Below are positions 1-64,000 of a stretch of DNA of 64,000 nucleotides, in pieces. The stretch is taken from the NCBI RefSeq assembly GCF_000737325.1, contig NZ_CP011125.1, forward strand, positions 1,922,001 through 1,986,000. The letters are read 5' to 3'. The position numbers were made by a program, and so were the translations under genes. How positions within the stretch are numbered: the first letter of the stretch is position 1; each line of letters starts with the position of its first letter. The notes under the pieces were generated by a model. It searched no databases, had not been told where the DNA came from, and saw only the letters and a program-made list of their open reading frames with translations. This DNA comes from Sandaracinus amylolyticus. GTDB taxonomy: Bacteria; Myxococcota_A; Polyangia; Polyangiales; Sandaracinaceae.

Positions 1-1
1 G

Positions 2-871
2 TCGCGCGCACGGTGGGTGGTGCCGCTCGGGGTCGGGTGCGTCGTCGCGGGGTGCAACGGTGACGTGAGCAGCGGCGGCGTGGACGCGGGCGTGATCTCC
101 GACGCCGCGACCCCGACCGACGCCGGCTCGCGCGAGGACGCGGGCTCGATGGTCGACGCGTCGCGGCCCGACGCGGGCGGCGGCGGCGTGGGCTGCGAGG
201 GACGCGACTACCTCTTCTGCGAAGACTTCGAGTCGGCCGCGCCGGGCTCGCTGCCCGAGGGTTGGACGGTCGGTGGAGGGTGGCAGTTGGGCGACAGCGT
301 TCCCGAGGTCACGTCGGAGTCGGTGCACACCGGCGCGCGTGCGCTGCGATCGTCGATCGCGATCTCCGGCCAGCGTCGCGCCGAGCGCAGCATCGAGTCG
401 CTCGGGGACGCGCGCGGCGTGCACTGGGGGCGTGTGTTCTATCGAGTGCAGACGCCCGCGTTCGTGCCGAGCGGCGGTGTCGTGCACAACACGCTCCTCG
501 CGCTGCTCGGCGCGGACGAGGCCCGCGTCGTCGACACCGTGATCCGCAACGACGGCGCGCATCAGTTCCTCTACAACGTGCCCGACGACAGCTGCTGTGC
601 GGGCTCGAGCTACGACCACCGCACGTACGACGGCGACTGGCACTGTGCGGAGTGGCGCGTCGATCGCACGACGCAGAGCTATCGATTCTTCATCGACGGC
701 GACGAAGTGGACGACATCGCGTTCGACCATGGCGCGGGGGACACCCGCGCGCGCATGGACGCGTTCTCGCGCATCGCGCTGGGCTGGCGGAACTACCAGA
801 CACCCGACACGCCGTACACGTCGTACTTCGACGATCTCGCGATCGACGACGAGCGAATCGGCTGCGAATGA
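2..871 (+). CDS. secreted/lipoprotein-like protein, 5' end outside window
   Basis: The reading frame is open to the left edge, so the true start is probably upstream. A GTG at 17 is the first visible candidate, but it would cut off the front of the signal sequence. A hydrophobic stretch runs into a Cys (VVAGC) like a lipobox. It is followed by an Asp/Ala/Gly-rich linker with DAG and DAS repeats, common in myxobacterial lipoproteins. The rest (about residues 70-284) is a compact domain rich in Trp, Tyr and paired Cys (CCAG, WHCAEW, final GCE). It has the pattern of a concanavalin-like or polysaccharide-lyase-like beta-sandwich, with an FFIDGDEVD strand near the end. No catalytic motif is evident. 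It probably sits on the cell surface. The next gene overlaps its stop as ATGA, so the two are likely co-translated. Confidence 0.7.
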   Translation, partial: SRARWVVPLGVGCVVAGCNGDVSSGGVDAGVISDAATPTDAGSREDAGSMVDASRPDAGGGGVGCEGRDYLFCEDFESAAPGSLPEGWTVGGGWQLGDSVPEVTSESVHTGARALRSSIAISGQRRAERSIESLGDARGVHWGRVFYRVQTPAFVPSGGVVHNTLLALLGADEARVVDTVIRNDGAHQFLYNVPDDSCCAGSSYDHRTYDGDWHCAEWRVDRTTQSYRFFIDGDEVDDIAFDHGAGDTRARMDAFSRIALGWRNYQTPDTPYTSYFDDLAIDDERIGCE

Positions 872-1602
872 CGGGCGAAGGATTGGGCCGGATCGCGCGT
901 GTTCGTGCGATGCGCGATCCCCTCGCGATCGTGCGCGCTGCCGTCGCCGACCCGATCCTCTACAAGGCCGCCGCGCTCGCCCTCGACGAGTGCGAGCCCG
1001 ACGAGGCGGCGGCGACGTGGCTCGCGCAGGCGCACGATCGCGGCGAGGCGAGCTCGTGGCTCGTCGCGTCGCTGCTCGGCCATCTGCGTCACCCCGCGGG
1101 ATACGCGAAGGCGCTCGAGCTGATGCGCGCGGGAGTGACGTACGCGCCGCACAGCTTGGTCAGCATCGCGGGCGTCGACGCCGAGCGCGATCTGATCGAG
1201 GCCATCGAGACTTCCGAGGACGGCAACGTGCGCAGGGTCGCAGCGGGCGCGCTCGGCGCGCTCGGGACCGAGTCGGCGATCGCGTACCTCGTTTCTGCGC
1301 CGGCGCGTGGTCGGCTTCGCGCGCTCAGCGTCGCGCAGGCGCTCGAGAGCGCACCGCTCGATGCACGGGTCTTGATCGACGCGCTCCGCTCACCGCAGGT
1401 CGAGATGCGGCGCTGGCCGCCGATGCTGATCGCGATGCGGCTCGAGGCCGCGCGACGTGCCGGGTCGAACGCGGACGTGCCCGACGACGCCGCGCTCCGC
1501 GCTGCTCTCGCCGCCGCGATCGACGAGGGATTCGACGTCGTGTGGCGCGCCGACGCAACGATCCTCCGCGCGTGGCTGGGCGCCGATCATCCGTCGGGAT
1601 GA
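868..1602 (+). CDS. HEAT-repeat-like protein of unknown function
   Basis: The ATG at 868 overlaps the stop of the preceding gene (ATGA), which argues for translational coupling; an in-frame ATG at 910 is the alternative start. The product is about 244 residues, with no signal peptide and no membrane segment. Alternating helices with Ala/Leu-rich faces and turns such as RRVAAGALGALGTESAI and RLRALSVAQALES resemble HEAT/PBS-lyase-type repeats. Such repeats usually mediate protein contacts. No enzyme motif is visible. The coupling to an exported protein is odd for a cytosolic-looking product, so any joint role is unknown. The assignment as a real gene rests on the overlap, the repeat-like sequence and normal third-position GC. 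Confidence 0.65.
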   Translation: MTGEGLGRIARVRAMRDPLAIVRAAVADPILYKAAALALDECEPDEAAATWLAQAHDRGEASSWLVASLLGHLRHPAGYAKALELMRAGVTYAPHSLVSIAGVDAERDLIEAIETSEDGNVRRVAAGALGALGTESAIAYLVSAPARGRLRALSVAQALESAPLDARVLIDALRSPQVEMRRWPPMLIAMRLEAARRAGSNADVPDDAALRAALAAAIDEGFDVVWRADATILRAWLGADHPSG

Positions 1603-1614
1603 GCATTCATCTGC

Positions 1615-1640
1615 TTGGACCCCGGACCGAGGACGTTTAC
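1615..1640 (+). promoter_or_regulatory. possible promoter, TTGGAC-N15-TTTACG
   Basis: TTGGAC at 1615-1620 and TTTACG at about 1636 are spaced like a sigma-70-type promoter ahead of the M29-like gene. A very similar pair occurs at 18500 ahead of the cupredoxin-like gene. The -10 match is poor by the E. coli consensus, so this rests on the recurrence. Confidence 0.3.
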
Positions 1641-1695
1641 GCTGCGGGCTGCGCACGGACGAGCGATGCGTCGTGCGCGTGGAGGTCGAACCCAC

Positions 1696-2694
1696 TTGAG
1701 CCGTGAGAGCGAGGGCGAGAGCCCGTCGTCCGATGTGGGCGTCGCGGCGCAGCGCACCGTCAACGAGTGTCTGCGCGTCGCCGCCGGAGAGACGTTCCTG
1801 GTCGTGTTCGGACGCGAGCTCGCCGAGCTCGCGAGCGCCGTCGCTGCGGTCGCCCGCGCGGTCGGCGCGAAGGTCGAGACGTTCGAGCTGACCGGACAGC
1901 CGGGCGATGAAGCGCGCATCGCGCCGACGCTCGCGCGCTGCGACGCGTCGGCGTTCCTCGCGTCGTACCAAGCCGACATCGGCGTGCGGCGCGCGATGGT
2001 CACGATGAAGGGCAAGCGCCGCCACGCGCACCTGATCGGCCTCACCGACGCAGTGATCCGACAGTCGCTCACCACCGATCCTCGCGAGATGTCCGAGCTC
2101 GGCCGACAGCTGATCGCGCACGTGCGCCCGTCGAGCACGATCCGCGTCACCAGCCCCGCGGGCACGTCGCTCGTCGTGCAGACCGATCCCGCGAATCGCT
2201 GGCACTGCGAGCACGGGATCCTCGAGGGACCGGGTTGGACGAACCTCCCGGCGGGCGAGGTGATCACGTCGCCCGCGAACGTCGAGGGCGTGTTCGTGCC
2301 GGACGGCGGCGTGTGGCTCACCGACGGATCGGATCTCGGTCGCGTCGCGACGCAGCGCCTGCAGCTGCGCTTCTCGAAGGGGCGCCTCGTCGCCGCGGAG
2401 GGTGCGGACGACGCGGCGCGCGCGCTGCTCGAGCACCTCGACGCCGGGCAGGAGGGCCGCCGCGTCGGGCAGGTCACGTTCGGGATCAACACCGGCGTGG
2501 TCGCGCCGATCGGCGTGTCCTGCCAGGACGTGAAGCTCCGCGGCTTCCACATGATCCTCGGCTACAGCGCGCCCGAGCTCACCGGCGCGTCGTGGAACGG
2601 CACGCGCGTCGTGCAGCTCCTGCAGCGTCGCGCGAGCGTCTGGATCGACGACGTCCAGGTGCTCGCGAACGGGCGCTACGTGCTCTCGGGCTGA
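1696..2694 (+). CDS. M29 aminopeptidase (AmpS/AmpT)-like protein, probably degenerate
   Basis: The C-terminal two thirds follow the thermophilic M29 metallo-aminopeptidase pattern: a GTSLVVQTD strand, then NLPAGEVITSP (family E-E-V-F-T-A-P), then a G-I-N-T-G strand, then DVKLRGFHMILG. M29 enzymes use two metals held by Glu, His and Asp. Here the first Glu (GEV) and the His of FHMILG remain. The Glu before the G-I-N-T-G strand reads Gln, and the terminal H-x-D element reads NGTRVVQ. Activity is therefore doubtful. I chose the TTG at 1696 because a GGAGG lies ten bases upstream (1681-1685). ATG 1666 and TTG 1615 are in-frame alternatives, and the latter lies in the putative promoter. The product is about 332 residues and has no signal peptide. 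It converges with the next gene, overlapping by 19 bases. Confidence 0.72.
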   Translation: MSRESEGESPSSDVGVAAQRTVNECLRVAAGETFLVVFGRELAELASAVAAVARAVGAKVETFELTGQPGDEARIAPTLARCDASAFLASYQADIGVRRAMVTMKGKRRHAHLIGLTDAVIRQSLTTDPREMSELGRQLIAHVRPSSTIRVTSPAGTSLVVQTDPANRWHCEHGILEGPGWTNLPAGEVITSPANVEGVFVPDGGVWLTDGSDLGRVATQRLQLRFSKGRLVAAEGADDAARALLEHLDAGQEGRRVGQVTFGINTGVVAPIGVSCQDVKLRGFHMILGYSAPELTGASWNGTRVVQLLQRRASVWIDDVQVLANGRYVLSG

Positions 2695-3539
2695 TCGCGC
2701 GCGACGTGATCCAGGAACGCGCGCACCCGGCTGGTGCCGCGCAGATCGGGGAGCGTCAGCAGCCACACGTCGCGCTGGAATTCGGGCGCGATCGCGCCGA
2801 TGCGGCGCAGCGCGGGATCGGAGTCGCCATCGAACGTCGCGAGGAAGTGCACGCCGATCCCGGCGGCGATCGCCTGCCTCATCACCATCGAGCTCGCGTC
2901 GACGCGCATCGCGATGCGGGCGCCGGGCGCACGCGCCGCGAGCCACGCGTCGAGCCACGTCATGTTCATGCGCTCGTCCCAGTGGATCCACGGGTACTCC
3001 GCGTATCCCGCGTCGGGGCCCATGTGCTCGACGAGCGCCTTGCTGCCGTAGACCGCGAACTCGACGCGTCCGATGCGGCGCCCGACGAGGTGCTCGGGCG
3101 GCGCGCTCGTCATGCGCAGCGCGACGTCGGCCTCGCGGCGCGCGAGCGAGACCTCGCGATCGTTCACCACGACCGTCAGCTCGACGCTCGGATAGCGCGT
3201 CATGAACGACGCGAGCACGCCCTGATAGCGGCGGAAGAGGATGTCCATCGTCGCGACGCGAAGCGCGCCCTGGAGGCGCTCGTCGCGGCCGAGCACGCGG
3301 CCCTCGAGCGAGAGCACGTCGCTCTCCATGCGCTCCGCGACCGCGGCGACATCGCGTCCCGCCGCGGTCGCCACGAATCCGTCGGGCGTCTGATCGAAGA
3401 GCCGCACCCCGAGCGTCTGCTCGATCGCGCGCACGCGTCGCGCGACGGTCGTGTGGCTCACGCCGAGGCTCGCGGCGGCGCGGCTCAACGTTCCGTCGCG
3501 CGCGATGGCGAGCACGTATCGGAGGTCGTCCCACTCCAC
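2676..3539 (-). CDS. LysR-family transcriptional regulator
   Basis: This is a 287-residue LysR protein. The winged helix at residues 1-60 contains WDDLRYVLAIARDGTLSRAA, then the recognition-helix region SHTTVARRVRAIE and a G-V-R-L-F turn. The C-terminal periplasmic-binding-like effector domain (about 90-285) contains VVVNDREVSLARREADVALR. It belongs to the subgroup whose DNA-binding domain opens with xxWDDLR. I chose the GTG at 3539 because the conserved VEWDDL begins there; an in-frame start at 3566 is possible. It is transcribed away from the oxidoreductase at 3617, with a gap of about 77 bases. By the usual LysR arrangement it probably controls that gene and itself; the ligand is unknown. 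Confidence 0.9.
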   Translation of the reverse strand: MEWDDLRYVLAIARDGTLSRAAASLGVSHTTVARRVRAIEQTLGVRLFDQTPDGFVATAAGRDVAAVAERMESDVLSLEGRVLGRDERLQGALRVATMDILFRRYQGVLASFMTRYPSVELTVVVNDREVSLARREADVALRMTSAPPEHLVGRRIGRVEFAVYGSKALVEHMGPDAGYAEYPWIHWDERMNMTWLDAWLAARAPGARIAMRVDASSMVMRQAIAAGIGVHFLATFDGDSDPALRRIGAIAPEFQRDVWLLTLPDLRGTSRVRAFLDHVARDQPEST

Positions 3540-3616
3540 CCGTGCATCGTTGCACAGCGCGCGCACGAAATCGCAAGTGGTCGCGCCCTCCGCGCACTCC
3601 CACGCTGCGTCTCGTG

Positions 3617-4561
3617 ATGAGAGCCATCGTGCGAGACGAGTACGGAACGCCCGACGTGATCGCGCTGCGCGAGATCGAGCGGCCGGCGCCGGGCGACGAC
3701 GAAGTGCTGATCCGCGTGCGCGCGTCGTCGGTGAATCCCGCGGACTGGATCCTATTGACCGGCCGGCCGTACCCGGTGCGCCTGGTCGCGGGGCTGTTTC
3801 GCCCGAAGAAGCGTGTCCTGGGGATGGACGTCACGGGCGAAGTGGAGGCGGTCGGCAAGAACGTCACTCGGTTCCGTCCGGGCGACGAGGTGTTCGGAGA
3901 GGTCGGGAGCGCGTACGCCGAGCACGTCTGTGCGCACCAGGATCGGATCGCGATCAAGCCGAAGGCCCTGTCGTTCGAGGAGGCCGCGGCCGTGCCGGTC
4001 GCGGCGATGACCGCGCTGCAGGGGCTGCGCGACGCTGCGCGCGTACGCGCCGGCCACGCGGTGCTGATCAACGGCGCGTCGGGCGGAGTGGGCACGTTCG
4101 CGGTGCAGATCGCGAAGTCGCTCGGCGCCGAGGTCACGGGCGTGTGCAGCGGTCGCAATGCGGAGATGGTGCGCTCGATCGGCGCCGATCACGTCGTGGA
4201 CTACGCGCGAGAGGACTTCACGCGCACCGCGGCGCGATACGACGCGATCCTCGATCTGGTGGGCAGTCGGTCGATCTCCGACTGCCGCCGTGCGCTGCGC
4301 CCGACTGGCACCTACGTCTCGTCGGTCGGTCGACTCGGGTGGTCGCTGAAAGCGCTCTTCGCGTCGGTCGGATCGAGCGGGCGAGCACGGGTGTTGACGT
4401 CGAGCCCGAACGCCGCGGATCTCGACGTGCTGCGAAGCTCCATCGACGAACGAACGATCGCTCCGGTGATCGACCAGCGTTATCCGCTGAGCGACGTGGC
4501 CGAGGCGCTGCGCCGTCAGGGCGAAGGTCACGCGCGCGGGAAGTCGGTCGTCACGGTGTGA
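3617..4561 (+). CDS. NAD(P)-dependent medium-chain oxidoreductase (quinone oxidoreductase-like)
   Basis: The 314-residue product has a GroES-like fold at the N-terminus (ASSVNPADW, VLGMDVTGEVEAVG, F-R-P-G-D-E-V-F-G). A Rossmann domain follows, with the nucleotide-binding loop NGASGGVGTFAVQIAK and D-H-V-V-D-Y downstream. The zinc-ligand residues of true alcohol dehydrogenases are absent. It therefore fits the zinc-free quinone oxidoreductase/enoyl reductase group, which reduces activated double bonds or quinones with NAD(P)H in the cytoplasm. ATG 3617 was chosen because MRAIVRDEYG is the usual start of this family; the longer upstream reading (from 3542) runs into the divergent promoter. Its divergent LysR neighbour is the likely regulator. 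The 3' end overlaps the converging gene by 11 bases. Confidence 0.9.
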   Translation: MRAIVRDEYGTPDVIALREIERPAPGDDEVLIRVRASSVNPADWILLTGRPYPVRLVAGLFRPKKRVLGMDVTGEVEAVGKNVTRFRPGDEVFGEVGSAYAEHVCAHQDRIAIKPKALSFEEAAAVPVAAMTALQGLRDAARVRAGHAVLINGASGGVGTFAVQIAKSLGAEVTGVCSGRNAEMVRSIGADHVVDYAREDFTRTAARYDAILDLVGSRSISDCRRALRPTGTYVSSVGRLGWSLKALFASVGSSGRARVLTSSPNAADLDVLRSSIDERTIAPVIDQRYPLSDVAEALRRQGEGHARGKSVVTV

Positions 4562-5243
4562 GGCGCTCGACGAAGCGCGCGAGCAGCACCGTGCGGCGGC
4601 CGTCGTCGAACCGAACGTCGAGCTTCGGCGGATCTCCGCCGACCTCGTCGACGATCGTGCCCTCGCCGTACTTCGCATGACGCACCCGCGCGCCCGCGTT
4701 GCGCGCCGACGAGCACTCGATCGCGATCGTGTCCGCGCCCGCACCACCGAGCAGCTTCGCGAACGCGCGGATCGCGCCGCGACCTTTCGCGATCGCGGCG
4801 CGGAGATCGTCGCCGACGTCGAGCACCACGAAGCGCGGCGTCGCACCGTCGCGACCGGCGCGCGGATCTTCGCGATCGAGGCCCTGAGGATCGCGCTCCG
4901 AGAGATCGCCCGCGCCGGTCGCGGCCCATCGACCGTCGGCGCGCGCCTCGACGAGGAGGACCTGGGTACCGTCGTGGATCGCGAGGTACACGACGTCGCG
5001 CCCGAGCCGGCGCGCGAGCGACGCGATGCGCGGCTCTCGCGCGCCGAGCGCACGCTCGAGCAGGAGCTCGGGCGGCGAGGTCTCCATCACGGTCCAGCCC
5101 GGCGCGCCGCGGCGCCACCATCCGACCTGCGTGCGTCCGCCTTGGCTCGCGTAGCGCTCGTCGCCGAGCAGCGCGCAGAGCGCCGAAGCGAGCGCCGATC
5201 CGTCCTCGGTCGCGACGTAGAAGGTGCTCGCCGACTCGCCCAT
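4551..5243 (-). CDS. hypothetical protein with C-terminal UvrD-type Tudor-like domain
   Basis: The 230-residue cytosolic protein has two parts. Residues 1-185 have no fold I can name; they include WWRRGAPGWTVMETSP and a YLAIHDGTQVLLVEA strand pair. Residues 186-230 start with GARVRHAKYGEGTIV and end in V-L-L-A-R-F-V-E-R-L. This matches the small beta-barrel (V-x-H-x-K-F/Y-G-x-G-x-V) found at the C-terminus of UvrD/PcrA helicases, where it contacts RNA polymerase. It may link the unknown front part to nucleic acid or polymerase; that is inference from one short domain. The ATG start is clear. It converges with the oxidoreductase on its 3' side. Confidence 0.75.
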   Translation of the reverse strand: MGESASTFYVATEDGSALASALCALLGDERYASQGGRTQVGWWRRGAPGWTVMETSPPELLLERALGAREPRIASLARRLGRDVVYLAIHDGTQVLLVEARADGRWAATGAGDLSERDPQGLDREDPRAGRDGATPRFVVLDVGDDLRAAIAKGRGAIRAFAKLLGGAGADTIAIECSSARNAGARVRHAKYGEGTIVDEVGGDPPKLDVRFDDGRRTVLLARFVERLTP

Positions 5244-5280
5244 GTCGCTCCTCGCGTCGAGGATGCCACGCGGGCTCGCC

Positions 5281-6501
5281 TCAGAACCACGCGGTCGCGC
5301 CGACGGTGATCGTGTTCTGCGACGCGGCGTTCCGCACGAACGGCTCGGTCGTGCCGTTGCCGATCACCTCGCCCGCGAAATACGCGTCACCCGCCGCCTC
5401 GTCGTGTCGGTACTCGAGTCGGAGCGAGACGTGATCGTGCGGGTGGACGTCCGCGCCGATCGTCGCCGACGAGACCCACTCGACGGGCCAGAAGATCGGC
5501 GATGCCGTCCCGCTCGCGTCGCTCGCGACGCGCTCCCAGAAGAAGTCGCCGCGCGCCGCGAACGAGAGCCACTCGATCACCGACACCCGCACTGCGAGCA
5601 TGCCCGCCGCATATCCGCTCGTGCCGAACGCGTTGGGCTCGAATCCGCCGGTGGCCTGGCCCTGGAGCGCGAGCCACTCCGTCAGCGCCACCGTGCCGTT
5701 CAGATCGAACGTGTGTCGCCACGCGCGCCCTTCGGGCGCTCCGTCGGGGCGCTCGACGCCCGTCGTGTACGAGAACGCGCCGGTGAAGCGCTCGCCGAGA
5801 TCGAACGTCGCGTGCGCGATCACCGTCTTCTCGTCGTTGTCGTCGAGCACGGTGTTCCAACCGTTCACGAGCCAGAGATTCAGGCCGAGTCCGGGAATCA
5901 CCTCGTAGGAGATCCGAAATCCCGTGTGATAGAACGGATATCCGAAGAACAGGTTCGTTCGCGAATAGAGCCAGTCGTCCTTGACCGCCATCGACTCCAC
6001 ACCGATCGGGTGGAGAAACAGCCCGGCCTGGACGTTCAGCCCCGTCCCGACGGGGATTCGATATCCGACGAACGCCTGCTGGACGAACTGCCACAGCTCG
6101 ATGCTCTGGGCGCCGACGCCGCTGCCGAGGCTCGGCCCGGTGGTCTCCGAGAGATAATACGTCGCCGGCGTCGAGCCCCATTGGAGCGTGATCCGGCCAT
6201 TGACGCCTTCCCAATCCCACTGCGCGTCGAGGACGACGTTCGACAGATTGAAGCTGTTGTGTCGATTGTCGAAGCCGCGGAGATCGGTGATTCCGTTGCT
6301 CGGCTCGTTGAAGTTGAACGCGTAATACGCCTCGACCCAGCCGCCGATCGTGAACGGCTCCGGCGAGTCCTCGTCGCGCTCGACCGTCGCCGGCTCGGAG
6401 GTCTCCACGGCTGGGCGTGCGGCCGCATCGACCTGCGCCGACGCGAGACACGCGCACAGCAGGGCGGTCGCGAATGCCACGCCCGCGCAGATCCGAGCCA
6501 T
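5281..6501 (-). CDS. outer-membrane beta-barrel porin (OmpL/Bbp2-like)
   Basis: The 406-residue product starts with a Sec signal peptide (hydrophobic core AFATALLCACLASAQ). A short acidic spacer follows, then a barrel of alternating hydrophobic and polar residues rich in Trp, Tyr and Phe. Diagnostic stretches are FTIGGWVEAYYAFNFNEPSN, DNRHNSFNLSNVVLDAQWDW and LFLHPIGVESMAVKDDWLYS. The protein ends in VGATAWF, with the terminal aromatic that BamA recognises in outer-membrane proteins. These match the family described as putative OmpL-like or Bbp2 porins, which make passive channels in the outer membrane. The substrate cannot be deduced. It stands alone between a Tudor-tail protein and a LysR gene, both on the same strand. 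Confidence 0.88.
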   Translation of the reverse strand: MARICAGVAFATALLCACLASAQVDAAARPAVETSEPATVERDEDSPEPFTIGGWVEAYYAFNFNEPSNGITDLRGFDNRHNSFNLSNVVLDAQWDWEGVNGRITLQWGSTPATYYLSETTGPSLGSGVGAQSIELWQFVQQAFVGYRIPVGTGLNVQAGLFLHPIGVESMAVKDDWLYSRTNLFFGYPFYHTGFRISYEVIPGLGLNLWLVNGWNTVLDDNDEKTVIAHATFDLGERFTGAFSYTTGVERPDGAPEGRAWRHTFDLNGTVALTEWLALQGQATGGFEPNAFGTSGYAAGMLAVRVSVIEWLSFAARGDFFWERVASDASGTASPIFWPVEWVSSATIGADVHPHDHVSLRLEYRHDEAAGDAYFAGEVIGNGTTEPFVRNAASQNTITVGATAWF

Positions 6502-6547
6502 CGCTCACGCATTGCCAGCACGCACCGCGCCGTCGGGCGCGTCGCGG

Positions 6548-7468
6548 TCAGCGGCGACGCGCGGACGTGGGGCGCTCGATGCCCTCGAGCAGCCGAGCGC
6601 GGAGCCACCGGTTGCGCGCATCGGTGTCCGCGTGGCGGTGCCAGTACACGTGCAGCTCGATCGGCGGCAGCGGCAACGGGACCGGCAGGAGCGCGAGCTC
6701 GAGCCGCCGCGCGATCGACTGCGCGTGCAGGCGCGGCGCGGTGAGCAGCAGATCCGACCCCGCGACGATCCGACAGGCCGCCTCGTAGCGCTGGCAGCGC
6801 GCCACCACGACACGCTCGTGCCCGAGCCGATCGAGCAGCAGATCCTCCATCGACGATCCGCTGCGGCGCGACGAGACCGTGACGTGCCGCGCGGCGAGGT
6901 ACTTCTTCGCGTCGAGCACACGCCGCCGCCGGCTCACCACGCAGAAGCTGTCGCGCGCGAGGAGCGCGTGCCGGAGCTCGGGGCCCGCTGCGCGGGCGAC
7001 GTCGACGACGAGATCGAGCCTGCCCGATCCGAGCTCTTGCTCGATGCTCGCGCGATCGAGCCGCACGCACTCGATCGTCGCGTCGGGCGCGTGCGCGCGG
7101 ACCCGCGCCGCGAGCGCGGGGAGCACCGCGGGCTCGAGCTCGTCGTGCACCGCGAGCGCGACCCGCGCGACATCGCGGGCGGGATCGAAGTCGTGCGGCT
7201 CGAGGGCGTGGCGCAGGATCGCGAGCGCTTCGCGCACCGCCGGTGCGAGACGCTCCGCCGCCTCGGTGGGCACGACGCCGCGACCGTGACGCACGAAGAG
7301 CTCGTCCCCGAGCTGCGCGCGCAAACGCGCCAGCGCGTGGCTCACCGCGGACTGGCTCACGAAGAGGCGCGACGCCGCGCGCGTCAGGTTCCGCTCGCCG
7401 TCGATCGCCTCGAACGTGAGCAGCAGGTTGAGATCGAGGCGTCGGATCGAGCCATGAGCAGCGCTCAT
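6548..7468 (-). CDS. LysR-family transcriptional regulator (NodD/LeuO-like)
   Basis: The 306-residue LysR protein starts RRLDLNLLLTFEAIDGE, the opening typical of the NodD/LeuO/NahR branch. The helix-turn-helix is NLTRAASRLFVSQSAVSHAL, then LGDELFVRHGRGVVPTEAA. The effector domain is shorter and more Arg-rich than usual, with IECVRLDRASIEQELGSG and HVYWHRHADTDARNRWLR near the end. It is divergent from the acyl-CoA dehydrogenase at 7527 with 58 bases between start codons, so it is the obvious candidate to control the dehydrogenase/carboxylase pair. ATG 7468 is the only good start. Confidence 0.9.
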   Translation of the reverse strand: MSAAHGSIRRLDLNLLLTFEAIDGERNLTRAASRLFVSQSAVSHALARLRAQLGDELFVRHGRGVVPTEAAERLAPAVREALAILRHALEPHDFDPARDVARVALAVHDELEPAVLPALAARVRAHAPDATIECVRLDRASIEQELGSGRLDLVVDVARAAGPELRHALLARDSFCVVSRRRRVLDAKKYLAARHVTVSSRRSGSSMEDLLLDRLGHERVVVARCQRYEAACRIVAGSDLLLTAPRLHAQSIARRLELALLPVPLPLPPIELHVYWHRHADTDARNRWLRARLLEGIERPTSARRR

Positions 7469-7526
7469 GATTCGATATGATCACGTTTCAGTTCCTTCAT
7501 CCACCGCGCGCGCGCAGGATCCCCGC

Positions 7527-8759
7527 ATGGACTTCACGCCGAGCCCTCGTTCCGTCGAGTACGTCGATCGCGTGCGGCGCTTCGTCGCCGAGCACGTCCA
7601 GCCCGTGGAGGCGCGCTACTGGAGCGAGGTGCGCGCCGCGAACCCCGACGGCAACTGGCGCGCGTGGACGATCCATCCGCTCGTCGAGGAGCTCAAGGCG
7701 AAGGCGCGGAAGGAAGGGCTCTGGAACCTCTTCATGCCCGACCCGCAGCTCGGCGCGGGCCTGAGCACGCTCGAGTACGCGCCGGTCGCCGAGGAGACCG
7801 GCAAGAGCTTCCTCGCGCCTGAGGTCTTCAACTGCAGTGCGCCCGACACCGGCAACATGGAGGTGCTCTGGCGCTACGGCAGCGACGAGCAGAAGCAGCG
7901 CTGGCTGCGCCCGCTGCTCGACGGTGAGATCCGCTCCGTGTTCTGCATGACCGAGCCCGACGTCGCGTCGTCGGACGCGACGAACATGCAGGCGACCGCG
8001 ATCCTCGACGGCGACGAGGTCGTGCTGAACGGCAAGAAGTGGTGGTCGAGCGGGATCGGCGATCCGCGCGCGAAGATCGCGATCTTCATGGCACGCACCC
8101 CCGACGCGGGCGCGGATCGCCATCACCAGCACTCGATGGTGCTCGTCCCGCTCGACACGCCGGGCGTCGAGGTGAAGCGCATGCTCCCGGTCTACGGCGC
8201 GTACGACGCGCCCCACGGCCACGGCGAGGTGCACTTCACGAACGTGCGGGTGCCGCGCGCGAACGTGATCGCGGGGCTCGGCATGGGCTTCGAGATCGCG
8301 CAGGGAAGGCTCGGCCCGGGGCGCATCCACCACTGCATGCGCTGCATCGGCGCGGCGGAGCGCGCGCTCGAGCTCATGATCACGCGCGGCGCGTCGCGCA
8401 CCGCGTTCGGCAAGCCGCTGATCAACCTCGGCGGCAACCGCGAGCGCGTCGCCGAGGCTCGCATCGCGATCGATCAAGCGCGCCTGCTCACGCTCTACGC
8501 CGCGTGGAAGCTCGATCAGGTCGGCGCGCTCGGCGCGATGACGGAGATCTCGGCGATCAAGGTGGTCGCACCGAACGTGCTGCAGAAGGTCGTCGACGAC
8601 GCGATCCAGATCCACGGCGGCGCGGGCATGTCCGACGACACGCCGCTCACCGGGTTCTTCGCGCAGGCGCGCAGCCTCCGCCTCGCCGACGGCCCCGACG
8701 AGGTGCACAAGGGCGTGATCGCGCGGATCGAGCTCATGAAGCGCGGCGTCTCTCGATGA
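7527..8759 (+). CDS. acyl-CoA dehydrogenase
   Basis: The 410-residue FAD enzyme of the acyl-CoA dehydrogenase superfamily catalyses alpha,beta-desaturation of an acyl-CoA in the cytoplasm. The N-terminal helical domain precedes the flavin segment CMTEPDVASSDATNM and the middle-domain strand GKKWWSSG. The C-terminal domain carries RTAFGKPL, QIHGGAGMSDDTPL and DGPDEVHKGVIAR. The last two place it near the ACAD10/11-type, longer-chain or branched-chain dehydrogenases, but the substrate cannot be fixed from sequence. ATG 7527 has an AGGA at about 7516. The next gene starts inside its stop codon (ATGA), so it is coupled to an acyl-CoA carboxyltransferase. This suggests a catabolic unit for branched-chain or propionyl-type acyl-CoAs. 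Confidence 0.93.
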   Translation: MDFTPSPRSVEYVDRVRRFVAEHVQPVEARYWSEVRAANPDGNWRAWTIHPLVEELKAKARKEGLWNLFMPDPQLGAGLSTLEYAPVAEETGKSFLAPEVFNCSAPDTGNMEVLWRYGSDEQKQRWLRPLLDGEIRSVFCMTEPDVASSDATNMQATAILDGDEVVLNGKKWWSSGIGDPRAKIAIFMARTPDAGADRHHQHSMVLVPLDTPGVEVKRMLPVYGAYDAPHGHGEVHFTNVRVPRANVIAGLGMGFEIAQGRLGPGRIHHCMRCIGAAERALELMITRGASRTAFGKPLINLGGNRERVAEARIAIDQARLLTLYAAWKLDQVGALGAMTEISAIKVVAPNVLQKVVDDAIQIHGGAGMSDDTPLTGFFAQARSLRLADGPDEVHKGVIARIELMKRGVSR

Positions 8760-10321
8760 GCGAGCGCGACGAACGACCGGAGCTCGCGGAGCTGCGCGCG
8801 CGCCTCCACGCGACGACCGACGAGGCGCGCCCCGACGCGGTCGCGAAGCGGCGCAAGACCGGGCAGCGCACCGCGCGCGAGAACGTCGCGGACCTCGTCG
8901 ACGAGGGGAGCTTCGTCGAGTACGGCGCGCTCGCGCTCGCAGCGCAGCGTTCGACGCGCACCGTCGACGATCTCGTGCGCGCGAGCCCCGCCGACGGGAT
9001 CGTGTGCGGCATCGGCACCGTGAACGGCGCGCTCGTCGGCGAAGCGCGCGCGCGCACGATGGTGCTCGCCTACGACTACACGGTGTTCGCGGGCACGCAG
9101 GGCCTCGCGTCGCACCGCAAGCTCGATCGCATGCTCGCGCTCGCCGCGCAGCACCGCGTGCCGATCGTGCTCTTCGCGGAGGGCGGCGGCGGGCGCCCCA
9201 ACGACACCGACACGCACACCGTCGCGGCGCTCGACACGACGAGCTTCCACGCGTTCGCGTCGTTGTCGGGGCTCGTGCCGCGCGTCGGGATCGTCTCGGG
9301 GCGCTGCTATGCGGGCAACGCCGCGCTGCTCGGGTGCTGCGACGTGATCGTCGCGACCGACGACAGCAACGTCGGCATGGCGGGCCCGGTGATGATCGAA
9401 GCGGGCGGTCTCGGGAAGTTCGCGCCCGAGGAGATCGGCCCCGCCGACGTGCAGACCAAGAACGGCGTGATCGACGTGCGGGTGCGCGACGAGGCCGAGG
9501 CGGTCGCGGTCGCGAAGAAGTACCTCTCGTACTTCCAGGGCCCGATCGCGCCCGGGCCGTGCGCGCCCCAAGAGACGCTCCGCGACGCGATGCCCGCGAG
9601 CCGGCGTCGCGGCTACAAGGTGCGGCCGATCGTCGAGACCATCGCGGACACGGGCTCGGTGCTCGAGCTGCGTCGCGAGTTCGGGCGCAGCCTCGTCACC
9701 GCGCTCGTGCGCATCGAGGGCATCCCGCTCGGCATCGTCGCGAGCGACACCGGGCACCTCGGCGGCGCGATCGACGCCGACGCGGCGGACAAGGCCGCGC
9801 GCTTCTTCCAGCTCTGCGACGCGTTCTCGCTGCCGATCGTGTCGCTCGTCGACACGCCGGGGTTCATGGTCGGCCCGCAGGCGGAGCAGACCGCGCTGGT
9901 GCGACACGTCTCGCGCATGTTCGTCGCCGCCGCGAGCCTCTCGGTGCCGTACTTCACCGTCGTGCTGCGCCGCGGCTACGGGCTCGGCGCGCAGGCGATG
10001 GCGGGTGGGCACTTCCACGCATCGGTCTTCACGGTGTCGTGGCCCACCGGCGAGTTCGGCGGGATGAACCTCGAGGGCGCCGTGCGCATCGGGATGCGCA
10101 AGCAGCTCGACGCCATCGAAGATCCCACGCAGCGCGAGCAGACGGCGCAGGCGATGATCGCGGAGGCGCAGCGGCGCGGCAGCGCGATCAACATGGCGTC
10201 GCTGCTCGAGCTCGACGCGGTGATCGATCCTGCCGAGACGCGCGCGTGGATCCTCCGCGGCGTGCGAGCCGCACCGCCTCCGCCGCGCGACGGACGGCGC
10301 CGGATCGTCGACGCTTGGTGA
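8756..10321 (+). CDS. acyl-CoA carboxylase beta subunit (carboxyltransferase)
   Basis: The 521-residue protein has the two crotonase-fold halves of a carboxyltransferase. The N-half includes KRRKTGQRTARENVADLVD, the acyl-CoA region GTQGLASHRKLDRML and SGRCYAGNAALLGCCDV. The C-half includes GGAIDADAADKAARFFQLCD, LVDTPGFMVGPQAEQ and RRGYGLGAQAMAGG. The family moves CO2 from biotin to propionyl-, methylcrotonyl- or acetyl-CoA. The partner biotin carboxylase/carrier is not in this window and must be encoded elsewhere. ATG 8756 overlaps the dehydrogenase stop, so translation is coupled. Pairing with an acyl-CoA dehydrogenase resembles the leucine (isovaleryl/methylcrotonyl) route, but specificity is not settled. 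Confidence 0.92.
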   Translation: MSERDERPELAELRARLHATTDEARPDAVAKRRKTGQRTARENVADLVDEGSFVEYGALALAAQRSTRTVDDLVRASPADGIVCGIGTVNGALVGEARARTMVLAYDYTVFAGTQGLASHRKLDRMLALAAQHRVPIVLFAEGGGGRPNDTDTHTVAALDTTSFHAFASLSGLVPRVGIVSGRCYAGNAALLGCCDVIVATDDSNVGMAGPVMIEAGGLGKFAPEEIGPADVQTKNGVIDVRVRDEAEAVAVAKKYLSYFQGPIAPGPCAPQETLRDAMPASRRRGYKVRPIVETIADTGSVLELRREFGRSLVTALVRIEGIPLGIVASDTGHLGGAIDADAADKAARFFQLCDAFSLPIVSLVDTPGFMVGPQAEQTALVRHVSRMFVAAASLSVPYFTVVLRRGYGLGAQAMAGGHFHASVFTVSWPTGEFGGMNLEGAVRIGMRKQLDAIEDPTQREQTAQAMIAEAQRRGSAINMASLLELDAVIDPAETRAWILRGVRAAPPPPRDGRRRIVDAW

Positions 10322-10352
10322 AGTCCGACGCGAAGCGTCTACCATCCAGATC

Positions 10353-10690
10353 GTGAGCGGCAGTACGCACGACTGGACCGACACGCATCCGCGCGGCGCG
10401 CGCGCTCGCCTGGTTCGTCAGGCGCTCGTGATCACCGTGACGACCATCGGCTCGTTGCTCGCGCTCGCGGCGCTCTCGTACGTGCTCGCGCGCGAGCAGG
10501 ACGATGTCGTGGGCGAGCTCTCGGACGCGGCCGAGCTGCGCGCGACGCTCGGCACGACGCTGCAGCTCCTCGTCGACGGCGAGACCGCGCAGCGCGGCTA
10601 TCTGCTCACCGGCAACCCCGAGTTCCTCGCGCCGCTCGAGCATCGTCGCGAGCAGCTCCCGCTCACGCTCGATCGGCTCGCGGCCTCCTG
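10353..10690 (+). pseudogene. 5' part of a CHASE3-PAS-GGDEF gene (CHASE3 sensor), frame 1 before a frameshift
   Basis: This frame starts at GTG 10353. It encodes an N-terminal membrane helix (ALVITVTTIGSLLALAALSYVLA), then the first half of a CHASE3 domain. Its conserved QRGYLLTGNPEFLAPLE and ending LPLTLDRLA are plain. After about 10680 the frame turns into Arg/Ser-rich nonsense ending at 11096. CHASE3-like sequence continues in another frame from about 10682 (LHAKGLDAERIALESAIAAR). The shift equals one lost base or two gained bases. Either the gene is broken or the assembled sequence has an error here. The intact product would be a membrane-anchored diguanylate cyclase of about 548 residues. 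Confidence 0.8.
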
Positions 10691-10768
10691 CACGCGAAGG
10701 GGCTCGACGCCGAGCGCATCGCGCTCGAGTCCGCGATCGCCGCGCGCACGGCGTTCACCGACGAGACC

Positions 10769-11998
10769 GTGTCGCGCATGCGTGATCGCGACGTCGACGG
10801 CGCGCGCGCGTTGGTGGCGACGGGGGAAGGACGACGGCGCATGGACCGCGTGCGCGGCCTCGTGCACGAGCTCGTCGCGTCGCAGGAAGCGACCGTCGCG
10901 TCGCTCCGTCGGCGCGCCGAGCGGACGCGCGATCAGCTCTTCCTCGCGTACGGGATGCTCGTCCTCGTCGCGCTCGCGATCGGCGGGTACGGCGTCGTGC
11001 TCGTGCGGCGCGAGCTCCGCGCGCTCGAGGACGCGTCGCGCGCGCTCGCCCACGCCGAGCGAAAGGCGCGCGAGGGCCAGCAGTGGTTCCGGATGATCGC
11101 GGAGGGCGCGAGCGATCTCGTCCGCGTCCACGATCGCGACGGCCACATCGAGTACGCGAGCCCGTCCGCGGCGCGGCTGCTCGGCTACGCGCCCGACGAG
11201 CTGGTCTCGCGCGATGCGATGACGTTCGTGCACGAGGACGATCGCGCCGCGCTCGTCACCGCGCTGCGCGACGCGCTCGCGCGCGACGATGCACCGCCGC
11301 TCCTGCACCGCATGCTGCGCAAGGACGGATCGGTGCGCTGGTTCGAGACGCGTATCCAGCCCGCGCGGGACGAGTCGGGCGCGATCGAGCGGCTCCACAC
11401 CGTGAGCCGCGACGTGACCGAGCGCGTCGAGCTCGAGGCGAGCCGCTCGCGCGAGACGTCGCAGCTCGTCGAGCTCATGCACCGCGACGAGCTCACCGGG
11501 CTCTACAACCGCCGCGGCTTCCACGAGCACGCGGGCGCGCTGCTCGCGCGCGGCCGCGCCGAGGATCGCCCGGTGCTCTTCGTCTTCTGCGACGTGAACG
11601 GGCTCAAGGTGATCAACGACGAGCTCGGGCACGAGGCCGGCGACGACGTGATCCGCGATGCCGGCGCGCTGCTGCGTGCGTGCGCGCGAGACACCGACGT
11701 CGTCGCGCGCCTCGGCGGCGACGAGCTCGTCGTCGCGGCGATGGTGCGCGACGAGGACGCCGCGGGCGCGTTCGATCGCCGGCTGCGCGAGCTCGTGCGC
11801 GCGCACAACGCGCGCGAGGAGCGCCCGTTCCGTGTTTCGCTCAGCGTCGGCTCGGCGCTGTGGCGAGCACGGGACGGCAAGGATCTCGAAGCGATGGTGC
11901 AGGAGGCCGACGCAGCGATGTACGCGCAGAAGCGCGCGCGACGCAGCGCGGTGACGACCTCCGGAGAAGCGATCGTCCGGACGCGACCGAAGGCGTGA
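10769..11998 (+). CDS. PAS-GGDEF diguanylate cyclase, 3' part of a frameshifted CHASE3 gene
   Basis: This is the second frame of the split gene; GTG 10769 is the first start available if it is translated alone. It holds the end of CHASE3 (DRDVDGARALVATGEGRRRM), a second membrane helix (LFLAYGMLVLVALAIGGYGV), and a PAS domain (QWFRMIAEGASDLVRVHDRD to the RDVTERV exit). The GGDEF domain runs from about residue 235. The active site reads GGDEL instead of GGDEF/GGEEF. An RDTD I-site lies five residues before it, so the enzyme would be product-inhibited by c-di-GMP. With the CHASE3 part, the architecture is that of an inner-membrane sensor making c-di-GMP. Translated alone it would keep one transmembrane helix. 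Confidence 0.85.
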   Translation: MSRMRDRDVDGARALVATGEGRRRMDRVRGLVHELVASQEATVASLRRRAERTRDQLFLAYGMLVLVALAIGGYGVVLVRRELRALEDASRALAHAERKAREGQQWFRMIAEGASDLVRVHDRDGHIEYASPSAARLLGYAPDELVSRDAMTFVHEDDRAALVTALRDALARDDAPPLLHRMLRKDGSVRWFETRIQPARDESGAIERLHTVSRDVTERVELEASRSRETSQLVELMHRDELTGLYNRRGFHEHAGALLARGRAEDRPVLFVFCDVNGLKVINDELGHEAGDDVIRDAGALLRACARDTDVVARLGGDELVVAAMVRDEDAAGAFDRRLRELVRAHNAREERPFRVSLSVGSALWRARDGKDLEAMVQEADAAMYAQKRARRSAVTTSGEAIVRTRPKA

Positions 11999-12004
11999 CC
12001 CGCG

Positions 12005-12352
12005 TCAGCGCGCGTAGTAGCGCGTGCCGCGACGCTGGCCCTGCTTGCGCAGCTCGCCCGACGCCACGAGCTTCGCGACGACCGGCTTCAGCTCCGCGCT
12101 CGGACGCGCGAGCTTCTCCGCGAGCTGCTCGACGCGGATCCCCGGCGTCGCGCGCACCTGCTCGAGGACCCGCACCGCGTGATCGCCCTTCGCGGAGGAC
12201 GCACCGGCTTTCGGCGCGACGAGGGTCGCGCGACGCGCGGGCACGCCATTCGATCCGAGCGCGCTCGCGACGCTCTCGACCACGGCCGAGCGAGTGAGGC
12301 GCTGCAGATCGAGCGTGAAGCTGCGGATGAGCGTTTCGATGTCCCGTTCCAT
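12005..12352 (-). CDS. small winged-helix-like DNA-binding candidate
   Basis: The predicted product is 115 residues, starting MERDIETLIRSFTLDLQRL. ATGs at 12361 and 12418 are in frame but add only an Arg-rich non-conserved tail. The N-terminal half is an amphipathic helix region. The C-terminal half (GIRVEQLAEKLARPSAELKP to the GELRKQGQRRGTRYYAR end) has the helix-turn-helix and basic wing of a winged-helix fold. Small proteins of this plan are common in myxobacteria and other deltaproteobacteria, and their targets are unknown. It converges on the diguanylate cyclase gene (gap of 6 bases). Confidence 0.75.
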   Translation of the reverse strand: MERDIETLIRSFTLDLQRLTRSAVVESVASALGSNGVPARRATLVAPKAGASSAKGDHAVRVLEQVRATPGIRVEQLAEKLARPSAELKPVVAKLVASGELRKQGQRRGTRYYAR

Positions 12353-12457
12353 GCGCCGCATCCTAGTCGCGCGCACGCTCGGTTGCGAATCCGTGCCGCA
12401 CCCGCGGCGAGTCGTCACACGGCTCGCGTGCTGCAGGGTGCGTCCAGGTGCGCTCGA

Positions 12458-12805
12458 TCAAGAGCTCACGTCGGCCGGCGGCATCACGGCGAACGTCAGC
12501 TCGGGGGGCGCACCCGCGACGCGCGCCGCGATCACCTGCTGCATGCGCTCGCGCGCGCGCTCGAGCGCATCGCGGAGCAGGACGTGCCGAGACGCCGGCG
12601 CGACGACGACGACGAGCACCGACGTGACGTCGGGGTGCGGCGCGACCTCGAGGAGCAGCGCCTCGTCGAGGCAAGCGTCGCGCTCCATCTCGAGGCGTAG
12701 AGCCTCGGCGAGCGCGACCTCGTACTCCGCACATCGCTGCTTCGTGCGCGCGTCGGGATGGAACGCCGCGGCAGCGGGGACTTCGTCCGTTTCGTTCGGG
12801 CGCAT
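12458..12805 (-). CDS. RbfA-like small protein
   Basis: The 115-residue product runs RTKQRCAEYEVALAEALRLE, then ACLDEALLLEVAPHPDVTSV, a V-L-V-V-V-V strand, a helix (LERARERMQQVIAARV) and PPELTFAVMP. That order matches the KH-like fold of ribosome-binding factor A, a cold-shock 30S maturation factor. That includes the R-x-x-R start, the D-x-x-L region, V-T-x-V and the closing P-x-L-x-F. The usual D-L-x-x-A motif after the first strand is not obvious. It is also not next to infB or truB, where classical rbfA sits. It may be a paralogue of RbfA with another role. ATG 12805 is the only start close to the conserved region. Confidence 0.6.
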   Translation of the reverse strand: MRPNETDEVPAAAAFHPDARTKQRCAEYEVALAEALRLEMERDACLDEALLLEVAPHPDVTSVLVVVVAPASRHVLLRDALERARERMQQVIAARVAGAPPELTFAVMPPADVSS

Positions 12806-12872
12806 GCTCTCGAAGATGCTCGTTCCATGCCGCGAGCGCGTGACGCATTCAGTCGATGCCGCGCGAGCACGA

Positions 12873-12909
12873 GAGTCGAGCGTGCCAATCGGACTGGCAC
12901 GCTCGACTC
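12873..12909. terminator. perfect 15-bp inverted repeat, probable terminator of the 12949-13146 gene
   Basis: The arms at 12873-12887 and 12895-12909 are perfectly complementary over 15 bp around a 7-base loop. It lies just past the stop of the minus-strand small lipoprotein and upstream of the RbfA-like gene. No T tract follows on either strand, so it would work as a strong hairpin, or it could be an operator. Confidence 0.55.
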
Positions 12910-12948
12910 CCGTGCTGCGCAATCGAGGATCGATCGAGAGGTCGTCGA

Positions 12949-13146
12949 TCAGAGCCCGCCGCCGGGCTCCCGCTCGACGTCGTACTCCTCGACGTCCTCT
13001 TCGTACTCGACGCCGCCGCTCGGCTTCTCGACCTCGACCTCTTCTTCCTCTTCGCCCATGCCCATGCCGGTGCCCCGGCGATCCTCGCAGCCGGCGAGCA
13101 GCGGCAGCGCGAGCGTGATCGCGAGCACCCACCAGTAGTTCTTCAT
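12949..13146 (-). CDS. small acidic lipoprotein
   Basis: The 65-residue product has a textbook lipoprotein signal: MKNYWWVLAITLALPLLAGC, with L-A-G-C as lipobox. The mature part is about 45 residues and strongly acidic, with GEEEEEVEVEKPSGG and EYEEDVEEYDVE. No domain is recognisable. It would be anchored in the inner or outer membrane with an acidic tail, perhaps for cation binding or protein contacts. It lies in the same direction as the pirin gene upstream (168-base gap) and the RbfA-like gene downstream. A perfect hairpin follows its stop. Confidence 0.75.
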   Translation of the reverse strand: MKNYWWVLAITLALPLLAGCEDRRGTGMGMGEEEEEVEVEKPSGGVEYEEDVEEYDVEREPGGGL

Positions 13147-13313
13147 GACGTTCCGCTCTCCCTCGCCGCACGTCGTGTCGCGGCGCGCGCCCGAGGACTG
13201 CGACGCGCGTGCCGCGGCTCGTCGCGCCTGCGAGCGCGCGGAGGGCTCGCGCGCGTGCGTCGTCGCGAGGGGTCTGCTGCCACGATCGCGCCTCGCGGCC
13301 GAGGCGCACGGCG

Positions 13314-14459
13314 TCACGCGGGGCGCTCGACGCGTCCGTCGGCGTGCCGCGCGAATCGGCCCTGCTCGCGCGCGTGCACGGGATCCCGACGGCCCCACGG
13401 CCAACCACCGAAGCGCGTGCGCTGGTAGTCGTCGATCGCTTGTCGGATCTCGTCGCGCGTGTTCATCACGAACGGGCCGTACTTCACGACCGGCTCGCCG
13501 ATCGGACGCCCTTGGAGGAGCAGCAGCTCGCTGCGCTCGGGGCCGTTCTCGATCGTCGTCGCGAGCTCGGCGCGCAGCTCGATGCGGTGGCCGCGCTCGA
13601 CCTCGCGATCGTCGATCCGCAGCGTGCTGCCCTCGAAGAAGTACGCGTCGCGGTTCGATCCGCGTCGCGCGGCGGGCAGCGTCCACGTCGCGTGCGGCGC
13701 GAGCTCGATGGTCCAGATCGCGACGTCGGATCCCTCGCGTGACGCCCACGAGCTCGGCGGAGGCGAGGGCGGGCGTGCGCTGCCGAGCGTGCCTGCGACG
13801 ACCGTGACGCGCGTCTCGCGTCCTTGCTCGTCACGCGCCACGTGCCGCGGGATGCGATCGCCCCAGAGCATCGAGAAATGCGGCGCCGTCATCTTGTCGG
13901 CGCTCGGCAGGTTCAGCCAGATCTGGAAGAGCTCGAGCGGGTTCGGCCCTTCGCGCTCGAGCAGCGGGAACATCTCCGCGTGCTCGATGCCGCGGCCCGC
14001 GGTGAGCCACTGCACGTCGCCCGCGCCGTAGCGCGCGGTGGCGCCCATCGAGTCCGAGTGATCGAGCAGCCCCTCGCGCACGACGGTCACCGTCTCGAAC
14101 CCGCGGTGCGGGTGCTCGGGGAACCCCGGCACCACGTCACCGTGGTACATGCGCCAGCCGTCGACGCCCTCGAAGTCGCTGCCGATGTCGTGCCCCGCGA
14201 GCGACGCGTCGGGCCCGAGCCGCTCGTTGCCGGCGGGATAACGATCGTCGTGGTGCGCGCAGAAGAGGAACGGATCGCGCGTCTCCCAGAGCGCGCCGAG
14301 CGGCGTCGCCGACACGAACGCGCTCTCGCGCGGCGCCGCGCCGCGGCTCGCTCGATGCGTCGCGCCGCCCGACGCGGGGGCGCATCCCGTCGCAGCCGCC
14401 GCGCTCGCGGCGGCGATCACCTTCAGCACGTCACGTCGCGTCGAACGGCTCTCGCTCAT
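13314..14459 (-). CDS. Tat-exported pirin family protein
   Basis: The 381-residue product begins SESRSTRRDVLKVIAAASA, a twin-arginine (S-T-R-R-D-V-L-K) signal, then a TGC lipobox-like site. Pirins are bicupins. The N-terminal metal site is visible as FPEHPHRGFETVTVV and AGRGIEHAEMF, giving the expected His/His/His/Glu set. The C-terminal cupin includes YFFEGSTLRIDD and SELLLLQGRPIGEPVV. Known pirins are mostly cytosolic, as quercetinase-like dioxygenases or regulators, so an export signal is unusual. ATG 14459 is preceded by GGAG five bases away; a start at 14495 would only add a linker. It stands alone between an MFS gene and a small lipoprotein. Confidence 0.88.
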   Translation of the reverse strand: MSESRSTRRDVLKVIAAASAAAATGCAPASGGATHRASRGAAPRESAFVSATPLGALWETRDPFLFCAHHDDRYPAGNERLGPDASLAGHDIGSDFEGVDGWRMYHGDVVPGFPEHPHRGFETVTVVREGLLDHSDSMGATARYGAGDVQWLTAGRGIEHAEMFPLLEREGPNPLELFQIWLNLPSADKMTAPHFSMLWGDRIPRHVARDEQGRETRVTVVAGTLGSARPPSPPPSSWASREGSDVAIWTIELAPHATWTLPAARRGSNRDAYFFEGSTLRIDDREVERGHRIELRAELATTIENGPERSELLLLQGRPIGEPVVKYGPFVMNTRDEIRQAIDDYQRTRFGGWPWGRRDPVHAREQGRFARHADGRVERPA

Positions 14460-14525
14460 GAGAGCTCCAGGTTGCGCCGAGCGCGCACGCATCACAACGC
14501 CGCCGTGCGCAACGCTGCGTTCCGC

Positions 14526-15746
14526 TCACGGGCCGCTGCGCGCCCGCAGCGCGAGCGCGAGCACCAGCGCGACCGCCGCCGCGATCGCGCCCGCGAGGAA
14601 CGGCGCGGACGGCGCGAGCCGCGCGAACAGCATCCCGCTCCACACCGGGCCCACGGTGCGCGCGAGACCTCCGCTCGACTGCGCGAGCCCGAGCACCGCG
14701 CCGCGCGCCTCCGCCGGGGCGAGCCGCGCTGCGAGCGCGCCGAGCGCAGGGTTCGTCATCCCGAGCCCGAGCCCGATCGCGAGCACGCCCGCGAGCAGCA
14801 CGACGGGAATCGCGCCGAGCGCGACCGTCGCGAGCCCACCGCCCAGCAACGCCGCGCCGAGCGCGAGCAGGAGCGCGTCACCGAGCGCGCGCGAGAGCCG
14901 CCCGATCAAGAAGAGCTGCGTCACGAGCGTCGCGAGCCCGAGCAGCGCGAACACGTGCCCGACGTCGGTCGCGTCCCACGAGAAGCGCGCGCCGACGAGC
15001 AGCGGCAGCGCGACCTGCACGTTCGTCATCCCGAGGAACACGAGGAAGTAGAGCGCGAGCACGCGCGGCACGCCGGGACGCCCCACCGACGCGCGCGCTC
15101 GAGCGAGCACTCCCTCGTGCGATGCGGGCACGTCGCGCTGCACGTGCGTCTCGGGCATCAGCACGAGCACCAGCGCGAGATCGACCGCCGCGAGCGCGCC
15201 TGCGACGAGCGGCGGCACCCACGCGCCGTGCTCGCTGAGCACGCCTCCGAGCACCGGCCCGAGCACCATGCCGAGCCCGATGCCTGCGCCGACGACGCCC
15301 ATCGCGCGCGCTCGATCGCGCTCCGGCGTGACGTCCGCGACCGCCGCCTGGCACGCGCTCAGGTTGCCCGCGGTCGCGCCCGCGAGGATGCGCGACGCGA
15401 AGAGCAGCGGGAGCATCTCGCGCGACGCCGCGAGCGCGAACACGACCATCGAGAGCGCGTTCCCGAGCAGGCTCACCGCGATCACCCGCCGCCGTCCGAC
15501 GCGATCCGAGAGACGCCCGAGCACAGGCGTCGCGAGCAGCTGCGTGAGCGAGAACGCGCCGAGCAGCGTGCCCACCGTCTGCGCGTCGCCGCCCATCGAG
15601 CGCACGTAGAGCGGCAGCAGCGGGATCACGATCCCGAACCCGATCATGTCGAGGAACACGGTGAGCAGGACGAGCCTGACCACACGTCGCGCCCTGGGGT
15701 CGGGCGGGCTCGAGCTCGCGACGGCGCGTCGTGCTCCATCGTCCAC
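14526..15746 (-). CDS. MFS transporter, TetA/multidrug-resistance type
   Basis: The roughly 406-residue product has 12 hydrophobic segments. The family signature follows the first: FLDMIGFGIVIPLLPLYVRS, then LSDRVGRRRVI in loop 2-3 and a C-like motif in helix 5 (GIGLGMVLGPVLGGVLSEHG). This is the Tet(A)/drug:H+ antiporter-1 branch of the major facilitator superfamily, which exports drugs or metabolites across the inner membrane. The start is set to GTG 15746, a little before the first helix; the long upstream in-frame reading runs antisense into the response regulator gene. No local TetR or other regulator is adjacent, so the substrate is open. Confidence 0.9.
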   Translation of the reverse strand: MDDGARRAVASSSPPDPRARRVVRLVLLTVFLDMIGFGIVIPLLPLYVRSMGGDAQTVGTLLGAFSLTQLLATPVLGRLSDRVGRRRVIAVSLLGNALSMVVFALAASREMLPLLFASRILAGATAGNLSACQAAVADVTPERDRARAMGVVGAGIGLGMVLGPVLGGVLSEHGAWVPPLVAGALAAVDLALVLVLMPETHVQRDVPASHEGVLARARASVGRPGVPRVLALYFLVFLGMTNVQVALPLLVGARFSWDATDVGHVFALLGLATLVTQLFLIGRLSRALGDALLLALGAALLGGGLATVALGAIPVVLLAGVLAIGLGLGMTNPALGALAARLAPAEARGAVLGLAQSSGGLARTVGPVWSGMLFARLAPSAPFLAGAIAAAVALVLALALRARSGP

Positions 15747-15878
15747 TGCGTCGCGTCTCCTCCGACCGAGCACGATCGCACCGAACGCACCGAGCCGCCG
15801 CCGGGATCTCGTGACGCGGTGCGTCGTGCGCTCGCGCGCTTGCGCCCCGTCGCGAGGGGTCCCAGATGCGGAGTCACC

Positions 15879-16253
15879 GTGAGCCGCACGCCGCCGCCGA
15901 CGGTGCTGATCGTCGACGACTTCGCCGACGCACGCGCCTTGCTGCGCACCCTGCTCGAGGCGCGCGGCTATCACACGGTCGAGGCGAGCGACGGCCAGGA
16001 GGCGATCGCGCTCGCGCGCGACGTGCGCCCGCGCGTCGTGCTGCTCGATTTAGGCCTGCCGGTGCTGTCGGGTTGGGAGGTCGCGCGCGTGCTGCGCGAG
16101 GATCCCGCGACGAGCCACGCGTGCATCGTCGCGTGCACCGCGTACTCGCGCCCGAGCGAGCTCGAGCACGCGCGCGAGGCGGGCTGTGCGCACGTCCTCA
16201 CGAAGCCGATCGACTTCGACGCGCTGCTCGAGCTGCTCGCGTCGATCGCGTGA
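15879..16253 (+). CDS. single-domain response regulator
   Basis: The 124-residue CheY-like receiver has no output domain. The acidic pocket is D13-D14 (LIVDDFADAR), the phosphoacceptor D57 (VVLLDLGLP), the switch Thr T87 and the conserved Lys K109 (LTKPID). All key residues are intact, so it should accept phosphate from a histidine kinase. No kinase is adjacent. GTG 15879 has a GGAG five bases upstream. It converges on two more response regulators, with a triplicated 18-bp sequence at the junction of their ends. In myxobacteria such orphan receivers often serve in branched phosphorelays or motility. Confidence 0.9.
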   Translation: MSRTPPPTVLIVDDFADARALLRTLLEARGYHTVEASDGQEAIALARDVRPRVVLLDLGLPVLSGWEVARVLREDPATSHACIVACTAYSRPSELEHAREAGCAHVLTKPIDFDALLELLASIA

Positions 16254-16296
16254 TCAGCAGCGATCGCGTGATCAGCAGCGATCGCGTGATCAGCAG
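16243..16296. repeat. three tandem copies of an 18-bp unit at a convergent gene junction
   Basis: The unit CGATCGCGTGATCAGCAG is repeated exactly three times (16243-16260, 16261-16278, 16279-16296). Copy 1 spans the stop of the plus-strand response regulator (TGA at 16251). Copy 3 contains the stop of the minus-strand one (16290-16292). Each unit includes the TGATCA palindrome, so TGA stops are offered on both strands in every copy. Confidence 0.95.
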
Positions 16297-16643
16297 CGAC
16301 AGAAGCGCGACGCGAGATCGACCAGCGCGGCCGGCGCGACCGGCTTGCGCACGACCTCGAGCACGCCGTCGACCTCGCGCGCGTGCTGGTCGGCGGTGAC
16401 GAACACCACGGGCACGTGCGCGAGGCGCGGCTCCTCGCGCAGCGCCGCGACGACGCCGTAGCCGTCCATCCGCGGCATCATCACGTCGAGGAGCACGACG
16501 CACGGCGGGACCGGCGCATTGCGCAGCACGTCGAGCGCGCGCGCGCCGTCGGATGCCTCGAGCACCTCGAAGCCCGCGTCGGTGAGCACCATCGCGACCA
16601 GCTCGCGGACGTCGTCGTTGTCCTCGACGACGAGAACGCTCAT
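16290..16643 (-). CDS. single-domain response regulator
   Basis: The 117-residue receiver domain has E7-D8 in the acidic pocket (VLVVEDNDD), phosphoacceptor D53 in VVLLDVMMPRMDG, T83 and K100 (VVRKPV), all intact. The C-terminus ends in SRFCRC. It has no output domain. Its ATG overlaps the TGA of the upstream gene by four bases (16640-16643), so it is the second gene of a two-receiver operon. The 3' end lies in the 18-bp tandem repeat. Confidence 0.9.
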   Translation of the reverse strand: MSVLVVEDNDDVRELVAMVLTDAGFEVLEASDGARALDVLRNAPVPPCVVLLDVMMPRMDGYGVVAALREEPRLAHVPVVFVTADQHAREVDGVLEVVRKPVAPAALVDLASRFCRC

Positions 16644-17038
16644 CGATCCACCACGCGCGCGGCGCGACGACCGCGCAGCGCCTCGAGCCGCTGCGGGAGC
16701 TCGACGAGATCGACCGGCTTCGCGAGCAGCATGTCGAAGAGCCCGTCCGACTGGTGTCGCTGCAGCTCCGGCACGTCACCGGAGAGCGCGACGAGCGCGA
16801 CTCCGTCGAGCGAGGGCTCGTTGCGCACGAGCTTCGCGAGCTCGATCCCGCTCATCGTCCCCATGCGCAGATCGGTCATCACGACGTCGGGCGCCGACTG
16901 CGCGATCGCGGCCCACGCAGCGGCCCCGGACGAGAACCCGTGCGCGACGAGGCCGCGGAGCTCGAGGACCTCGCAGATCATCTCGAGCGAGTCCGCGTGA
17001 TCTTCGATCACGACGATCGTCATGGGAGAGGACGTCAT
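16640..17038 (-). CDS. single-domain response regulator
   Basis: The 132-residue receiver carries E12-D13 (IVVIEDHADS), D56 in DVVMTDLRMG, S86 at the Thr/Ser switch position and K107 (LLAKPVD). It is intact as a phosphoacceptor. The start is ATG 17038, with GGAG eight bases ahead; the internal ATG at 17023 is less likely because it has no purine-rich site. It is coupled to the next receiver. Three receivers and no kinase within 1.2 kb suggest shared partners located elsewhere. Confidence 0.88.
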   Translation of the reverse strand: MTSSPMTIVVIEDHADSLEMICEVLELRGLVAHGFSSGAAAWAAIAQSAPDVVMTDLRMGTMSGIELAKLVRNEPSLDGVALVALSGDVPELQRHQSDGLFDMLLAKPVDLVELPQRLEALRGRRAARVVDR

Positions 17039-17408
17039 CGGTGGATCTCCATCCTGAGGCGGATCGGGCACGAGGCCAAGCGACGTCGCGCTCGCGCGTG
17101 CCCTTCGCGTCCGACCGGGGACGTGGTGGTGCCCGGATGCGCGGCCGCGGCCTGCGGCGTCGATCGGCACGCTCGTCGCGCGAGCCCTCGTGCGCGCCGT
17201 CGTCGGCGCGCTCGTCGCCGCATCGCGCGAGGAGCGCGAGCAGAGCCCATCGGAGCCGAAGGGTGCGACCGAGCATGGCTGACGACGCGAGAGAGGCACG
17301 GCGCGGACTCCCCATCTCGACACGTGGGTCGCCGAACGCAAGTCACAGCTCGCGCGTCGCCGTTCACGCATGCGTCTTGCTCGACACGTGGCCGCGAGGA
17401 GGTCGGCG
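17039..17408. other. divergent intergenic region, no convincing gene
   Basis: This is 370 bases between the response-regulator operon (minus) and the YagU-like gene (plus). Short Arg-rich readings exist on both strands but lack family resemblance and ribosome binding sites. Promoters for both directions should lie here; I could not pick -10/-35 boxes with confidence. Confidence 0.5.
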
Positions 17409-18014
17409 ATGGAGCGGGATCCGGCGAGCGTGGTGAGCGCGATCCTGAAGGGCGCGATCGCGGGCGCGATCGGTGTCTGGGTGTTGGATCGCGTCTCGAC
17501 GGCGCTCTACGAGCGCGAGGGCGAGGCCGAGCGCGAGCGAGAAGCGCACGCACGGCCCGGCGGGCTCGATCCCACGCGCAACGTCGTGACGCGCGTCGCC
17601 GCCGCGCGCGGGATGACGCTGACGGGCGACGCGCTCGATCGTCCCGCGCTCGGGGTCCACTACGCGCTCGGCGTCGTGCCCGGCGCGCTCTACGCGCTCG
17701 CGCGCGGCGGTCGTGGTGTCTCGCCGCTCGCGGGCGCGGCGCTCGGGCTCGCGCTCTTCGTCGTGAACGACGAGGTGCTGAACACCGCGATGCGCCTGGC
17801 GGGACCGCCGCGCGCCTATCCGTGGCAGGCGCACGCGCGCGGGCTCGTCGCGCACCTCGCGTACGGCATCGCGACCGACGCCGCGCTCGGCCTCGCGCAG
17901 CGCCTGAGCGCGCCGTGCGTCGAGGCGCGCGTCGCGCCGATGCCCGACGTCTCCGAGGAGCGTCCCGACCTCACGCCGGACATGGCGATCCCGCCCGCGC
18001 CGCTCGCGTCTTGA
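17409..18014 (+). CDS. YagU/DUF1440-like membrane protein
   Basis: The 201-residue product has an N-terminal helix (ILKGAIAGAIGVWVLDRVST), two to three further helices (HYALGVVPGALYALA, LAGAALGLALFVVNDEV) and a conserved YPWQAHARGLVAHLAYG segment. That order fits the DUF1440/YagU inner-membrane family, whose E. coli member is linked to acid resistance. No transport mechanism is established. ATG 17409 follows a strong GAGGAGG. The C-terminal tail (about 25 residues, Pro/Asp-rich) is probably cytosolic and not part of the family. It is a single gene; the next one lies 70 bases downstream. Confidence 0.75.
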   Translation: MERDPASVVSAILKGAIAGAIGVWVLDRVSTALYEREGEAEREREAHARPGGLDPTRNVVTRVAAARGMTLTGDALDRPALGVHYALGVVPGALYALARGGRGVSPLAGAALGLALFVVNDEVLNTAMRLAGPPRAYPWQAHARGLVAHLAYGIATDAALGLAQRLSAPCVEARVAPMPDVSEERPDLTPDMAIPPAPLAS

Positions 18015-18084
18015 GCGGCCGTTTGCGGTGGCGGCGCGCTTCGTCTACTACTTCGGCCCCGCAAAACCCGGAATCGAAGCAGAC

Positions 18085-18411
18085 ATGTCGAAGCTCAGCG
18101 ACTTCCTCAGCACCAACAAGATCGACTCGCGCCGCGTGGTGCTCGCCTCGAAGGACATCGAGCAGCGCACCGCCGAGGACCGGAAGCTCGTCGCCACCAA
18201 GAAGGCGATGAAGGACGGCAAGGCGGAGAAGGACGAGGCGGTCCTGAAGCAGAAGCCCCGCTCGGGCCGTCCGGTGACGGGCGCCGCGATGACGAAGGCC
18301 CTCGGTGGCCAGACCGTCAGCGGTCCGGTGAAGACGCGCATCGTGAAGGCCGTGAACGCGGTCCTCACGCAGAAGAAGAAGCCCGAGATCACGCTCCGCG
18401 ATCTGTTCTGA
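18085..18411 (+). CDS. small basic protein of unknown function
   Basis: The 108-residue product starts MSKLSDFLSTNKIDSRRVV. It is rich in Lys and Ala (TKKAMKDGKAEKDEAVLKQK) and ends KKPEITLRDLF. It has no signal and no Cys. The high Lys content, in a genome that strongly prefers Arg, suggests selection for Lys, perhaps for nucleic-acid or ribosome contact. ATG 18085 is used because the 19 residues from the GTG at 18028 look non-coding and a GAAG precedes the ATG. It is likely monocistronic. Confidence 0.7.
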   Translation: MSKLSDFLSTNKIDSRRVVLASKDIEQRTAEDRKLVATKKAMKDGKAEKDEAVLKQKPRSGRPVTGAAMTKALGGQTVSGPVKTRIVKAVNAVLTQKKKPEITLRDLF

Positions 18412-18499
18412 TCGCCTCCTCGATCGGCGCCGACGCGATCTCCACGTGGGATCGCGGTGCCGATCCGCGGATCCGCCAGGGACGGAATCTCGTTCGTCG

Positions 18500-18528
18500 T
18501 TGACCCTGCGCGCTGGCGTTGTTTACGC
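18500..18528 (+). promoter_or_regulatory. possible promoter, TTGACC-N16-TTTACG
   Basis: TTGACC at 18500-18505 and TTTACG at about 18522 lie about 140 bases before the cupredoxin-like start. The downstream element shares GTTTACGCT with the candidate at 1636. Confidence 0.3.
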
Positions 18529-18668
18529 TTCGCGAGGTCGCTCACGGTGCTCCGGGCTCGTCGTCGCGGTGCCGTCCAGCGCGGCATGCCGCGTTCTGGA
18601 CGCGATGGCGGGCCCGGCGTGAAGGCACAGCCGTGCCGGAGCACGCGGGCGACAGGGCAGGGAGGTCC

Positions 18669-19502
18669 ATGAGAGGAACGGTCCGGCGCTCCGACGATCG
18701 GAGCGCGCACGAGGTCCGACATCCCGAGGGTCGAGGACGGAACGACCGGCGCGTCCGACGAGCGCTGCGCGCGTTTCCGGTGATGCTCGCGATCCTCGGC
18801 ATTCCTGCCGTCGGCCTCGCGGTCGACGTGCGCGGCACGCTCACGGTGCCCTCCGACCTCGCGTCGCAGACCACGCCCGTCGAGACCGACGCCCAGCGTG
18901 CGCGCGCGAGGTACTGGGAGGAGTGGAACGGCGTGCTCGACCCGCGCCCGACGCGCCTCGACGTGGCGCGCGAGATCGCGGTCGTGCTGACCGGGCCAGG
19001 CGCGCCCTCCGAGGGAGAGCAGCCGCCGTATCGCGTGCACAACGGCACGCTCACGCCGGCGACGCTCGTCGTGCGCGCCGGCACCGCGATCCAGATCCGG
19101 AACGACGACGGAGTCGCGTACGAGCTCTTCGCGGAAGGGCTCTCGGACTTCGGCGCGATCCAGACGGCGCCCGGCAACGCACGCCCGGTGACGGTCCCGC
19201 AGCCCGGCAACTGGCCGGTGCGCGATCGCGTGCACCCGCACATCCGCGGGCACCTGCACGCGATCCCGGATCTCGTCGCGCGCGGCTTCGTCGAGCCGAA
19301 CGGTGCGTACACGTTCCGCGGCGTCGCTGCGGGCACGTACCAGCTGCACGTCTTCCAGGGCGCGCGCGAGCTCCACACGCAGGAGATCGTCGTGCCCGAG
19401 AGCGGTCAGCTCACGGTGCCCGCGATCCCGCTGTCGTCTTCTCCGCCGCCGCCGTCTGCGCCGCAGCCGTCTTCCGCGCCGCAGGGCGCGGCCGCGCCCT
19501 GA
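18669..19502 (+). CDS. exported cupredoxin-like protein
   Basis: The 277-residue product has a basic N-terminus, a signal helix (FPVMLAILGIPAVGLAV) and a periplasmic part. From about residue 115 the pattern is a cupredoxin/carboxypeptidase-regulatory-like beta-sandwich: LVVRAGTAIQIRNDDGVAYE, HPHIRGHLHAI, AYTFRGVAAGTYQLHVFQG and HTQEIVV. His residues at the expected edge positions could hold a metal, but the Cys of blue-copper proteins is missing, so copper binding is not assured. The C-terminal 30 residues are Ser/Pro-rich. ATG 18669 follows GGGAGG. The MXAN_5187-like gene begins 52 bases downstream and may be co-transcribed. Confidence 0.75.
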   Translation: MRGTVRRSDDRSAHEVRHPEGRGRNDRRVRRALRAFPVMLAILGIPAVGLAVDVRGTLTVPSDLASQTTPVETDAQRARARYWEEWNGVLDPRPTRLDVAREIAVVLTGPGAPSEGEQPPYRVHNGTLTPATLVVRAGTAIQIRNDDGVAYELFAEGLSDFGAIQTAPGNARPVTVPQPGNWPVRDRVHPHIRGHLHAIPDLVARGFVEPNGAYTFRGVAAGTYQLHVFQGARELHTQEIVVPESGQLTVPAIPLSSSPPPPSAPQPSSAPQGAAAP

Positions 19503-19554
19503 TGCGAGCCTCCGAGCCCTGCTGCCCTGGCGCTGACCAGGTCGAGGTCACCCG

Positions 19555-21435
19555 ATGATCCTTTCCCGTGTCTGGTACCTGCTCCTCGCGATCGCGGCGG
19601 TCATGGGCCTCGCGTTCGCGATGGTCTCGGTGCGGCTCCTCGACGAGCGCAGCGAAGAGGCGGTGCGCGACGCGCTCCGCCGCGATCGCTTCGAGCTCGA
19701 GGCGATCCTCAAGCTCGACGCGCGCTCGCGCATCGACGCGATGGCCCCGCTCGCGGCGCACGGCGACGTGCGGAGCGCGCTGCGCGAGGCGACGGGTCGC
19801 CGCGAGGGACAGGACATCGACGCGGCAGTCGTGCAGCGGCTGACCACGCGCCTCACCGAGCTCAACCGGCAGCTCGAGGGCATGGCGGGCGATCTCGTGA
19901 TCGCGACCGACGCGAACGGGATCATCGTCGGGCAGCTCGGCGGGCCGACGGTGCCGCGCGGCGCGGGCGTCGGCGGCTTCCCGCTCGTGCGGCGCGCGCT
20001 CGACGGCTACGTGCGCGACGACGTCTGGATCTTCAACGGCGAGGTCTACCGGATGGCGGCTCGCCCGGTGATCGACGGCGGCCAGTACGTCGGCGCGATC
20101 ATCCACGGCAAGCGCATCGACGCGCAGTTCGCGCAGCTGCTCGCGGGGCCGAACCGGATCGCGGGCGCGAGCGTCGGGTTCTTCCGCGGGCCCGAGGTGT
20201 TCGCGAGCGCGATGGCGGGGCAGGAGCTGCTGCCGCCGGGCACGAGCGCGCCGCGCCAGGACGACATCGCCGCGCCGCTCGAGACGGTGATCGCGCAGCT
20301 CGCGGAGGGTGATCGCAGCGAGCCGACGGAGCTGCCGACCGGCGGGCTCGCGGTCTACTCGTTCGTCGTCGGCAGCGCCGGCCAGGCGCAGGTCGGCTAC
20401 GCGATCGCGCGGCCCGTGCCGACGACCGGCTCGCCGCTCGCGATCTTCTCGCTGCCGTCGTCGCAGGACTGGACCGAGTTCCTCGGGAGCGGGCTCGGCA
20501 TGGGCGTGATCGCGCTCGGCCTGCTCGCGTTCCTGATCGGGCTGCTCTTCGTGTGGCTGGAGCACGATCGCCCGCTCGGGAAGTTCCGCGACGCGACGGC
20601 GCGCCTCGCGAAGCGCGAGGTCGACAAGCTGATCCCGGTGGAGTTCGCGGGCCAGCTGCGCACGGCGGCGGCGCACGTGAACGAGACGATCGAGAAGATC
20701 GAGGCGACCGCGGCGACCGCGCCGAAGCGTCGCGCAGCGGACCTCGACGAGATCCTCGGGCCGGTGCCGGAGCAGTCGTCGCCCGCGTTCTTCGGGTTCG
20801 CGGGTGGCGGTGGTGGAGGCGAGGCGGCGGAGATCCCGCCCGCGCCGCCCGCCGCGCCGGAGCCGGCGAAGCCGATCGCGCCTCCGTCGCCCAAGGAAGA
20901 AGCCAAGCCGGCGGCGCCTCCGCCGCCCAAGCCGCCGGTGCCCGCGGCCGGCCCGAAGCCTCCGCCGCCCAAGCCGCCGGGCTCGGCGCAGGCGGTCACG
21001 CCGGCACCGGCTCCGTCGCTGGGCAGCACGCTGCTCGGCATGCCTGCGGAGCCGGTGGCCGCGGGCAGCGGCCCGGTGCAGGCGCCGCGCAAGGTCGAGG
21101 CGCCGCTGCCTGCGCTCGGCCCCGAGGAGCCGGACGACGAGGACGGCGCGACGATGGTCGCGCGCGTGCCCCAGGAGCTGCTCGCGAAGGCGGCCGGCGG
21201 CGGCGACAGCGACGCCGAGCAGGAGGCGCACTTCAAGGAAGTGTTCGAGCAGTTCGTCGCGACGAAGAAGGAGTGCGGCGAGCCCACCGCCGGGCTCACC
21301 TACGACAAGTTCGTCGTCACGCTGCGCAAGAACCGCGACCAGATCCTCAAGCGCCACGACGCCGCGAAGGTGCGCTTCACCGTCTACGTGAAGGACGGCA
21401 AGGCCGCGCTGAAGGCCACGCCCATCCGCGACTGA
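19555..21435 (+). CDS. MXAN_5187-like membrane sensor/scaffold protein
   Basis: The 626-residue product has an N-terminal membrane helix (VWYLLLAIAAVMGLAFAMVSV). An extracytoplasmic dCache-like sensor domain covers about 35-290 (GDLVIATDANGIIVGQLGG). A second helix lies near 305-330, followed by a HAMP-like stretch (RPLGKFRDATARLAKREVD). A Pro/Ala linker of about 130 residues follows. The conserved C-terminal domain of about 75 residues (EAHFKEVFEQFVATKKECGE to VRFTVYVKDGKAALKATPI) recalls the myxobacterial MXAN_5187 C-terminal domain and probably binds a partner. No kinase or cyclase domain is present, so signal output must go through that domain. Confidence 0.8.
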   Translation: MILSRVWYLLLAIAAVMGLAFAMVSVRLLDERSEEAVRDALRRDRFELEAILKLDARSRIDAMAPLAAHGDVRSALREATGRREGQDIDAAVVQRLTTRLTELNRQLEGMAGDLVIATDANGIIVGQLGGPTVPRGAGVGGFPLVRRALDGYVRDDVWIFNGEVYRMAARPVIDGGQYVGAIIHGKRIDAQFAQLLAGPNRIAGASVGFFRGPEVFASAMAGQELLPPGTSAPRQDDIAAPLETVIAQLAEGDRSEPTELPTGGLAVYSFVVGSAGQAQVGYAIARPVPTTGSPLAIFSLPSSQDWTEFLGSGLGMGVIALGLLAFLIGLLFVWLEHDRPLGKFRDATARLAKREVDKLIPVEFAGQLRTAAAHVNETIEKIEATAATAPKRRAADLDEILGPVPEQSSPAFFGFAGGGGGGEAAEIPPAPPAAPEPAKPIAPPSPKEEAKPAAPPPPKPPVPAAGPKPPPPKPPGSAQAVTPAPAPSLGSTLLGMPAEPVAAGSGPVQAPRKVEAPLPALGPEEPDDEDGATMVARVPQELLAKAAGGGDSDAEQEAHFKEVFEQFVATKKECGEPTAGLTYDKFVVTLRKNRDQILKRHDAAKVRFTVYVKDGKAALKATPIRD

Positions 21436-22056
21436 CGGAGTCCGGGTCGGGGTCCGGGGCCGGACCCGGGCGGGGGCGGGAGCGGATCCGGTTCGGGAGC
21501 GGGACCGGGTCGGGGAGTGGGACCGGCTCGCGGACCGGGCGCGGCGGTCTCGGCCCCCGGCCGCCGCTCGAGATCGCAAGCGGGTTGGGGCCCGCGCGCA
21601 GCTCGGGGGTGCGGGGGGCGGCGCACCGGCCATCGTTCTCCCGCGGCCCGCCGCTCGAGTCGCAAGCGGGTGGGGACCCGCGCGCAGCTCGGGGGTGCGG
21701 GGGGCGGCGCACCGGCCATCGTGCTCGCCACGCGGCCCGCCGCTCGAGATCGCAAGCGGGTTGGGGACCCGCGCGCAGCTCGGGGGCACGGGGGGCGCGC
21801 AGCCCCCCGGAAAAACAGCCGCGTCCGTACCATCCAGCCGTCGGTCTCGAAAGAACCCCTGAAGCCTCTTAGGTGGGCGCCGGTATCGACCGCTTCAGGC
21901 TCCCCGGTGACGTTTGCCGGGTCTGCTCACCACGATCGAGAGTGGCTCCCGAGGATCAAAGGTCGTACGGGATTCTTATCGTTTGACCTTGCTCGAACCA
22001 GACAGAGGGACGCGTGAGCCAAGACTGAACGTGCGTCCCAGGTGGGTCAAGCGCGA
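21436..22056. other. 621-base convergent intergenic region: G-rich repeats, then a lower-GC structured block
   Basis: After the direct repeats, 21830-22050 has visibly lower GC than its surroundings. It contains three inverted-repeat pairs: CCTGAAGC 21858-21865 with GCTTCAGG 21892-21899; AAGGTC 21959-21964 with GACCTT 21985-21990; and GGGACGC 22007-22013 with GCGTCCC 22033-22039. No ORF of family type is present. A small RNA or terminator cluster is possible. I could not match it to 6S, tmRNA, SRP or RNase P RNA. Confidence 0.55.
21561..21800. repeat. three tandem 87-89-bp direct repeats
   Basis: Copies begin at 21561, 21648 and 21737, each opening CCGCCGCTCGAG and continuing with AAGCGGGTTGGGG-like and CGCGCGCAGCTCGGGGG blocks. 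Copies 1 and 2 are nearly identical. Copy 3 diverges after the GCTCGGGGG block into a GGGGGG/CCCCCC hairpin (about 21790-21812). G-runs on the plus strand and preceding GGGxxCGGG tracts (21440-21540) make the region prone to G-quadruplex formation. Confidence 0.9.
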
Positions 22057-22626
22057 TCACCCCGAACGCTTCTGCGTGCCGCGCCCGATCCACGGCACGT
22101 CCGCGATCGACGCGCGATGGTTCGCCAGCCGCGCCAGCACGAAGAGCAGATCGCTCAGCCGGTTCAGGTAGCGGATCACCTCGGGCCGCACCGTCGCGCC
22201 GCTCTCCATCAGCGCCACCACGCGCCGCTCCGCGCGCCGGCACACCGTGCGCCCCAGGTGCAGGTGCGCCGCGAGCTTCGAGCCCCCCGGCAGCACGAAC
22301 GTGCGCAGCGGCGCCAGCTCGCCCTCCGCGTGGTCGATCGCGTGCTCCATCGCGACCACGTCGTCCTCGTCGACCAGCGGGATCCCGAGGTCCTTGCCGC
22401 GCTCGTTCGCGAGCTCCGCCCCGAGGTCGAAAAGCCGGCTCTGGATCGACGCGATCAGCTCGTCGAAGCGCCCGCCGATCGCGCCCTCCGCGCGCACGAT
22501 CCCGAGCACGCTGTTCAGCTCGTCGACGTCGCCGTACGCCTCGACGCGCGGGCACGCCTTCGACACCCGATCGCCCCCGAAGAGCCCGGTCTGCCCGGCG
22601 TCGCCGGTCTTCGTATAGATCTTCAC
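22057..22626 (-). CDS. cob(I)alamin adenosyltransferase, PduO type
   Basis: The 189-residue enzyme transfers adenosyl from ATP to cob(I)alamin, making coenzyme B12. The ATP-binding signature is at the N-terminus: IYTKTGDAGQTGLFGGDRVS. Then come EAYGDVDELNSVLG and the helix with FVLPGGSKLAAHLHLGRTVCRRAER, the conserved R-x-x-x-R-R-A-E-R pattern, and later YLNRLSDLLFVLAR. GTG 22626 overlaps the fmt stop (GTGA), so it is translated from the fmt message. The family often sits next to methylmalonyl-CoA mutase or diol dehydratase genes; no B12 enzyme is visible here. The link to def/fmt is positional only. Confidence 0.93.
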   Translation of the reverse strand: MKIYTKTGDAGQTGLFGGDRVSKACPRVEAYGDVDELNSVLGIVRAEGAIGGRFDELIASIQSRLFDLGAELANERGKDLGIPLVDEDDVVAMEHAIDHAEGELAPLRTFVLPGGSKLAAHLHLGRTVCRRAERRVVALMESGATVRPEVIRYLNRLSDLLFVLARLANHRASIADVPWIGRGTQKRSG

Positions 22627-23594
22627 GGCTCGCTCCCCTCGCGGATCAGCCGCGTGCCCTCCGCGAGACGCCGCCCCGCGAGGAACTCCGCCGCGCCCAG
22701 CTTCTTGCGGCCCTCGAGCTGCAGCTCGAGCAGCGCGAGCCGCCCGGTGCCGCACGCGATCTCGATCCCGTTCCCGCCCGCCGCCACGATCGCGCCCGGC
22801 GCGCCGTGCACGCCCTCGCGCTCGAGCACGCGCGTGCGGTGCAGCTTCACCCGCACCGGCGCGCGCCCCGGCTCGACCAACATCGCGCTCGCGCCCGGCC
22901 ACGGGTGCATCCCGCGCGCGCGATCGTGCACCTGCTGCGCGCTCCACCCGAGGTCGACGAAGCCGTCTTCCTTCGTGAGAAGCCGCGCGAGCGTCACACC
23001 CGACGGGTCCTGCGCCTCCGCGCGCAGCTCGCCCGCCAGCCACCGCGGCAGCGCCGCGCGCACCAGCTCCGCGCCCATCGCGCTCAGCCGCGGGCCCAGC
23101 TCACCCGCCGTCTCGTCCGCCCCGATCGGCGTGGCCGCGCGCGCGAACACCGGACCGGTGTCGAGCCCCTCGTCCATCTCCATCAGGCACACGCCGCTTT
23201 CGGCGTCGCCCTCCGCGACGGCCCACTGGATCGGCGCCGCCCCTCGCCATCTCGGCAGCAGAGACGCGTGCACGTTCACGCACCCACGCCGCGGCGCCTC
23301 GAGCAGGCCCTTCGGCAGGATGCGCCCATATGCGACCACCAGCGCCACTTCGACGTCGAGCGCCTTCAGCTCCGCCGCCAGCTCCGGCGGCTTCACCTTC
23401 GTCGGCTGCATCACCGGGATGCCGCGCTCGATTGCGCGCTGCTTCACCGGTGGGGCCTGCTCCGCGAGCCCGCGTCCCGCCGGGCGATCCGGCTGCGAGA
23501 TCACGCGCACGACGTCGGCGACGTCGCACAGCGCATCGAGGCAGGGCACGGCGAACTGCGGCGTCCCGAAGAAGAGCGCGCGCGGCCGCGTCAT
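22623..23594 (-). CDS. fmt: methionyl-tRNA formyltransferase
   Basis: The 323-residue enzyme formylates initiator Met-tRNA with 10-formyl-THF. N-terminal catalytic domain: RALFFGTPQFAVPCLDAL, VISQPDRPAGRG, then NVHASLLPRWRGAAPIQWAV with the catalytic Asn/His, and MEMDEGLDTGPVF with the catalytic Asp. The C-terminal OB-type domain runs from about residue 205 to IREGSEP. Length is normal for the family. ATG 23594 overlaps the def stop by one base (TGATG), so def and fmt are coupled as in most bacteria. Confidence 0.97.
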   Translation of the reverse strand: MTRPRALFFGTPQFAVPCLDALCDVADVVRVISQPDRPAGRGLAEQAPPVKQRAIERGIPVMQPTKVKPPELAAELKALDVEVALVVAYGRILPKGLLEAPRRGCVNVHASLLPRWRGAAPIQWAVAEGDAESGVCLMEMDEGLDTGPVFARAATPIGADETAGELGPRLSAMGAELVRAALPRWLAGELRAEAQDPSGVTLARLLTKEDGFVDLGWSAQQVHDRARGMHPWPGASAMLVEPGRAPVRVKLHRTRVLEREGVHGAPGAIVAAGGNGIEIACGTGRLALLELQLEGRKKLGAAEFLAGRRLAEGTRLIREGSEP

Positions 23595-24109
23595 CACTCG
23601 GCCGCGTCGGCGGCGCGCTTCATCATCTGCCGGTGGACCATCCGCTTCTTGAGCATGCCGAGATGGTCGACCATCAGCTTGCCCTCGAGGTGGTCGTTCT
23701 CGTGCTGGACCGCCACCGCGAGCAGCCCGTCCGCCTCGAGCTCGAAGACCTGCCCGTTGCGGTCCTGCGCGCGCACCTTCACGCGCTCGGCGCGGTCGAT
23801 CTCCTCGTGCACGCCGGGGAACGAGAGGCAGCCCTCCTCCCAGACGACCTCCCCGTTTCGCTCGAGGATCTCGGGGTTCACGAACACCCGGAGATCGCTC
23901 GGCTCGTCGTCGCCGGTCGCGACGTCGATGATGAACACCCGCAGCGCCACACCGATCTGCGTCGCCGCGAGGCCCACGCCGGGGGCCGCGTACATCGTCT
24001 CGGCCATGTCGTCCACGAGCGTCTGCAGCTCGGGCCCGAAGTCGGTCACACGCTCGCCCGGGATGCGGAGGCGCTTGTCGGGGTAGTGGAGAATCGTGCG
24101 GATCGCCAT
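23594..24109 (-). CDS. def: peptide deformylase
   Basis: The 171-residue metalloenzyme removes the formyl group from nascent N-terminal Met. All three motifs are present: GVGLAATQIG, EEGCLSFPG (metal Cys) and QHENDHLEG (two His ligands and the catalytic Glu). The third motif has Asn where Ile or another residue is often found, which should not matter. ATG 24109 is the only sensible start. It is first of the def-fmt-adenosyltransferase chain, 42 bases after the PATAN/J-like gene on the same strand. Confidence 0.97.
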   Translation of the reverse strand: MAIRTILHYPDKRLRIPGERVTDFGPELQTLVDDMAETMYAAPGVGLAATQIGVALRVFIIDVATGDDEPSDLRVFVNPEILERNGEVVWEEGCLSFPGVHEEIDRAERVKVRAQDRNGQVFELEADGLLAVAVQHENDHLEGKLMVDHLGMLKKRMVHRQMMKRAADAAE

Positions 24110-24151
24110 CGCGTGGGCCTCGGGGCTTCTTGGCCGAAGGGACGGAAGGGT

Positions 24152-26329
24152 TTAGTGCTCGCCCACCGTGGTCGCAAGACGCTCGGTGTGCGACAGGGCG
24201 CGGGCGTAGGCCTCGCGCCACCGCGGATCGGACAGGACGCGGTACGCCTCCTCCAGGCTCTCGAGGGCGCCGCGGCGCAGCGCCTCGAGCGACGAGAGGT
24301 CGAGATCCTCGAGCGCCAGCGCGAGCAGCTGGTCGCGCCGCGCCGTGTGCGCGCGGTCGAGATCGCGCGCCGTCGCGTCGTGCGCGACCCCGAGGATCGT
24401 GAAGTAGTCGGCGTCCTCCGCGGTGCGCGCCGCCTCCTCGATCAGGCGTCGCGCCAGGCGGCGGTGCTCGTCGCGCGCGACGTCGAGCTCGAGCGCCGGC
24501 TGCGCCACCAGCGCGCCCGCCGCGACCAGCGCGCACACCACGCCGTGCAGCCCGGGCTCGTCGGGCGCCGCCGCCACCAGCCGCTCCGGCGACGCCCCCT
24601 CGTGCTGCGCCAGCAGCTCGGCCAGCTCGGGCGCGATCAGCCCCTCGATCGCCAGCGCGTCGAAGCGCGGCCCCCGCCGCAGCGTCACCAGCCCGCCGAG
24701 CACCGCGCGCGCCCGCGACGCGTCGAGCCCGCGCCGCGCCGCATCGAGCAGCGCCAGCCGCAGCGGCGCGCCCAGCGGAGACGGCGCCGGCGGCGGCAGC
24801 TCGTTCGGCTCGAGCCGCGTCAGCACGAACGATCCGCGCTCGAGCGCCACGACCGCGCGCAGCCGCTCGAGGTGCGCCTCGCGCATCGCGCGCGCCCGCT
24901 CGAAGCGCGTGATCGCGCCGCGCTCCTGCGCGTCGTCGAGCGCTCGCACCGCGCTCGCCTCGTCGTCCGCGAGCCCCACGCCCGCGCCTCGCCGTCGCAG
25001 GATCGCCGCCGCCCCGCGCGCGACCGGCGTCTCGATGCGCGCCACCTCGCCCGCGACGAGCGTCATCGCGAGCGCCTCGCCGCTCGACGGCGTGATCGTC
25101 ACCTGCGCGTCGAGCCGCAGCTCCGCGATCCGCAGCAACAGCCGCAGCGCGCCTCCGTCGCCCAGCGCGCCTCGCCGCCCGCCCTCGGGCGTCGCGCGTC
25201 CGAGCACCGAGTCCTCCGCCGGCCACTCGCGCTCCGGCATCATCGGCGCCATCGAGCTGACGCGCCGCGAGTGCACGCCGGTGCCCGGTGGCTCCGACGC
25301 GCGCGGCGGCACCGTCGGCTCGCGGCGCGGCGGCGGGCGCTTCGACAGGCTCGTCGGCGTCCCCGGCGCAGTCTTGGGCGGCGGCGCGTCCTCGCCGTCC
25401 GGCACCGGCGGCGGCTCGCTCGCGCTCGGCGCGCGCGGCGGCGGCGGTAGCTCCGCGATCAGCCCCGACGCGCTCGGCAGCACCGGCCCGCCCACGAACG
25501 TGAACGCGTCGATCGGATCGTCGTCCGACTGCTGCGTCGCGACCGGCGGGGCCGTGAAGTCGTCGCCCTCGAGCAGGTGCGCCGGCACCAGCTCGATCGC
25601 GGGCTCGTCGCCGCCCGGCAGCGACAGATCGACCGGCGGGCGTCCCGGGAACACCCGGCGATCCGCCGCCTCGAGCAGCAGCCGCAGCCGCTCCGAGATC
25701 GCCGCCGTCGGCCCGCGGATCACGCCGGCGGACGAGCCGTCTCCGGTCGTCCCGCCCGACGACGTCGAGCCCGACGACGACGACGGCGTGCGCTCCTGGC
25801 GCCACGGCGTCATCGGGATCATCGGCGCCACGCTCGCGAGCGCCGGCAGCTCGTCGTCGTCGCGGCCGACCTCGCGCGCGTCGAGGTCGCGCGGGTAGAT
25901 GCTCTCGCCGGTGCGCGCCTCGAGCTCGAGCGTGCGCTCGCCGCGCGCCCGGTGCTGCGACGTGTCGCTTCCCGGCTCCTCCGGCGGCGCGAGCACGCGC
26001 GAGAGCGTGTCCACCAGCGCGCCCAGCGCGATCGGCCGCAGCAGCACCGCCTGCGCCCCGAAGCCCGCGCCGCCTTCACCACGATGCGCGGTGCCGAGCG
26101 GCGTCCCGAGCAACACCACCGGCGTGTCCGGCGAGACTCCGTCGTCGCGCAGCGCGCGCAGCGTCTCGAGCGCGCTCGGCGCGTCGCCCGCGAGCACCAG
26201 CGCGTCGGCCTGCGTGCGCGGCACCTCCGGCATCGCGCGCAGCGCGACGTCGAAGCCCGCGGCGCGCAGGCCGGCTGCGAGCGCCTCGCCGTCGGGGCCG
26301 GGATCCACGAGATCGATGCGCGAGGGCAT
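24152..26329 (-). CDS. receiver-like/PATAN/J-like multidomain protein
   Basis: The 725-residue cytosolic protein opens with a degenerate receiver-like domain (1-120: SRIDLVDPGPDGEALAAGLR, PVVLLGTPLG) without a phosphoacceptor Asp. A Ser/Pro-rich linker of about 230 residues follows. A PATAN/DUF4388-like region (about 400-470, LRLLLRIAELRLDAQVTITP) and a helical region come next. The C-terminal J-like domain (about 655-715) reads DADYFTILGVAHDATARDLD and EEAYRVLSDPRWREAYARAL. The HPD motif that activates Hsp70 in true DnaJ proteins is replaced by H-T-A-R-R-D. It is more likely a signalling scaffold than a cochaperone. Similar PATAN plus J combinations are typical of myxobacteria. Confidence 0.78.
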   Translation of the reverse strand: MPSRIDLVDPGPDGEALAAGLRAAGFDVALRAMPEVPRTQADALVLAGDAPSALETLRALRDDGVSPDTPVVLLGTPLGTAHRGEGGAGFGAQAVLLRPIALGALVDTLSRVLAPPEEPGSDTSQHRARGERTLELEARTGESIYPRDLDAREVGRDDDELPALASVAPMIPMTPWRQERTPSSSSGSTSSGGTTGDGSSAGVIRGPTAAISERLRLLLEAADRRVFPGRPPVDLSLPGGDEPAIELVPAHLLEGDDFTAPPVATQQSDDDPIDAFTFVGGPVLPSASGLIAELPPPPRAPSASEPPPVPDGEDAPPPKTAPGTPTSLSKRPPPRREPTVPPRASEPPGTGVHSRRVSSMAPMMPEREWPAEDSVLGRATPEGGRRGALGDGGALRLLLRIAELRLDAQVTITPSSGEALAMTLVAGEVARIETPVARGAAAILRRRGAGVGLADDEASAVRALDDAQERGAITRFERARAMREAHLERLRAVVALERGSFVLTRLEPNELPPPAPSPLGAPLRLALLDAARRGLDASRARAVLGGLVTLRRGPRFDALAIEGLIAPELAELLAQHEGASPERLVAAAPDEPGLHGVVCALVAAGALVAQPALELDVARDEHRRLARRLIEEAARTAEDADYFTILGVAHDATARDLDRAHTARRDQLLALALEDLDLSSLEALRRGALESLEEAYRVLSDPRWREAYARALSHTERLATTVGEH

Positions 26330-26371
26330 CCGCCCGTGAATCTACCTCGGCCCCGCCGGCGGATGCGAGCG

Positions 26372-27715
26372 TCAGAGGCTCTTCAGGTACTCGACGAGGT
26401 CGCGGCGCTCCGCGTCGTCGAGGCCCAGCGAGAAGACGCGCTCGTAGTGCGCGACCACGTCCTCGAGCGTCGCGAAGCGTCCGTCGTGATAGAAGCCGCC
26501 GCGCATCCGCGTGAAGAGCCCGCGCAGCGGCGTCGTGCGGTAGCGACCGTCGGGCGAGCGGCTCGCCTGGAAGTCGTCGATCCCGATCTCCTCGGGCGTG
26601 TGCATGTTCCAGCCCGGCTCGGTGAAGAGCGGCGGCACGTGGCAGCTCGCGCAGCGCGCCGGGCCCTCGAACACCACCCGCCCGCGCGCGGCCGCCGCGG
26701 GGTCGAAGCTGCCCGCGGGCGGCGTCGGCACCACGAGCGCCATCTGGTACGCGTGCAGCGCGGGCAGCTTCGGCGTGATGCGATCCTCGCTCGGCGGCCT
26801 GCTGATGTGGCCGAGGCGCGCGCGCGCCGCGACCGGGAACCGCGTCGCGTCGTCGAGGCGCGGGTCGTAGAAGTTCCCGATGCCGTGCATCTGGGTGTTC
26901 GCGACGAACGCGTTCCAGTACGGCACCGAGCCCCAGCCCGTGTACGTGTGGAGGTTCACGCCCTGCAGGCCGAACGCCGCGGGCAGCACCGTCGCGCCGC
27001 TGCCTCCGTCGGGGCGGAACGCGCGGCCGTCGAGCAGCAGCTCGGCGTCGTACTTCCCGGGGCCCCAGCTCGTCAGCACGGTGCGCACGGTCTCGACGTC
27101 GACCTGGAGCAGCTCCGCGATCGGCGTGAGGTTCGGCGCGAGCGCGACGATGCGCCCGATGTCGAGATCGCGCGCGGGCCAGCCGTCGCGCCGCACGCCG
27201 ATGCCGGGCGCGAACGAGTCGTCGACGGTCGAGTGGCAGATCGCGCAGGTGATGCCGACCGAGCGCAGCGAGCCGTCGTCGGCGAAGAACCCCTGCACGC
27301 CGACCACCGCGTCGATGCGCAGCAGCGCGAGCGTGGTCGCGGGATCTTCGAGGTCGACCTCGCCCGCCTGGATGCTCGCGGCGAGGGCGGCGGGGATCGC
27401 CGCGGCGTCGACCTTCAGGCCGAGCCCGAGCGCGGCCGTGGGCGTCAGCCCGGGCCCGACGCCGCCGTTCTCGGCGCCCGCGATCGCGCGGTGGAGCTGG
27501 AGCTGATCGCCCCAGAACGCCTCGTCCCCGAACGTGTCGAAGCGGAAGATCTCGCGTCCCTCTTCGACGAGCCGCGTCGCGTTGTCGACGACGGGATCGC
27601 CGTCGACGTCGCTGCGGGAGCTGGCAGGCGAGCCGCCGAGCTCGCCGTCGCAGCCGAGGAGCGCCGCGGTGATCGCGCAGAGCGCGAGCCATCGACGCAG
27701 ACGTCGCGTACCCAT
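26372..27715 (-). CDS. di-heme cytochrome c peroxidase-like lipoprotein
   Basis: The 447-residue product has a lipoprotein signal (LALCAITAALLGCDG, lipobox LLGC). Two c-type heme sites are present, CAICH (about residue 158) and CASCH (about residue 350). An axial-ligand region MRGGFYHDGRFATLEDVVAHYE near the end resembles the MauG/CcpA/di-heme peroxidase C-domain. The N-terminal domain is longer than in classical peroxidases and includes FDTFGDEAFWGDQLQLHRAI, a form seen in large myxobacterial/planctomycete c-type cytochromes. It is expected on a membrane facing the periplasm. It stands alone, with a minisatellite upstream. Confidence 0.87.
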   Translation of the reverse strand: MGTRRLRRWLALCAITAALLGCDGELGGSPASSRSDVDGDPVVDNATRLVEEGREIFRFDTFGDEAFWGDQLQLHRAIAGAENGGVGPGLTPTAALGLGLKVDAAAIPAALAASIQAGEVDLEDPATTLALLRIDAVVGVQGFFADDGSLRSVGITCAICHSTVDDSFAPGIGVRRDGWPARDLDIGRIVALAPNLTPIAELLQVDVETVRTVLTSWGPGKYDAELLLDGRAFRPDGGSGATVLPAAFGLQGVNLHTYTGWGSVPYWNAFVANTQMHGIGNFYDPRLDDATRFPVAARARLGHISRPPSEDRITPKLPALHAYQMALVVPTPPAGSFDPAAAARGRVVFEGPARCASCHVPPLFTEPGWNMHTPEEIGIDDFQASRSPDGRYRTTPLRGLFTRMRGGFYHDGRFATLEDVVAHYERVFSLGLDDAERRDLVEYLKSL

Positions 27716-27895
27716 CCCACACCTCCCGGGTCGTCACGACAGCTAGGAGCTGGGGAGACGCGAGAAAGTCCGGGGCGAGCGTGGTCCGCGGAGGGAGCCC
27801 GAACGGAGCGTGAGGCGCGACGCGCCGCTCGCGCGCGGCGTCACCGCGTCGCACCCACCGCGCAGCGCAGCGACGCAGCCGTGCAGCGCGCCGTT

Positions 27896-28185
27896 GCAGG
27901 CGTGCCGTCGGTCGGTGCAGGCGTGCAGCGTGTCGGTGCGGGCGTGCGGCGTGTCGGTGCAGGCGTGCCGTCGGTCGACGCAGGCGTGCGGCGTGTCGGT
28001 GCAGGCGTGCCACGCGTGGATGCACGCGTGCAGCGAGCTGGGGCAGGCGTGCCGCGCGTCTCGGAGCGAGCGTGCAGCGCGGTCGTGCGGCCGTGCAGCG
28101 CGCTCGTGCAGGCGTGCAGCGCGGTCGTGCAGGCGTGCCGCGCGGCCGTGCAGCGCGCTCGTGCAGGTGTGTCGCGCGAAGATGA
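27896..28185. repeat. 21-bp minisatellite, about 13-14 degenerate units
   Basis: The core GCAGGCGTGC recurs at 27896, 27917, 27938, 27959, 27980, 28001, 28022 and 28043, exactly 21 apart. After a 2-base slip it continues at 28066, 28087, 28108 and 28129, with partial units at 28150 and 28163. Between cores lie 11 variable bases. 21 is a multiple of three, so both strands stay open and give heptapeptide repeats. The stretch 27716-28211 otherwise holds no gene I can support. Confidence 0.93.
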
Positions 28186-28211
28186 ATGCGTGCAGCGCGC
28201 TCGCGCCGCGC

Positions 28212-29144
28212 TCAACGCGCAGCGCGGCGACGTGCGCGCGGCTGCGTCGGCTCCATCGACCTCACGAAGTCGACGAACGCGCGGAGCGGCGCCGGCAGGT
28301 GCCGGCGGCCGGGGTAGTAGAGGAACGGCCCGGAGACGCTCCTCCACCACGGCTGGAGCACCGGCACGAGCTCCCCGCGATCGAGGAACGGCCGCAGCCA
28401 GTCTTCGAACAGGTAGATGATCCCGGTGCCCGCCACCGCCGCCGCCACCGCGAGATCGGTGGCGCCGCCGAAGCCCGCGATGAGCGGGCCCTTCGGGTCC
28501 ACCGTGATCGTCTCGCCGTCGCGCTCGAGGTCCCACGGGTGCGGCGCGCCGCGGGTGAAGCGCCACCGCAGACAGTCGTGCTCGAGCAGCTCGCGCGGAT
28601 GCGTCGGGCGACCTCGTCGCGCCAGGTACGCGGGGGACGCCGCCGCGGCGAAGCGCTGGACGCGCGGGCCGATCGGCACCGCCACCATGTCCTTCTCGAG
28701 CCACGCCTCGTAGCGGATGCCGGCGTCGAAGCCCTCGGCGACCGTGTCGACCAGGCGCTCGTCCGCGCTCACCTCGAGCTGGATGTCGGGGTACTTCGCG
28801 AGGAACGCCGGCACGACGTGAGGCAGGACGAGCCGCGCCGCGGCGGTCGGCACGTTGAGCCGCAGGCGGCCCGCGGGGCGATCGCGGAAGTCGTTCACCA
28901 CGTCGAGCGCGGCGCGCACCTCGCCGAGCGCCGGCGTGATCCGCTCGAGCAGGCGCGCTCCCGCGTCGGTCGTCGTGACGCTGCGGGTCGTGCGGTGGAG
29001 CAGCCGGACTCCGAGCCGGGCTTCGAGCCGGCGCACTGCGTCGCCGAGGCGCGACGCGCTCGTGCCCGTGACGCGCGCGGCGCTGCGGAACCCGCCCTCT
29101 CGAGCGACCGCCAGGAACGCGGTGAGGTCTGCGAGATCGTCCAT
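28212..29144 (-). CDS. LysR-family transcriptional regulator
   Basis: The 310-residue LysR protein of the CrgA/DsdC-like group starts MDDLADLTAFLAVAREGGFR. The recognition region is TGTSASRLGDAVRRLEARLG, then VRLLHRTTRSVTTTDAG. The effector domain includes PAGRLRLNVPTAAARLVLPH, AEGFDAGIRYEAWLEKDMVA and a Trp-rich end. ATG 29144 matches the family start; the reading from 29294 overlaps the promoter. It is divergent from the aldo-keto reductase at 29248 (103-base gap with a palindrome), the usual LysR-target layout. Confidence 0.92.
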   Translation of the reverse strand: MDDLADLTAFLAVAREGGFRSAARVTGTSASRLGDAVRRLEARLGVRLLHRTTRSVTTTDAGARLLERITPALGEVRAALDVVNDFRDRPAGRLRLNVPTAAARLVLPHVVPAFLAKYPDIQLEVSADERLVDTVAEGFDAGIRYEAWLEKDMVAVPIGPRVQRFAAAASPAYLARRGRPTHPRELLEHDCLRWRFTRGAPHPWDLERDGETITVDPKGPLIAGFGGATDLAVAAAVAGTGIIYLFEDWLRPFLDRGELVPVLQPWWRSVSGPFLYYPGRRHLPAPLRAFVDFVRSMEPTQPRARRRAAR

Positions 29145-29159
29145 CGCTGTCCGGAATCT

Positions 29160-29174
29160 CGCACGGCCCGTGCG
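29160..29174. promoter_or_regulatory. palindrome CGCACGG-C-CCGTGCG, candidate LysR operator
   Basis: Seven-base perfect arms with a one-base centre lie 16 bases upstream of the LysR start and 73 bases before the reductase start. GAATCTCGCA-like and GATTCTCGCG-like sequences flank it. The position suits autoregulation and control of the reductase. Confidence 0.45.
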
Positions 29175-29247
29175 GATTGCGGCGGATTCTCGCGCAGCAG
29201 CGGCTCCCCAGAATCGGCGGCGAGCTCTCTCCAACAAGGAAGCCGCC

Positions 29248-30120
29248 ATGCCCGAACACACCGTCGTAGATCGCCATCCGCTCGGCACGCTCACCGTTCG
29301 TCGCCTCGGCTACGGGGCCATGCAGCTCGCCGGTCCCGGCGTCTTCGGTCCGCCCGCGGATCGCAGGGCCGCCGTCGCGGTGCTCCGCGAGGCCGTCGAG
29401 CGGGGCGTCGACCACCTCGACACCAGCGACGTCTACGGTCCCCACGTCACGAACCAGATCATCCGCGAGGCGCTGCATCCCTATCGCGATGGGCTCGTCA
29501 TCGCGACGAAGGTCGGCGCCGTGCGAGGCCCGGGCGGGTCGTGGGAGGCCGCCGCGTCCGCCGCGGACATCGAGCGCTCCGTCTACGACAACCTGCGGAA
29601 CCTCGGCCTCGACGTGCTCGACGTCGTGAACCTCCGCGTGATGTACCGCGCCGAGGGCCCGGCGGAGGGCTCGATCGAGGCGCCGCTCACCGCGCTCGCC
29701 GAGCTGCAGCGGCGCGGGCTGGTCCGGCACATCGGCGTCAGCAACGTCACCCCCGCGCAGATCGCGGAGGCGCGCCGGCTCACCGAGATCGTGTGCGTGC
29801 AGAACCACTACAACCTGCGGCACCGCGAGGACGACCCCGTCATCGACGAGCTCGCGGCGCTCGGGATCGCGTACGTGCCCTTCTTCCCGCTCGGCGGGTT
29901 CACGCCGCTGCAGTCCCGCACGCTCGACGCGGTGGCCGCGCGGCTCGGCGCGACGCCGATGCAAGTCGCGCTCGCGTGGCTGCTGCGTCGCTCGCCCAAC
30001 GTGCTGCTCATCCCCGGGACGTCGTCGATCGCGCACCTCCGAGAGAACCTGGCGAGCGCGTCGCTCGTGCTCGGAGCCGACGACGTCGAGACGCTCGACG
30101 GGCTCTCGGCGCGCGCGTGA
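29248..30120 (+). CDS. aldo/keto reductase
   Basis: The 290-residue (alpha/beta)8 NADPH oxidoreductase has the catalytic tetrad elements visible: D (HLDTSDVYGPH, with Tyr), K in VIATKVGAV, and the fourth position at VNLRVMYR, where classical members have His. The NADPH region is LIPGTSSIAHLRENLAS. It fits the YajO/AKR11-12-like bacterial group that reduces aldehydes and ketones. The missing His is a departure seen in some subgroups. ATG 29248 has AGGA about nine bases upstream. It is divergent from the LysR at 29144 and flanked on both sides by the same 21-bp minisatellite family. Confidence 0.92.
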   Translation: MPEHTVVDRHPLGTLTVRRLGYGAMQLAGPGVFGPPADRRAAVAVLREAVERGVDHLDTSDVYGPHVTNQIIREALHPYRDGLVIATKVGAVRGPGGSWEAAASAADIERSVYDNLRNLGLDVLDVVNLRVMYRAEGPAEGSIEAPLTALAELQRRGLVRHIGVSNVTPAQIAEARRLTEIVCVQNHYNLRHREDDPVIDELAALGIAYVPFFPLGGFTPLQSRTLDAVAARLGATPMQVALAWLLRRSPNVLLIPGTSSIAHLRENLASASLVLGADDVETLDGLSARA

Positions 30121-30123
30121 GCC

Positions 30124-30186
30124 GCAGGCGCGAGAGCTCTGGACGCAGGCGCGTGAGCTCCTGATGCAGGCACGCCGCGGGCTGAT
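30124..30186. repeat. second cluster of the 21-bp minisatellite, three units
   Basis: Cores GCAGGCGCGA (30124), GCAGGCGCGT (30145) and GCAGGCACGC (30166) are spaced exactly 21 bases. The core matches the cluster at 27896-28185, although the 11-base spacers (such as GAGCTCTGGAC) differ. It begins four bases after the stop of the aldo-keto reductase. Confidence 0.85.
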
Positions 30187-30281
30187 GCGTTCGCCGACTG
30201 CGGCGAGCTCCGGACGACGACGCCACCTCGAAGGCTGCCTCGACTGTGGCTCGTCGACCGGAGCTCGGATCCGTGTCGACG

Positions 30282-30659
30282 TTACGGTGCGGCGGGCGCA
30301 GTGCCCACCTGCGTCTCGCCCTGCGTCGATCGCGCGCCGAACGACCGCCCCAGCGTCTGCGTCGGCGTCTCGCCGAAGCGCTGTCGGTAGTACACGCTGA
30401 ACCGACCGAAGTGCGGGATGCCGACGCGCTGCGCGACCTCGCTCACGGTCAGCGCGTCGTCGTGCGTCAACAGCAGCACACGCGCGCGCTCGAGCCGGCG
30501 CGTGCGCGCGAAGGTGAGCGGTGAGCATCCGCGGGACCTCCGGAATCCCTCCTGGAGGGACCGCACACTGACGCCCGTCACGCGCGTGAGCTCCGCCATC
30601 GTGACCTGACGATCCAGGTGCGTGTCGAGGTACTCCGCCGCGCGCCGTACGTAGCGTGG
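30282..30659 (-). pseudogene. AraC-family regulator remnant, C-terminal DNA-binding domain only
   Basis: The sequence reads as the C-terminal third of an AraC protein: PRYVRRAAEYLDTHLDRQVT, MAELTRVTGVSVRSLQEGFR, SPLTFARTRRLERARVLLL and the second helix-turn-helix VSEVAQRVGIPHFGRFSVYY. The first 20 of these residues (30600-30659) lie upstream of the first ATG, at 30599, so the family domain is longer than any start allows. The N-terminal ligand-binding domain (about 200 residues) is absent. The upstream DNA belongs to the divergent lipoprotein gene. A 5' deletion is the simplest reading. A short protein from ATG 30599 (105 residues) could still be made. Confidence 0.75.
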
Positions 30660-30760
30660 CTCCGCAGGTGCCTGCGCAATTCGGATAGCGGCGGCTTGCC
30701 TTGGTTGCCATGCCGCCGAGGTCGCGCACGTCGCGCGGCGTAGGAGCTCGCTCGCAGCCC

Positions 30761-31729
30761 ATGAAGAACCTCGCCTTCATCTGTTGCCTCTTCGTCGGCG
30801 CGTTCGCGTGCGGGGGTGGCGGCGCGTCTGATCCGTACGGCAGCGATGCGTCCGCGCCCGATGGCAGCGACATGGACTCCGGTCCGACGACGGACGCGGG
30901 CCCGAGCGACGCGTCCGCGCCCGATGGCAGCGACATGGACTCCGGTCCGACCACGGACGCCGGTGGCGAGTCGTGCGCGTGCGCCGCGAGCACGGACCTC
31001 GTCTACGTGCTCGGCGACGACGGCGAGCTCTGGACCTACGACCCGACGACCCACGACTTCGCTCTGGTCACCGCGTCGCTCGGCTGTGCCGGAGGCTCCC
31101 TCTTCTCGATGGCCATCGGCCGCGATGGCATCGCCTACTTGATGTTCATCAACGGCGATATCCAAGCCATCGACGTCAACGACCCGACGTCGTGCGTCGA
31201 TCCGGGATATGCCACCGGCCAGCCCGGCTTCGGCTTGTTCGGGATGGGCTTCGCTTCGAACAGCGCGCTCGACCCGTGCGACAAGCTCTACGCGCACACC
31301 TGGAACGGCATCGGCGGGTTCAGCCAGGGCCCCGACGCCGGCCGGCTCGGCAGGATGGACGCGGACGAGCTCGTCCTGACGGAGATCGGGCTCATCGACT
31401 ACAACGGCGGTGAGCTCACGGGCACCGGCGACGGCCGTCTCTTCGCCTTCGCAGGCGCTCCGGCGCAGATCATCGAGTACGACAAGGACACGGCGGAGGT
31501 CATCGCCACCGATTCGCTCGCGATGAACCTGACGAACGCCTTCGCGTTCGCGTTCTACGGCGGTGACTTCATCCTGTTCACCGAGTCGGACGGGGACCCG
31601 TCCTACTCGAACGTCACGCGCTTCGATCACGACGGCGATGGGTCTTTGACGACCGTCGTGACGCAGGCGCCGATCCGTGTCGTCGGCGCCGCCGTCTCGA
31701 CGTGCGCCCCGCTGGTGGCCGCGCCCTAG
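30761..31729 (+). CDS. lipoprotein with Asp/Ser-rich repeat and beta-propeller-like domain
   Basis: The 322-residue product has the lipoprotein signal KNLAFICCLFVGAFACGGGG (lipobox FAC). A linker follows in which a 21-residue unit (SDASAPDGSDMDSGPTTDAG plus Pro) occurs twice. From about residue 78 the fold looks like part of a beta-propeller: ASTDLVYVLGDDGELWTYDP, GRDGIAYLMFINGDIQAIDV, LAFICCL-type strands absent, and IIEYDKDTAEVIATDS. Such proteins are surface-exposed and often bind calcium or other proteins. No enzyme motif is seen. ATG 30761 gives the proper signal; an AGGAG lies rather far upstream (30742). Confidence 0.78.
   Translation: MKNLAFICCLFVGAFACGGGGASDPYGSDASAPDGSDMDSGPTTDAGPSDASAPDGSDMDSGPTTDAGGESCACAASTDLVYVLGDDGELWTYDPTTHDFALVTASLGCAGGSLFSMAIGRDGIAYLMFINGDIQAIDVNDPTSCVDPGYATGQPGFGLFGMGFASNSALDPCDKLYAHTWNGIGGFSQGPDAGRLGRMDADELVLTEIGLIDYNGGELTGTGDGRLFAFAGAPAQIIEYDKDTAEVIATDSLAMNLTNAFAFAFYGGDFILFTESDGDPSYSNVTRFDHDGDGSLTTVVTQAPIRVVGAAVSTCAPLVAAP
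30842..30967 (+). repeat. 63-bp direct repeat, two copies, within a lipoprotein gene
   Basis: The copies at 30842-30904 and 30905-30967 are nearly identical and encode the same 21-residue Asp/Ser/Gly linker twice. Recent duplication is implied by the almost unchanged third positions. Confidence 0.93.
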
Positions 31730-31998
31730 TTCGCGGGGTGCGCCTTCGCGTCGCGCACGTGCTCGCTCTGCCCGACGGTGCGGGCCTTGGCCTCCTCGGC
31801 GACCAGCGAGCGGTCGGCGCGCGCGGTCTTCGCGGTGGCGACGTCCTCGAGCAGGCTGCGGTCGCCGAGGATGGCCGCGATGCCGGCCTCGTCGAGCGCG
31901 GCGATCCCGAGCGTGTAGCCCGCCTGCTGGACGAGATACGACGAGCGCAGCGCAGCGCCCTGCGCGACGAGCTCGCCGCGCGAGAGTGTGGTGATCAC
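31726..31998 (-). CDS. small protein of unknown function
   Basis: The 90-residue product starts at GTG 31998 (MITTLSRGELVAQGAALRSS). It contains YLVQQAGYTLGIAALDEAG and a Lys/Ala/Glu-rich helical tail (LVAEEAKARTVGQSEHVRDA). No signal and no known domain are visible. The regular heptad-like helices suggest a small helical bundle. It converges with the lipoprotein, overlapping by four bases, and is divergent from the SDR operon, with a long palindrome between. Confidence 0.62.
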   Translation of the reverse strand: MITTLSRGELVAQGAALRSSYLVQQAGYTLGIAALDEAGIAAILGDRSLLEDVATAKTARADRSLVAEEAKARTVGQSEHVRDAKAHPAN

Positions 31999-32099
31999 GA
32001 TCTGTGCCCCCGCGAGGCCCCGCGGTGGAGGTACGGCCGCGCGAGCGCGGCGCCCTCAACCCGCTCGCGCGCGGCGGGAATCTACGAGAAGGCGTGTCG

Positions 32100-32131
32100 C
32101 GTGAGCGTGAGCGTGGGGGCTCACGCTCACG
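32100..32131. promoter_or_regulatory. 13-bp perfect inverted repeat upstream of the SDR-SDR-AraC operon
   Basis: CGTGAGCGTGAGC at 32100-32112 and GCTCACGCTCACG at 32119-32131 are perfect complements around GTGGGG. Each arm itself is a double GTGAGC/GCTCAC. It lies 65 bases before the first SDR start, in a divergent promoter region, so an operator or leader hairpin is more likely than a terminator. Confidence 0.55.
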
Positions 32132-32195
32132 ACGTTGGCGCGATCGGATTGGTGGCGCCGCGTCCCCGCTCCCCATGTTCAGCGCGGAGGTGAAC

Positions 32196-33089
32196 ATGGA
32201 CACCAACGACAAGGTCTGGCTCGTCACCGGGAGCTCGCGCGGTCTCGGCCGCGCGATCGCGGACGCCGTGCTCGCAGCGGGCGATCGGCTCGTCGCCACC
32301 GCGCGTGATCCGCGCGCGCTCGACGACCTCGTCGCGCAGGACCCGGCGCGCGTGCTCGCGGTCGCGCTCGACGTGACGCGAGCCGCCGACGCGCGACGGG
32401 TCGTCGACGCCGCGGTCGAGCGCTTCGGGCGCATCGACGTGCTCGTGAACAACGCGGGCTACGCGAACTCCGCGGCGATCGAGGACGTCGACGAGGACGA
32501 CTTCCGCGCGCAGCTCGAGACGAACTTCTTCGGCGTGTTCCACGTCACGCGCGCGGTGCTCCCGGTCATGCGGCGACGGGGCTCGGGCCACATCGTCCAG
32601 ATCTCGTCGATCGGCGGTCGGCTCGGCAGCCCGGGGCTCGGCGCGTACCAGTCGGCGAAGTGGGCGGTCGAGGGGCTGACCGAGGTGCTGGCGCGCGAGG
32701 TCACGCCGCTCGGCATCCGCACGACGATCGTCGAGCCCGGCGGGATGCGGACCGACTGGGCGGGCTCGTCGATGCAGGTGCACGAGCCGAGCGCGCCCTA
32801 TCGCGCGACCGTCGGCGTGCACAACCAACACACGCGCGAGTCGCGCGACATGATGCGCGGCGATCCCGCGAAGGCCGCGCAGGCGATCCTGCGCATCGTG
32901 TCGGTCGCCGAGCCGCCGCTCCGTCTGCTCCTCGGCACCGACGCGGTTCACCTGGCCGAGTGGGTCGCGCAGAAGCGCGCCGCCGAGGACGCGCGATGGA
33001 AGGACCTCGCGTCGAGCACCGACTTCGACGGCATGGCGCCCTTCGCGACGACCGAGCTCGGACGCTCGCTCACGCGCGGAGGCGCGTGA
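32196..33089 (+). CDS. short-chain dehydrogenase/reductase (classical SDR)
   Basis: The 297-residue NAD(P)-binding oxidoreductase has cofactor loop TGSSRGLGRAI (T-G-x3-G-x-G), NNAG in DVLVNNAGYA, catalytic Ser in VQISSIGG, and Y-x3-K in AYQSAKWAVEG. Then EPGGMRTDWAGSSM follows. The Arg after the Ser of the loop favours NADP(H). ATG 32196 follows GGAGG five bases upstream. It is first in a three-gene set: SDR, SDR (three-base gap), and an AraC regulator coupled by GTGA. The substrate is unknown. Confidence 0.93.
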   Translation: MDTNDKVWLVTGSSRGLGRAIADAVLAAGDRLVATARDPRALDDLVAQDPARVLAVALDVTRAADARRVVDAAVERFGRIDVLVNNAGYANSAAIEDVDEDDFRAQLETNFFGVFHVTRAVLPVMRRRGSGHIVQISSIGGRLGSPGLGAYQSAKWAVEGLTEVLAREVTPLGIRTTIVEPGGMRTDWAGSSMQVHEPSAPYRATVGVHNQHTRESRDMMRGDPAKAAQAILRIVSVAEPPLRLLLGTDAVHLAEWVAQKRAAEDARWKDLASSTDFDGMAPFATTELGRSLTRGGA

Positions 33090-33091
33090 GC

Positions 33092-33898
33092 ATGGACCTC
33101 CAGCTCGAGGACCGCGTCGCGCTCGTCACCGGCAGCACCGCCGGGATCGGCGCGGCGATCGCGGAGGGGCTCGCGCGCGAAGGCGCGACGGTCGTGGTGC
33201 ACGGCCGCTCGCAGGAGCGCGCCGAGGCGGTCGTGGAGCGCATCCGAATCGCGGGCGGGACCGCCCACGTCGCGCTCGGCGATCTCCGCGGCGACGAGGG
33301 TGCGAGGGCGGTGCTCGATCAGGTGCGCGCGGTGGTCGATCGCGTCGACATCCTGGTGAACAACGTCGGCGGCTCGGACACCAGCAAGGGCTCGTGGCTC
33401 GACACCACGCTCGACGAGTGGTCCGACGCCTACGACGCGAACACGCTCGCCGCGGTGCGCCTCGTGCGCGCCCTCGTGCCCGCGATGAAGGCGCGCGGCT
33501 GGGGACGCGTGATCCAGATCTCGTCACGCAACGCGATCTCGCCCTACGCCAACATGCCTGCGTACGGTGCCGCGAAGGCGGCGCTCAACAACATGACGCT
33601 CTCGCTGTCGAAGGAGCTCGCGTTCACCGGCGTCACCGCGAACGCGGTGATGCCCGGGCTGATCGAGACCGACCAGGTGACGCAGTTCCTCCGCGGCATC
33701 GCCGCGCGCGAGGGCTGGGGCGAGGACCTCGCGCGGGCGCGCGAGCACCTCCTCGCGAACGTCGCGCGGCAGACGGTGCGCCGCCTCGGCCGGCCCGAGG
33801 ACGTCGCGGCGTACGTCTGCTACGTCGCGAGCCCTCTGAGCGACTTCATGACCGGGAGCGTCGTCCGCATCGACGGCGGATCGACGCCGACGCTGTGA
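33092..33898 (+). CDS. short-chain dehydrogenase/reductase (FabG-like)
   Basis: The 268-residue classical SDR has TGSTAGIGAAI, NNVGGSD (NNVG in place of NNAG), catalytic Ser in IQISSRN, Y-x3-K in AYGAAKAALNN and the FabG-like end VASPLSDFMTGSVVRIDGGS. NNVG is a known variant. The longer loop after PGLIETD suggests an oxidoreductase with a larger substrate than acyl-ACP. ATG 33092 has GGAGG nine bases ahead; a GTG at 33086 overlaps the previous stop. It may act in sequence with the first SDR, for example oxidising and reducing one alcohol/ketone centre, as the pair is co-transcribed. Confidence 0.92.
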   Translation: MDLQLEDRVALVTGSTAGIGAAIAEGLAREGATVVVHGRSQERAEAVVERIRIAGGTAHVALGDLRGDEGARAVLDQVRAVVDRVDILVNNVGGSDTSKGSWLDTTLDEWSDAYDANTLAAVRLVRALVPAMKARGWGRVIQISSRNAISPYANMPAYGAAKAALNNMTLSLSKELAFTGVTANAVMPGLIETDQVTQFLRGIAAREGWGEDLARAREHLLANVARQTVRRLGRPEDVAAYVCYVASPLSDFMTGSVVRIDGGSTPTL

Positions 33899-34887
33899 CG
33901 AGCGCGCGCGACATCGTGCCGATCTCGGCGCGCCTGCTCGAGCGGCTCGAGGCGCTCGGCACGCCGCGCGATCGCGTGCTCGCGCACGCCGGGCTCGCCG
34001 CGACGACCGCGCTCTCGACCGAGCAGTTCTTCGCGTTCTGGCGCGCCGTCGAGGAGGTGTCGCCGCGGCGCGATCTCGGGCTCGTCGTGGGCGCGGAGGC
34101 GTCGGAGCGCGGCTACAGCGTCGCGTCCGCGGCGGCGCTGCACGCGGCGGATCTCGCGGGCGCGCTCCACACGCTCGCGCGCTACAAGCGCCTCACCTGC
34201 CCCGAGGTCGTCGAGCTCGAGGTCGCGCGCGGCGAGGCCCACGTGCGGTTCCACTGGGTGCTCGCGACGAGCGAGGTGCCGCGGCTGCTCGTCGACAGCA
34301 CGTTCGCGTCGTTCACGTCGCTCGCGCGGCGCGGCACCGCGGGCGCGGTGGCGCCGCTGCGGATCGAGCTCGCGCGCGCGGCGGGCGACGCCGCGCTGCT
34401 GCGGGAGCGCCTCGGGTGTCCGGTCGCGTTCGGCGCGCCGGTCGATCGGATCACGTTCGCCGAGCGCGCGCTGGCTGCGCGCTTCGTCACCGCCGACGCG
34501 GAGGCGTTCTCGCGCGTCGTGCCGGGGCTCGAGGCGGAGCTCGTCGGACGATCACGGACGAGGTCGCTGCGCGACGAGGTGCGGCTGGTGATCGCACGCA
34601 AGATGAGCAGCGGCGCGAGGCCGAGCGTGGACCAGGTCGCGCGCGGGATGCACGTCAGCGCGCGCACGCTTCAGCGCCGGCTCGGCGAGGAGCGGACGAG
34701 CTACCAAGAGCAGCTCGATGCGGTCCGTCGCACGTCGGCGCGGCGCCTGCTCGCGAACACCGATCTCGATCCGATCGACATCGCGTTCCTGCTCGGCTTC
34801 GAGGAGCCGAACTCGTTCGTGCGCGCGTTCCGCGGCTGGGAGCGCACGACCCCGACGCGCTGGCGCGCCCGCGTCGCGCGCGGCTGA
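33895..34887 (+). CDS. AraC-family transcriptional regulator
   Basis: The 330-residue product has the arabinose-operon-regulator-type N-domain seen in OruR/ArgR-like AraC proteins (LLERLEALGTPRDRVLAHAG, EQFFAFWRAVEEVSPRRDLG). The AraC DNA-binding domain is at about 245-325: SVDQVARGMHVSARTLQRRL, QLDAVRRTSARRLLANTDLD and IDIAFLLGFEEPNSFVRAFR, with the terminal TPTRWR. GTG 33895 overlaps the SDR stop (GTGA). Being coupled to the two SDRs, it likely regulates them in response to a substrate, and the palindrome at 32100 is a possible target. Confidence 0.92.
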   Translation: MTSARDIVPISARLLERLEALGTPRDRVLAHAGLAATTALSTEQFFAFWRAVEEVSPRRDLGLVVGAEASERGYSVASAAALHAADLAGALHTLARYKRLTCPEVVELEVARGEAHVRFHWVLATSEVPRLLVDSTFASFTSLARRGTAGAVAPLRIELARAAGDAALLRERLGCPVAFGAPVDRITFAERALAARFVTADAEAFSRVVPGLEAELVGRSRTRSLRDEVRLVIARKMSSGARPSVDQVARGMHVSARTLQRRLGEERTSYQEQLDAVRRTSARRLLANTDLDPIDIAFLLGFEEPNSFVRAFRGWERTTPTRWRARVARG

Positions 34888-34889
34888 CC

Positions 34890-37193
34890 TCAGAGCATCG
34901 ACACCGGGTCGACGTCCACCGACGCGCGCGCGCCGAGCACGCCCTCGTCGATGCGCGCGATCACGCTCTGCGCGACGCGGCGCAGGGGAGGGCGCTCTCT
35001 CGCGCGCAGCATCAACCGGAAGCGCCAGCGACCGCGCAGTCGCTCGATCGGCGCGGGCGCGGGGCCGAGCACCTCGACGCGGCCGCTCTTGCTCAGCTCG
35101 TGGGCGCGGGCGTGCGCGACGATCAGCTCCGCCGCGGCGCGCGCGCGATCGGGGTCGCCGTGATCGATGCGCACCGCGACCAAGCGACCGTACGGCGAGT
35201 AGCCGAGCTCGCGGCGATCCTCGAGCTCGCTCTCCGCGAACCCGAGGAAGTCGTGCTTCGCCGCGGCGCGGATCGCGAAGTGGTGCGGCTGGTACGTCTG
35301 CACGATCACGCGGCCCGGGCGCTCGCCGCGCCCCGCGCGCCCGGCGACCTGCGTGAGCAGCTGGAACGTGCGCTCGGCGGCGCGGAAGTCGGGGAACGCG
35401 AGCGATTGATCCGCGAGGATCACGCCGACGAGCGTGACGCCCGGCAGGTCGTGGCCCTTGGTGACCATCTGGGTGCCGACGAGCAGATCGATCTCGCGGC
35501 GTCGCACGCGATCGAGCACGTCCTCGATGCTCGCGCCGGTCGCGGTGTCGCGATCGAGGCGCGCGACGCGCGCGGGCGCGAACGTGTGCGCGAGCACCTC
35601 CTCGAGCTTCTCGGTGCCGAGGCCGAGCGGCTCGAGCGCGGGCTGGCCACACGCGCGGCAGGTGGTGCCGATCGGCGCGGCGTAGTCGCAGTAGTGACAG
35701 CGCACGAGCCCGGCGCGGCGGTGCTCGGTGAGCGGCACGCTGCACGCGGGGCACGTCTCGAGCTCGCCGCACGCCTCGCACCGCAGGCTCGGCGAGAAGC
35801 CGCGGCGATTGAGGAAGAGCACCGCTTGATCGCCGGCCGCGAGCGTCTGCTCGATCGCGCGGTGCAGCGGCGCGCTGATGCGGCGATCGCCCGAGGGTCC
35901 CTTGGCGTGGCGCGCGAGATCGACGATCTCGACCGGCGGCAGCGCGCGCGCGCCGGGGCGCGCGTCGAGCGTGAGCAAGCGATGGCGTCCTTCGCGCGCG
36001 AGGCTCCAGCTCTCGAGCGAGGGCGTCGCGCTGCCGAGCACGCACACCGCGCCGGCGCGATGCGCGCGGAGGATCGCGAGGTCGCGCGCCTGATAGCGAA
36101 AGCCCTCTTCCTGCTTGTACGAAGGGTCGTGCTCCTCGTCGACGACGATGATGCCGAGGTCGCGCACCGGCGCGAAGATCGCGGAGCGCGCGCCGATCGC
36201 GAGCGTCACCGCGCCGCTGCGGAGCGCGCGCCACGCGACGGCGCGCTCCTTCTCGGTGAGCGCGCTGTGGAGCACCGCGATGCTGTCGCCGAAGCGCGCG
36301 CGGAAGCGCCCGACGAGCTGCGGGGTGAGCGCGATCTCGGGCACGAGGAGGAGCGCGCCCTTGCGCTGCGCGCGCGCCTCGGCGATCGCGCGCAGGTACA
36401 CCTCGGTCTTGCCCGAGCCGGTCACGCCGTGGAGCAGGAAGGTCGCGGGCTGTGATGCGCGCAGCGCGCCGACGAGCGCGTCGATCGCCGCGCGCTGCGC
36501 GCTCGTGGGCTCGGGGGGCGCGTCGCTCGCGACGGGATCGCGGAAGAACGGGTCGGCGGTGATCTCGCGCGACTCGGTGTGGACGAGGCCCTTCTGCTCG
36601 AGCGAGCGCACGATCGCGCGCGGCTCCTTGAGGTGGTCCGCGAGCTCCTCGAGCGTCACCTCGCCGCGTGACTCGAGCAGCGCGAGGAGCTGGCGCTGGC
36701 GCGGACCGAGGCGCGCGGGGCGCTCGGCGTCGGGCACGAGCCGCACGACGAGCACGCTGCGGGTCGCGACACGCGCGCCGGGGAGCTCGGTCGCCGATTC
36801 GAGGAAGCCGCTCGCGCGCAGCGCACGCACCGCCTCGGCGCGGAGCGCGGGCGCCGCGGCGCGGAGCACCTCGCCGATCGGATGGAGGTAGTAGTCGGCG
36901 GCCTCGACGAGCAGCGCGAGCAGCTCGGGATCGAAGAGCGGCTCGTCCTCGAGCACGCCCGCGATCGGGCGCGGCGAGACGCCCTCGGCGGGCGTGGTGT
37001 CGATGCGGGTGACGATACCGGGGAGCTTGCGGCTCGAGAACGGCACGGCGACGCGCGAGCCGAGCGCGACGCGCGACGCGAGCTCGCTGGGCAGCGCGTA
37101 GGTGAAGGCGCGACGGACCGGCAGCGGCAGCGCGACGTCGACGTAGCGCTGCGCCGCCGCGGGCTCGGCGGGCTCGAACAGGTCGATCGTCAC
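34890..37193 (-). CDS. priA: primosomal protein N' (replication restart helicase)
   Basis: The 767-residue superfamily 2 DNA helicase restarts stalled forks. The N-terminal 3'-DNA-binding domain (RYVDVALPLPVRRAFTYALP) leads to Walker A GVTGSGKTEVYL, the DEEHD box in VVDEEHDPSYKQEEG, GSATPSLESW and TQMVTKGHDLPGV. Two zinc sites lie between, with eight Cys (CEACGELETCPAC, CHYCDY, CRACG). The C-terminus VDVDPVSML is typical. GTG 37193 overlaps the stop of the SctU-like gene (GTGA), an unusual partner for priA. No sign of damage. Confidence 0.97.
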   Translation of the reverse strand: MTIDLFEPAEPAAAQRYVDVALPLPVRRAFTYALPSELASRVALGSRVAVPFSSRKLPGIVTRIDTTPAEGVSPRPIAGVLEDEPLFDPELLALLVEAADYYLHPIGEVLRAAAPALRAEAVRALRASGFLESATELPGARVATRSVLVVRLVPDAERPARLGPRQRQLLALLESRGEVTLEELADHLKEPRAIVRSLEQKGLVHTESREITADPFFRDPVASDAPPEPTSAQRAAIDALVGALRASQPATFLLHGVTGSGKTEVYLRAIAEARAQRKGALLLVPEIALTPQLVGRFRARFGDSIAVLHSALTEKERAVAWRALRSGAVTLAIGARSAIFAPVRDLGIIVVDEEHDPSYKQEEGFRYQARDLAILRAHRAGAVCVLGSATPSLESWSLAREGRHRLLTLDARPGARALPPVEIVDLARHAKGPSGDRRISAPLHRAIEQTLAAGDQAVLFLNRRGFSPSLRCEACGELETCPACSVPLTEHRRAGLVRCHYCDYAAPIGTTCRACGQPALEPLGLGTEKLEEVLAHTFAPARVARLDRDTATGASIEDVLDRVRRREIDLLVGTQMVTKGHDLPGVTLVGVILADQSLAFPDFRAAERTFQLLTQVAGRAGRGERPGRVIVQTYQPHHFAIRAAAKHDFLGFAESELEDRRELGYSPYGRLVAVRIDHGDPDRARAAAELIVAHARAHELSKSGRVEVLGPAPAPIERLRGRWRFRLMLRARERPPLRRVAQSVIARIDEGVLGARASVDVDPVSML

Positions 37194-38260
37194 GGGGCGG
37201 ATGTGCGACGCGAGGCAGGAGGCGGCAAGGGCGCCGACCACACCGCGTGCAGCAGCTGCGCGACCGCCTCGTAGTGCCGCGCAGGGATCGGCTCGCCGCG
37301 CGAGATCGTGACGAGCGCGCGCGCGAGCGCGGGCTCGGTGCGCACCGGGATCTCGCTCGCGTGCGCGACCTGGACGAGGCGCGCGACGAGCTCGCCGCGG
37401 CCGCGCGCGACGACCTCGGGGACCGCATCCTCGCGGGTGCGATCGAACGCGAGCGCCACCGCGACCCCGGCGCCGACGATCACCACGGTCGCGCTCGCGA
37501 CCGCATCGAGATCGGAGGCCATCGCGAGCTCGCGGCGGACCCGCTCGCGCTCGTGCTGGAGGTGGGGATCGCCGTCCGACTCGCGGTGCTCGCGCTCGAT
37601 CTCGCGCTGGCTCATCCGGTGATCGCGGAGCCACCGCCAGCGCTGGTAGACGACGTCGAGCAAGGCGACCGCGAGCACGGCCGCGCCGGTGCGCAACAGG
37701 AGCGCCTCGACGAGCGAGCCCCCGGCGGATAGCGCGGCGTGGGCGTCGCGCGCGACGAGCGACGCGACGCCGCGCCATCCCTCGCGCAGCGTCGCGAGCA
37801 CGACCGAGGTCACGATCGCGAGGAGCAGCGCGATCTTCACGAGCTCGATCGCGCTCCGGGTCGAGAGCAGCTTCCGCGCGCCCGCGATCGGGTCGAGGCG
37901 CTCGAGCTTCCACGCGACGACGTCGGGCGCGAAGAGCGGTCCGATCTGCGCGAGCGCGGCGAGCGTGCCCGAGACGATCACCACGATCAGCAGCGGCGCG
38001 AGCGCGCCCGCCGCGGTGGCGAGCGCGGCCTCGAGGATCGCGCCCGGCCCCGCGTCGAGGCGGCCCGCGGCGGCATCGAGCGCGAGGGTGAAGCTCGCGA
38101 CGAGCGCTTCGAGGATCGCGCTGCCCGTCGCGCCGAGCACGGCGGCGCCCGCGAGGAGCCCGATCGCGACGCCGAGCTCGCGGCTGCGCCACACGTCGCC
38201 GCGGCGACGCGCATCGCGCAGCTTCTTCGGGGTCGCTTCCTCGGTGCGCTCGTCCGCCAT
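37190..38260 (-). CDS. FlhB/SctU-family protein without the NPTH autocleavage motif
   Basis: The 356-residue product opens ADERTEEATPKKLRDARRRG, the diagnostic start of FlhB/SctU (type III export switch). Four membrane helices lie at about 30-50, 80-110, 140-160 and 185-205. The linker MSQREIEREHRESDGDPHLQ and a C-terminal domain follow. At 257-270, where family members read TNPTHYAVAL and cleave between Asn and Pro, this protein reads ATVVIVGAGVAVAL. It should not self-cleave or switch substrates in the usual way. No other flagellar or injectisome gene lies within the window. It is coupled to priA by GTGA. It could be an orphan paralogue or part of a dispersed secretion system. Confidence 0.85.
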   Translation of the reverse strand: MADERTEEATPKKLRDARRRGDVWRSRELGVAIGLLAGAAVLGATGSAILEALVASFTLALDAAAGRLDAGPGAILEAALATAAGALAPLLIVVIVSGTLAALAQIGPLFAPDVVAWKLERLDPIAGARKLLSTRSAIELVKIALLLAIVTSVVLATLREGWRGVASLVARDAHAALSAGGSLVEALLLRTGAAVLAVALLDVVYQRWRWLRDHRMSQREIEREHRESDGDPHLQHERERVRRELAMASDLDAVASATVVIVGAGVAVALAFDRTREDAVPEVVARGRGELVARLVQVAHASEIPVRTEPALARALVTISRGEPIPARHYEAVAQLLHAVWSAPLPPPASRRTSAP

Positions 38261-38308
38261 CGTGCGCGCGTCGCAGCGTACCTTCTCGCGCGCTACGTTG
38301 CGCGCGAC

Positions 38309-39292
38309 GTGCTCGACCTGACGATCGACGATCCGATGCGCGCGGCGCTGCCCGTCGACGAGCGCGCGATGCTGGCGGCGCTCTCCGATCCTTCGGCGCT
38401 CACCACGCGAGACGATGCGCCCGCGCGTGCCGCGATCGCGCGCGACTGGGCCGCGCTCGGAGTGTCGATCGATCCCGCGCGCATCGTGCTCGCGGCGGGG
38501 CGTGACAGCGCGCTCGCGCGCGCGATCGCGACGCTCTGCGAGCCGCACGAGGAGATCATCACGCTCACGCCGCGGGTCGCCGCGATCGCGCGCCTCGCGG
38601 GCGTGCACGTCGCGCAGGTGCCGCTCGCGCGCGCCGAGCACGGCTTCGAGCTCGACGTCGCCGCGATCTACGACGCGATCTCGGATCGCACGCGCGCGAT
38701 CGTGCTGAGCGCGCCGCACGAGCCGACCGGCGTGGTGCTCACCGAGGACACCCACGAGGCGCTCGTCGCGCTCGGCGTCCCGCTGATCGTCGACGAGTCG
38801 CGCGCGCGCTACGTGCTCGATGCACCGGAGGATCGCGTCTCGAGCGTGCTCGCGCGCCCGCTCGAGACCCTCGCGATCGCGAGCTCGTGCTTCGAGATCG
38901 CGCCTGCGCTCGAGCTCGCGTGGCTCGGCGTCGGCGGTCCCGCGCACGACGTCGAGGACGCCGTCGCGAAGCTCGACGCGACGGCCGCGACCCACGGCGC
39001 GATCGCGTCCCCGCTGCTCGCGGCGGTGCCCCGTCTGCTCGAGTCCGCGTCGGCGACGCGCGACGCGATCACGGCGCGCATCCGCCGCAACCTCGACGCG
39101 CTGCGCGCGCGCGTGCCGGACGGCGCGCGCATCGAAGGTGGATGGCTCGCGTGCCTGCGCTACCGGAACGAGAACGCCGGAGCGCATGCGCGCCCCGGCG
39201 TCCTCTACGACCTCTCGTCCGACTGGGTCGTCGTCAGCCTGCTCACCGAGCCCGCGACGTTCGACGCGGGCCTCGACGAGCTCCTCGCGTGA
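38309..39292 (+). CDS. aminotransferase-fold protein lacking the PLP lysine
   Basis: The roughly 327-residue product follows fold-type-I aminotransferases: LDLTIDDPMRAALPVD near the start, VLAAGRDSALARAIATLCEP, SAPHEPTGVVLTEDTHEALV (family P-H/R-N-P-T-G) and PLIVDESRARY with the Asp that holds the pyridine nitrogen (D162). The Schiff-base region (family S-x-S-K) reads ASSCFEIAPALELAWLG at 191-207, without Lys, and the Asn of N-P-T-G is Glu. Catalysis by PLP seems impossible, so a regulatory or structural role is more likely. GTG 38309 is the only start that keeps the first motif; ATG 38336 would remove it. There is no clear ribosome binding site. Confidence 0.7.
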   Translation: MLDLTIDDPMRAALPVDERAMLAALSDPSALTTRDDAPARAAIARDWAALGVSIDPARIVLAAGRDSALARAIATLCEPHEEIITLTPRVAAIARLAGVHVAQVPLARAEHGFELDVAAIYDAISDRTRAIVLSAPHEPTGVVLTEDTHEALVALGVPLIVDESRARYVLDAPEDRVSSVLARPLETLAIASSCFEIAPALELAWLGVGGPAHDVEDAVAKLDATAATHGAIASPLLAAVPRLLESASATRDAITARIRRNLDALRARVPDGARIEGGWLACLRYRNENAGAHARPGVLYDLSSDWVVVSLLTEPATFDAGLDELLA

Positions 39293-39295
39293 GCG

Positions 39296-40666
39296 TCACG
39301 CGGCCTTGCGCGCGAGGTAGTCGATCAGATCGATCTTCGTGACCACGCCGACGATCTTGTCGTCGTCGGTCACGACCGCCATGCGCGCGTCGTTGAGCAG
39401 GCCCTGCAGGTTCTCGATGCTGGTGCGCGGCGAGACCGTCGCGTAGTCGCTCTCGACGAGCGGCCCGACCGCGCTGTCGAGCGAGTGCTCACCGCTCACG
39501 AGGTAACGGAGCAGATCGACCTCGGCGACCGCGCCCATCAGCTTGCCCCCGTCGGTCACCGGCAGCTGCGAGATGCCGTGCGCCTTCATGCGGCCGATCA
39601 CGTCGCGCACGCGATCGTGCGGCGACGCGGTGATGATCTCGTTGCTCTTGTGCTTGAGTAGATCGCCGACGACGCCGAGCTTGCTCTCGCCGAGGAAGCC
39701 GTTCTCGCGCATCCAGTCGTCGTTGAAGATCTTCGAGAGATACTTCGACGCCGCGTCCGGAAGGATGACGAGGATGTTCTCCTTCTTCTGCGTCTGCCGC
39801 GCGTACTTCAGCGCGCCCGCGACCGCCGCGCCGCAGCTGCCGCCGACGTAGAGCCCCTCGAGGCGCACGAGATCACGCGTCATGAGGAAGCACTCCTTGT
39901 CGTCGACGCGGATGATCTCGTCGAGGATCGAGAGATCGATCGTGCTCGGGAAGAAGTCCTCGCCGATGCCCTCGACCTTGTAGGTGAAGGGCTGGGTCAC
40001 GCGCCCGCTCTTCACGTAGTCGTAGTAGAGCGAGCCGACCGGATCGACGCCGACGATCTGCGTCGTCGGCTTCTTCTCCTTGAGGAACTTGCCGGTGCCG
40101 GTGATGGTCCCGCCGGTGCCGAGGCCCGCGACGAGCACGTCGACCTCACCGCCGGTCTGCTCCCAGATCTCCGGGCCCGTCGAGCGGTAGTGGCCGCCGG
40201 GGTTGTCTTGGTTGTGGTACTGGTTCGCGTAGAAGCTGTTCGGCGTCTCCTGCGCGAGCCGCTTCGCGACCGAGTAGTACGAGCGCGGATCTTCCGGCTC
40301 GACCGCGGTCGGGCAGACCACGACCTTCGCGCCCCAAGCACGCAGCGAGAGGATCTTCTCCTGCGACATCTTGTCGGGCATCACGAAGATGCACTTGTAG
40401 CCCTTCACCGCGGCGATCATCGCGATGGCGGCGCCGGTGTTCCCGCTGGTCGCCTCGATGATCGTGCCGCCCGGCTTGAGCTCGCCGCGCTTCTCGGCGC
40501 TCTCGATCATGTTCATGACCATCCGGTCCTTCATCGAGCCGGCCGGGTTCATGAACTCGCACTTCACGTAGACGTTCGCCGCGACGTCGTTCGCGACGCG
40601 CTCAAGCTTCACGATCGGCGTGTGTCCGATCGCGCCGAGGATGCTCGGTACCGCGCCCTTCATCAT
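39296..40666 (-). CDS. cbs: cystathionine beta-synthase (with CBS domain pair)
   Basis: The 456-residue PLP enzyme of the cysteine synthase/CBS family joins serine or activated serine with homocysteine in transsulfuration. PLP Lys sits in FMNPAGSMKDRMVMNM, the phosphate/Asn loop is EATSGNTGAAIAMI, and the glycine loop is GLGTGGTITGTGKFL. GSCGAAVAG lies near the end of the catalytic part. Residues about 330-456 form two CBS motifs (ITASPHDRVRDVIGRMKAHG and VTDDDKIVGVVTKIDLIDYL), probably nucleotide or S-adenosylmethionine sensing. No heme motif is present. ATG 40666 has AAGGGG seven bases ahead. Codon use is less GC-extreme, consistent with high expression. Confidence 0.95.
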   Translation of the reverse strand: MMKGAVPSILGAIGHTPIVKLERVANDVAANVYVKCEFMNPAGSMKDRMVMNMIESAEKRGELKPGGTIIEATSGNTGAAIAMIAAVKGYKCIFVMPDKMSQEKILSLRAWGAKVVVCPTAVEPEDPRSYYSVAKRLAQETPNSFYANQYHNQDNPGGHYRSTGPEIWEQTGGEVDVLVAGLGTGGTITGTGKFLKEKKPTTQIVGVDPVGSLYYDYVKSGRVTQPFTYKVEGIGEDFFPSTIDLSILDEIIRVDDKECFLMTRDLVRLEGLYVGGSCGAAVAGALKYARQTQKKENILVILPDAASKYLSKIFNDDWMRENGFLGESKLGVVGDLLKHKSNEIITASPHDRVRDVIGRMKAHGISQLPVTDGGKLMGAVAEVDLLRYLVSGEHSLDSAVGPLVESDYATVSPRTSIENLQGLLNDARMAVVTDDDKIVGVVTKIDLIDYLARKAA

Positions 40667-40869
40667 TGGCTGTCCCCTTCGCGCCTTCTTTGTCGCGAGC
40701 GCCTGCCGTGCAGGCAGCGCGCGCGATGAGATCTGCCTTGCTTTTCTTAGGTCCCGCGAGGCGCGGCGACTCTATCCGACACGCCTTCTCTTCGCACGCG
40801 TCCGTCGCCGCACGCTCCTACTTTCTCGCGGCTCGAGAGCGCGTCCTGTGCTAATGCGCACGCGCGCCG

Positions 40870-42024
40870 ATGCGAACGCTGGGGATCGATCTCGGGACCA
40901 CGCACACCGTCGCCGCTGCGACCGCCTCGATCGTCCCGCTGCGCGGCGACTCGGCGAAGGGCAACTCGCTGCTCCCGTCGATCGTCGCGTTCCCGCCGGC
41001 CGGCGGCGTGCTCGTCGGACAGGCGGCGCGCGAGCGCCGCGGCAACGATCCCGCGAACACGATCGTGAGCGCGAAGCGCGTGATCGGGCGCTCGTACTCG
41101 TCGTACTCGGTGCAGCGTTATCTCGAGCGCAGCGCGGTGCCGGTGGTGCGCACGTCGAGCGGCGGAACCGCGTTCGAGACGCGCGCGGGGATCGTCACGC
41201 CGGTCGACGTCGCGACGCACGTGCTGCGCGAGCTCGCGCAGGCGGGCCAGATGGACCCATCGCGGCTCTCGGCGGTGGTGTCGGTCCCCGCGGCGTTCGC
41301 GGAGCCGGAGCGCGCGGCCACGGTCGAGGCGGTGCGCGCGGCGGGCTTCGCGGAGGCGCGAGTCGTCGAGGAGCCCGTCGCCACGGCGATCGCGTACCTC
41401 GCGCGCAGCAGCCTCAAGTACGCGGTGGTCTACGACCTCGGCGGCGGCACGTTCGACGTCGCGATCGTCGACTGCTCGAAGTACCCCTTCCGCGTGATCG
41501 CGCACGGCGGTGACGCGTACCTCGGGGGCGACGACGTCGATCTCGCGCTCGCGGAGCTGGTCGCGGATCGTGTGCTGCGCGAGAGCGGTTGGGACCTCTC
41601 GACCGACGACGAGGTGTGGCAGCGCCTCTTGATCGAGGCCGAGCGCGCGAAGCTGCGCCTCGCGGTCGAGGAGCACACGACGATCGATCTCGCGGTGGTC
41701 GATCCCGCGGCGCCGACCCAGCTGACGACGCTCGGGATCGATCGGCGCGTGCTGCGTGATCGCGCGGAGGATCTGATCCGCCGCACGTTCCTGATCTGCG
41801 ATCAGGTGCTGTGCGACGCGGGCATCCGCGCGCGCGAGGTGGACGCGGTGTTCCTCGCGGGCGGCAGCACGCTGCTCCCGGGGTTGCGCGACGACGTGCG
41901 CGAGTACTTCGGCAAGCGCGCGCGCTTCGATCTCGATCCGATGCACGTCGTCGCGATCGGCGCGAGCGTCGCGGCAGCGCGCCCCGATCTGTCGGCGCTG
42001 CTCGATCCCGCCTACGTGCGCTGA
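40870..42024 (+). CDS. Hsp70-like protein, ATPase domain only
   Basis: The 384-residue actin-like ATPase has all three phosphate and connect motifs: TLGIDLGTTHTVAAAT, AVVYDLGGGTFDVAIVD and AVFLAGGSTLLPGLRDDV. The order and length match the nucleotide-binding domain of DnaK, but the protein stops there and lacks the roughly 230-residue peptide-binding domain and lid. Stand-alone NBDs of this sort occur in myxobacteria, often several per genome. The role may be as a switch rather than a chaperone. No dnaJ or grpE is adjacent. ATG 40870 starts directly on the first strand. Confidence 0.9.
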   Translation: MRTLGIDLGTTHTVAAATASIVPLRGDSAKGNSLLPSIVAFPPAGGVLVGQAARERRGNDPANTIVSAKRVIGRSYSSYSVQRYLERSAVPVVRTSSGGTAFETRAGIVTPVDVATHVLRELAQAGQMDPSRLSAVVSVPAAFAEPERAATVEAVRAAGFAEARVVEEPVATAIAYLARSSLKYAVVYDLGGGTFDVAIVDCSKYPFRVIAHGGDAYLGGDDVDLALAELVADRVLRESGWDLSTDDEVWQRLLIEAERAKLRLAVEEHTTIDLAVVDPAAPTQLTTLGIDRRVLRDRAEDLIRRTFLICDQVLCDAGIRAREVDAVFLAGGSTLLPGLRDDVREYFGKRARFDLDPMHVVAIGASVAAARPDLSALLDPAYVR

Positions 42025-42093
42025 GCGGTGAGCTGCGTGCGGGTCCCACCCGCGTGCGGTGTTTTCGCGCGCTCGCGCCACCGATGGGCCGGT

Positions 42094-42115
42094 GCACACC
42101 GCGGTTTCGGTGTGC
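42094..42115 (+). terminator. hairpin after the Hsp70-like gene
   Basis: GCACACCG (42094-42101) pairs with CGGTGTGC (42108-42115) around CGGTTT, 70 bases after the stop. There is no T tract, so termination is only probable. A smaller GCGGGT/ACCCGC hairpin lies at 42039-42053. The rest of 42025-42264 shows no gene. Confidence 0.4.
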
Positions 42116-42264
42116 CCGAACCACGCCGTTCTTGCGAGATCGCGCGGATCCAGGGCACAAACGCGATTCGCTCGCCGGCACGCGTGCTGCTCGGAGCGGG
42201 CGCTCGAGGGCTCGTCGGCGGCCGCCGACGGCCCCAAGCGACGCCAACGGAGGGAACGAGGAAC

Positions 42265-42585
42265 ATGGAGACCAAGAAGCTGACGCGTCGCGCCATGCTC
42301 GAACGCGGTGCGGTGCTGGGCCTGGTGGTGGTCGGCGCGAGCGCCGGCATCGGCTGCGGCGGTGCGGAGCTCGACTGCACGAACCCGCCCGGGCTCACCG
42401 ATGCCCAGCGCCAGCAGCGCCAGGCGCTGAGCTACGTCGATCGCTCGCCGAACACGACCCAGCGCTGCGAGACCTGCAACTTCTTCACGGCGCCCGCGCA
42501 GGCCGGTCAGTGCGGCGGATGCACGCTGAACCTCGGCGACGTGAACCCCCAGGGCTATTGCTCGAGCTACGTCGCGAGGAGCTGA
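42265..42585 (+). CDS. high-potential iron-sulfur protein (HiPIP), Tat-exported
   Basis: The 106-residue product has a twin-arginine signal (KKLTRRAMLERGAVLGLVVV) and a mature part of about 75 residues. Cys spacing fits a HiPIP: C68 and C71 (CETCNFF), C83/C86 (CGGC) and C99 (GYCSSY). It holds a [4Fe-4S] cluster as a periplasmic electron carrier. The cofactor is inserted before export, which explains the Tat signal. An extra C31/C38 pair follows the signal and may be a lipobox (GIGC) or a disulfide. ATG 42265 follows GGAGG and GAGG. The di-heme peroxidase begins nine bases after its stop, so it is the likely electron donor or acceptor. Confidence 0.9.
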   Translation: METKKLTRRAMLERGAVLGLVVVGASAGIGCGGAELDCTNPPGLTDAQRQQRQALSYVDRSPNTTQRCETCNFFTAPAQAGQCGGCTLNLGDVNPQGYCSSYVARS

Positions 42586-42593
42586 GACATCCG

Positions 42594-43682
42594 ATGAACA
42601 TCCGTCGCTTCCTTCTCATCACGAGCGCGCTCTCGCTCGCCGCGTGCGGCTCGGGCGAGAGCGCATCGTCGCCAGCGACCACCGAGACGCCGACGGTCGC
42701 GAGCGCGCCGACGACGCCGCCCACGCCGGTGATCGAGCCGCTGCCCGAGGTGCAGACCGACGCGCGCAAGGTCGCGCTCGGCCGGCGGCTCTTCCACGAC
42801 ACGCGCTTGTCGGGGGACGAGACGCTCTCGTGCTCGACGTGCCACTCGCTCGACCACGGCGGCGCCGAGCCGCGCCGCACGTCGACGGGCATCCGCGGGC
42901 AGATCGGTCCGATCAACTCGCCGACCGTGCTCAACGCGGGCTTCAACTTCGTGCAGTTCTGGGATGGGCGCGCCGCGGATCTCCAGGCGCAGGCCGCGGG
43001 CCCGGTCGCGAACCCGATCGAGATGGGCGCGACCTGGGAGCAGGTGACGCAGCGTCTCGCGGCGGACGCCGAGATCACCGCGGAGCTCGCCGCGATCTAC
43101 GGCGGCGAGGGCGCGGCCGCGGTCACGCAGGCGAACGTGACCGACGCGATCGCCGAGTACGAGCGCTCGCTCGTGACGCCGTCGCGCTTCGATCGCTTCC
43201 TGCGCGGTGAGCAGAGCGCGCTGACCGACGACGAGCGCCGCGGCTACGAGACGTTCCAGCAGGTCGGCTGCACGAGCTGCCACCGGGGCGTGAACGTCGG
43301 CGGCACGATGTACCAGCGGATGGGCCTGGTGCGCCGCACGTACTTCGAGGATCGCGGCGGGCCGCTCACCGAGGCCGACATGGGCCGCTTCAACGTCACG
43401 CACGCGGAGGCGGACCGGCACATGTTCAAGGTGCCGACGCTGCGCAACGTCGCGCTGACCGCGCCGTATCTCCACGACGGCTCGCAGCAGACGCTCGACG
43501 ACACGGTGCGCGTGATGGGTCGCTACCAGCTGGGCCGCGAGCTCGAGGCGGAGCAGGTCCGCGTGATCGTCGCGTTCCTGAATTCACTGACCGGCGAGCT
43601 GCCCGCACATGCGCGCATGCCCACGACGGCGCCGGCGGACGCACCTGCGCCGACCGCGCCCGAGGCGCCCGCGACGCCCTGA
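42594..43682 (+). CDS. di-heme cytochrome c peroxidase, lipoprotein
   Basis: The 362-residue product has lipobox SLAAC, a Thr/Pro-rich linker, then a complete CcpA/MauG-type protein. The N-terminal low-potential heme site is CSTCH, with FHDTRLSGDETLSCSTC before it and FNFVQFWDGRAADLQAQA after. The C-terminal high-potential site is CTSCHRG. FKVPTLRNVALTAPYLHDGS precedes the end and supplies ligand residues. The family reduces H2O2 to water in the periplasm using small redox proteins. The coupled HiPIP is a plausible donor. The tail (PTTAPADAPAPTAPEAP) is a linker. ATG 42594 is nine bases from the HiPIP stop, with GAGGAG in the end of that gene. Confidence 0.94.
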   Translation: MNIRRFLLITSALSLAACGSGESASSPATTETPTVASAPTTPPTPVIEPLPEVQTDARKVALGRRLFHDTRLSGDETLSCSTCHSLDHGGAEPRRTSTGIRGQIGPINSPTVLNAGFNFVQFWDGRAADLQAQAAGPVANPIEMGATWEQVTQRLAADAEITAELAAIYGGEGAAAVTQANVTDAIAEYERSLVTPSRFDRFLRGEQSALTDDERRGYETFQQVGCTSCHRGVNVGGTMYQRMGLVRRTYFEDRGGPLTEADMGRFNVTHAEADRHMFKVPTLRNVALTAPYLHDGSQQTLDDTVRVMGRYQLGRELEAEQVRVIVAFLNSLTGELPAHARMPTTAPADAPAPTAPEAPATP

Positions 43683-43732
43683 TCGGATTCCATCGAGCGA
43701 CGACGGATGCGTGCATGTGAGCACGCGTCGGG

Positions 43733-43769
43733 AGAGGTGCCGCGGTGACGTGGCACCTCTTTCCTTTTT
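43733..43769 (+). terminator. rho-independent terminator after the HiPIP/peroxidase operon
   Basis: A 9-bp perfect stem AGAGGTGCC (43733-43741) and GGCACCTCT (43752-43760), with a 10-base loop, is followed by TTCCTTTTT. It is one of the clearest intrinsic terminators in this GC-rich window and marks the end of the two-gene unit. Confidence 0.9.
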
Positions 43770-43937
43770 GAAGAAACGCGTGGGGTTGGCCATCGAAGGG
43801 GCGCTAACCTGGCCCGGCTGCGGAGGCTCCTGCTCCGCACGAAATGGTTCGTCGACGTCGAGGCCCGCGCGCTCTCCGGAGCGTGCGGGCGGTGGCTCCC
43901 GCGGGGCCCTCGGCGGCGGCGCACGCAAGGAGGATCG

Positions 43938-44948
43938 ATGCGCTCTCTGACGCTCTCGATGGCGTTCTTCGCGCTGATGAAGCTCTGTGGATCGAGTGAA
44001 CAACCCACGCCGCCCGTTGGAGCAGCCGCCACGGGCGCGCTGACGGTGACCGCGCAGCACGGCGGAGTGATGGTCGCTGCGAGCGACGACGCCTGGATCG
44101 AGCTGGTCACGAAGCAGGACGGACAAGTCGAGGCCTACGTCGTCGACGCGACCGGCGCGCCGCTGCCGCACGAGCAGGCGCAGGTGACGACGGTGCAGGT
44201 GCAGGGCAGCGATGGCCGCCCGCACGACGTCGCGCTCGCGTGGGACGAAGGGCAGCGCCGGTACGCGGGCCGCGTCGAGGTGACGCCGGTCGCCGCGCCC
44301 GCCGAGGTGCAGCTCGTGGTGCGCGGTCAGCCGCGTCGCGCGCGCGCGCCGCAGGTCGTGCTCGTGCCGCCGACGCCGCCGAGCGCGACGGTCGTCGTCG
44401 GCGCGCCGCAGCCGCCGCGCGCGACCGTGGTGGTCGAGCGCCCGCAGGCCCCGCAGGCGACCGTGGTGGTGCAGCCGCCGCAGCCGCCGAGCGCGACCGT
44501 GGTGGTGCAGCCGCCGCAGCCGCCGCACGCGACCGTCGTGGTGCAGGCGCCCGAGCCGCCGCGCGCGAGCGTGGTGGTGCAGGCGCCGGAGCCGCCGCGC
44601 GCTGCGATCGTCGTGGAGCGCCCGCGCGCGAGCGCGCAGGTCGTCGTGACGCCGCCGACCGCGCCGCGTGCGACGGTCGTGGTCGCCCCGCCGCCGCCGC
44701 CGGTGGTGGTCGCGCCGCCGCGTCCGGGCGTGATCGTGGTCGAGGGTGACGGTCATCCCGGCCGTGGTCGCGGTCACGCGTACGGTCGCCGCGGTCGCGA
44801 GGCCGAGGCGAGCGTCGTGGTCTCGCCTCCCCGTCCTGGCGCGGTGATCGTGGCGCCGCCGAGCCCCGGCCGCGTGTCGGTGAGCGCTGGCGTCGAAGTG
44901 CGCGGCGGCGGTGGTGGCGGTGGTCGCGGCCGCGGCCGCGGTCACTGA
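43938..44948 (+). CDS. exported Pro/Val-repeat protein
   Basis: The 336-residue product has a short signal-like start (LTLSMAFFALMKLCGSS). A beta-rich region covers about 35-130 (GALTVTAQHGGVMVAASDDA, VEAYVVDATGAPLPHEQAQV). Then come roughly a dozen units of P-P-x-x-P-P-x-A-T-V-V-V-Q, covering about 138-240. A Gly/Arg/His-rich tail (HPGRGRGHAYGRRG, GGGGGGGRGRGRGH) ends it. The Pro/Val units would form an extended wall- or membrane-spanning rod. The basic Gly-Arg tail may bind nucleic acid or polysaccharide. Function unknown. ATG 43938 follows AAGGAGG. The terminator upstream shows it has its own promoter. Confidence 0.75.
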   Translation: MRSLTLSMAFFALMKLCGSSEQPTPPVGAAATGALTVTAQHGGVMVAASDDAWIELVTKQDGQVEAYVVDATGAPLPHEQAQVTTVQVQGSDGRPHDVALAWDEGQRRYAGRVEVTPVAAPAEVQLVVRGQPRRARAPQVVLVPPTPPSATVVVGAPQPPRATVVVERPQAPQATVVVQPPQPPSATVVVQPPQPPHATVVVQAPEPPRASVVVQAPEPPRAAIVVERPRASAQVVVTPPTAPRATVVVAPPPPPVVVAPPRPGVIVVEGDGHPGRGRGHAYGRRGREAEASVVVSPPRPGAVIVAPPSPGRVSVSAGVEVRGGGGGGGRGRGRGH

Positions 44949-44977
44949 TCGACGCCCAGGGAACTGAGCACCCCACA

Positions 44978-45024
44978 CGAAGGCGCGGGAACGGAGCATG
45001 TTCTGCTCCGGGCCTGCGCCTTCG
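44978..45024. terminator. two-part hairpin between repeat protein and lipoprotein genes
   Basis: The outer stem CGAAGGCGC (44978-44986) pairs with GCGCCTTCG (45016-45024). The inner stem CGGAGCA (44992-44998) pairs with TGCTCCG (45004-45010). The internal loop is GGGAA/GGCCT. It lies 30 bases after the stop of the repeat protein. It lacks T residues, so it may terminate, protect the 3' end, or act as a leader of the next operon. Confidence 0.6.
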
Positions 45025-45087
45025 GCGTTCCGTCCCCAGTTTCAGCGCGGATCGTGTGCGGCACGGGCGCTGCTCTGGCGCCCCCAC

Positions 45088-45663
45088 ATGCGTGCTCGTG
45101 CGCTCCTCCTCGCGATGCTCCTCGCCGGCTGTGACGGCGTCGTCCTCGGTGGTGCGGCCGGTCCGACCGCCAGCGCGCCGAGCGATCCAGGCCCGGGCGA
45201 TCCGAGCGAGCCCGGCGAGCCGACGATCCCCGACGATCCCTTCGCGCTCGATCGCGAGACGCCGCGACTCCTGCCGTTCGAGACGCGCCTCGCACGCGTC
45301 GCGGCGGTCGCGGGCATCGAGACCGGCGATCCCTTGCTCGCGCCGATGCGCGATCAGGCGGTCGCGCTCGGCGGCTACGATCACTCGCGCGGCATCCTCC
45401 CGGACTCCTCGTGGAACGCGACGCGCATCGCGGGCTGGGTGCGCGCGCTGCGGCCGGTCTGCCAGTCGGACGCGATGCGCACGCGCTATCCGGCGTTGCC
45501 GGGCGCGGATCTCGACGCGCTGATCCAGGCGGCGTGGGGACGCGCCGCGACGGCCGAGGATCGCAGCGAGATCGAGAGCGCGGTCGCGGGGCTGCCCGAG
45601 GACGCGGCGCGCGAGAGCGCGTGTCTCGCGGTGCTCTCGGCGGGCGAGGCGGTGCTCCAGTGA
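45088..45663 (+). CDS. lipoprotein of unknown function (first gene of secreted trio)
   Basis: The 191-residue product has signal RARALLLAMLLAGCDGVVLG (lipobox LAGC) and a Pro/Asp/Gly linker. A helical domain with two Cys follows (VRALRPVCQSDAMRTRYPAL, ARESACLAVLSAGEAVL). No heme motif and no known family are visible. ATG 45088 gives the correct signal; a longer reading from 44998 begins inside the hairpin. The next gene starts at GTG 45660 inside its last codons, so the two are translated together, and a third gene is coupled after that. It may be an accessory of the mono-heme lipoprotein. Confidence 0.78.
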   Translation: MRARALLLAMLLAGCDGVVLGGAAGPTASAPSDPGPGDPSEPGEPTIPDDPFALDRETPRLLPFETRLARVAAVAGIETGDPLLAPMRDQAVALGGYDHSRGILPDSSWNATRIAGWVRALRPVCQSDAMRTRYPALPGADLDALIQAAWGRAATAEDRSEIESAVAGLPEDAARESACLAVLSAGEAVLQ

Positions 45664-46877
45664 AGCGCCTGCTGCTCGCGACGCTGCTCGCCGGATGCAG
45701 CGCGTCGCTCGGTGAGCCCGGCGAGGGCATGACGCACCCGCCGGTCCCGAACGATCCACGCGATCCCGCCGAGCCGAACCAGCCCGAGCCGTTCACGCCG
45801 GAGGAGCGCGAGGTGACGCTCGACGACGTCTCCGCGACGCAGGCCGAGGCGTACCTCGCGCTGATCGCGCCGGTGATGGTCGAGCGCACGCTCTCGGACG
45901 ACGAGCGGAGCGAGATCGCGGCGATGGGCGGCGCGGCGATCCCGAGCGTGATCGCGTCGTGGGCCGAAGAGCCGGGCCTGCCGCGCGCGGCGCGACGGAT
46001 GATCGAGACCGCGCTCGGCGTGAGCGGCGGCGTCGATCCGAGCGGCATCGACTTCGGCGCGCCGGGGCGCATCGTCGAGCACGTCGTGCGCGAGGGCCGT
46101 CCGTGGCCCGAGATCCTCACGAGCACGCAGTGCTTCGACGCGAGCGGCGCGGCCGCCGAGTGCGACACCGGGGCGCCCTACGCGGCCGGTGTGATCACGA
46201 CGCGCGCGTTCATGGCGGCGCGCCAGGGGCGCTTCAACCTCACGCGCGCGGGCACGATCACGCGCACGTTCCTCTGCCGCAACTACCCGCTCGAGGTCGA
46301 GCTCGAGCCGCCGCTCGAGCGCGATCGACTGATGCCGATGTTCCGCGCGCTCACCGCCGAAGAGCAGACGGATCCCGAGGCCGCGATGAGCGGGCTCGCG
46401 AACGGGTTCCACTGCTACGCGTGCCACGGACAGTTCGGCGCGCACGCGCAGCTCTTCGTGCGCTTCGACGTGAGCGGGCGCTGGCGCGAGGACGCGACCG
46501 GCGAGCAGCGCGAGGGCGGCATGCCCGGGGAGTCGTTCGGCGGGCTCATGGCCTCGCACCTCGAGCCGCCGTGGCGCGCGAACGAGACGTCGCAGATGGT
46601 CGGGCGCGAGGTCGCGAACCTCTCCGAGGCGATGGCCGCGCTCACCGAGAGCGACGCGTTCTGGGAGTGCGCGTCACAGCGCGTGCTCGAGGCCGCGCTC
46701 GATCTCGATCCCGACCGCGGCGTCGAGGCCGAGCTGCTCGTCGACATCGCCGATGCGGCGCGCGCGCGCGCTGCGAGCCCCACGTTCATCGACCTCGTCG
46801 TCGCCGCGCTCGCGCATCCGCGCGTCGCGTACGCGGTCGCCCGTCAGCTCTCGTCGTCGCCCTCGGAGGCCCCGTGA
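45660..46877 (+). CDS. mono-heme lipoprotein (second gene of secreted trio)
   Basis: The 405-residue product has signal KRLLLATLLAGCSASLG (lipobox LAGC), a Pro/Asp-rich linker, and a domain containing one c-type heme site CYACH (GFHCYACHGQFGAHAQLFVR). The region before (ITRTFLCRNYPLEVELEPPL) and after (GMPGESFGGLMASHLEPPW) recalls, in order and spacing, the DUF1588/DUF1585-type cytochromes that pair with Tat-exported DUF1501 or DUF1552 proteins in planctomycetes and myxobacteria. I could not place it in a named family with certainty. GTG 45660 overlaps the previous gene. It is coupled at its 3' end to the DUF1501-like gene. Confidence 0.82.
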   Translation: MKRLLLATLLAGCSASLGEPGEGMTHPPVPNDPRDPAEPNQPEPFTPEEREVTLDDVSATQAEAYLALIAPVMVERTLSDDERSEIAAMGGAAIPSVIASWAEEPGLPRAARRMIETALGVSGGVDPSGIDFGAPGRIVEHVVREGRPWPEILTSTQCFDASGAAAECDTGAPYAAGVITTRAFMAARQGRFNLTRAGTITRTFLCRNYPLEVELEPPLERDRLMPMFRALTAEEQTDPEAAMSGLANGFHCYACHGQFGAHAQLFVRFDVSGRWREDATGEQREGGMPGESFGGLMASHLEPPWRANETSQMVGREVANLSEAMAALTESDAFWECASQRVLEAALDLDPDRGVEAELLVDIADAARARAASPTFIDLVVAALAHPRVAYAVARQLSSSPSEAP

Positions 46878-48436
46878 AGAAGCTCTACGAGATCGAGCGC
46901 ATGAGCGCGGTGCAGCGGCGCTCGTTCCTGAAGCTCCTCGGCGTCGCGCTCGCCGCGCCCGCCGTGCCCAGCGCGCTGCGCTTCGCCGCGAACGAGATGG
47001 TCGGCGGCACCGCGTACGCGCAGGATCGCGAGATGGAGACGATCTTCATCGAGATCGATCTCCGTGATCAGTGGGACCAGATGCACGTGATGGTGCCGCC
47101 GGGGATCGCGACGCACTCGAACGTGGTGCGCGGCGAGACCGGCGACGGCATCACGATGTTCGCGCAGCAGAGCGAGATCCGTCGCACCGCGAGCGGCGTG
47201 TACCTCACCGCCGACTCGTACGAGCTCGAGCCTCACCTCGACACGATCGCGCAGATCGATCACTGCGAGGCCTCGAGCGGCGCGATCCACGGGCACGAAG
47301 CGGGCAACGCGATCCGCTCGCCCGGTCGCGCGGAAGAACGGCTCGCCGGCACGATGGCGATGTTCGAGAACGATCCCGCGACGGGCGACGGCGGGAACAT
47401 GCGCTGGTACGCGAGCGTCCCGACGCCCGCGTCGCTGCACAACCACTGGGCGAAGCTCACCGATCCGTCGCTGCGCAACGGCGTCGCGTTCAAGGGCCTC
47501 TCGCGCTCGAACCACACCGTCTTCCACTTCGGCGCGGGGCTGCCGGGCGCGGAGCTCGATCGCATCCGCTCGCGCTCGCAGCTCTTCGATGCGTTCCCCG
47601 CGTTCGTCGAGGACCTCAACGTGGTGCCGACCCCCGAGCAGGCCGACGCGCTGCGTGCGGTGCTCGGGCGCCTCGATCAGCGCTTCCTGTCGCGCCGCGG
47701 GTTCGTCGACAGCGTGCGCACCGGGCACGCGCAGCAGATCGACGAGGCGCGCGAGATCCTCCACGTGCGCGAGCCGCGCGTGCTCTCGCTGCCGCTCACC
47801 GACGAAGAGCGCGCGTTCTGGAGCGAGGGCGTGCCCAACCAGATGTGCACCGAGGCCGACACCGAGAGCTTCGAGTGCCCCGACGATCGCGTGAAGGCGC
47901 ACATCTGGGAGCAGACCGCGTACGCGTTCAAGCTCGTGAACGCGGGCGTGACGCGCACCGTCGCGCTCGAGTTCGACTACATGGATCTGCACGGCTTCCG
48001 CCCCGAGCTCTCGGTGCGCACGCAGGCGAAGCAGATCTCGAAGCCGCTCGCGCGCCTGATCACGAAGCTCAAGGAGGCAGGCCTCTACGAGCGCACGGTG
48101 ATCGCGGTGTACACGCTCGACGGCAGCCGCAGCCCGAAGGCCGCGAGCTACGGCAACGACGGCAAGAACACGCTGATCCTCGCGGGCGGGAAGATCCGCG
48201 GCGGCTACTGGGGCGACATCCGCCTGACGAACGAGAGCGGGCGCAACGGGTTCACCTATCACCCGCCGGATGCCGAGACCGGCGCGCCGACCGGCTCCTT
48301 CCGCGGCACCGACGGACGCCTCGACAGCGCGCGCGTGTGGCGGACCGTGATGCGCGCGGCGGGCGTGCCCGACGCGATGTGCGACGAGCACGCGCAGGTG
48401 CAGGGCAAGACGCCGCTCGGCTTCGTGCTGCGCTGA
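46874..48436 (+). CDS. Tat-exported DUF1501-like protein (third gene of secreted trio)
   Basis: The 520-residue product has a Tat signal (AVQRRSFLKLLGVALAAPAV). The body resembles DUF1501/alkaline-phosphatase-like proteins, with TIFIEIDLRDQWDQMHVMVP, IDHCEASSGAIHGHEAGNAI, KGLSRSNHTVFHFGAGLPGA and a C-terminal block with TVIAVYTLDGSRSPKAASYG and RGGYWGDIRL. Family members lie beside c-type cytochromes, and their chemistry is not established. GTG 46874 overlaps the preceding stop (GTGA). A strong hairpin follows. With the two lipoproteins it forms a tight secreted module that may act on an extracellular substrate, passing electrons through the heme. Confidence 0.83.
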   Translation: MKKLYEIERMSAVQRRSFLKLLGVALAAPAVPSALRFAANEMVGGTAYAQDREMETIFIEIDLRDQWDQMHVMVPPGIATHSNVVRGETGDGITMFAQQSEIRRTASGVYLTADSYELEPHLDTIAQIDHCEASSGAIHGHEAGNAIRSPGRAEERLAGTMAMFENDPATGDGGNMRWYASVPTPASLHNHWAKLTDPSLRNGVAFKGLSRSNHTVFHFGAGLPGAELDRIRSRSQLFDAFPAFVEDLNVVPTPEQADALRAVLGRLDQRFLSRRGFVDSVRTGHAQQIDEAREILHVREPRVLSLPLTDEERAFWSEGVPNQMCTEADTESFECPDDRVKAHIWEQTAYAFKLVNAGVTRTVALEFDYMDLHGFRPELSVRTQAKQISKPLARLITKLKEAGLYERTVIAVYTLDGSRSPKAASYGNDGKNTLILAGGKIRGGYWGDIRLTNESGRNGFTYHPPDAETGAPTGSFRGTDGRLDSARVWRTVMRAAGVPDAMCDEHAQVQGKTPLGFVLR

Positions 48437-48444
48437 ACGAGGGT

Positions 48445-48467
48445 GCGCCCGCGCGGGTCGCGGGCGC
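48445..48467. terminator. 9-bp GC hairpin shared by two convergent genes
   Basis: GCGCCCGCG (48445-48453) and CGCGGGCGC (48459-48467) pair perfectly around CGGGT, between the DUF1501-like stop and the TetR stop. It probably serves both strands. Confidence 0.65.
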
Positions 48468-48470
48468 CGA

Positions 48471-49193
48471 TCAGCGGCGGCTGGTCGAGCCGCTCGTGCC
48501 GGTCGTCGGGGTCACGCGGCGATGTTTGCCCGACGACTTCTTCGCGCGCGGCGAGGGCTGCGCGTGATCGGGATGGAGCGGCAGCGCGGGCGTGCGCTCG
48601 TCGCCGTCGGTGAGCGTCGCCGACACGATGCGGAGCAGCACCGCCTTGCGCCGCGCGATGTCGTGCTCGTTGATCGTGCGATCGAACGGCAGCGTGTCGG
48701 CGACGCGCTCCGCGGCCGCCATGAACGCCTCGAAGATCAGCGGGTCGACCTGCGGCCGTCCACCGACGACCATCTCGTGCTGCCACTGATCGCGCAGCGT
48801 CTTCATGACGACCTCGCGATGACGCACGAGATGGCTGTGCGGGCTGCGCGTCTCCATGTCGAGCACGCGCCCGAGGCGACCGAGCCCGGCGCGCCACCGC
48901 AGGTACGCCTCGATGACCGCGGCGAGACGCGCCATGCCGCCCTCGGCGCTGACGAGCGCGTGGTGCATGCGCTCGAGCGCGTCCGCGTGATGCATCGCGG
49001 AGAGCGTCTCGAACACGTCGTCCTTGCTCTCGAAGAGCTTGTAGAACGTCGGGCGAGACACGCCGGACTCCTGGAGGATGTCCTCCACGCGCGTGTTCGC
49101 ATAACCGAGCGCGCCGAACGCGGTCGCTGCGCCAATTAGGATCTTGTCGCGGAATTCCACTGGAACTGGTTTATCAGGGGATGGCGTTGACAC
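48471..49193 (-). CDS. TetR-family transcriptional regulator
   Basis: The 240-residue product has an N-terminal TetR helix-turn-helix at about 14-60: KILIGAATAFGALGYANTRV, EDILQESGVSRPTFYKLFES and KDDVFETL. The C-terminal ligand domain includes LERMHHALVSAEGGMARLAA and HLVRHREVVMKTLRDQWQHE. A basic Ser/Thr tail (HAQPSPRAKKSSGKHRRV) of about 35 residues exceeds the family norm. GTG 49193 is the start; the codons overlap the -35 box of the divergent promoter. It is divergent from the Cys-rich repeat lipoprotein, and a 7-bp palindrome in the shared region is the likely operator. Confidence 0.93.
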   Translation of the reverse strand: MSTPSPDKPVPVEFRDKILIGAATAFGALGYANTRVEDILQESGVSRPTFYKLFESKDDVFETLSAMHHADALERMHHALVSAEGGMARLAAVIEAYLRWRAGLGRLGRVLDMETRSPHSHLVRHREVVMKTLRDQWQHEMVVGGRPQVDPLIFEAFMAAAERVADTLPFDRTINEHDIARRKAVLLRIVSATLTDGDERTPALPLHPDHAQPSPRAKKSSGKHRRVTPTTGTSGSTSRR

Positions 49194-49219
49194 GTATGTT
49201 CGCGCATCGATAATGCGCG
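49187..49219 (+). promoter_or_regulatory. promoter TTGACA-N16-GATAAT with overlapping CGCGCAT-N5-ATGCGCG operator
   Basis: A near-consensus sigma-70 promoter: TTGACA 49187-49192, 16-base spacer, GATAAT 49209-49214. The inverted repeat CGCGCAT (49201-49207) and ATGCGCG (49213-49219) straddles the -10 box. It points toward the Cys-rich lipoprotein, 170 bases ahead of its start, and overlaps the TetR start codon on the other strand. Repressor binding would block the promoter and probably TetR itself. Confidence 0.75.
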
Positions 49220-49386
49220 TGTTAACTCACGCTGTCTTGTCTTCTGGCGGAGTGCTCGTCCCGCAGGTCCCGGACGGCAGCGCGCGAAGCGCGCGGACGG
49301 TAGGGAACGGCGGGCGAGCCGTAACTCTCACGGTTTCTTGGCTCATGCGCTCCGGCTGGGGAAGCCGGAAGAACAGGGGATGGGTG

Positions 49387-51693
49387 ATGGCGCGCACCAT
49401 GCGACGGCCTTCGGCCGAGCGTTGCACGTGGTGGCTCGCGGGACTCGTCGCGGCCTCTCTCGTCGGCTGCGGTGACGACGACGGCGGTGGCTCGCCCGAC
49501 GCGAGCATGCCGTTCGACGCGGGCCCAGGAGATGCGGGGGTCGATGCGGGCTTCGCGTGCCCGAACGCGATGCCGCCTCCGATCGATCCGGAGCTGCTCC
49601 CGGTGTGCATGCTGGAGGGCTGCGTCGACGCCCACTGCGTGCCCAACAGCTTCGTGTCCGAGGAGCAGGCGGCGCTGCTCGGCAACTGCGACGAGGGCAG
49701 CAAGTGCGTGCCCGATCCGTTCATCGAGACGAGCGGCGAGTTCCTGCTCGCGACGTGCCGCTCGGTCGGCGGCGCGGAAGGTCGCTGCGTGTCGCGCTGC
49801 ATCCCGCAGATCGCGGACCAGGCGGAGATGCTGCCGGAAGAGGGCTGCCAGGCGGGCGAGGAGTGCGCGCCCTGCTTCGATCCGCGCACCGGCGAGAGCA
49901 CCGGCGTGTGCAACCTCGGCTGCGATCCCGGCCCGCAGGAGCCGCCGAACATGTTCATGGAGTGCTGCGGCGGCGCGGGCTCGTGCGTGCCCACGGATCT
50001 CGTGCCCGAGGCGCAGCGCGAGCAGCTCGGCGTCGACACGTGCACCGAGGAGAACACGCTCTGCGCGCCGAGCGCGCTGATCGATCCTGCGTCGCGGCCC
50101 GATCGCTGCGACTCGATCGCGGGCGTGGAGGGACGCTGTCTGCCCGCGTGTCTGCCGGCGATCGGCGCGCAGGCGGATCGTCTGTCGCAGGGCTCGTGCG
50201 ACGCGGGTGAGCTCTGCGCGCCGTGCTTCGACCCGACGAACGGCGAGGACACGGGCGCGTGCCGGCTCAACGGCGACGAGCCCGAAGATCCGCCGACCAC
50301 GTTCGATCGCTGCTGCGGCGGCATCGGCGCGTGCGTGCCCTCGGCGCTGGTGCCCGAGGCGCAGCGCTCGCAGCTCGGCACCGACACCTGCGAGGACGAG
50401 GGGCTGCTCTGCGCGCCCGACGCGCTGATCGCGGGCGCGGAGCCGACGTCGTGCCGATCGCTCGGCGATGCCGAGGGACGCTGTCTGCCGTCGTGCCTCC
50501 CGTCGATCGCCGCGCAGGCCGATCGACTGCCGCAGAGCACGTGCACCGAGGCGCATCTGTGCGCGCCTTGTTACGACCCGATCAGCGGTGAGGACACGGG
50601 CGCGTGCCGGCTCAACGGCGACATGCCGGACGAGCCCGCCAACACGTTCGATCGCTGCTGCGGCGGCATCGGCGCGTGCGTGCCGTCGACGTTGGTGCCG
50701 GAGGCGCAACGCTCGCAGCTCGGCACGGACACCTGCACCGAGACCGGTGCGCTCTGCGCGCCCGATGCGCTGATCGCGGGCAGCGAGCCGACGACGTGCC
50801 GCTCGATCGACGACTCGGAAGGGCGCTGTCTGCCGGCGTGTCTGCCGGCGATCGGCGCGCAGGCGGATCGCCTGTCGCAGGGCACGTGCGGTGCGGGGCA
50901 CCTGTGCGCGCCGTGCTTCGATCCGATCAGCGGCGCGGACACCGGCGCGTGCCGGCTCAACGGGGACATGCCGGACGAGCCCGCGTACACGTTCCCGAAC
51001 TGCTGCGGTGGCCTCGGCTCGTGCGTGCCGCCCGACCTCGTGTCGCCTGCGCAGCGCGGTCAGCTCGACTCCACGGGCTGCACGGCGCCGCGCCTCTGCG
51101 CGCCCGACGACTTCACGGATCCGACGTTCCGCCCGATGACGTGCGACTCGGTCGCCGGCGCGGAGGGACGTTGTCTGCCGAGCTGCCTGCCGGCGGTGAG
51201 CAGCCAGGGAGATCGACTCCCGCAGTCGACGTGCCCCGCGACCCATCGCTGCGCGCCCTGCTTCGACCCGATCACGGGCGCGGAGAGCGGCGCGTGCCGA
51301 GTGAACGGCGACATGCCGAGCCGCCCGGCGTACACGTTCCCGACGTGCTGCGCTCACGCGACTGCGGGGGCGCGCGGCCGCTGCGTTCCGCCGGCGCTCG
51401 TGCCCGAGGATCGTCGCAGCTCGCTGCCGGCGGACACGTGCACGGGGGACACGAACCTGTGCGTGCCGAACCCGTTCCTCGCGGACCCGAACCACTCGTT
51501 CGGGTCGTGCACGACGCAGCCGATGGGGCTGGGCATCTTCTTCCCGCCCGCCCCCGGCGCGTGTGTCCCCGACTGCTTGCTCGAAGCGGGCGTGGAGCGC
51601 GACTCGTATGGCCAATCGACGTGCGCGGTGGGCGAGCGGTGCGCGCCGTGCATCAACCCGATCACGCGTGAGTCCACCGGCGCGTGTGACTGA
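49387..51693 (+). CDS. large Cys-rich lipoprotein with about six 115-residue repeats
   Basis: The 768-residue product has a lipoprotein signal (WWLAGLVAASLVGCGDDDGG), a DAG-type linker, then tandem repeats of about 115 residues. Each repeat reads roughly CCGGIGACVPSALVPEAQR, TDTC-LLCAPDALI, CRSLGDAEGRCLPSCLPSI, ADRLPQSTC-LCAPCYDPISG and EDTGACRLNGDMPDEP. There are about 10-14 Cys per unit, giving more than 70 in total, likely all in disulfides. No known family was recognised. Near-identical units in the middle imply recent expansion. The protein should be outer-membrane-anchored and rigid. ATG 49387 gives the signal. The 5' region 49220-49386 has no gene and holds the leader of the TetR-controlled promoter. 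Confidence 0.85.
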   Translation: MARTMRRPSAERCTWWLAGLVAASLVGCGDDDGGGSPDASMPFDAGPGDAGVDAGFACPNAMPPPIDPELLPVCMLEGCVDAHCVPNSFVSEEQAALLGNCDEGSKCVPDPFIETSGEFLLATCRSVGGAEGRCVSRCIPQIADQAEMLPEEGCQAGEECAPCFDPRTGESTGVCNLGCDPGPQEPPNMFMECCGGAGSCVPTDLVPEAQREQLGVDTCTEENTLCAPSALIDPASRPDRCDSIAGVEGRCLPACLPAIGAQADRLSQGSCDAGELCAPCFDPTNGEDTGACRLNGDEPEDPPTTFDRCCGGIGACVPSALVPEAQRSQLGTDTCEDEGLLCAPDALIAGAEPTSCRSLGDAEGRCLPSCLPSIAAQADRLPQSTCTEAHLCAPCYDPISGEDTGACRLNGDMPDEPANTFDRCCGGIGACVPSTLVPEAQRSQLGTDTCTETGALCAPDALIAGSEPTTCRSIDDSEGRCLPACLPAIGAQADRLSQGTCGAGHLCAPCFDPISGADTGACRLNGDMPDEPAYTFPNCCGGLGSCVPPDLVSPAQRGQLDSTGCTAPRLCAPDDFTDPTFRPMTCDSVAGAEGRCLPSCLPAVSSQGDRLPQSTCPATHRCAPCFDPITGAESGACRVNGDMPSRPAYTFPTCCAHATAGARGRCVPPALVPEDRRSSLPADTCTGDTNLCVPNPFLADPNHSFGSCTTQPMGLGIFFPPAPGACVPDCLLEAGVERDSYGQSTCAVGERCAPCINPITRESTGACD
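49963..51345 (+). repeat. four complete 345-348-bp repeats in the Cys-rich lipoprotein gene
   Basis: The TGCTGCGG (Cys-Cys-Gly) landmark lies at 49963, 50311, 50656 and 51001, with TGCTGCGC at 51346. The spacings are 348, 345, 345 and 345. A more diverged unit precedes (from about 49600) and a partial one follows to 51690. The units at 50311 and 50656 are very similar at DNA level, apt for recombination between copies. Confidence 0.92.
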
Positions 51694-51715
51694 GCGCGCG
51701 TCATCCCGATGAGCG

Positions 51716-51756
51716 CGAACGCGGCGGCCCATGCACGGGACCGCCGCGTTCGTTTT
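51716..51756 (+). terminator. intrinsic terminator after the Cys-rich lipoprotein gene
   Basis: The 12-bp perfect stem CGAACGCGGCGG (51716-51727) and CCGCCGCGTTCG (51741-51752) contains an inner CCC/GGG pairing in the loop, followed by TTTTC. It lies between two convergent genes and may also serve the minus-strand lipoprotein. Confidence 0.82.
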
Positions 51757-51758
51757 CG

Positions 51759-53522
51759 TCAATCCAGCGCTGCGCGAAGCACGAAGGCCGCACCACCGTC
51801 ACCGAGCGGCTCGACGCTCTGCCCGGCGGCGGCGAAGCGCGCACCGATCAGACCGAACGCGACGACCGCGTCCGCCGCGTGCGTCCAGAAGACGTGGTCC
51901 GGACCCGACGAGCCCAGTGCGCGAGCCCACAGCATCTCGTGCTCGTCGTTCCACTCGCTGACGAAGCCGTCGAAGCTGCCGGTGGACGGCAGGGACACGC
52001 CGCCGATCCGAGGCGAGCCGCTGAAGCCACCTGCCAAGAACACACGGTCTCCTCGGGCGGCGATCGATGCGAGCGCGACGTAGCCTCCCGCGGCCGCGAC
52101 GACTTGCATTCGTGGCGTGTCGCTACCTGGCTCCAGCGTCCAGATCACCGTGTCGTTCGCCTCGGTATCGTCGATCTCCGAGGTGCCTGCCACTCGGATC
52201 GTTCCGTCATCGCCGACATCGATTGCACTCGGCGCGTCGTTCCTTGCTCGACCGGCCTGCCACGCGTCGACGAACTCGCCGTCGAGCCGCCAGAGCGTGA
52301 TCAAGACGTCGCCAGGGCCATCGGCGACGAAAGAACGAGCTCCGATGCGGAGCTCGTTCGAGAACTGCTGAGCCGCGACGACGCTCGTGGACCCGACGTC
52401 GATCGCGCCCGCAGCGTCTCCGATCGAGCTCACGCCGGACAGCCGAAGCGTGTCGAGGTCGAAGCGAGCGATCACGCTTCCCGGCGGGACCGCGATGCCG
52501 TGCACCGTTTGCTCGCTGTGTGCTCGCGCGTTCGCCACCATGCCCGTCCCCGTCGCGAACAGCTGCCATGTCTCGAGACTCCCGGTCAGCTCGATCGGCG
52601 CTGCGCTGGCGCATCCGCTGATCGCCGCGACGAAGTGCGAATCGCCGCTCGGGATGGCGATCGCTTGCCTGGCGATCGTCACGGACGTCGACGTCACCCG
52701 CCCGGCCACGACACAGCGCCCGTCCGACAACGCTGCGACACTGTGTGCTTCCTCGCGAGAGTCACCGCCGATCTGGGCGATCCACGTGATCCCGCCCGTC
52801 GCCGTCATGCGCGCGACGAACACGTCCTGGTCGCCGGAGCTCCTGTGATCGCTGCCGAAGCACCCGCTTCCCGAGAATCGGAACGTTCCGGTGAACGCAC
52901 CGGCAGCGCAGATGGACCCGTCGTCCGCGACGTCCGCCGCAGTCACCGCGGCGTTGCTCGCACCCGCAGCCAGCGGCGTCAGCCACTCGATCACCGGCAG
53001 CTCGACGCACTCGCCGCCCTCGCACGACTCACCCGCCGCGCACGCGTGACCGCAGCTCCCGCAGTGCGCGTCGTCCGTCGCGAGCACGGACTCGCATCCG
53101 TTCTCGTACTCGTCGTCGCAGTCGTCGCTGCCGCTCGCGCACTCCACGATCACGCACTCGCCCGCGCTGCACGCGCGCCGTGTCGAGCCGCTCACGGCCG
53201 CGCACGCGGCGCTCGCCGCGCTCTCGTCGGCGTCGCCATCGCAGTCGTCGTCGACGGCGTTGCACTGCTCGGGCTGCGCGGTGCACGCATCCATCGTCTG
53301 CGGCGTTCCCGCGTCCGGCACGCCCGGAGCGCCCCCGTCGACCGGGATCACGCCGCCGTCCGGGAGCACGCAACCGCCTGCGTCCGCATCGTACGGCGCG
53401 CCCATTGGACACTGGCACCGTCGCGTCTCGTGATTGAACTCGAGCGCGCCGCACTCCACGTCGGGCAGACACGCGCCGAGCAGGCACGCAAGCCCCGACA
53501 CCCACCAAGCTCTCGCTCTCAT
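51759..53522 (-). CDS. lipoprotein with Cys/Asp-rich front and beta-propeller-like body
   Basis: The 587-residue product has signal RARAWWVSGLACLLGAC (lipobox LGAC). An EGF-like Cys pattern follows (CGALEFNHETRRCQCPMGAP), with a Pro/Asp/Gly linker and a segment with N-A-V-D-D-D-C-D-G, the MopE/DUF-type calcium-binding motif of myxobacterial surface proteins. Then comes CESVLATDDAHCGSCGHACA. The last 400 residues contain repeated D-G-x-x-x-V/A-G strands (AADVADDGSICAAGAFTGTF, ALSDGRCVVAGRVTSTSVTI, AARGDRVFLAGGFSGSPRIG), as in SBBP-type beta-propellers. ATG 53522 follows GGAGGGAG. A surface adhesin or ligand-binding role is likely; no enzyme motif. Confidence 0.83.
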   Translation of the reverse strand: MRARAWWVSGLACLLGACLPDVECGALEFNHETRRCQCPMGAPYDADAGGCVLPDGGVIPVDGGAPGVPDAGTPQTMDACTAQPEQCNAVDDDCDGDADESAASAACAAVSGSTRRACSAGECVIVECASGSDDCDDEYENGCESVLATDDAHCGSCGHACAAGESCEGGECVELPVIEWLTPLAAGASNAAVTAADVADDGSICAAGAFTGTFRFSGSGCFGSDHRSSGDQDVFVARMTATGGITWIAQIGGDSREEAHSVAALSDGRCVVAGRVTSTSVTIARQAIAIPSGDSHFVAAISGCASAAPIELTGSLETWQLFATGTGMVANARAHSEQTVHGIAVPPGSVIARFDLDTLRLSGVSSIGDAAGAIDVGSTSVVAAQQFSNELRIGARSFVADGPGDVLITLWRLDGEFVDAWQAGRARNDAPSAIDVGDDGTIRVAGTSEIDDTEANDTVIWTLEPGSDTPRMQVVAAAGGYVALASIAARGDRVFLAGGFSGSPRIGGVSLPSTGSFDGFVSEWNDEHEMLWARALGSSGPDHVFWTHAADAVVAFGLIGARFAAAGQSVEPLGDGGAAFVLRAALD

Positions 53523-53585
53523 GTCGCTCCCTCCGACGCGCCCCATCGCGTCGACCCCGCGCTACGTTGCGTAGCCTAGGAGCGA

Positions 53586-53938
53586 TCAGACCCAGCGCAC
53601 GCGGACCGCGAAGCGACCGATCCTCAGCGGATCATCGGGCGCGTCGCTGCGCAAGAGACCGCAGTGGATGTGCACGTCGCGCGCGCCCGCGAGCCGAAGC
53701 GCGCGTGGACGTGCGTCGCGTCGAGGCGCTCGGCCTCGACCGCGCCGTGACCGAAGTACGGTGACGCGATCGCGCCGAGCTTCGAGACCAGCACGCGCGG
53801 CGACACGAGCCGCAGCAGCATCGAGTCGATGCCTTCGCGTCGGCCCGTGCCTGCAGCGCGCTCGCGCTCGAGACCGGCTCCGACGCCGGCATCTTGCGCA
53901 GCTCGGCCGCGACGATGCGCGAGAACCGCTCAGAGATC
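53586..53938 (-). pseudogene. decayed gene fragment with at least two frameshifts
   Basis: The minus strand shows coding-like sequence in three successive frames. First is ISERFSRIVAAELRKMPASE (about 53938-53860), then REGIDSMLLRLVSPRVLVSK and GAIASPYFGHGAVEAERLDA (to about 53690). Last is RDVHIHCGLLRSDAPDDPLR ending RVRWV at stop 53586. Joined, they read as the C-terminal half of a soluble alpha/beta protein of about 110 visible residues. I do not recognise the family. The 5' end merges into the DUF1993 gene's tail, so the upstream part was lost. Confidence 0.55.
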
Positions 53939-54442
53939 GCGGAGCGGGAGCGCGCCGATGAAGTGACGCTTGCCGACGTCCACGCCGTTGTGGCGCAGGA
54001 TCGCGTACGCGGTCGTCGCGTGGAAGTAGAGGTTCGGCAGCGCCGAGTGATGCAGGTAGTCGGGCGCGCTCAGCGCCTTGCCCGGCATGAACGACAGCGG
54101 GACGATGCGCTGCTCCGCGCCCTCGAAGTCGGCGGGCGTGAACGACGCGACGTACTCGCGGACCACCCGGATGCGCGCGCGGATCTCGTCCCACGTCTGC
54201 TCGGTGTCGGGGTGCTTCGGCGGGTCCTTCCCCGCGACGCGCGCCGCCGCGAACTTCCCGTGATCACACGTCGCCTGGAGCTGCTTCAGCAGCGGGAACT
54301 GATCGGGCGCGAGGCGCGCGGCGAGCAGCACTGCGGGGTCGAACGACTTCTTGCTCGCGTGCTCGTGCGCGAGGTCGATCCACGTCTCGACGTTCGTGAG
54401 CAGCTTCGTGATCGGCGGGACGATCTGGGAATGAAGCGACAT
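53930..54442 (-). CDS. DUF1993 family protein
   Basis: The 170-residue protein matches the DUF1993 pattern: SLHSQIVPPITKLLTNVETW at the start, then LLAARLAPDQFPLLKQLQAT, DTEQTWDEIRARIRVVREYV and the end HHSALPNLYFHATTAYAILR plus HNGVDVGKRHFIG. The fold is a DinB-like four-helix bundle, but the three metal-binding His of DinB are only partly present. Function unknown; members are common in proteobacteria and fungi. ATG 54442 is unambiguous. It is divergent from the methyltransferase gene, with 80 bases between starts. Confidence 0.92.
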   Translation of the reverse strand: MSLHSQIVPPITKLLTNVETWIDLAHEHASKKSFDPAVLLAARLAPDQFPLLKQLQATCDHGKFAAARVAGKDPPKHPDTEQTWDEIRARIRVVREYVASFTPADFEGAEQRIVPLSFMPGKALSAPDYLHHSALPNLYFHATTAYAILRHNGVDVGKRHFIGALPLRDL

Positions 54443-54522
54443 GCGGTCTCCTCCGGTTCGAGCAGCGGGGCCTGTTGCCGGCGGACGGCAGCGTCAAGCG
54501 TCGCCGCGCGGTAGAGGAGAGC

Positions 54523-55203
54523 ATGGCGTTCGACGTCTCGCGCCGTTCTTTCCTCACGCGGCACGACCTCCATCTCTTCACGGGCGAGACGCTCTTCGAT
54601 CGCATCGCGCGCGTGCTCTGCGAGGCCGAGTGCTTGCCGCGGAAGGAGCTCTACGAGTCGTGGGAGGTCGCGCGCCGCGTGCGCCGTCGCTTCCGGGGAG
54701 GGCGCGTCGTCGATCTCGCGTGCGGGCACGGGCTCGTCGCGCAGCTGATGATGCTGCTCGACGACTCGTCGCCGTGCGCGCTCGCGATCGATCGACGCCT
54801 GCCTCCGAGCGCGTCGTTCGTGGCCGCCGCGATCAGGCGCGCGTGGCCGCGCCTCGAGGGACGCGTGACGCTCGAGGAGCGCGCGATCGACGACGTCGCG
54901 ATCGAGGAGGACGACGTCGTCGTCGCGGCGCACGCCTGCGGTGCGCTGACCGACGTCGTGCTCACGCGCGCGATCGCGGCACGAGCGCGCGTAGCGGTGC
55001 TCCCGTGCTGTCACGACGTCGGTCGCAACGATCGCGGCGGGCTCGAGGGATGGCTCGACCCCGCGCTCGCGATCGACGTCACGCGCGCCGCGCGGCTGCG
55101 CGCGAGCGGCTACGACGTGCGGACGCAGACGATCCCGGCGGACGTCACGCCGAAGAACCGCCTGCTGATCGGCGCCCCGTCTCGCATCGACGAAAGTCGA
55201 TGA
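54523..55203 (+). CDS. class I SAM-dependent methyltransferase
   Basis: The 226-residue product has motif I VVDLACGHGLVAQLMML, with the acidic residue after the second strand in ALAIDRRLPP. The HACGALTDVVL and LPCCHDVGRNDRGG blocks resemble the (H-x-C-G-x-L-T/S ... P-C-C-H/Y) motif of the METTL25/RRNAD1 or Trm13-like methyltransferases. Those act on rRNA, tRNA or small molecules; the target here is unknown. ATG 54523 has a GGAG five bases ahead; the reading from 54475 adds a non-conserved stretch. It is a single gene between DUF1993 (divergent) and the antiporter. Confidence 0.86.
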   Translation: MAFDVSRRSFLTRHDLHLFTGETLFDRIARVLCEAECLPRKELYESWEVARRVRRRFRGGRVVDLACGHGLVAQLMMLLDDSSPCALAIDRRLPPSASFVAAAIRRAWPRLEGRVTLEERAIDDVAIEEDDVVVAAHACGALTDVVLTRAIAARARVAVLPCCHDVGRNDRGGLEGWLDPALAIDVTRAARLRASGYDVRTQTIPADVTPKNRLLIGAPSRIDESR

Positions 55204-55341
55204 GGCGCGCGTCATCGTCCATCGGCAGTGCACGAAGGTGCCGCGAAATCGGCGGCAACGCGCGCTAGGCTGCTCGCTCCGGTGCGGCGGTGCATCGGCA
55301 GAGCGCGATGGGCGCGCTCGGGGACCGCGAGGGCACGATCG

Positions 55342-56781
55342 ATGAGCTCGACGCGCAGGACGCTGCTCGGACCGCTGAACGCGGGCCGCACGCTGTTCGG
55401 CTACGCCGCGATGATCGCGATCACGATCGCGCTCTTCTTCGTCATCCGCGCACAGGGCGCGACGCTGGTCGCGCCGCCGGCGCCCGAAGGCGCGACGGGG
55501 CACGCGGCAGCCGCTGGGCACGCGTCGGATCTCGCGCATCTGCTGCTCGCGATCGCGGTCGTGGTGATCGTCGCGCGCCTCACGGGCGCGGCGTTCGAGC
55601 GCTGGCTGAAGCAGCCCGCGGTGATGGGCGAGATCGTCGCAGGCCTGGTGCTCGGCCCGTCGGTGCTCGGCGCGATCGCGCCCGACGTCCAGGCGTTCTT
55701 GCTGCCCGCGGCCGTCGCGCCGTCGCTCGGCGTCGTCGCGAAGATCGGCGTCGTGCTCTTCATGTTCCTCGTCGGCCTCGAGCTCGACCCGAAGCTCCTG
55801 CGCGGCTCGTCGCACGCGACGCTCGCGATCTCGCACGCGAGCATCATCGCGCCGTTCCTCCTCGGCGCGACGCTCGCGCTCGCGGTCTATCCGATCTACT
55901 CGCATGCCGGCATCGACTTCACGGTGTTCGCGCTCTTCTTCGGCGTCTCGATGTCGGTCACCGCGTTCCCGGTGCTCGCGCGGATCCTCACCGATCGACG
56001 CATGCAGAGCAGCGCGCTCGGTGTCACCGCGCTCGCATGCGCCGCCGTCGACGACGCGAGCGCGTGGTGCTTGCTCGCGTTCGTGTCGGGCGTCGCGACG
56101 GCGGAGCTCGATGGCGCCTGGCTCACGATCGGCCTCGTCGTCGCGTACGTCGCGTTCGTGCTGCTCGCGGTGCGTCCGCTCGCGCGCTGGCTCGCGGCGC
56201 GCGAGGAGCGCTCGAACGATCCGGTCTCGATCACGACGCTCGCGATCGTGCTCGGGATGCTGCTCCTCTCGGCGGCCGCGACCGAGGCCATCGGCATCCA
56301 CGCGCTCTTCGGCGCGTTCCTCTTCGGCGTCGTGATCCCGCACGACGGTCGCCTCGCCGAGCAGGTCCGCGCGCGCCTCGAGGACGTCGTCGGTGTCCTG
56401 CTCGTACCGATCTTCTTCTCGTTCACCGGGATGCGCACCCAGATCGGGCTCGTCTCCGGCGCGACCGACTGGCTGATCTGCGCTGTGATCATCCTGGTCG
56501 CGACGCTCGGGAAGTTCGGCGGCACGCTCGTCGCGGCGCGCTTCGCGGGGCTCGGATGGCGCGACGCGAGCGCGCTCGGGATCCTGATGAACACGCGCGG
56601 CCTGATGGAGCTCATCGTGCTCAACGTCGGGCTCGACATGGGCGTGCTCTCGCCGACGCTCTTCGCGATGCTCGTGCTGATGGCGCTCGTCACGACGTTC
56701 GCGACGACGCCGGTGCTCGCGCTGATCACGCGGCTCGGTCGTGCGCCCGCGGAGACGATGGCTGCCGAGCGGACGCCGTGA
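55342..56781 (+). CDS. CPA2-type sodium or potassium/proton antiporter
   Basis: The 479-residue membrane protein has about 12-13 helices. Family signatures are present: QPAVMGEIVAGLVLGPSVLG in the first core, LFMFLVGLELDPKLLRGSS, FGVSMSVTAFPVLARILTD, VTALACAAVDDASAWCLLAF with the D-D pair of the ion site, and GILMNTRGLMELIVLNVGLD near the end. These are typical of KefB/GerN/NapA-like monovalent cation:proton antiporters. An N-terminal extension of about 45 residues adds one helix. No Trk-A/RCK domain follows. ATG 55342 is the best start. It is presumably active in pH or Na+/K+ homeostasis; the ion cannot be fixed. Confidence 0.93.
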   Translation: MSSTRRTLLGPLNAGRTLFGYAAMIAITIALFFVIRAQGATLVAPPAPEGATGHAAAAGHASDLAHLLLAIAVVVIVARLTGAAFERWLKQPAVMGEIVAGLVLGPSVLGAIAPDVQAFLLPAAVAPSLGVVAKIGVVLFMFLVGLELDPKLLRGSSHATLAISHASIIAPFLLGATLALAVYPIYSHAGIDFTVFALFFGVSMSVTAFPVLARILTDRRMQSSALGVTALACAAVDDASAWCLLAFVSGVATAELDGAWLTIGLVVAYVAFVLLAVRPLARWLAAREERSNDPVSITTLAIVLGMLLLSAAATEAIGIHALFGAFLFGVVIPHDGRLAEQVRARLEDVVGVLLVPIFFSFTGMRTQIGLVSGATDWLICAVIILVATLGKFGGTLVAARFAGLGWRDASALGILMNTRGLMELIVLNVGLDMGVLSPTLFAMLVLMALVTTFATTPVLALITRLGRAPAETMAAERTP

Positions 56782-56828
56782 TCGCCACGGACTTGCGCCC
56801 GAGCGCGACGCCCGGCGACAGTCGCTGC

Positions 56829-57485
56829 GTGAGTCGGATCTCGGGCGTTCTCTGCCTCGTCGTCGCGTGTCACGCGTGCAGCCTCGACTTCGACGCGCTC
56901 CGGCGCGGGCGTGCGGACGCGGGCGACGGCATGGACGCGAGCTCGCTCGACGCGTCGACGAGCGACGCGAGCCGCGACGACGCCGGCGAGAGCGACGCGA
57001 GCGAGCCCGAGGACGCCGCGTCCCTCTGTCCGACCACGCCGCCCGACTGTGCCGACCCGCGCTGCGCCGGTCAGGCGTGCGACGACGGACTTCGCTGCAC
57101 GTCGAACGACGTGTGCAGCACCGGGCTCTGTCGCGGCACGCCGGTCGAGTGTCCGACGGACGGATGCAGCGTCGCGACGTGCGAAGAGGACACCGGCGAG
57201 TGCCGCGCGATCCGCACCATGCCCGACGCGACGATCTGCGTCGGCGGTCGCTGCTGCTTCGGTCGTTGCTCGATGCTGCGCGACAGCGGGAGCTGCGGCG
57301 GCTGCGGGCTCTCGTGCGAAGAAGAGACGTGCTCCGCCGAGCTCCCGCCGCGCTGCACGTGCGTGACGAACGCCGGCTGCCCGCTGGGTCAGCAGTGCCT
57401 CGGAGGCCGCTGCGCGTGCATGACGAACGCGCAGTGCGCGACGGGACAGACCTGCGTCGTCGCGAGCGGGCACTGCACGTACTGA
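56829..57485 (+). CDS. Cys-rich lipoprotein
   Basis: The 218-residue product has signal SRISGVLCLVVACHACSLDF (Cys in ACSL or VAC as lipobox) and an Asp/Ser/Ala linker with D-A-S repeats. About 24 Cys follow in a pattern like D-x-C-S-T-G-x-C (SNDVCSTGLCRGTPVECPT, CCFGRCSMLRDSGSCGGCGL). The end NAGCPLGQQCLGGRCACMTN has two short EGF-like units. Such proteins are surface-bound in myxobacteria, with no known enzyme role. GTG 56829 is used; there is no ATG before the signal. It may be co-transcribed with the TPR gene nine bases downstream. Confidence 0.8.
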   Translation: MSRISGVLCLVVACHACSLDFDALRRGRADAGDGMDASSLDASTSDASRDDAGESDASEPEDAASLCPTTPPDCADPRCAGQACDDGLRCTSNDVCSTGLCRGTPVECPTDGCSVATCEEDTGECRAIRTMPDATICVGGRCCFGRCSMLRDSGSCGGCGLSCEEETCSAELPPRCTCVTNAGCPLGQQCLGGRCACMTNAQCATGQTCVVASGHCTY

Positions 57486-57494
57486 GGAAGTCGG

Positions 57495-58235
57495 ATGCGT
57501 GATTGCTGCGTCGCGTTCGTGCTCGCGTCGATCGCCTTCGTGCTCGCGGTCTCGACCGCGCACGCACAACCTCAGCCACCGCGCGATCGCAGCGACGTCG
57601 AGGCGCAGGCGCGCTTCGAGTCGGGCCGCCTCGCGTTCGAGTCGGGCCGCTACGAAGAGGCGCTCGCCGACTTCCGCCGCTCGTACGAGCTCAGCCAGCG
57701 ACCGCTGATCCTCTACAACATCGGGATCGTGCTCGATCGACTGCGCCGCGACGCGGAGGCGCTCGACGCGTTCGAGCGCTACCTCGAGGCGGTGCCGGAC
57801 GCGGAGAACCGCGCGGACGTGGAAGCGCGCATCGCGATCCTGCGCACCCAGGTCGCGGCGCCGCCGCCGGTGCAAGAGGCCGCGCCGATCCCGCCGCCGC
57901 CTTCGCCGCGCCCTCAGGAGGGCTACGAGATCTGGGCGTGGATCTCGGCGGGAGTCGGCATCGCGGCCGCGATCGCGGCGCCGATCACGTGGTCCGCCGC
58001 GGACGACGCGTACGACGATCTCGACCGGCGCTGCGGCGAGCTCGGATGCAGCGGCGCGCAGATCGACGCATCGAGCGCGCCCGAGCTCGTCGACGCGACG
58101 AACGCGATGATCGTCACCGCGATCATCGCGGGCGTGAGCACCGCGGTCGCGTGGACGCTCTACTTCGTCGACCTACGGCTCCCGAGCGGGACGGCGATGC
58201 GCATCGGGCCGGGCTCGCTGCGCCTCGCGTTCTGA
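57495..58235 (+). CDS. exported TPR protein
   Basis: The 246-residue product has a Sec signal (FVLASIAFVLAVSTAHAQ) and about two TPR units (EAQARFESGRLAFESGRYEE, ADFRRSYELSQRPLILYNIG, RRDAEALDAFERYLEAVPDA). A Pro linker follows, then two membrane helices (WISAGVGIAAAIAAPITW and IVTAIIAGVSTAVAWTLYFV). This layout is frequent in myxobacteria, next to lipoproteins or serine/threonine kinases, and is thought to anchor complexes at the envelope. The role is unknown. ATG 57495 has GAGGAAG five bases ahead. Its stop abuts the stop of the converging NamZ fusion with no gap. Confidence 0.87.
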   Translation: MRDCCVAFVLASIAFVLAVSTAHAQPQPPRDRSDVEAQARFESGRLAFESGRYEEALADFRRSYELSQRPLILYNIGIVLDRLRRDAEALDAFERYLEAVPDAENRADVEARIAILRTQVAAPPPVQEAAPIPPPPSPRPQEGYEIWAWISAGVGIAAAIAAPITWSAADDAYDDLDRRCGELGCSGAQIDASSAPELVDATNAMIVTAIIAGVSTAVAWTLYFVDLRLPSGTAMRIGPGSLRLAF

Positions 58236-60656
58236 TCACTCGTAGAGCAGGAACGGCGCGCGACGCGCTTCGAACGCGCGCGCGTCCGCGTCGACACGCG
58301 CGAGCACCGCATCCCAGGGCTCGCCGCGCTCGATCGCCTCGAGCACCTCGGCGCGGCCGACCATCGCGAGCACGCGCGCACGATCGAGGCGCTCACGATG
58401 CGCCGCGACGACCGCGCGCACGATCGCGAGCCCCGTGATCGACGCGCGGTATGTCGCACGATCGGTGATCGCGACGCGGATCCCACGGCACGCGCGACCG
58501 CGGTGGCGCGCCTCGCGCGGCGTGAAGCGCGTCTCCTCGAACGAGACGCCGGGCACGCTCGACGCGCGCAGCATCTCGAGCACGCGCGTCGTGTCCATCC
58601 ACGGCGCGCCGAGCACGCGGAACGGCGCGTCGGTGCCGCGTCCGACCGACACGTCGGCGCCCTCGAGCAGCGCGACCGCGGGATACAGCGACACCGCGTC
58701 GAGATCGGGCAGGTTGGGGGAGGGCGCGACCCACCGCGCGCCGACGTCGACGCCGTCGTGCGCGCGTTGCCATCCTTCCGCGCGCACGATCACGAGCCGC
58801 TCGCCGAGCGCGAGCCCGAGCTCGTGATCGAGCAGCCGCGCGAGCTCGCCCATCGTCATCCCGTGGCGCAGCGGCAGCGTGTGATGGTTCACGAACGACA
58901 GGAGCGCGTCGTCGAGCCCGGGACCTTCGACGATCACACCGCCGAGCGGATCGGGTCGATCGAGGATCACCACGCGCAGGCCGGGGCGCGACGCCGCGGT
59001 GAGCAGCACCTGGTGCATCGTCGACGCGTACGTGTAGAAGCGCGCGCCCACGTCGACGAGATCGACGACGAGCGTGTCGGCGCCTTCGAGCATCGCGTCG
59101 TCGGGACGACGCCGCGGTCCGAAGACGCCGCGCACCTCGATCCCGGTGCGCACGTCGCGCCCGTCGCCGATCGCGCCCTCGCGATCCGAGCCGAGGCCGT
59201 GCTCGGGCGCGAGCACGCGCAGCACCTCGAGCTCGTCGCGCTCCGCGAGCACGTCGAGCGTGCGACGTCCGTCGCGCGTGCGCGCTGCATCGTGAGTGAC
59301 GAGCACCACGTTCGCGCCGCGCAGGTGCGTCATCTCGCTCGCGAGCTCCACGTCGATCCCCGCGCGCACCTCGCGCGCGGGCGCGGGCAGGAAGCGTTGG
59401 ACGTGGTGGCCCACCAAGCGATCGAGCTCCGCGAAGAGCGGGCGCACGTCGCCGCGTCCATCGGGGTGCACGTCGTTCGAGAGGAGCACCACGAACACGT
59501 CGCGCGCGGGATCGATCCGGATCGCGGTGCCGGTCCACCCGAGGTGCCCGATCGAGCCTTCCCCGAGCCCGCGGGTGCGCGCTTCTTCCGCGGTGCGTCG
59601 ATCCCACCCGAGCGCGCGCGGCTGTCCCGCGATCAGCGCGCGCACGCTCTCCGGCGCGAGCACGCGCACGCCGTCGAGCTCGCCCTCTCCGAGCATCATC
59701 CGCGCGAAGCGCGCGAGATCGGGCGCGCTCGCGAAGAGCCCCGCGTTCCCCGACACACCGCCGAGCCGCCACGCCCGCGGGTCGTGCACGTCGCCGCGCA
59801 CCAGCACACCGCCGCGCCGCTCCGCGCGCTCGGTGGGCGCGATGCGCGGCAGCCACGACGCGTCCGGTCGGTACGACGACGAGCGCATCCCGAGCGGCGC
59901 GAGGATCTCGCGCGCGACGAGCTGATCGAGCGGCACGCCCGACGCGCGCGTCACGATCTCTCCGAGCAGCACGAACCCGAGATCGCTGTAGAGCATCTGC
60001 GTGCCCGGGACGTGCTCCGGTCGCAGCGACGCGATGCGCGCGATCGACTGCTCGCGCGTCTCGCCCTCGTAGCGCGCGAGGGGATCGGCCGCGGGCAGCC
60101 CGCTCGTGTGATCGAGCAGGTGACGGATGGTGATACGCCGATCGATCTCCGCGACGAAGCGCGACGCGGGATCGTCGAACGAGAGCACGCCGCGCTCGGC
60201 GAGGAGCGCGATCGACGTCGCGGTCGCGATCGGCTTCGTGAGCGACGCGAGGTCGTAGATCGTGCCCACGTCGTTGCGCTCGAGCTCGGGATCGATCGCG
60301 CGCGCGCCGTACGCGCGGAGGAACACGAGCCCGTCGCGCCGTCCGATCGCGACCACCGCGCCGGGCAGCGCGCGCTGGGTGATCGCGGTGTGCACCGCAT
60401 CGTCGATCGCGCGCTCGACGTCGACCGGGATCCGGATCGCGACCACGTCGTCGCGCGGAGCCTCGTCCACCACGACGGGCGCCGCGCCCGCGGAGGTCTC
60501 CGCGCTCGACGGCTCGACGACCGCGCGCGTGATCGTCTCCTCGGCGCGCGGCGCGGTCGAGCGCGCGCTGCCACACGCGGCCAGCGAGAGAGACTCCGCG
60601 GCGATCAGTCCGCGGACCAGCCAACGGAGCGCCGTGAACATCAGGCGCGCGCGCAT
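58236..60656 (-). CDS. serine beta-lactamase-like hydrolase fused to NamZ (DUF1343) domain
   Basis: The 806-residue lipoprotein has signal LIAAESLSLAACGS. Residues about 80-400 form a class C beta-lactamase/AmpH-type domain: S138-x-x-K141 in YDLASLTKPIAT, LLDHTSGLPAADP, MLYSDLGFVLLG (Y-S-D for Y-x-N) and GHLGWTGT (H-x-G). Residues about 420-806 form a DUF1343/NamZ domain: RAGIDVELASEMTHLRGANV, LAPEHGLGSDREGAIGDGRD, LVVDLVDVGARFYTYASTMH, VILDRPDPLGGVIVEGPGL and SVGRGTDAPFRVLGAPWMDT. NamZ is an exo-N-acetylmuramidase of muropeptide recycling. Joining it to a peptide- or ester-cutting hydrolase suggests a one-protein periplasmic muropeptide processor. Confidence 0.93.
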   Translation of the reverse strand: MRARLMFTALRWLVRGLIAAESLSLAACGSARSTAPRAEETITRAVVEPSSAETSAGAAPVVVDEAPRDDVVAIRIPVDVERAIDDAVHTAITQRALPGAVVAIGRRDGLVFLRAYGARAIDPELERNDVGTIYDLASLTKPIATATSIALLAERGVLSFDDPASRFVAEIDRRITIRHLLDHTSGLPAADPLARYEGETREQSIARIASLRPEHVPGTQMLYSDLGFVLLGEIVTRASGVPLDQLVAREILAPLGMRSSSYRPDASWLPRIAPTERAERRGGVLVRGDVHDPRAWRLGGVSGNAGLFASAPDLARFARMMLGEGELDGVRVLAPESVRALIAGQPRALGWDRRTAEEARTRGLGEGSIGHLGWTGTAIRIDPARDVFVVLLSNDVHPDGRGDVRPLFAELDRLVGHHVQRFLPAPAREVRAGIDVELASEMTHLRGANVVLVTHDAARTRDGRRTLDVLAERDELEVLRVLAPEHGLGSDREGAIGDGRDVRTGIEVRGVFGPRRRPDDAMLEGADTLVVDLVDVGARFYTYASTMHQVLLTAASRPGLRVVILDRPDPLGGVIVEGPGLDDALLSFVNHHTLPLRHGMTMGELARLLDHELGLALGERLVIVRAEGWQRAHDGVDVGARWVAPSPNLPDLDAVSLYPAVALLEGADVSVGRGTDAPFRVLGAPWMDTTRVLEMLRASSVPGVSFEETRFTPREARHRGRACRGIRVAITDRATYRASITGLAIVRAVVAAHRERLDRARVLAMVGRAEVLEAIERGEPWDAVLARVDADARAFEARRAPFLLYE

Positions 60657-60739
60657 CGAGCGTCAGCGTAGCAGCTCGCCCGCGCGCGTCCTGGCGCTAC
60701 AGAAACCGTAGCGCGAGCGCACCGAGCGTCGCGAGCGCG

Positions 60740-60871
60740 TTACACCACGATCTCGGCGTCCTCGGTCCAAGGCTGGACGCGCTGCACCGCGCCCGCGACG
60801 AGCAGCGAGCCCGCGAGCGCGGCGACCTCGAGCGAGAGCGGCGTGAGCGCGGGATCGATCACCCCGCGCCC
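60740..60871 (-). CDS. possible very small membrane protein or C-terminal remnant
   Basis: This minus-strand frame ends at TAA 60740. From GTG 60871 it reads VIGRGVIDPALTPLSLEVAA, a hydrophobic stretch, then VQRVQPWTEDAEIVV (43 residues). Coding-like hydrophobic residues (ALLF) precede the GTG in the same frame toward 60914. The frame has no good start. It could be a leaderless small protein, or the tail of a larger membrane protein whose front is gone. Downstream of DUF2505 and same strand. Confidence 0.35.
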   Translation of the reverse strand, partial: GRGVIDPALTPLSLEVAALAGSLLVAGAVQRVQPWTEDAEIVV

Positions 60872-60914
60872 GATCACGAAGAGCAGCGCGATCGCCGCCG
60901 CGCCGAGACAGCGC

Positions 60915-61424
60915 TCAGAGGCCCTTCTCGCGGATGAACGCGTTCGTGAACGCCTCGGTCTTCGCGTAGCTGTCGCGCGTCGTCTTCTCGATGAAGCCCT
61001 CGACGGTCCCGCCGACCCCGAAGATCTTCACCTGGATGTCGTTCTCGCAGATGCGCTCGATGCGCTTGTCACCGCGCGGCTCGACCCAGAACGTGCCCGC
61101 GATGCTGATCTTGTCGCTGAGCTTCGACGTCGTGATCGTGTACTTCCAGATCCCCGTCGACGGATCCCAGCGGCCCTCTTCCGTGTAGCTGATGTCGCCG
61201 CCGATCAGCTTCGTCACGACCGCGGGCGCCTCGCTCTTCGGCTCGGTGCGGATGCGCCGTGTGCGAACGCCGCCGGGCAGCTCCTTCAGCTCGAGCAGCT
61301 CGTAGCCCTTGAAGCCGAGCGCTTCGAGGTAGAGCCGGCGGTTGTACTCCTCGTCGAAGAAGACCTTCGCCCAGAACGTGTCCTTGTCGGTCTCGAAGAT
61401 GTTCTTCAGCGTGAACTTGGCCAA
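60915..61424 (-). CDS. DUF2505 family (START-like) protein
   Basis: The 169-residue product starts LAKFTLKNIFETDKDTFWAK and carries EEYNRRLYLEALGFKGYELL, KYTITTSKLSDKISIAGTFW and NDIQVKIFGVGGTVEGFIEK, matching the DUF2505 pattern of an SRPBCC/START-like ligand-binding fold. Function unknown; it probably binds a hydrophobic ligand. I set the start at TTG 61424 because GGAGG sits seven bases ahead; the ATG at 61460 has no ribosome site and would add a non-conserved tail. It is a single gene between the NamZ fusion and the aldo-keto reductase, all on the minus strand. Confidence 0.88.
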   Translation of the reverse strand: MAKFTLKNIFETDKDTFWAKVFFDEEYNRRLYLEALGFKGYELLELKELPGGVRTRRIRTEPKSEAPAVVTKLIGGDISYTEEGRWDPSTGIWKYTITTSKLSDKISIAGTFWVEPRGDKRIERICENDIQVKIFGVGGTVEGFIEKTTRDSYAKTEAFTNAFIREKGL

Positions 61425-61481
61425 GGCAGTCCCTCCACTGCCTCGCCATGTAGCACGCAACCGCGGCCGCCCGACACACGC

Positions 61482-62471
<990 letters not shown>

Positions 62472-62528
62472 GCGCCCACACTGGCCGTTCGCGTCCCATC
62501 CAACCAGCGAATAGGATGCATGCGACCC

Positions 62529-63470
62529 ATGAACGAGATTTATGCGCGCGACCTCGATCTCAACCTGCTGCGCGTGTTCGTGGTCGTCGCGGAGAGCGGC
62601 AGCGTGACCAGCGCAGCCGCGCGCCTCTATCTGACCCAGCCCGCGATCAGCGCGGCGCTCAAGCGCCTGACCGACGCGGTCGGCGCGCCGCTCTTCGCGC
62701 GACAAGGGCGCGGCCTCGCGCTCACCGCGCGCGGCGAGCGGCTCCACGCCGAGGTGAAGCCGCACCTCTCCGCGCTCGTCGCGGCCGCGCTCTCACCGCC
62801 GTCGTTCGATCCCGCGACCAGCGAGCGCACGGTGCGCCTCGGCCTCTCCGACGCGAACGAAGCGACGCTCCTGCCGCCGCTCCTGCGCGTGCTCGCCGAC
62901 GAAGCGCCGCGCATGCGGGTGGTCGTGCTGCCGGTGCAGTTCCGCACCGTCGGCGACGCGCTCGCGTCCGGTCGCATCGACCTCGCGGTCACGGTTGCCG
63001 ACGAGCTCCCCGCCGGCACCCATCGCGAGGCGCTCTTCACCGGCGGCTTCTGTGCGCTCTTCGATCCCCGGCACGCGCGCCTCGGATCGCGTCCCTCGCT
63101 CGCGAAGTACCTCGCGCAGGATCACGTGATCGTCTCGTACAACGGCGATCTGCGCGGCGTCGTCGAGGACTTCGCGAAGGTCACGCGCCGCGTGCGCTGC
63201 TCGGTCAGCACGTTTCACGTGCTCGGCGCGATCGTCGAGGGCAGCGCGCTCGTCGCCACGATCCCCGAGGTCGTCGCGCACGACATCCGCAGCACGCGCC
63301 CGGCGCTGCGCACCGCGAAGCTCCCGTTCGAGCTACGCGGCTCGGCCGTCGAGCTCATCACGCGCAGCGCGATCGCGGACGATCCCGCGATCCGCTTCGT
63401 GCGCGATCACCTGGTCCGCATCGCGCGCGCGAGCGTGCGGCTCACGCGACGCGCAGGACGACGACCGTGA
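62529..63470 (+). CDS. LysR-family transcriptional regulator
   Basis: The 313-residue LysR protein starts IYARDLDLNLLRVFVVVAES. The helix-turn-helix is VTSAAARLYLTQPAISAALK, then PLFARQGRGLALTARGERLH. The effector domain includes TVRLGLSDANEATLLPPLLR and GRIDLAVTVADELPAGTHRE. ATG 62529 is preferred; ATG 62520 adds three residues. It is divergent from the aldo-keto reductase. The 3' end overlaps the PP2C gene by 29 bases, tail to tail. Confidence 0.93.
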   Translation: MNEIYARDLDLNLLRVFVVVAESGSVTSAAARLYLTQPAISAALKRLTDAVGAPLFARQGRGLALTARGERLHAEVKPHLSALVAAALSPPSFDPATSERTVRLGLSDANEATLLPPLLRVLADEAPRMRVVVLPVQFRTVGDALASGRIDLAVTVADELPAGTHREALFTGGFCALFDPRHARLGSRPSLAKYLAQDHVIVSYNGDLRGVVEDFAKVTRRVRCSVSTFHVLGAIVEGSALVATIPEVVAHDIRSTRPALRTAKLPFELRGSAVELITRSAIADDPAIRFVRDHLVRIARASVRLTRRAGRRP

Positions 63471-64000
63471 CGTTGTCCTCGCCGCCGTGCTCGTTCGCGC
63501 GCTGCACCAGGAGCTGCGACATCTTCTCGACGTCGGCGCCGCTGCTCTGCACGGTCTCGAGGATCTGCTCGTCGGTGATCATCCCGCTCAGCCCGTCCGA
63601 GCACAGCACGTAGACGTCGCCGGGCTGCGGCTGCTCGGGCACCAGATCGACCACCACCGAGTCCTGCATGCCGAGCGCGCGCGTGATGACGTTCTTCGGC
63701 AGCTCCTCGCGCTGCTCCGGCGTCATGTCGGGCATCACGAGCAGGTAGTCGTTCAGCAGCGAGTGATCGCGCGTGAGCAGCGTGATGTGCCCGCCGCGGA
63801 CGCGATAGCAGCGGCTGTCACCGACGTGCGCGACGTACATCCGCCCGCGCTCGCGCGCGACCAGCGCGCCGACCACCGTCGTGCCCATCCCGTGCACCTC
63901 GCGATAGCGCGTCGATGCCTCGAAGATGCGCTTGTTCGCGACCTTGATGCCGGTGATGAGGCGGTTCTCCTCGACCGACAGGTGCGGGTCGAAGTGGAAC
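63442..64000 (-). CDS. PP2C-type serine/threonine phosphatase, 5' end outside window
   Basis: The frame is open to the right edge, so only the C-terminal 185 residues are seen: FDPHLSVEENRLITGIKVAN, GMGTTVVGALV, MYVAHVGDSRCYRVRGGHIT with the metal-binding GDSR, LLTRDHSLL, DVYVLCSDGLSGMITDEQIL and HGGEDNVTVVVLRVA. These are PP2C/PppA-type motifs with Mn/Mg ligands intact. The family removes phosphate from Ser/Thr in cytosolic targets of Hanks-type kinases, which are numerous in myxobacteria. A partner kinase may lie just outside the window. Confidence 0.95.
   Translation of the reverse strand, partial: FHFDPHLSVEENRLITGIKVANKRIFEASTRYREVHGMGTTVVGALVARERGRMYVAHVGDSRCYRVRGGHITLLTRDHSLLNDYLLVMPDMTPEQREELPKNVITRALGMQDSVVVDLVPEQPQPGDVYVLCSDGLSGMITDEQILETVQSSGADVEKMSQLLVQRANEHGGEDNVTVVVLRVA

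Follow-up and report, generated by a model that had tools for sequence, protein, structure and literature searches.

At one locus of Sandaracinus amylolyticus, a gene for a cysteine-rich repeat lipoprotein stands back to back with a gene for a TetR-family regulator. What is the lipoprotein for, and does its neighbor control it? Here we report the gene structure and its conservation, the repeat anatomy, the family and its range, and the FadL neighborhood found in relatives, starting from a window of 64 kb of this genome. The explanation we prefer, tentatively and at slightly less than an even chance, is that the protein is a disulfide-clamped lipoprotein rod of the outer membrane that works with FadL-type channels and is expressed under TetR control.

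The lipoprotein and its units

The gene encodes a signal peptide and six units of 115–130 aa:

49387–51693 (including the stop), + strand: Cys-rich repeat lipoprotein, 768 aa, 76 Cys, ATG at 49387
49387–49467, + strand: lipoprotein signal peptide, lipobox SLVG before Cys28 (from the sequence and a regular-expression test of the family)
49552–49911, + strand: unit 1, residues 56–175, 13 Cys
49912–50262, + strand: unit 2, residues 176–292, 13 Cys
50263–50607, + strand: unit 3, residues 293–407, 12 Cys, modelled
50608–50952, + strand: unit 4, residues 408–522, 12 Cys, modelled
50953–51297, + strand: unit 5, residues 523–637, 12 Cys
51298–51687, + strand: unit 6 (terminal), residues 638–767, 12 Cys, interspecies divergence far above that of the other units

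The original prediction of six units of about 115 residues with more than 70 cysteines agrees with this count; its word "giant" is generous for a mature lipoprotein of 741 residues. SLVG-C28 fits the lipobox pattern of bacterial lipoproteins. A strict lipobox is present in 58 of the 91 family proteins; that it was missed in the other 33 is partly due to boxes that are relaxed or to starts that are wrong. Comparison with the orthologue of the sister species (G353) gives, as far as unit 5, a dN of 0.035 and a dS of 0.244, and units 1–5 are 89–97% identical. In unit 6, 48 of 114 aligned residues differ, plus 29 gap columns.

Cysteine pairing and fold

The mature Sandaracinus protein has 75 cysteines, one lipidated and 74 others. 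The count of non-lipid cysteines is even in 53 of the 58 family proteins with a strict lipobox, and the cysteine columns are almost invariant across 176 units. To judge from these sequences, all cysteines other than the lipidated one look paired. Cys78 is missing from 19 of 145 non-redundant units, all 19 of which also lack Cys18, and none of the 145 has Cys18 without Cys78. This joint loss suggests a Cys18–Cys78 bond and, together with the even cysteine number, favors structural disulfides over free thiols or metal sites.

On sequence and model grounds, each unit is built from two duplicated copies of a small knot of predicted disulfides. Half B of the unit aligns with half A in hhalign (probability 76.7, E 2e-5), and the AlphaFold model of units 3 and 4 (pLDDT 90.3) repeats its secondary structure within the unit. 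Neither the two-unit model nor half B has a significant structural match by Foldseek or VIA-align, and the two-unit model has none in a viral structure library, an absence that does not prove a new fold. The only look-alikes of the half unit in the PDB are arthropod clip domains, with a TM of 0.45–0.50 to both PAP2 clip domains at non-significant E values of 4.1 and 6.5. With VIA-align, the two-unit model reaches a Z of 2.0 at best against 2xxl (43 residues, rmsd 3.1), and the half unit finds no clip domain. By sequence, there is no CLIP match among 54 half units in Pfam, and none by profile among PDB sequences.

Clip-domain disulfides join C1 to C5, C2 to C4 and C3 to C6. Half B has six core cysteines, but the residue with which its C3 (Cys78) co-varies is Cys18 in half A, not C6. 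The likeness to the arthropod domains (PDB 2ikd, 2ike, 2xxl) lies in a weak, non-significant fold resemblance of the half unit and in the six core cysteines of half B. What differs, besides the want of a sequence match, is the putative Cys18–Cys78 bond, which would link both halves, and that no protease is attached.

Range and gene neighbors

Neither Pfam nor NCBIfam nor the PDB sequences contain the family, whether the whole protein, a 28-row two-unit alignment or a 54-row half-unit alignment is the query, and the original view that it belongs to no known family stands. In Pfam, the whole protein has nothing beyond one 10-bit chance match, the 28 two-unit members have no match at E 0.1, and the EGF or TIL type of domain that might have accounted for the repeat does not appear. 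Nor does Pfam find a PA14 or other ligand-binding domain in the lipoprotein, and in NCBIfam no family, TIGR04201 (the TraA Cys repeat) included, matches at E up to 1. A literature search, in which subscription papers were thinly covered, found no description of the family or of its pairing with FadL.

Relatives were found only in Myxococcota, where 66 of the 317 genomes from the class have the family; a first search of genome contigs with the single protein as query had found none. The family is missing from G589, a genome placed in the same genus and 96% complete, and from most of the class, and hence is accessory. The 91 family proteins carry from 2 to 7 units.

Next to 24 of the 91 family genes lies a gene for a FadL-type outer-membrane channel (11 of 49 genes in a first set, 13 of 44 in a second). 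Overall, FadL accounts for 24 of 169 adjacent genes against 1 of 587 others, with a profile that was trained on 6 of its matches and with Fisher values that treat related genomes as independent. No other neighbor cluster of the relatives recurs across more than two families. When six of these neighbors were compared with PF03349, four scored above the Pfam cut-off, one below it, and one had no match; matches to PF03349 are few, at 3–14 per genome in eight genomes. The remaining 67 of the 91 family genes, some of them at contig ends, have no FadL neighbor. Neither Sandaracinus nor the sister species has a FadL gene beside the lipoprotein gene. In Sandaracinus the neighbors are the TetR gene and one convergent gene, the four matches to PF03349 are at other places of the genome, and the FadL step is accordingly drawn from the relatives, whose neighborhood points to transport or ligand handling. 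Since the FadL/TodX-type channel is the commonest partner gene, capping or extending such a channel would be the lipoprotein's most likely job.

The protein could instead be a stiff stalk on the surface, used in adhesion or recognition in the manner of the Cys-rich repeats of TraA and presenting its outermost unit, the FadL neighbors being coincidental or relevant to some members only. The variable unit 6 beyond five conserved units would fit such a stalk, as would the range of unit numbers, and a rigid stalk is what has been proposed for the TraA repeats (PMC3325183). TraA of Myxococcus xanthus is also an exported myxobacterial protein with tandem Cys-rich repeats and an envelope partner encoded alongside. 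The Sandaracinus protein differs in that it matches neither TIGR04201 nor PA14 nor any other family, and in having a lipobox in place of MYXO-CTERM and a unit of about 115 aa with 12–13 Cys. That Pfam shows no ligand-binding domain and NCBIfam no TIGR04201 repeat counts against a stalk; moreover, members with two units are too short for a long one, and the FadL link was replicated in a second set. We regard a stalk as unlikely.

Promoter, candidate operators and the TetR gene

The second question, that of control, turns on the region between the two genes:

48471–49160, - strand: TetR-family regulator, 229 aa, probable GTG start at 49160, TetR_N in Pfam, indel in G353
49187–49214, + strand: predicted sigma-70-type promoter TTGACA-16-GATAAT for the lipoprotein gene, a consensus match, identical in G353
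49201–49219, no strand: candidate operator A, palindrome CGCGCAT-N5-ATGCGCG over the -10 box, conserved in G353
49215–49232, no strand: candidate operator B, imperfect palindrome GCGCGTGTTAACTCACGC immediately 3′ of the -10 box, 83% complementary, conserved in G353
49238–49321, + strand: 84-bp insertion within the 5′ UTR, a single copy of a palindromic repeat that is dispersed and specific to the genus, absent here in G353
49375–49379, + strand: ribosome-binding sequence AGGGG, 7 nt ahead of the ATG, read from the sequence

The near-consensus promoter of the original prediction is borne out: 11 of 12 positions agree with the sigma-70 consensus, and the match is the single one within 44500–57000 (0.2 expected from shuffles). 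The 10.3 Mb genome has a single TTGACA-N16-18-KATAAT, where a first-order Markov estimate expects 0.03. The palindrome said to cover the -10 box does so; as a motif, it is no rarer than chance. The genome has it 3 times against 2.3 expected, and palindromes with 7-bp arms are frequent (178 in the window), for which reason operator A stays a candidate. As a mark of a TetR regulon the motif was rejected on the same count, the other two copies lying inside or over genes. What speaks for function is a block of 53 bp (49185–49237, counted by eye on the alignment) that is identical in the sister species while its flanks have diverged. A terminator-like match at 49217–49232 was set aside because of its place in the start region of the promoter, and may correspond to operator B.

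In the alignment, the sister species lacks the 84-bp insertion at the corresponding place. The repeat has 76 matches across the genome. Its hairpin (-49 kcal/mol, z -1.48) does not fold clearly better than shuffles, and being an inserted repeat it was dismissed as a regulatory RNA. Rfam at gathering thresholds finds no riboswitch or known RNA in the 5′ UTR, its sole match being a 6S RNA elsewhere. A RAYT transposase as the mover of the repeat was also rejected, as neither the Sandaracinus nor the sister genome has a Y1_Tnp.

The divergent gene is, as foreseen, that of a TetR-family regulator (TetR_N at 39.9 bits, Pfam cut-off 24). Because of a 1-bp indel, GTG 49193 is not in frame in the sister species, so the start is probably GTG 49160; both orthologues read from VEFRDK onward. 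The arrangement shares with divergent TetR-family repressors the TetR_N domain, the divergent gene and a promoter with inverted repeats, to which TetR binding is here predicted. It differs in the C-terminal ligand domain, which fits no described equivalog above cut-off in NCBIfam.

Adjacency could also come without a regulatory link, the promoter being constitutive and the TetR targets lying elsewhere. The chance-level palindrome agrees with this, as do the TetR_N matches elsewhere in a genome that has at least 45 and the relatives, most of which have no TetR neighbor. Against it, the divergent genes share an intergenic region in which the 53 bp stayed identical despite an insertion right alongside. 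In addition, TetR is weakly enriched beside family genes (6 of 169 adjacent genes against 5 of 587 others, p 0.019, a Fisher value that takes related genomes as independent, from a profile trained on 3 of its 6 matches), and two relatives (L173 and L178) have the order TetR, lipoprotein, FadL. We think the unlinked reading doubtful, and the lipoprotein promoter probably switchable.

The toxin-binding armour of the original prediction, or one that binds metals or absorbs oxidants, would suit a cysteine-rich protein behind a strong, probably inducible promoter, but we consider it very improbable: nothing found supports it, the even cysteine number and the paired loss of Cys18 and Cys78 speak for structural disulfides, and on our reading of the clusters the recurrent neighbors give no hint of resistance genes, the only widely recurrent one being the FadL-type channel.

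A proposed mechanism and its significance

In the explanation we prefer, the product of 49387–51693 would be a rod-shaped lipoprotein of the outer membrane. Each of its six units would contain a pair of related disulfide knots, and the whole would be held by what may be 37 disulfides. TetR likely binds the inverted repeats in the -10 and start regions of the predicted strong promoter and would repress it until a ligand is present. The lipoprotein most likely caps or extends a FadL/TodX-type channel, and would help to capture or hand over a hydrophobic ligand.

There is a possible parallel in Bacteroidota, where the FadL homologue BamG and the surface-exposed lipoprotein BamH are both parts of the BAM complex (PMC12578637). 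The likeness lies in a FadL homologue and a lipoprotein, paired here by gene neighborhood in relatives. BamH is a different protein, a complex of the myxobacterial pair is hypothetical, and the Sandaracinus lipoprotein has no adjacent FadL gene.

A bolder and rather improbable view is that of a myxobacterial invention, in which a double clip-like knot, repeated 2–7 times on a lipid anchor, would cap FadL-type channels outside the cell or stand on them as a rod. It would form a regulated outer-membrane system for hydrophobic ligands, and its clip-like fold would give bacteria an equivalent of one that is otherwise known from immune proteases of arthropods.

In sum, roughly one in five of the genomes sampled from the class carries this uncatalogued family, for which there are now a confident model, a disulfide plan that can be tested and a gene partner that was replicated. 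Sandaracinus, with a single gene, a single promoter and a single adjoining regulator, is a simple test bed for it. If the partnership is true, it would reveal the way in which one Gram-negative group other than Bacteroidota couples FadL-type barrels to surface lipoproteins.

Lipoprotein and its Units

The elements discussed here are as follows.

21823-22011, minus strand, 6S RNA (scoring 48.8 bits, with the gathering score at 46.4), an observation apart from the locus
45660-48433, two genes transcribed towards the TetR gene
48471-49160, minus strand, TetR gene (probable start at 49160)
49187-49214, promoter TTGACA-16-GATAAT
49238-49321, 84-bp insert between promoter and start codon, with no counterpart at the site in the sister species G353
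49387-51693, plus strand, Cys-rich lipoprotein gene
51298-51687, plus strand, its last unit (unit 6)

Read from the ATG at 49387, which has AGGGG 7 nt before it, the protein is 768 residues long and has the lipobox SLVG-C28. The original prediction of a six-unit protein with more than 70 Cys was borne out by a count of six units and 76 Cys in the whole protein, as was its description as belonging to no known family: searches against Pfam, NCBIfam and PDB sequences returned no match. With relatives counted at E up to 1e-3 (a few of them marginal), the family is found in 29 of the 377 genomes that sample the phylum and in 66 of 317 genomes in the class. When a large named collection was scanned with two peptide patterns only, 23 loci emerged, and every one of their titles refers to Myxococcales, Polyangiaceae, Kofleriaceae, Labilithrix or delta-proteobacteria. 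The 91 non-redundant proteins have two (34), three (43), four (3), five (5), six (4) or seven (2) units. One member (L056, 8788-11457, minus strand; an 890-residue open frame) has its units after a long N-terminal region that, by eye, reads like a possible beta-propeller, and three relatives' loci (L185, L188, L201) carry tandem pairs of family lipoprotein genes with overlapping or touching ends.

The species used for comparison, G353, is assigned to the same genus. Through the end of unit 5, dN is 0.035 and dS 0.244, which reads as a clear signature of purifying selection on that part. Identities are 107/120, 113/117, 111/115, 108/115 and 112/115 for units 1-5, respectively, and 66/114 plus 29 gap columns for unit 6; variation of the last unit between the two species is thus far above that of the others. 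Within the protein, units 2-5 are 57-78% identical pairwise. The outer tip looks as if it has undergone diversifying change or recombination. Such a variable last unit favors the main rival to a channel-associated role, namely that the lipoprotein is a rigid stalk after the manner of TraA (PMC3325183).

Cysteines and Fold

In an alignment of 176 units, counting duplicate loci, Cys 50, 64, 74, 94, 100 and 103 are invariant and Cys 17, 24 and 43 almost invariant. Of 145 non-redundant units, 19 have no Cys78 and all 19 also lack Cys18, and none of the 145 has Cys18 without Cys78; since the losses coincide, the two are probably bonded. By analogy within the unit halves, we infer the disulfides 17-50, 24-43, 64-100, 74-94, 18-78 and 103-115, with an extra one likely joining the leading Cys of units 1 and 2. 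This pairing accounts for 74 Cys plus the lipidated one, which matches the count. A strict lipobox is present in 58 proteins, and the even Cys number of 53 of them further supports full pairing in the family, the relatives not being independent.

Profiles of the two halves of the unit, A and B, align with each other (probability 76.7, E 2e-5), and in the model of units 3-4 (pLDDT 90.3, pTM 0.77) the predicted order of strands and helices occurs twice per unit. This two-unit model had no significant match in PDB and none in the viral library; among its weak PDB rows are the clip protease Grass and PAP2 clip domain 1, clip domains being an arthropod fold. Half B modeled alone (pLDDT 93.7) gave two rows in all against PDB, both PAP2 clip domains (TM 0.46/0.45 and 0.50/0.50, E 4.1 and 6.5), and no Z of 2 or above by VIA. 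That clip domains are the only rows for this half is suggestive of a clip-like fold; the scores are not.

Promoter, Regulator and the 84-bp Repeat

The product of the divergent gene passes the Pfam cut-off for TetR_N and reaches no NCBIfam equivalog above the model's own cut-off. A reading from the GTG at 49193 is not conserved because G353 has a 1-bp indel between that codon and the body of the protein. The GTG at 49160 starts the reading of both orthologues (VEFRDK), so the -35 box probably lies outside the TetR coding sequence. The promoter was originally called strong and near-consensus, and this holds: it matches 11 of 12 consensus positions, is the one occurrence of TTGACA-N16-18-KATAAT (0.03 expected) in the single-contig genome of 10,327,335 bases (the window being 1922001-1986000), and lies within 53 bp (49185-49237) identical in G353, as counted by eye on the alignment. 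A promoter at this site is well supported. Two overlapping inverted repeats at the promoter are candidate operators; a site for the predicted TetR binding is plausible there from sequence. The palindrome at the -10 box alone is unremarkable (three in the genome, 2.3 expected).

The insert folds into a long hairpin and is one copy of a dispersed palindromic repeat with at least 76 matches in the genome (from scoring 40 out of 351 candidate sites) and at least 65 in G353 (40 out of 438); three other genera of the family have scraps only. Since G353 keeps the promoter without it, the insert appears dispensable for regulation. Outside the window copy, the genome holds the repeat at about 75 further sites (loci L064-L068, L101-L130), as single copies or head-to-tail arrays of up to six. 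In 22 of the 32 arrays inspected, the core GGAGTGCTCG starts 9-12 nt past the opening base of the upstream gene's stop codon, in the same direction, and from this spacing the TGA seemingly belongs to the left end of the repeat (TGAGTCCTTGCCGGAGTGCTCG). Many copies finish with a run of T, resembling a spreading terminator; the window copy is exceptional in sitting in a 5′ UTR. A pattern for the exact core found 72 copies (control, 1). No RAYT gene was found as a mover.

Of the two genes at 45660-48433, one encodes a PSCyt3/DUF1588-like lipoprotein (weak, under the cut-off) and the other a DUF1501 protein. In G353, about 4.3 kb separates the DUF1501-type gene from TetR, a gap that is almost nil in the window; the extra DNA includes a 1294-residue Cys-rich protein (L031, 10305-14186) with internal repeats of its own.

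Neighbors in Relatives

Eleven of 49 non-redundant family genes lie next to members of a single cluster of outer-membrane proteins, the sole neighbor cluster in that set recurring in more than two families; a cluster read as peptidyl-prolyl-isomerase-like was seen at five loci in two families. Six FadL-type neighbors were compared with Pfam: four reach the PF03349 cut-off, one falls short of it and one matches nothing. In a second set of 40 further regions, from other class-search hits, such a neighbor adjoins 13 of 44 genes. Overall, FadL-type genes make up 24 of 169 adjacent genes vs. 1 of 587 others in the same loci, and TetR genes 6 of 169 vs. 5 of 587 (p 0.019), with both profiles partly trained on hits and p-values inflated by relatedness. 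The 21 genomes involved come from seven family codes (f2, f5, f10, f12, f19, f72, f74), eight of the genomes (G345, G542-G548) belonging to one genus. The lipoprotein gene may precede the channel gene, follow it with overlapping ends, or diverge from it; L173 and L178 have the order TetR, lipoprotein, FadL. A gene immediately upstream of the lipoprotein was also noted in L036, L058 and L072, with a Cu2_monoox_C domain (PF03712) in L036.

The weakest link of the FadL reading is that Sandaracinus has no adjacent channel gene. A precedent comes from Bacteroidota, where PMC12578637 describes a FadL homologue paired with a surface lipoprotein (BamG and BamH); in the present family the pairing is by gene neighborhood in relatives. 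In sum, the evidence favors an exported, fully disulfide-bonded lipoprotein rod that commonly works together with a channel of the FadL type and is sometimes controlled by TetR.
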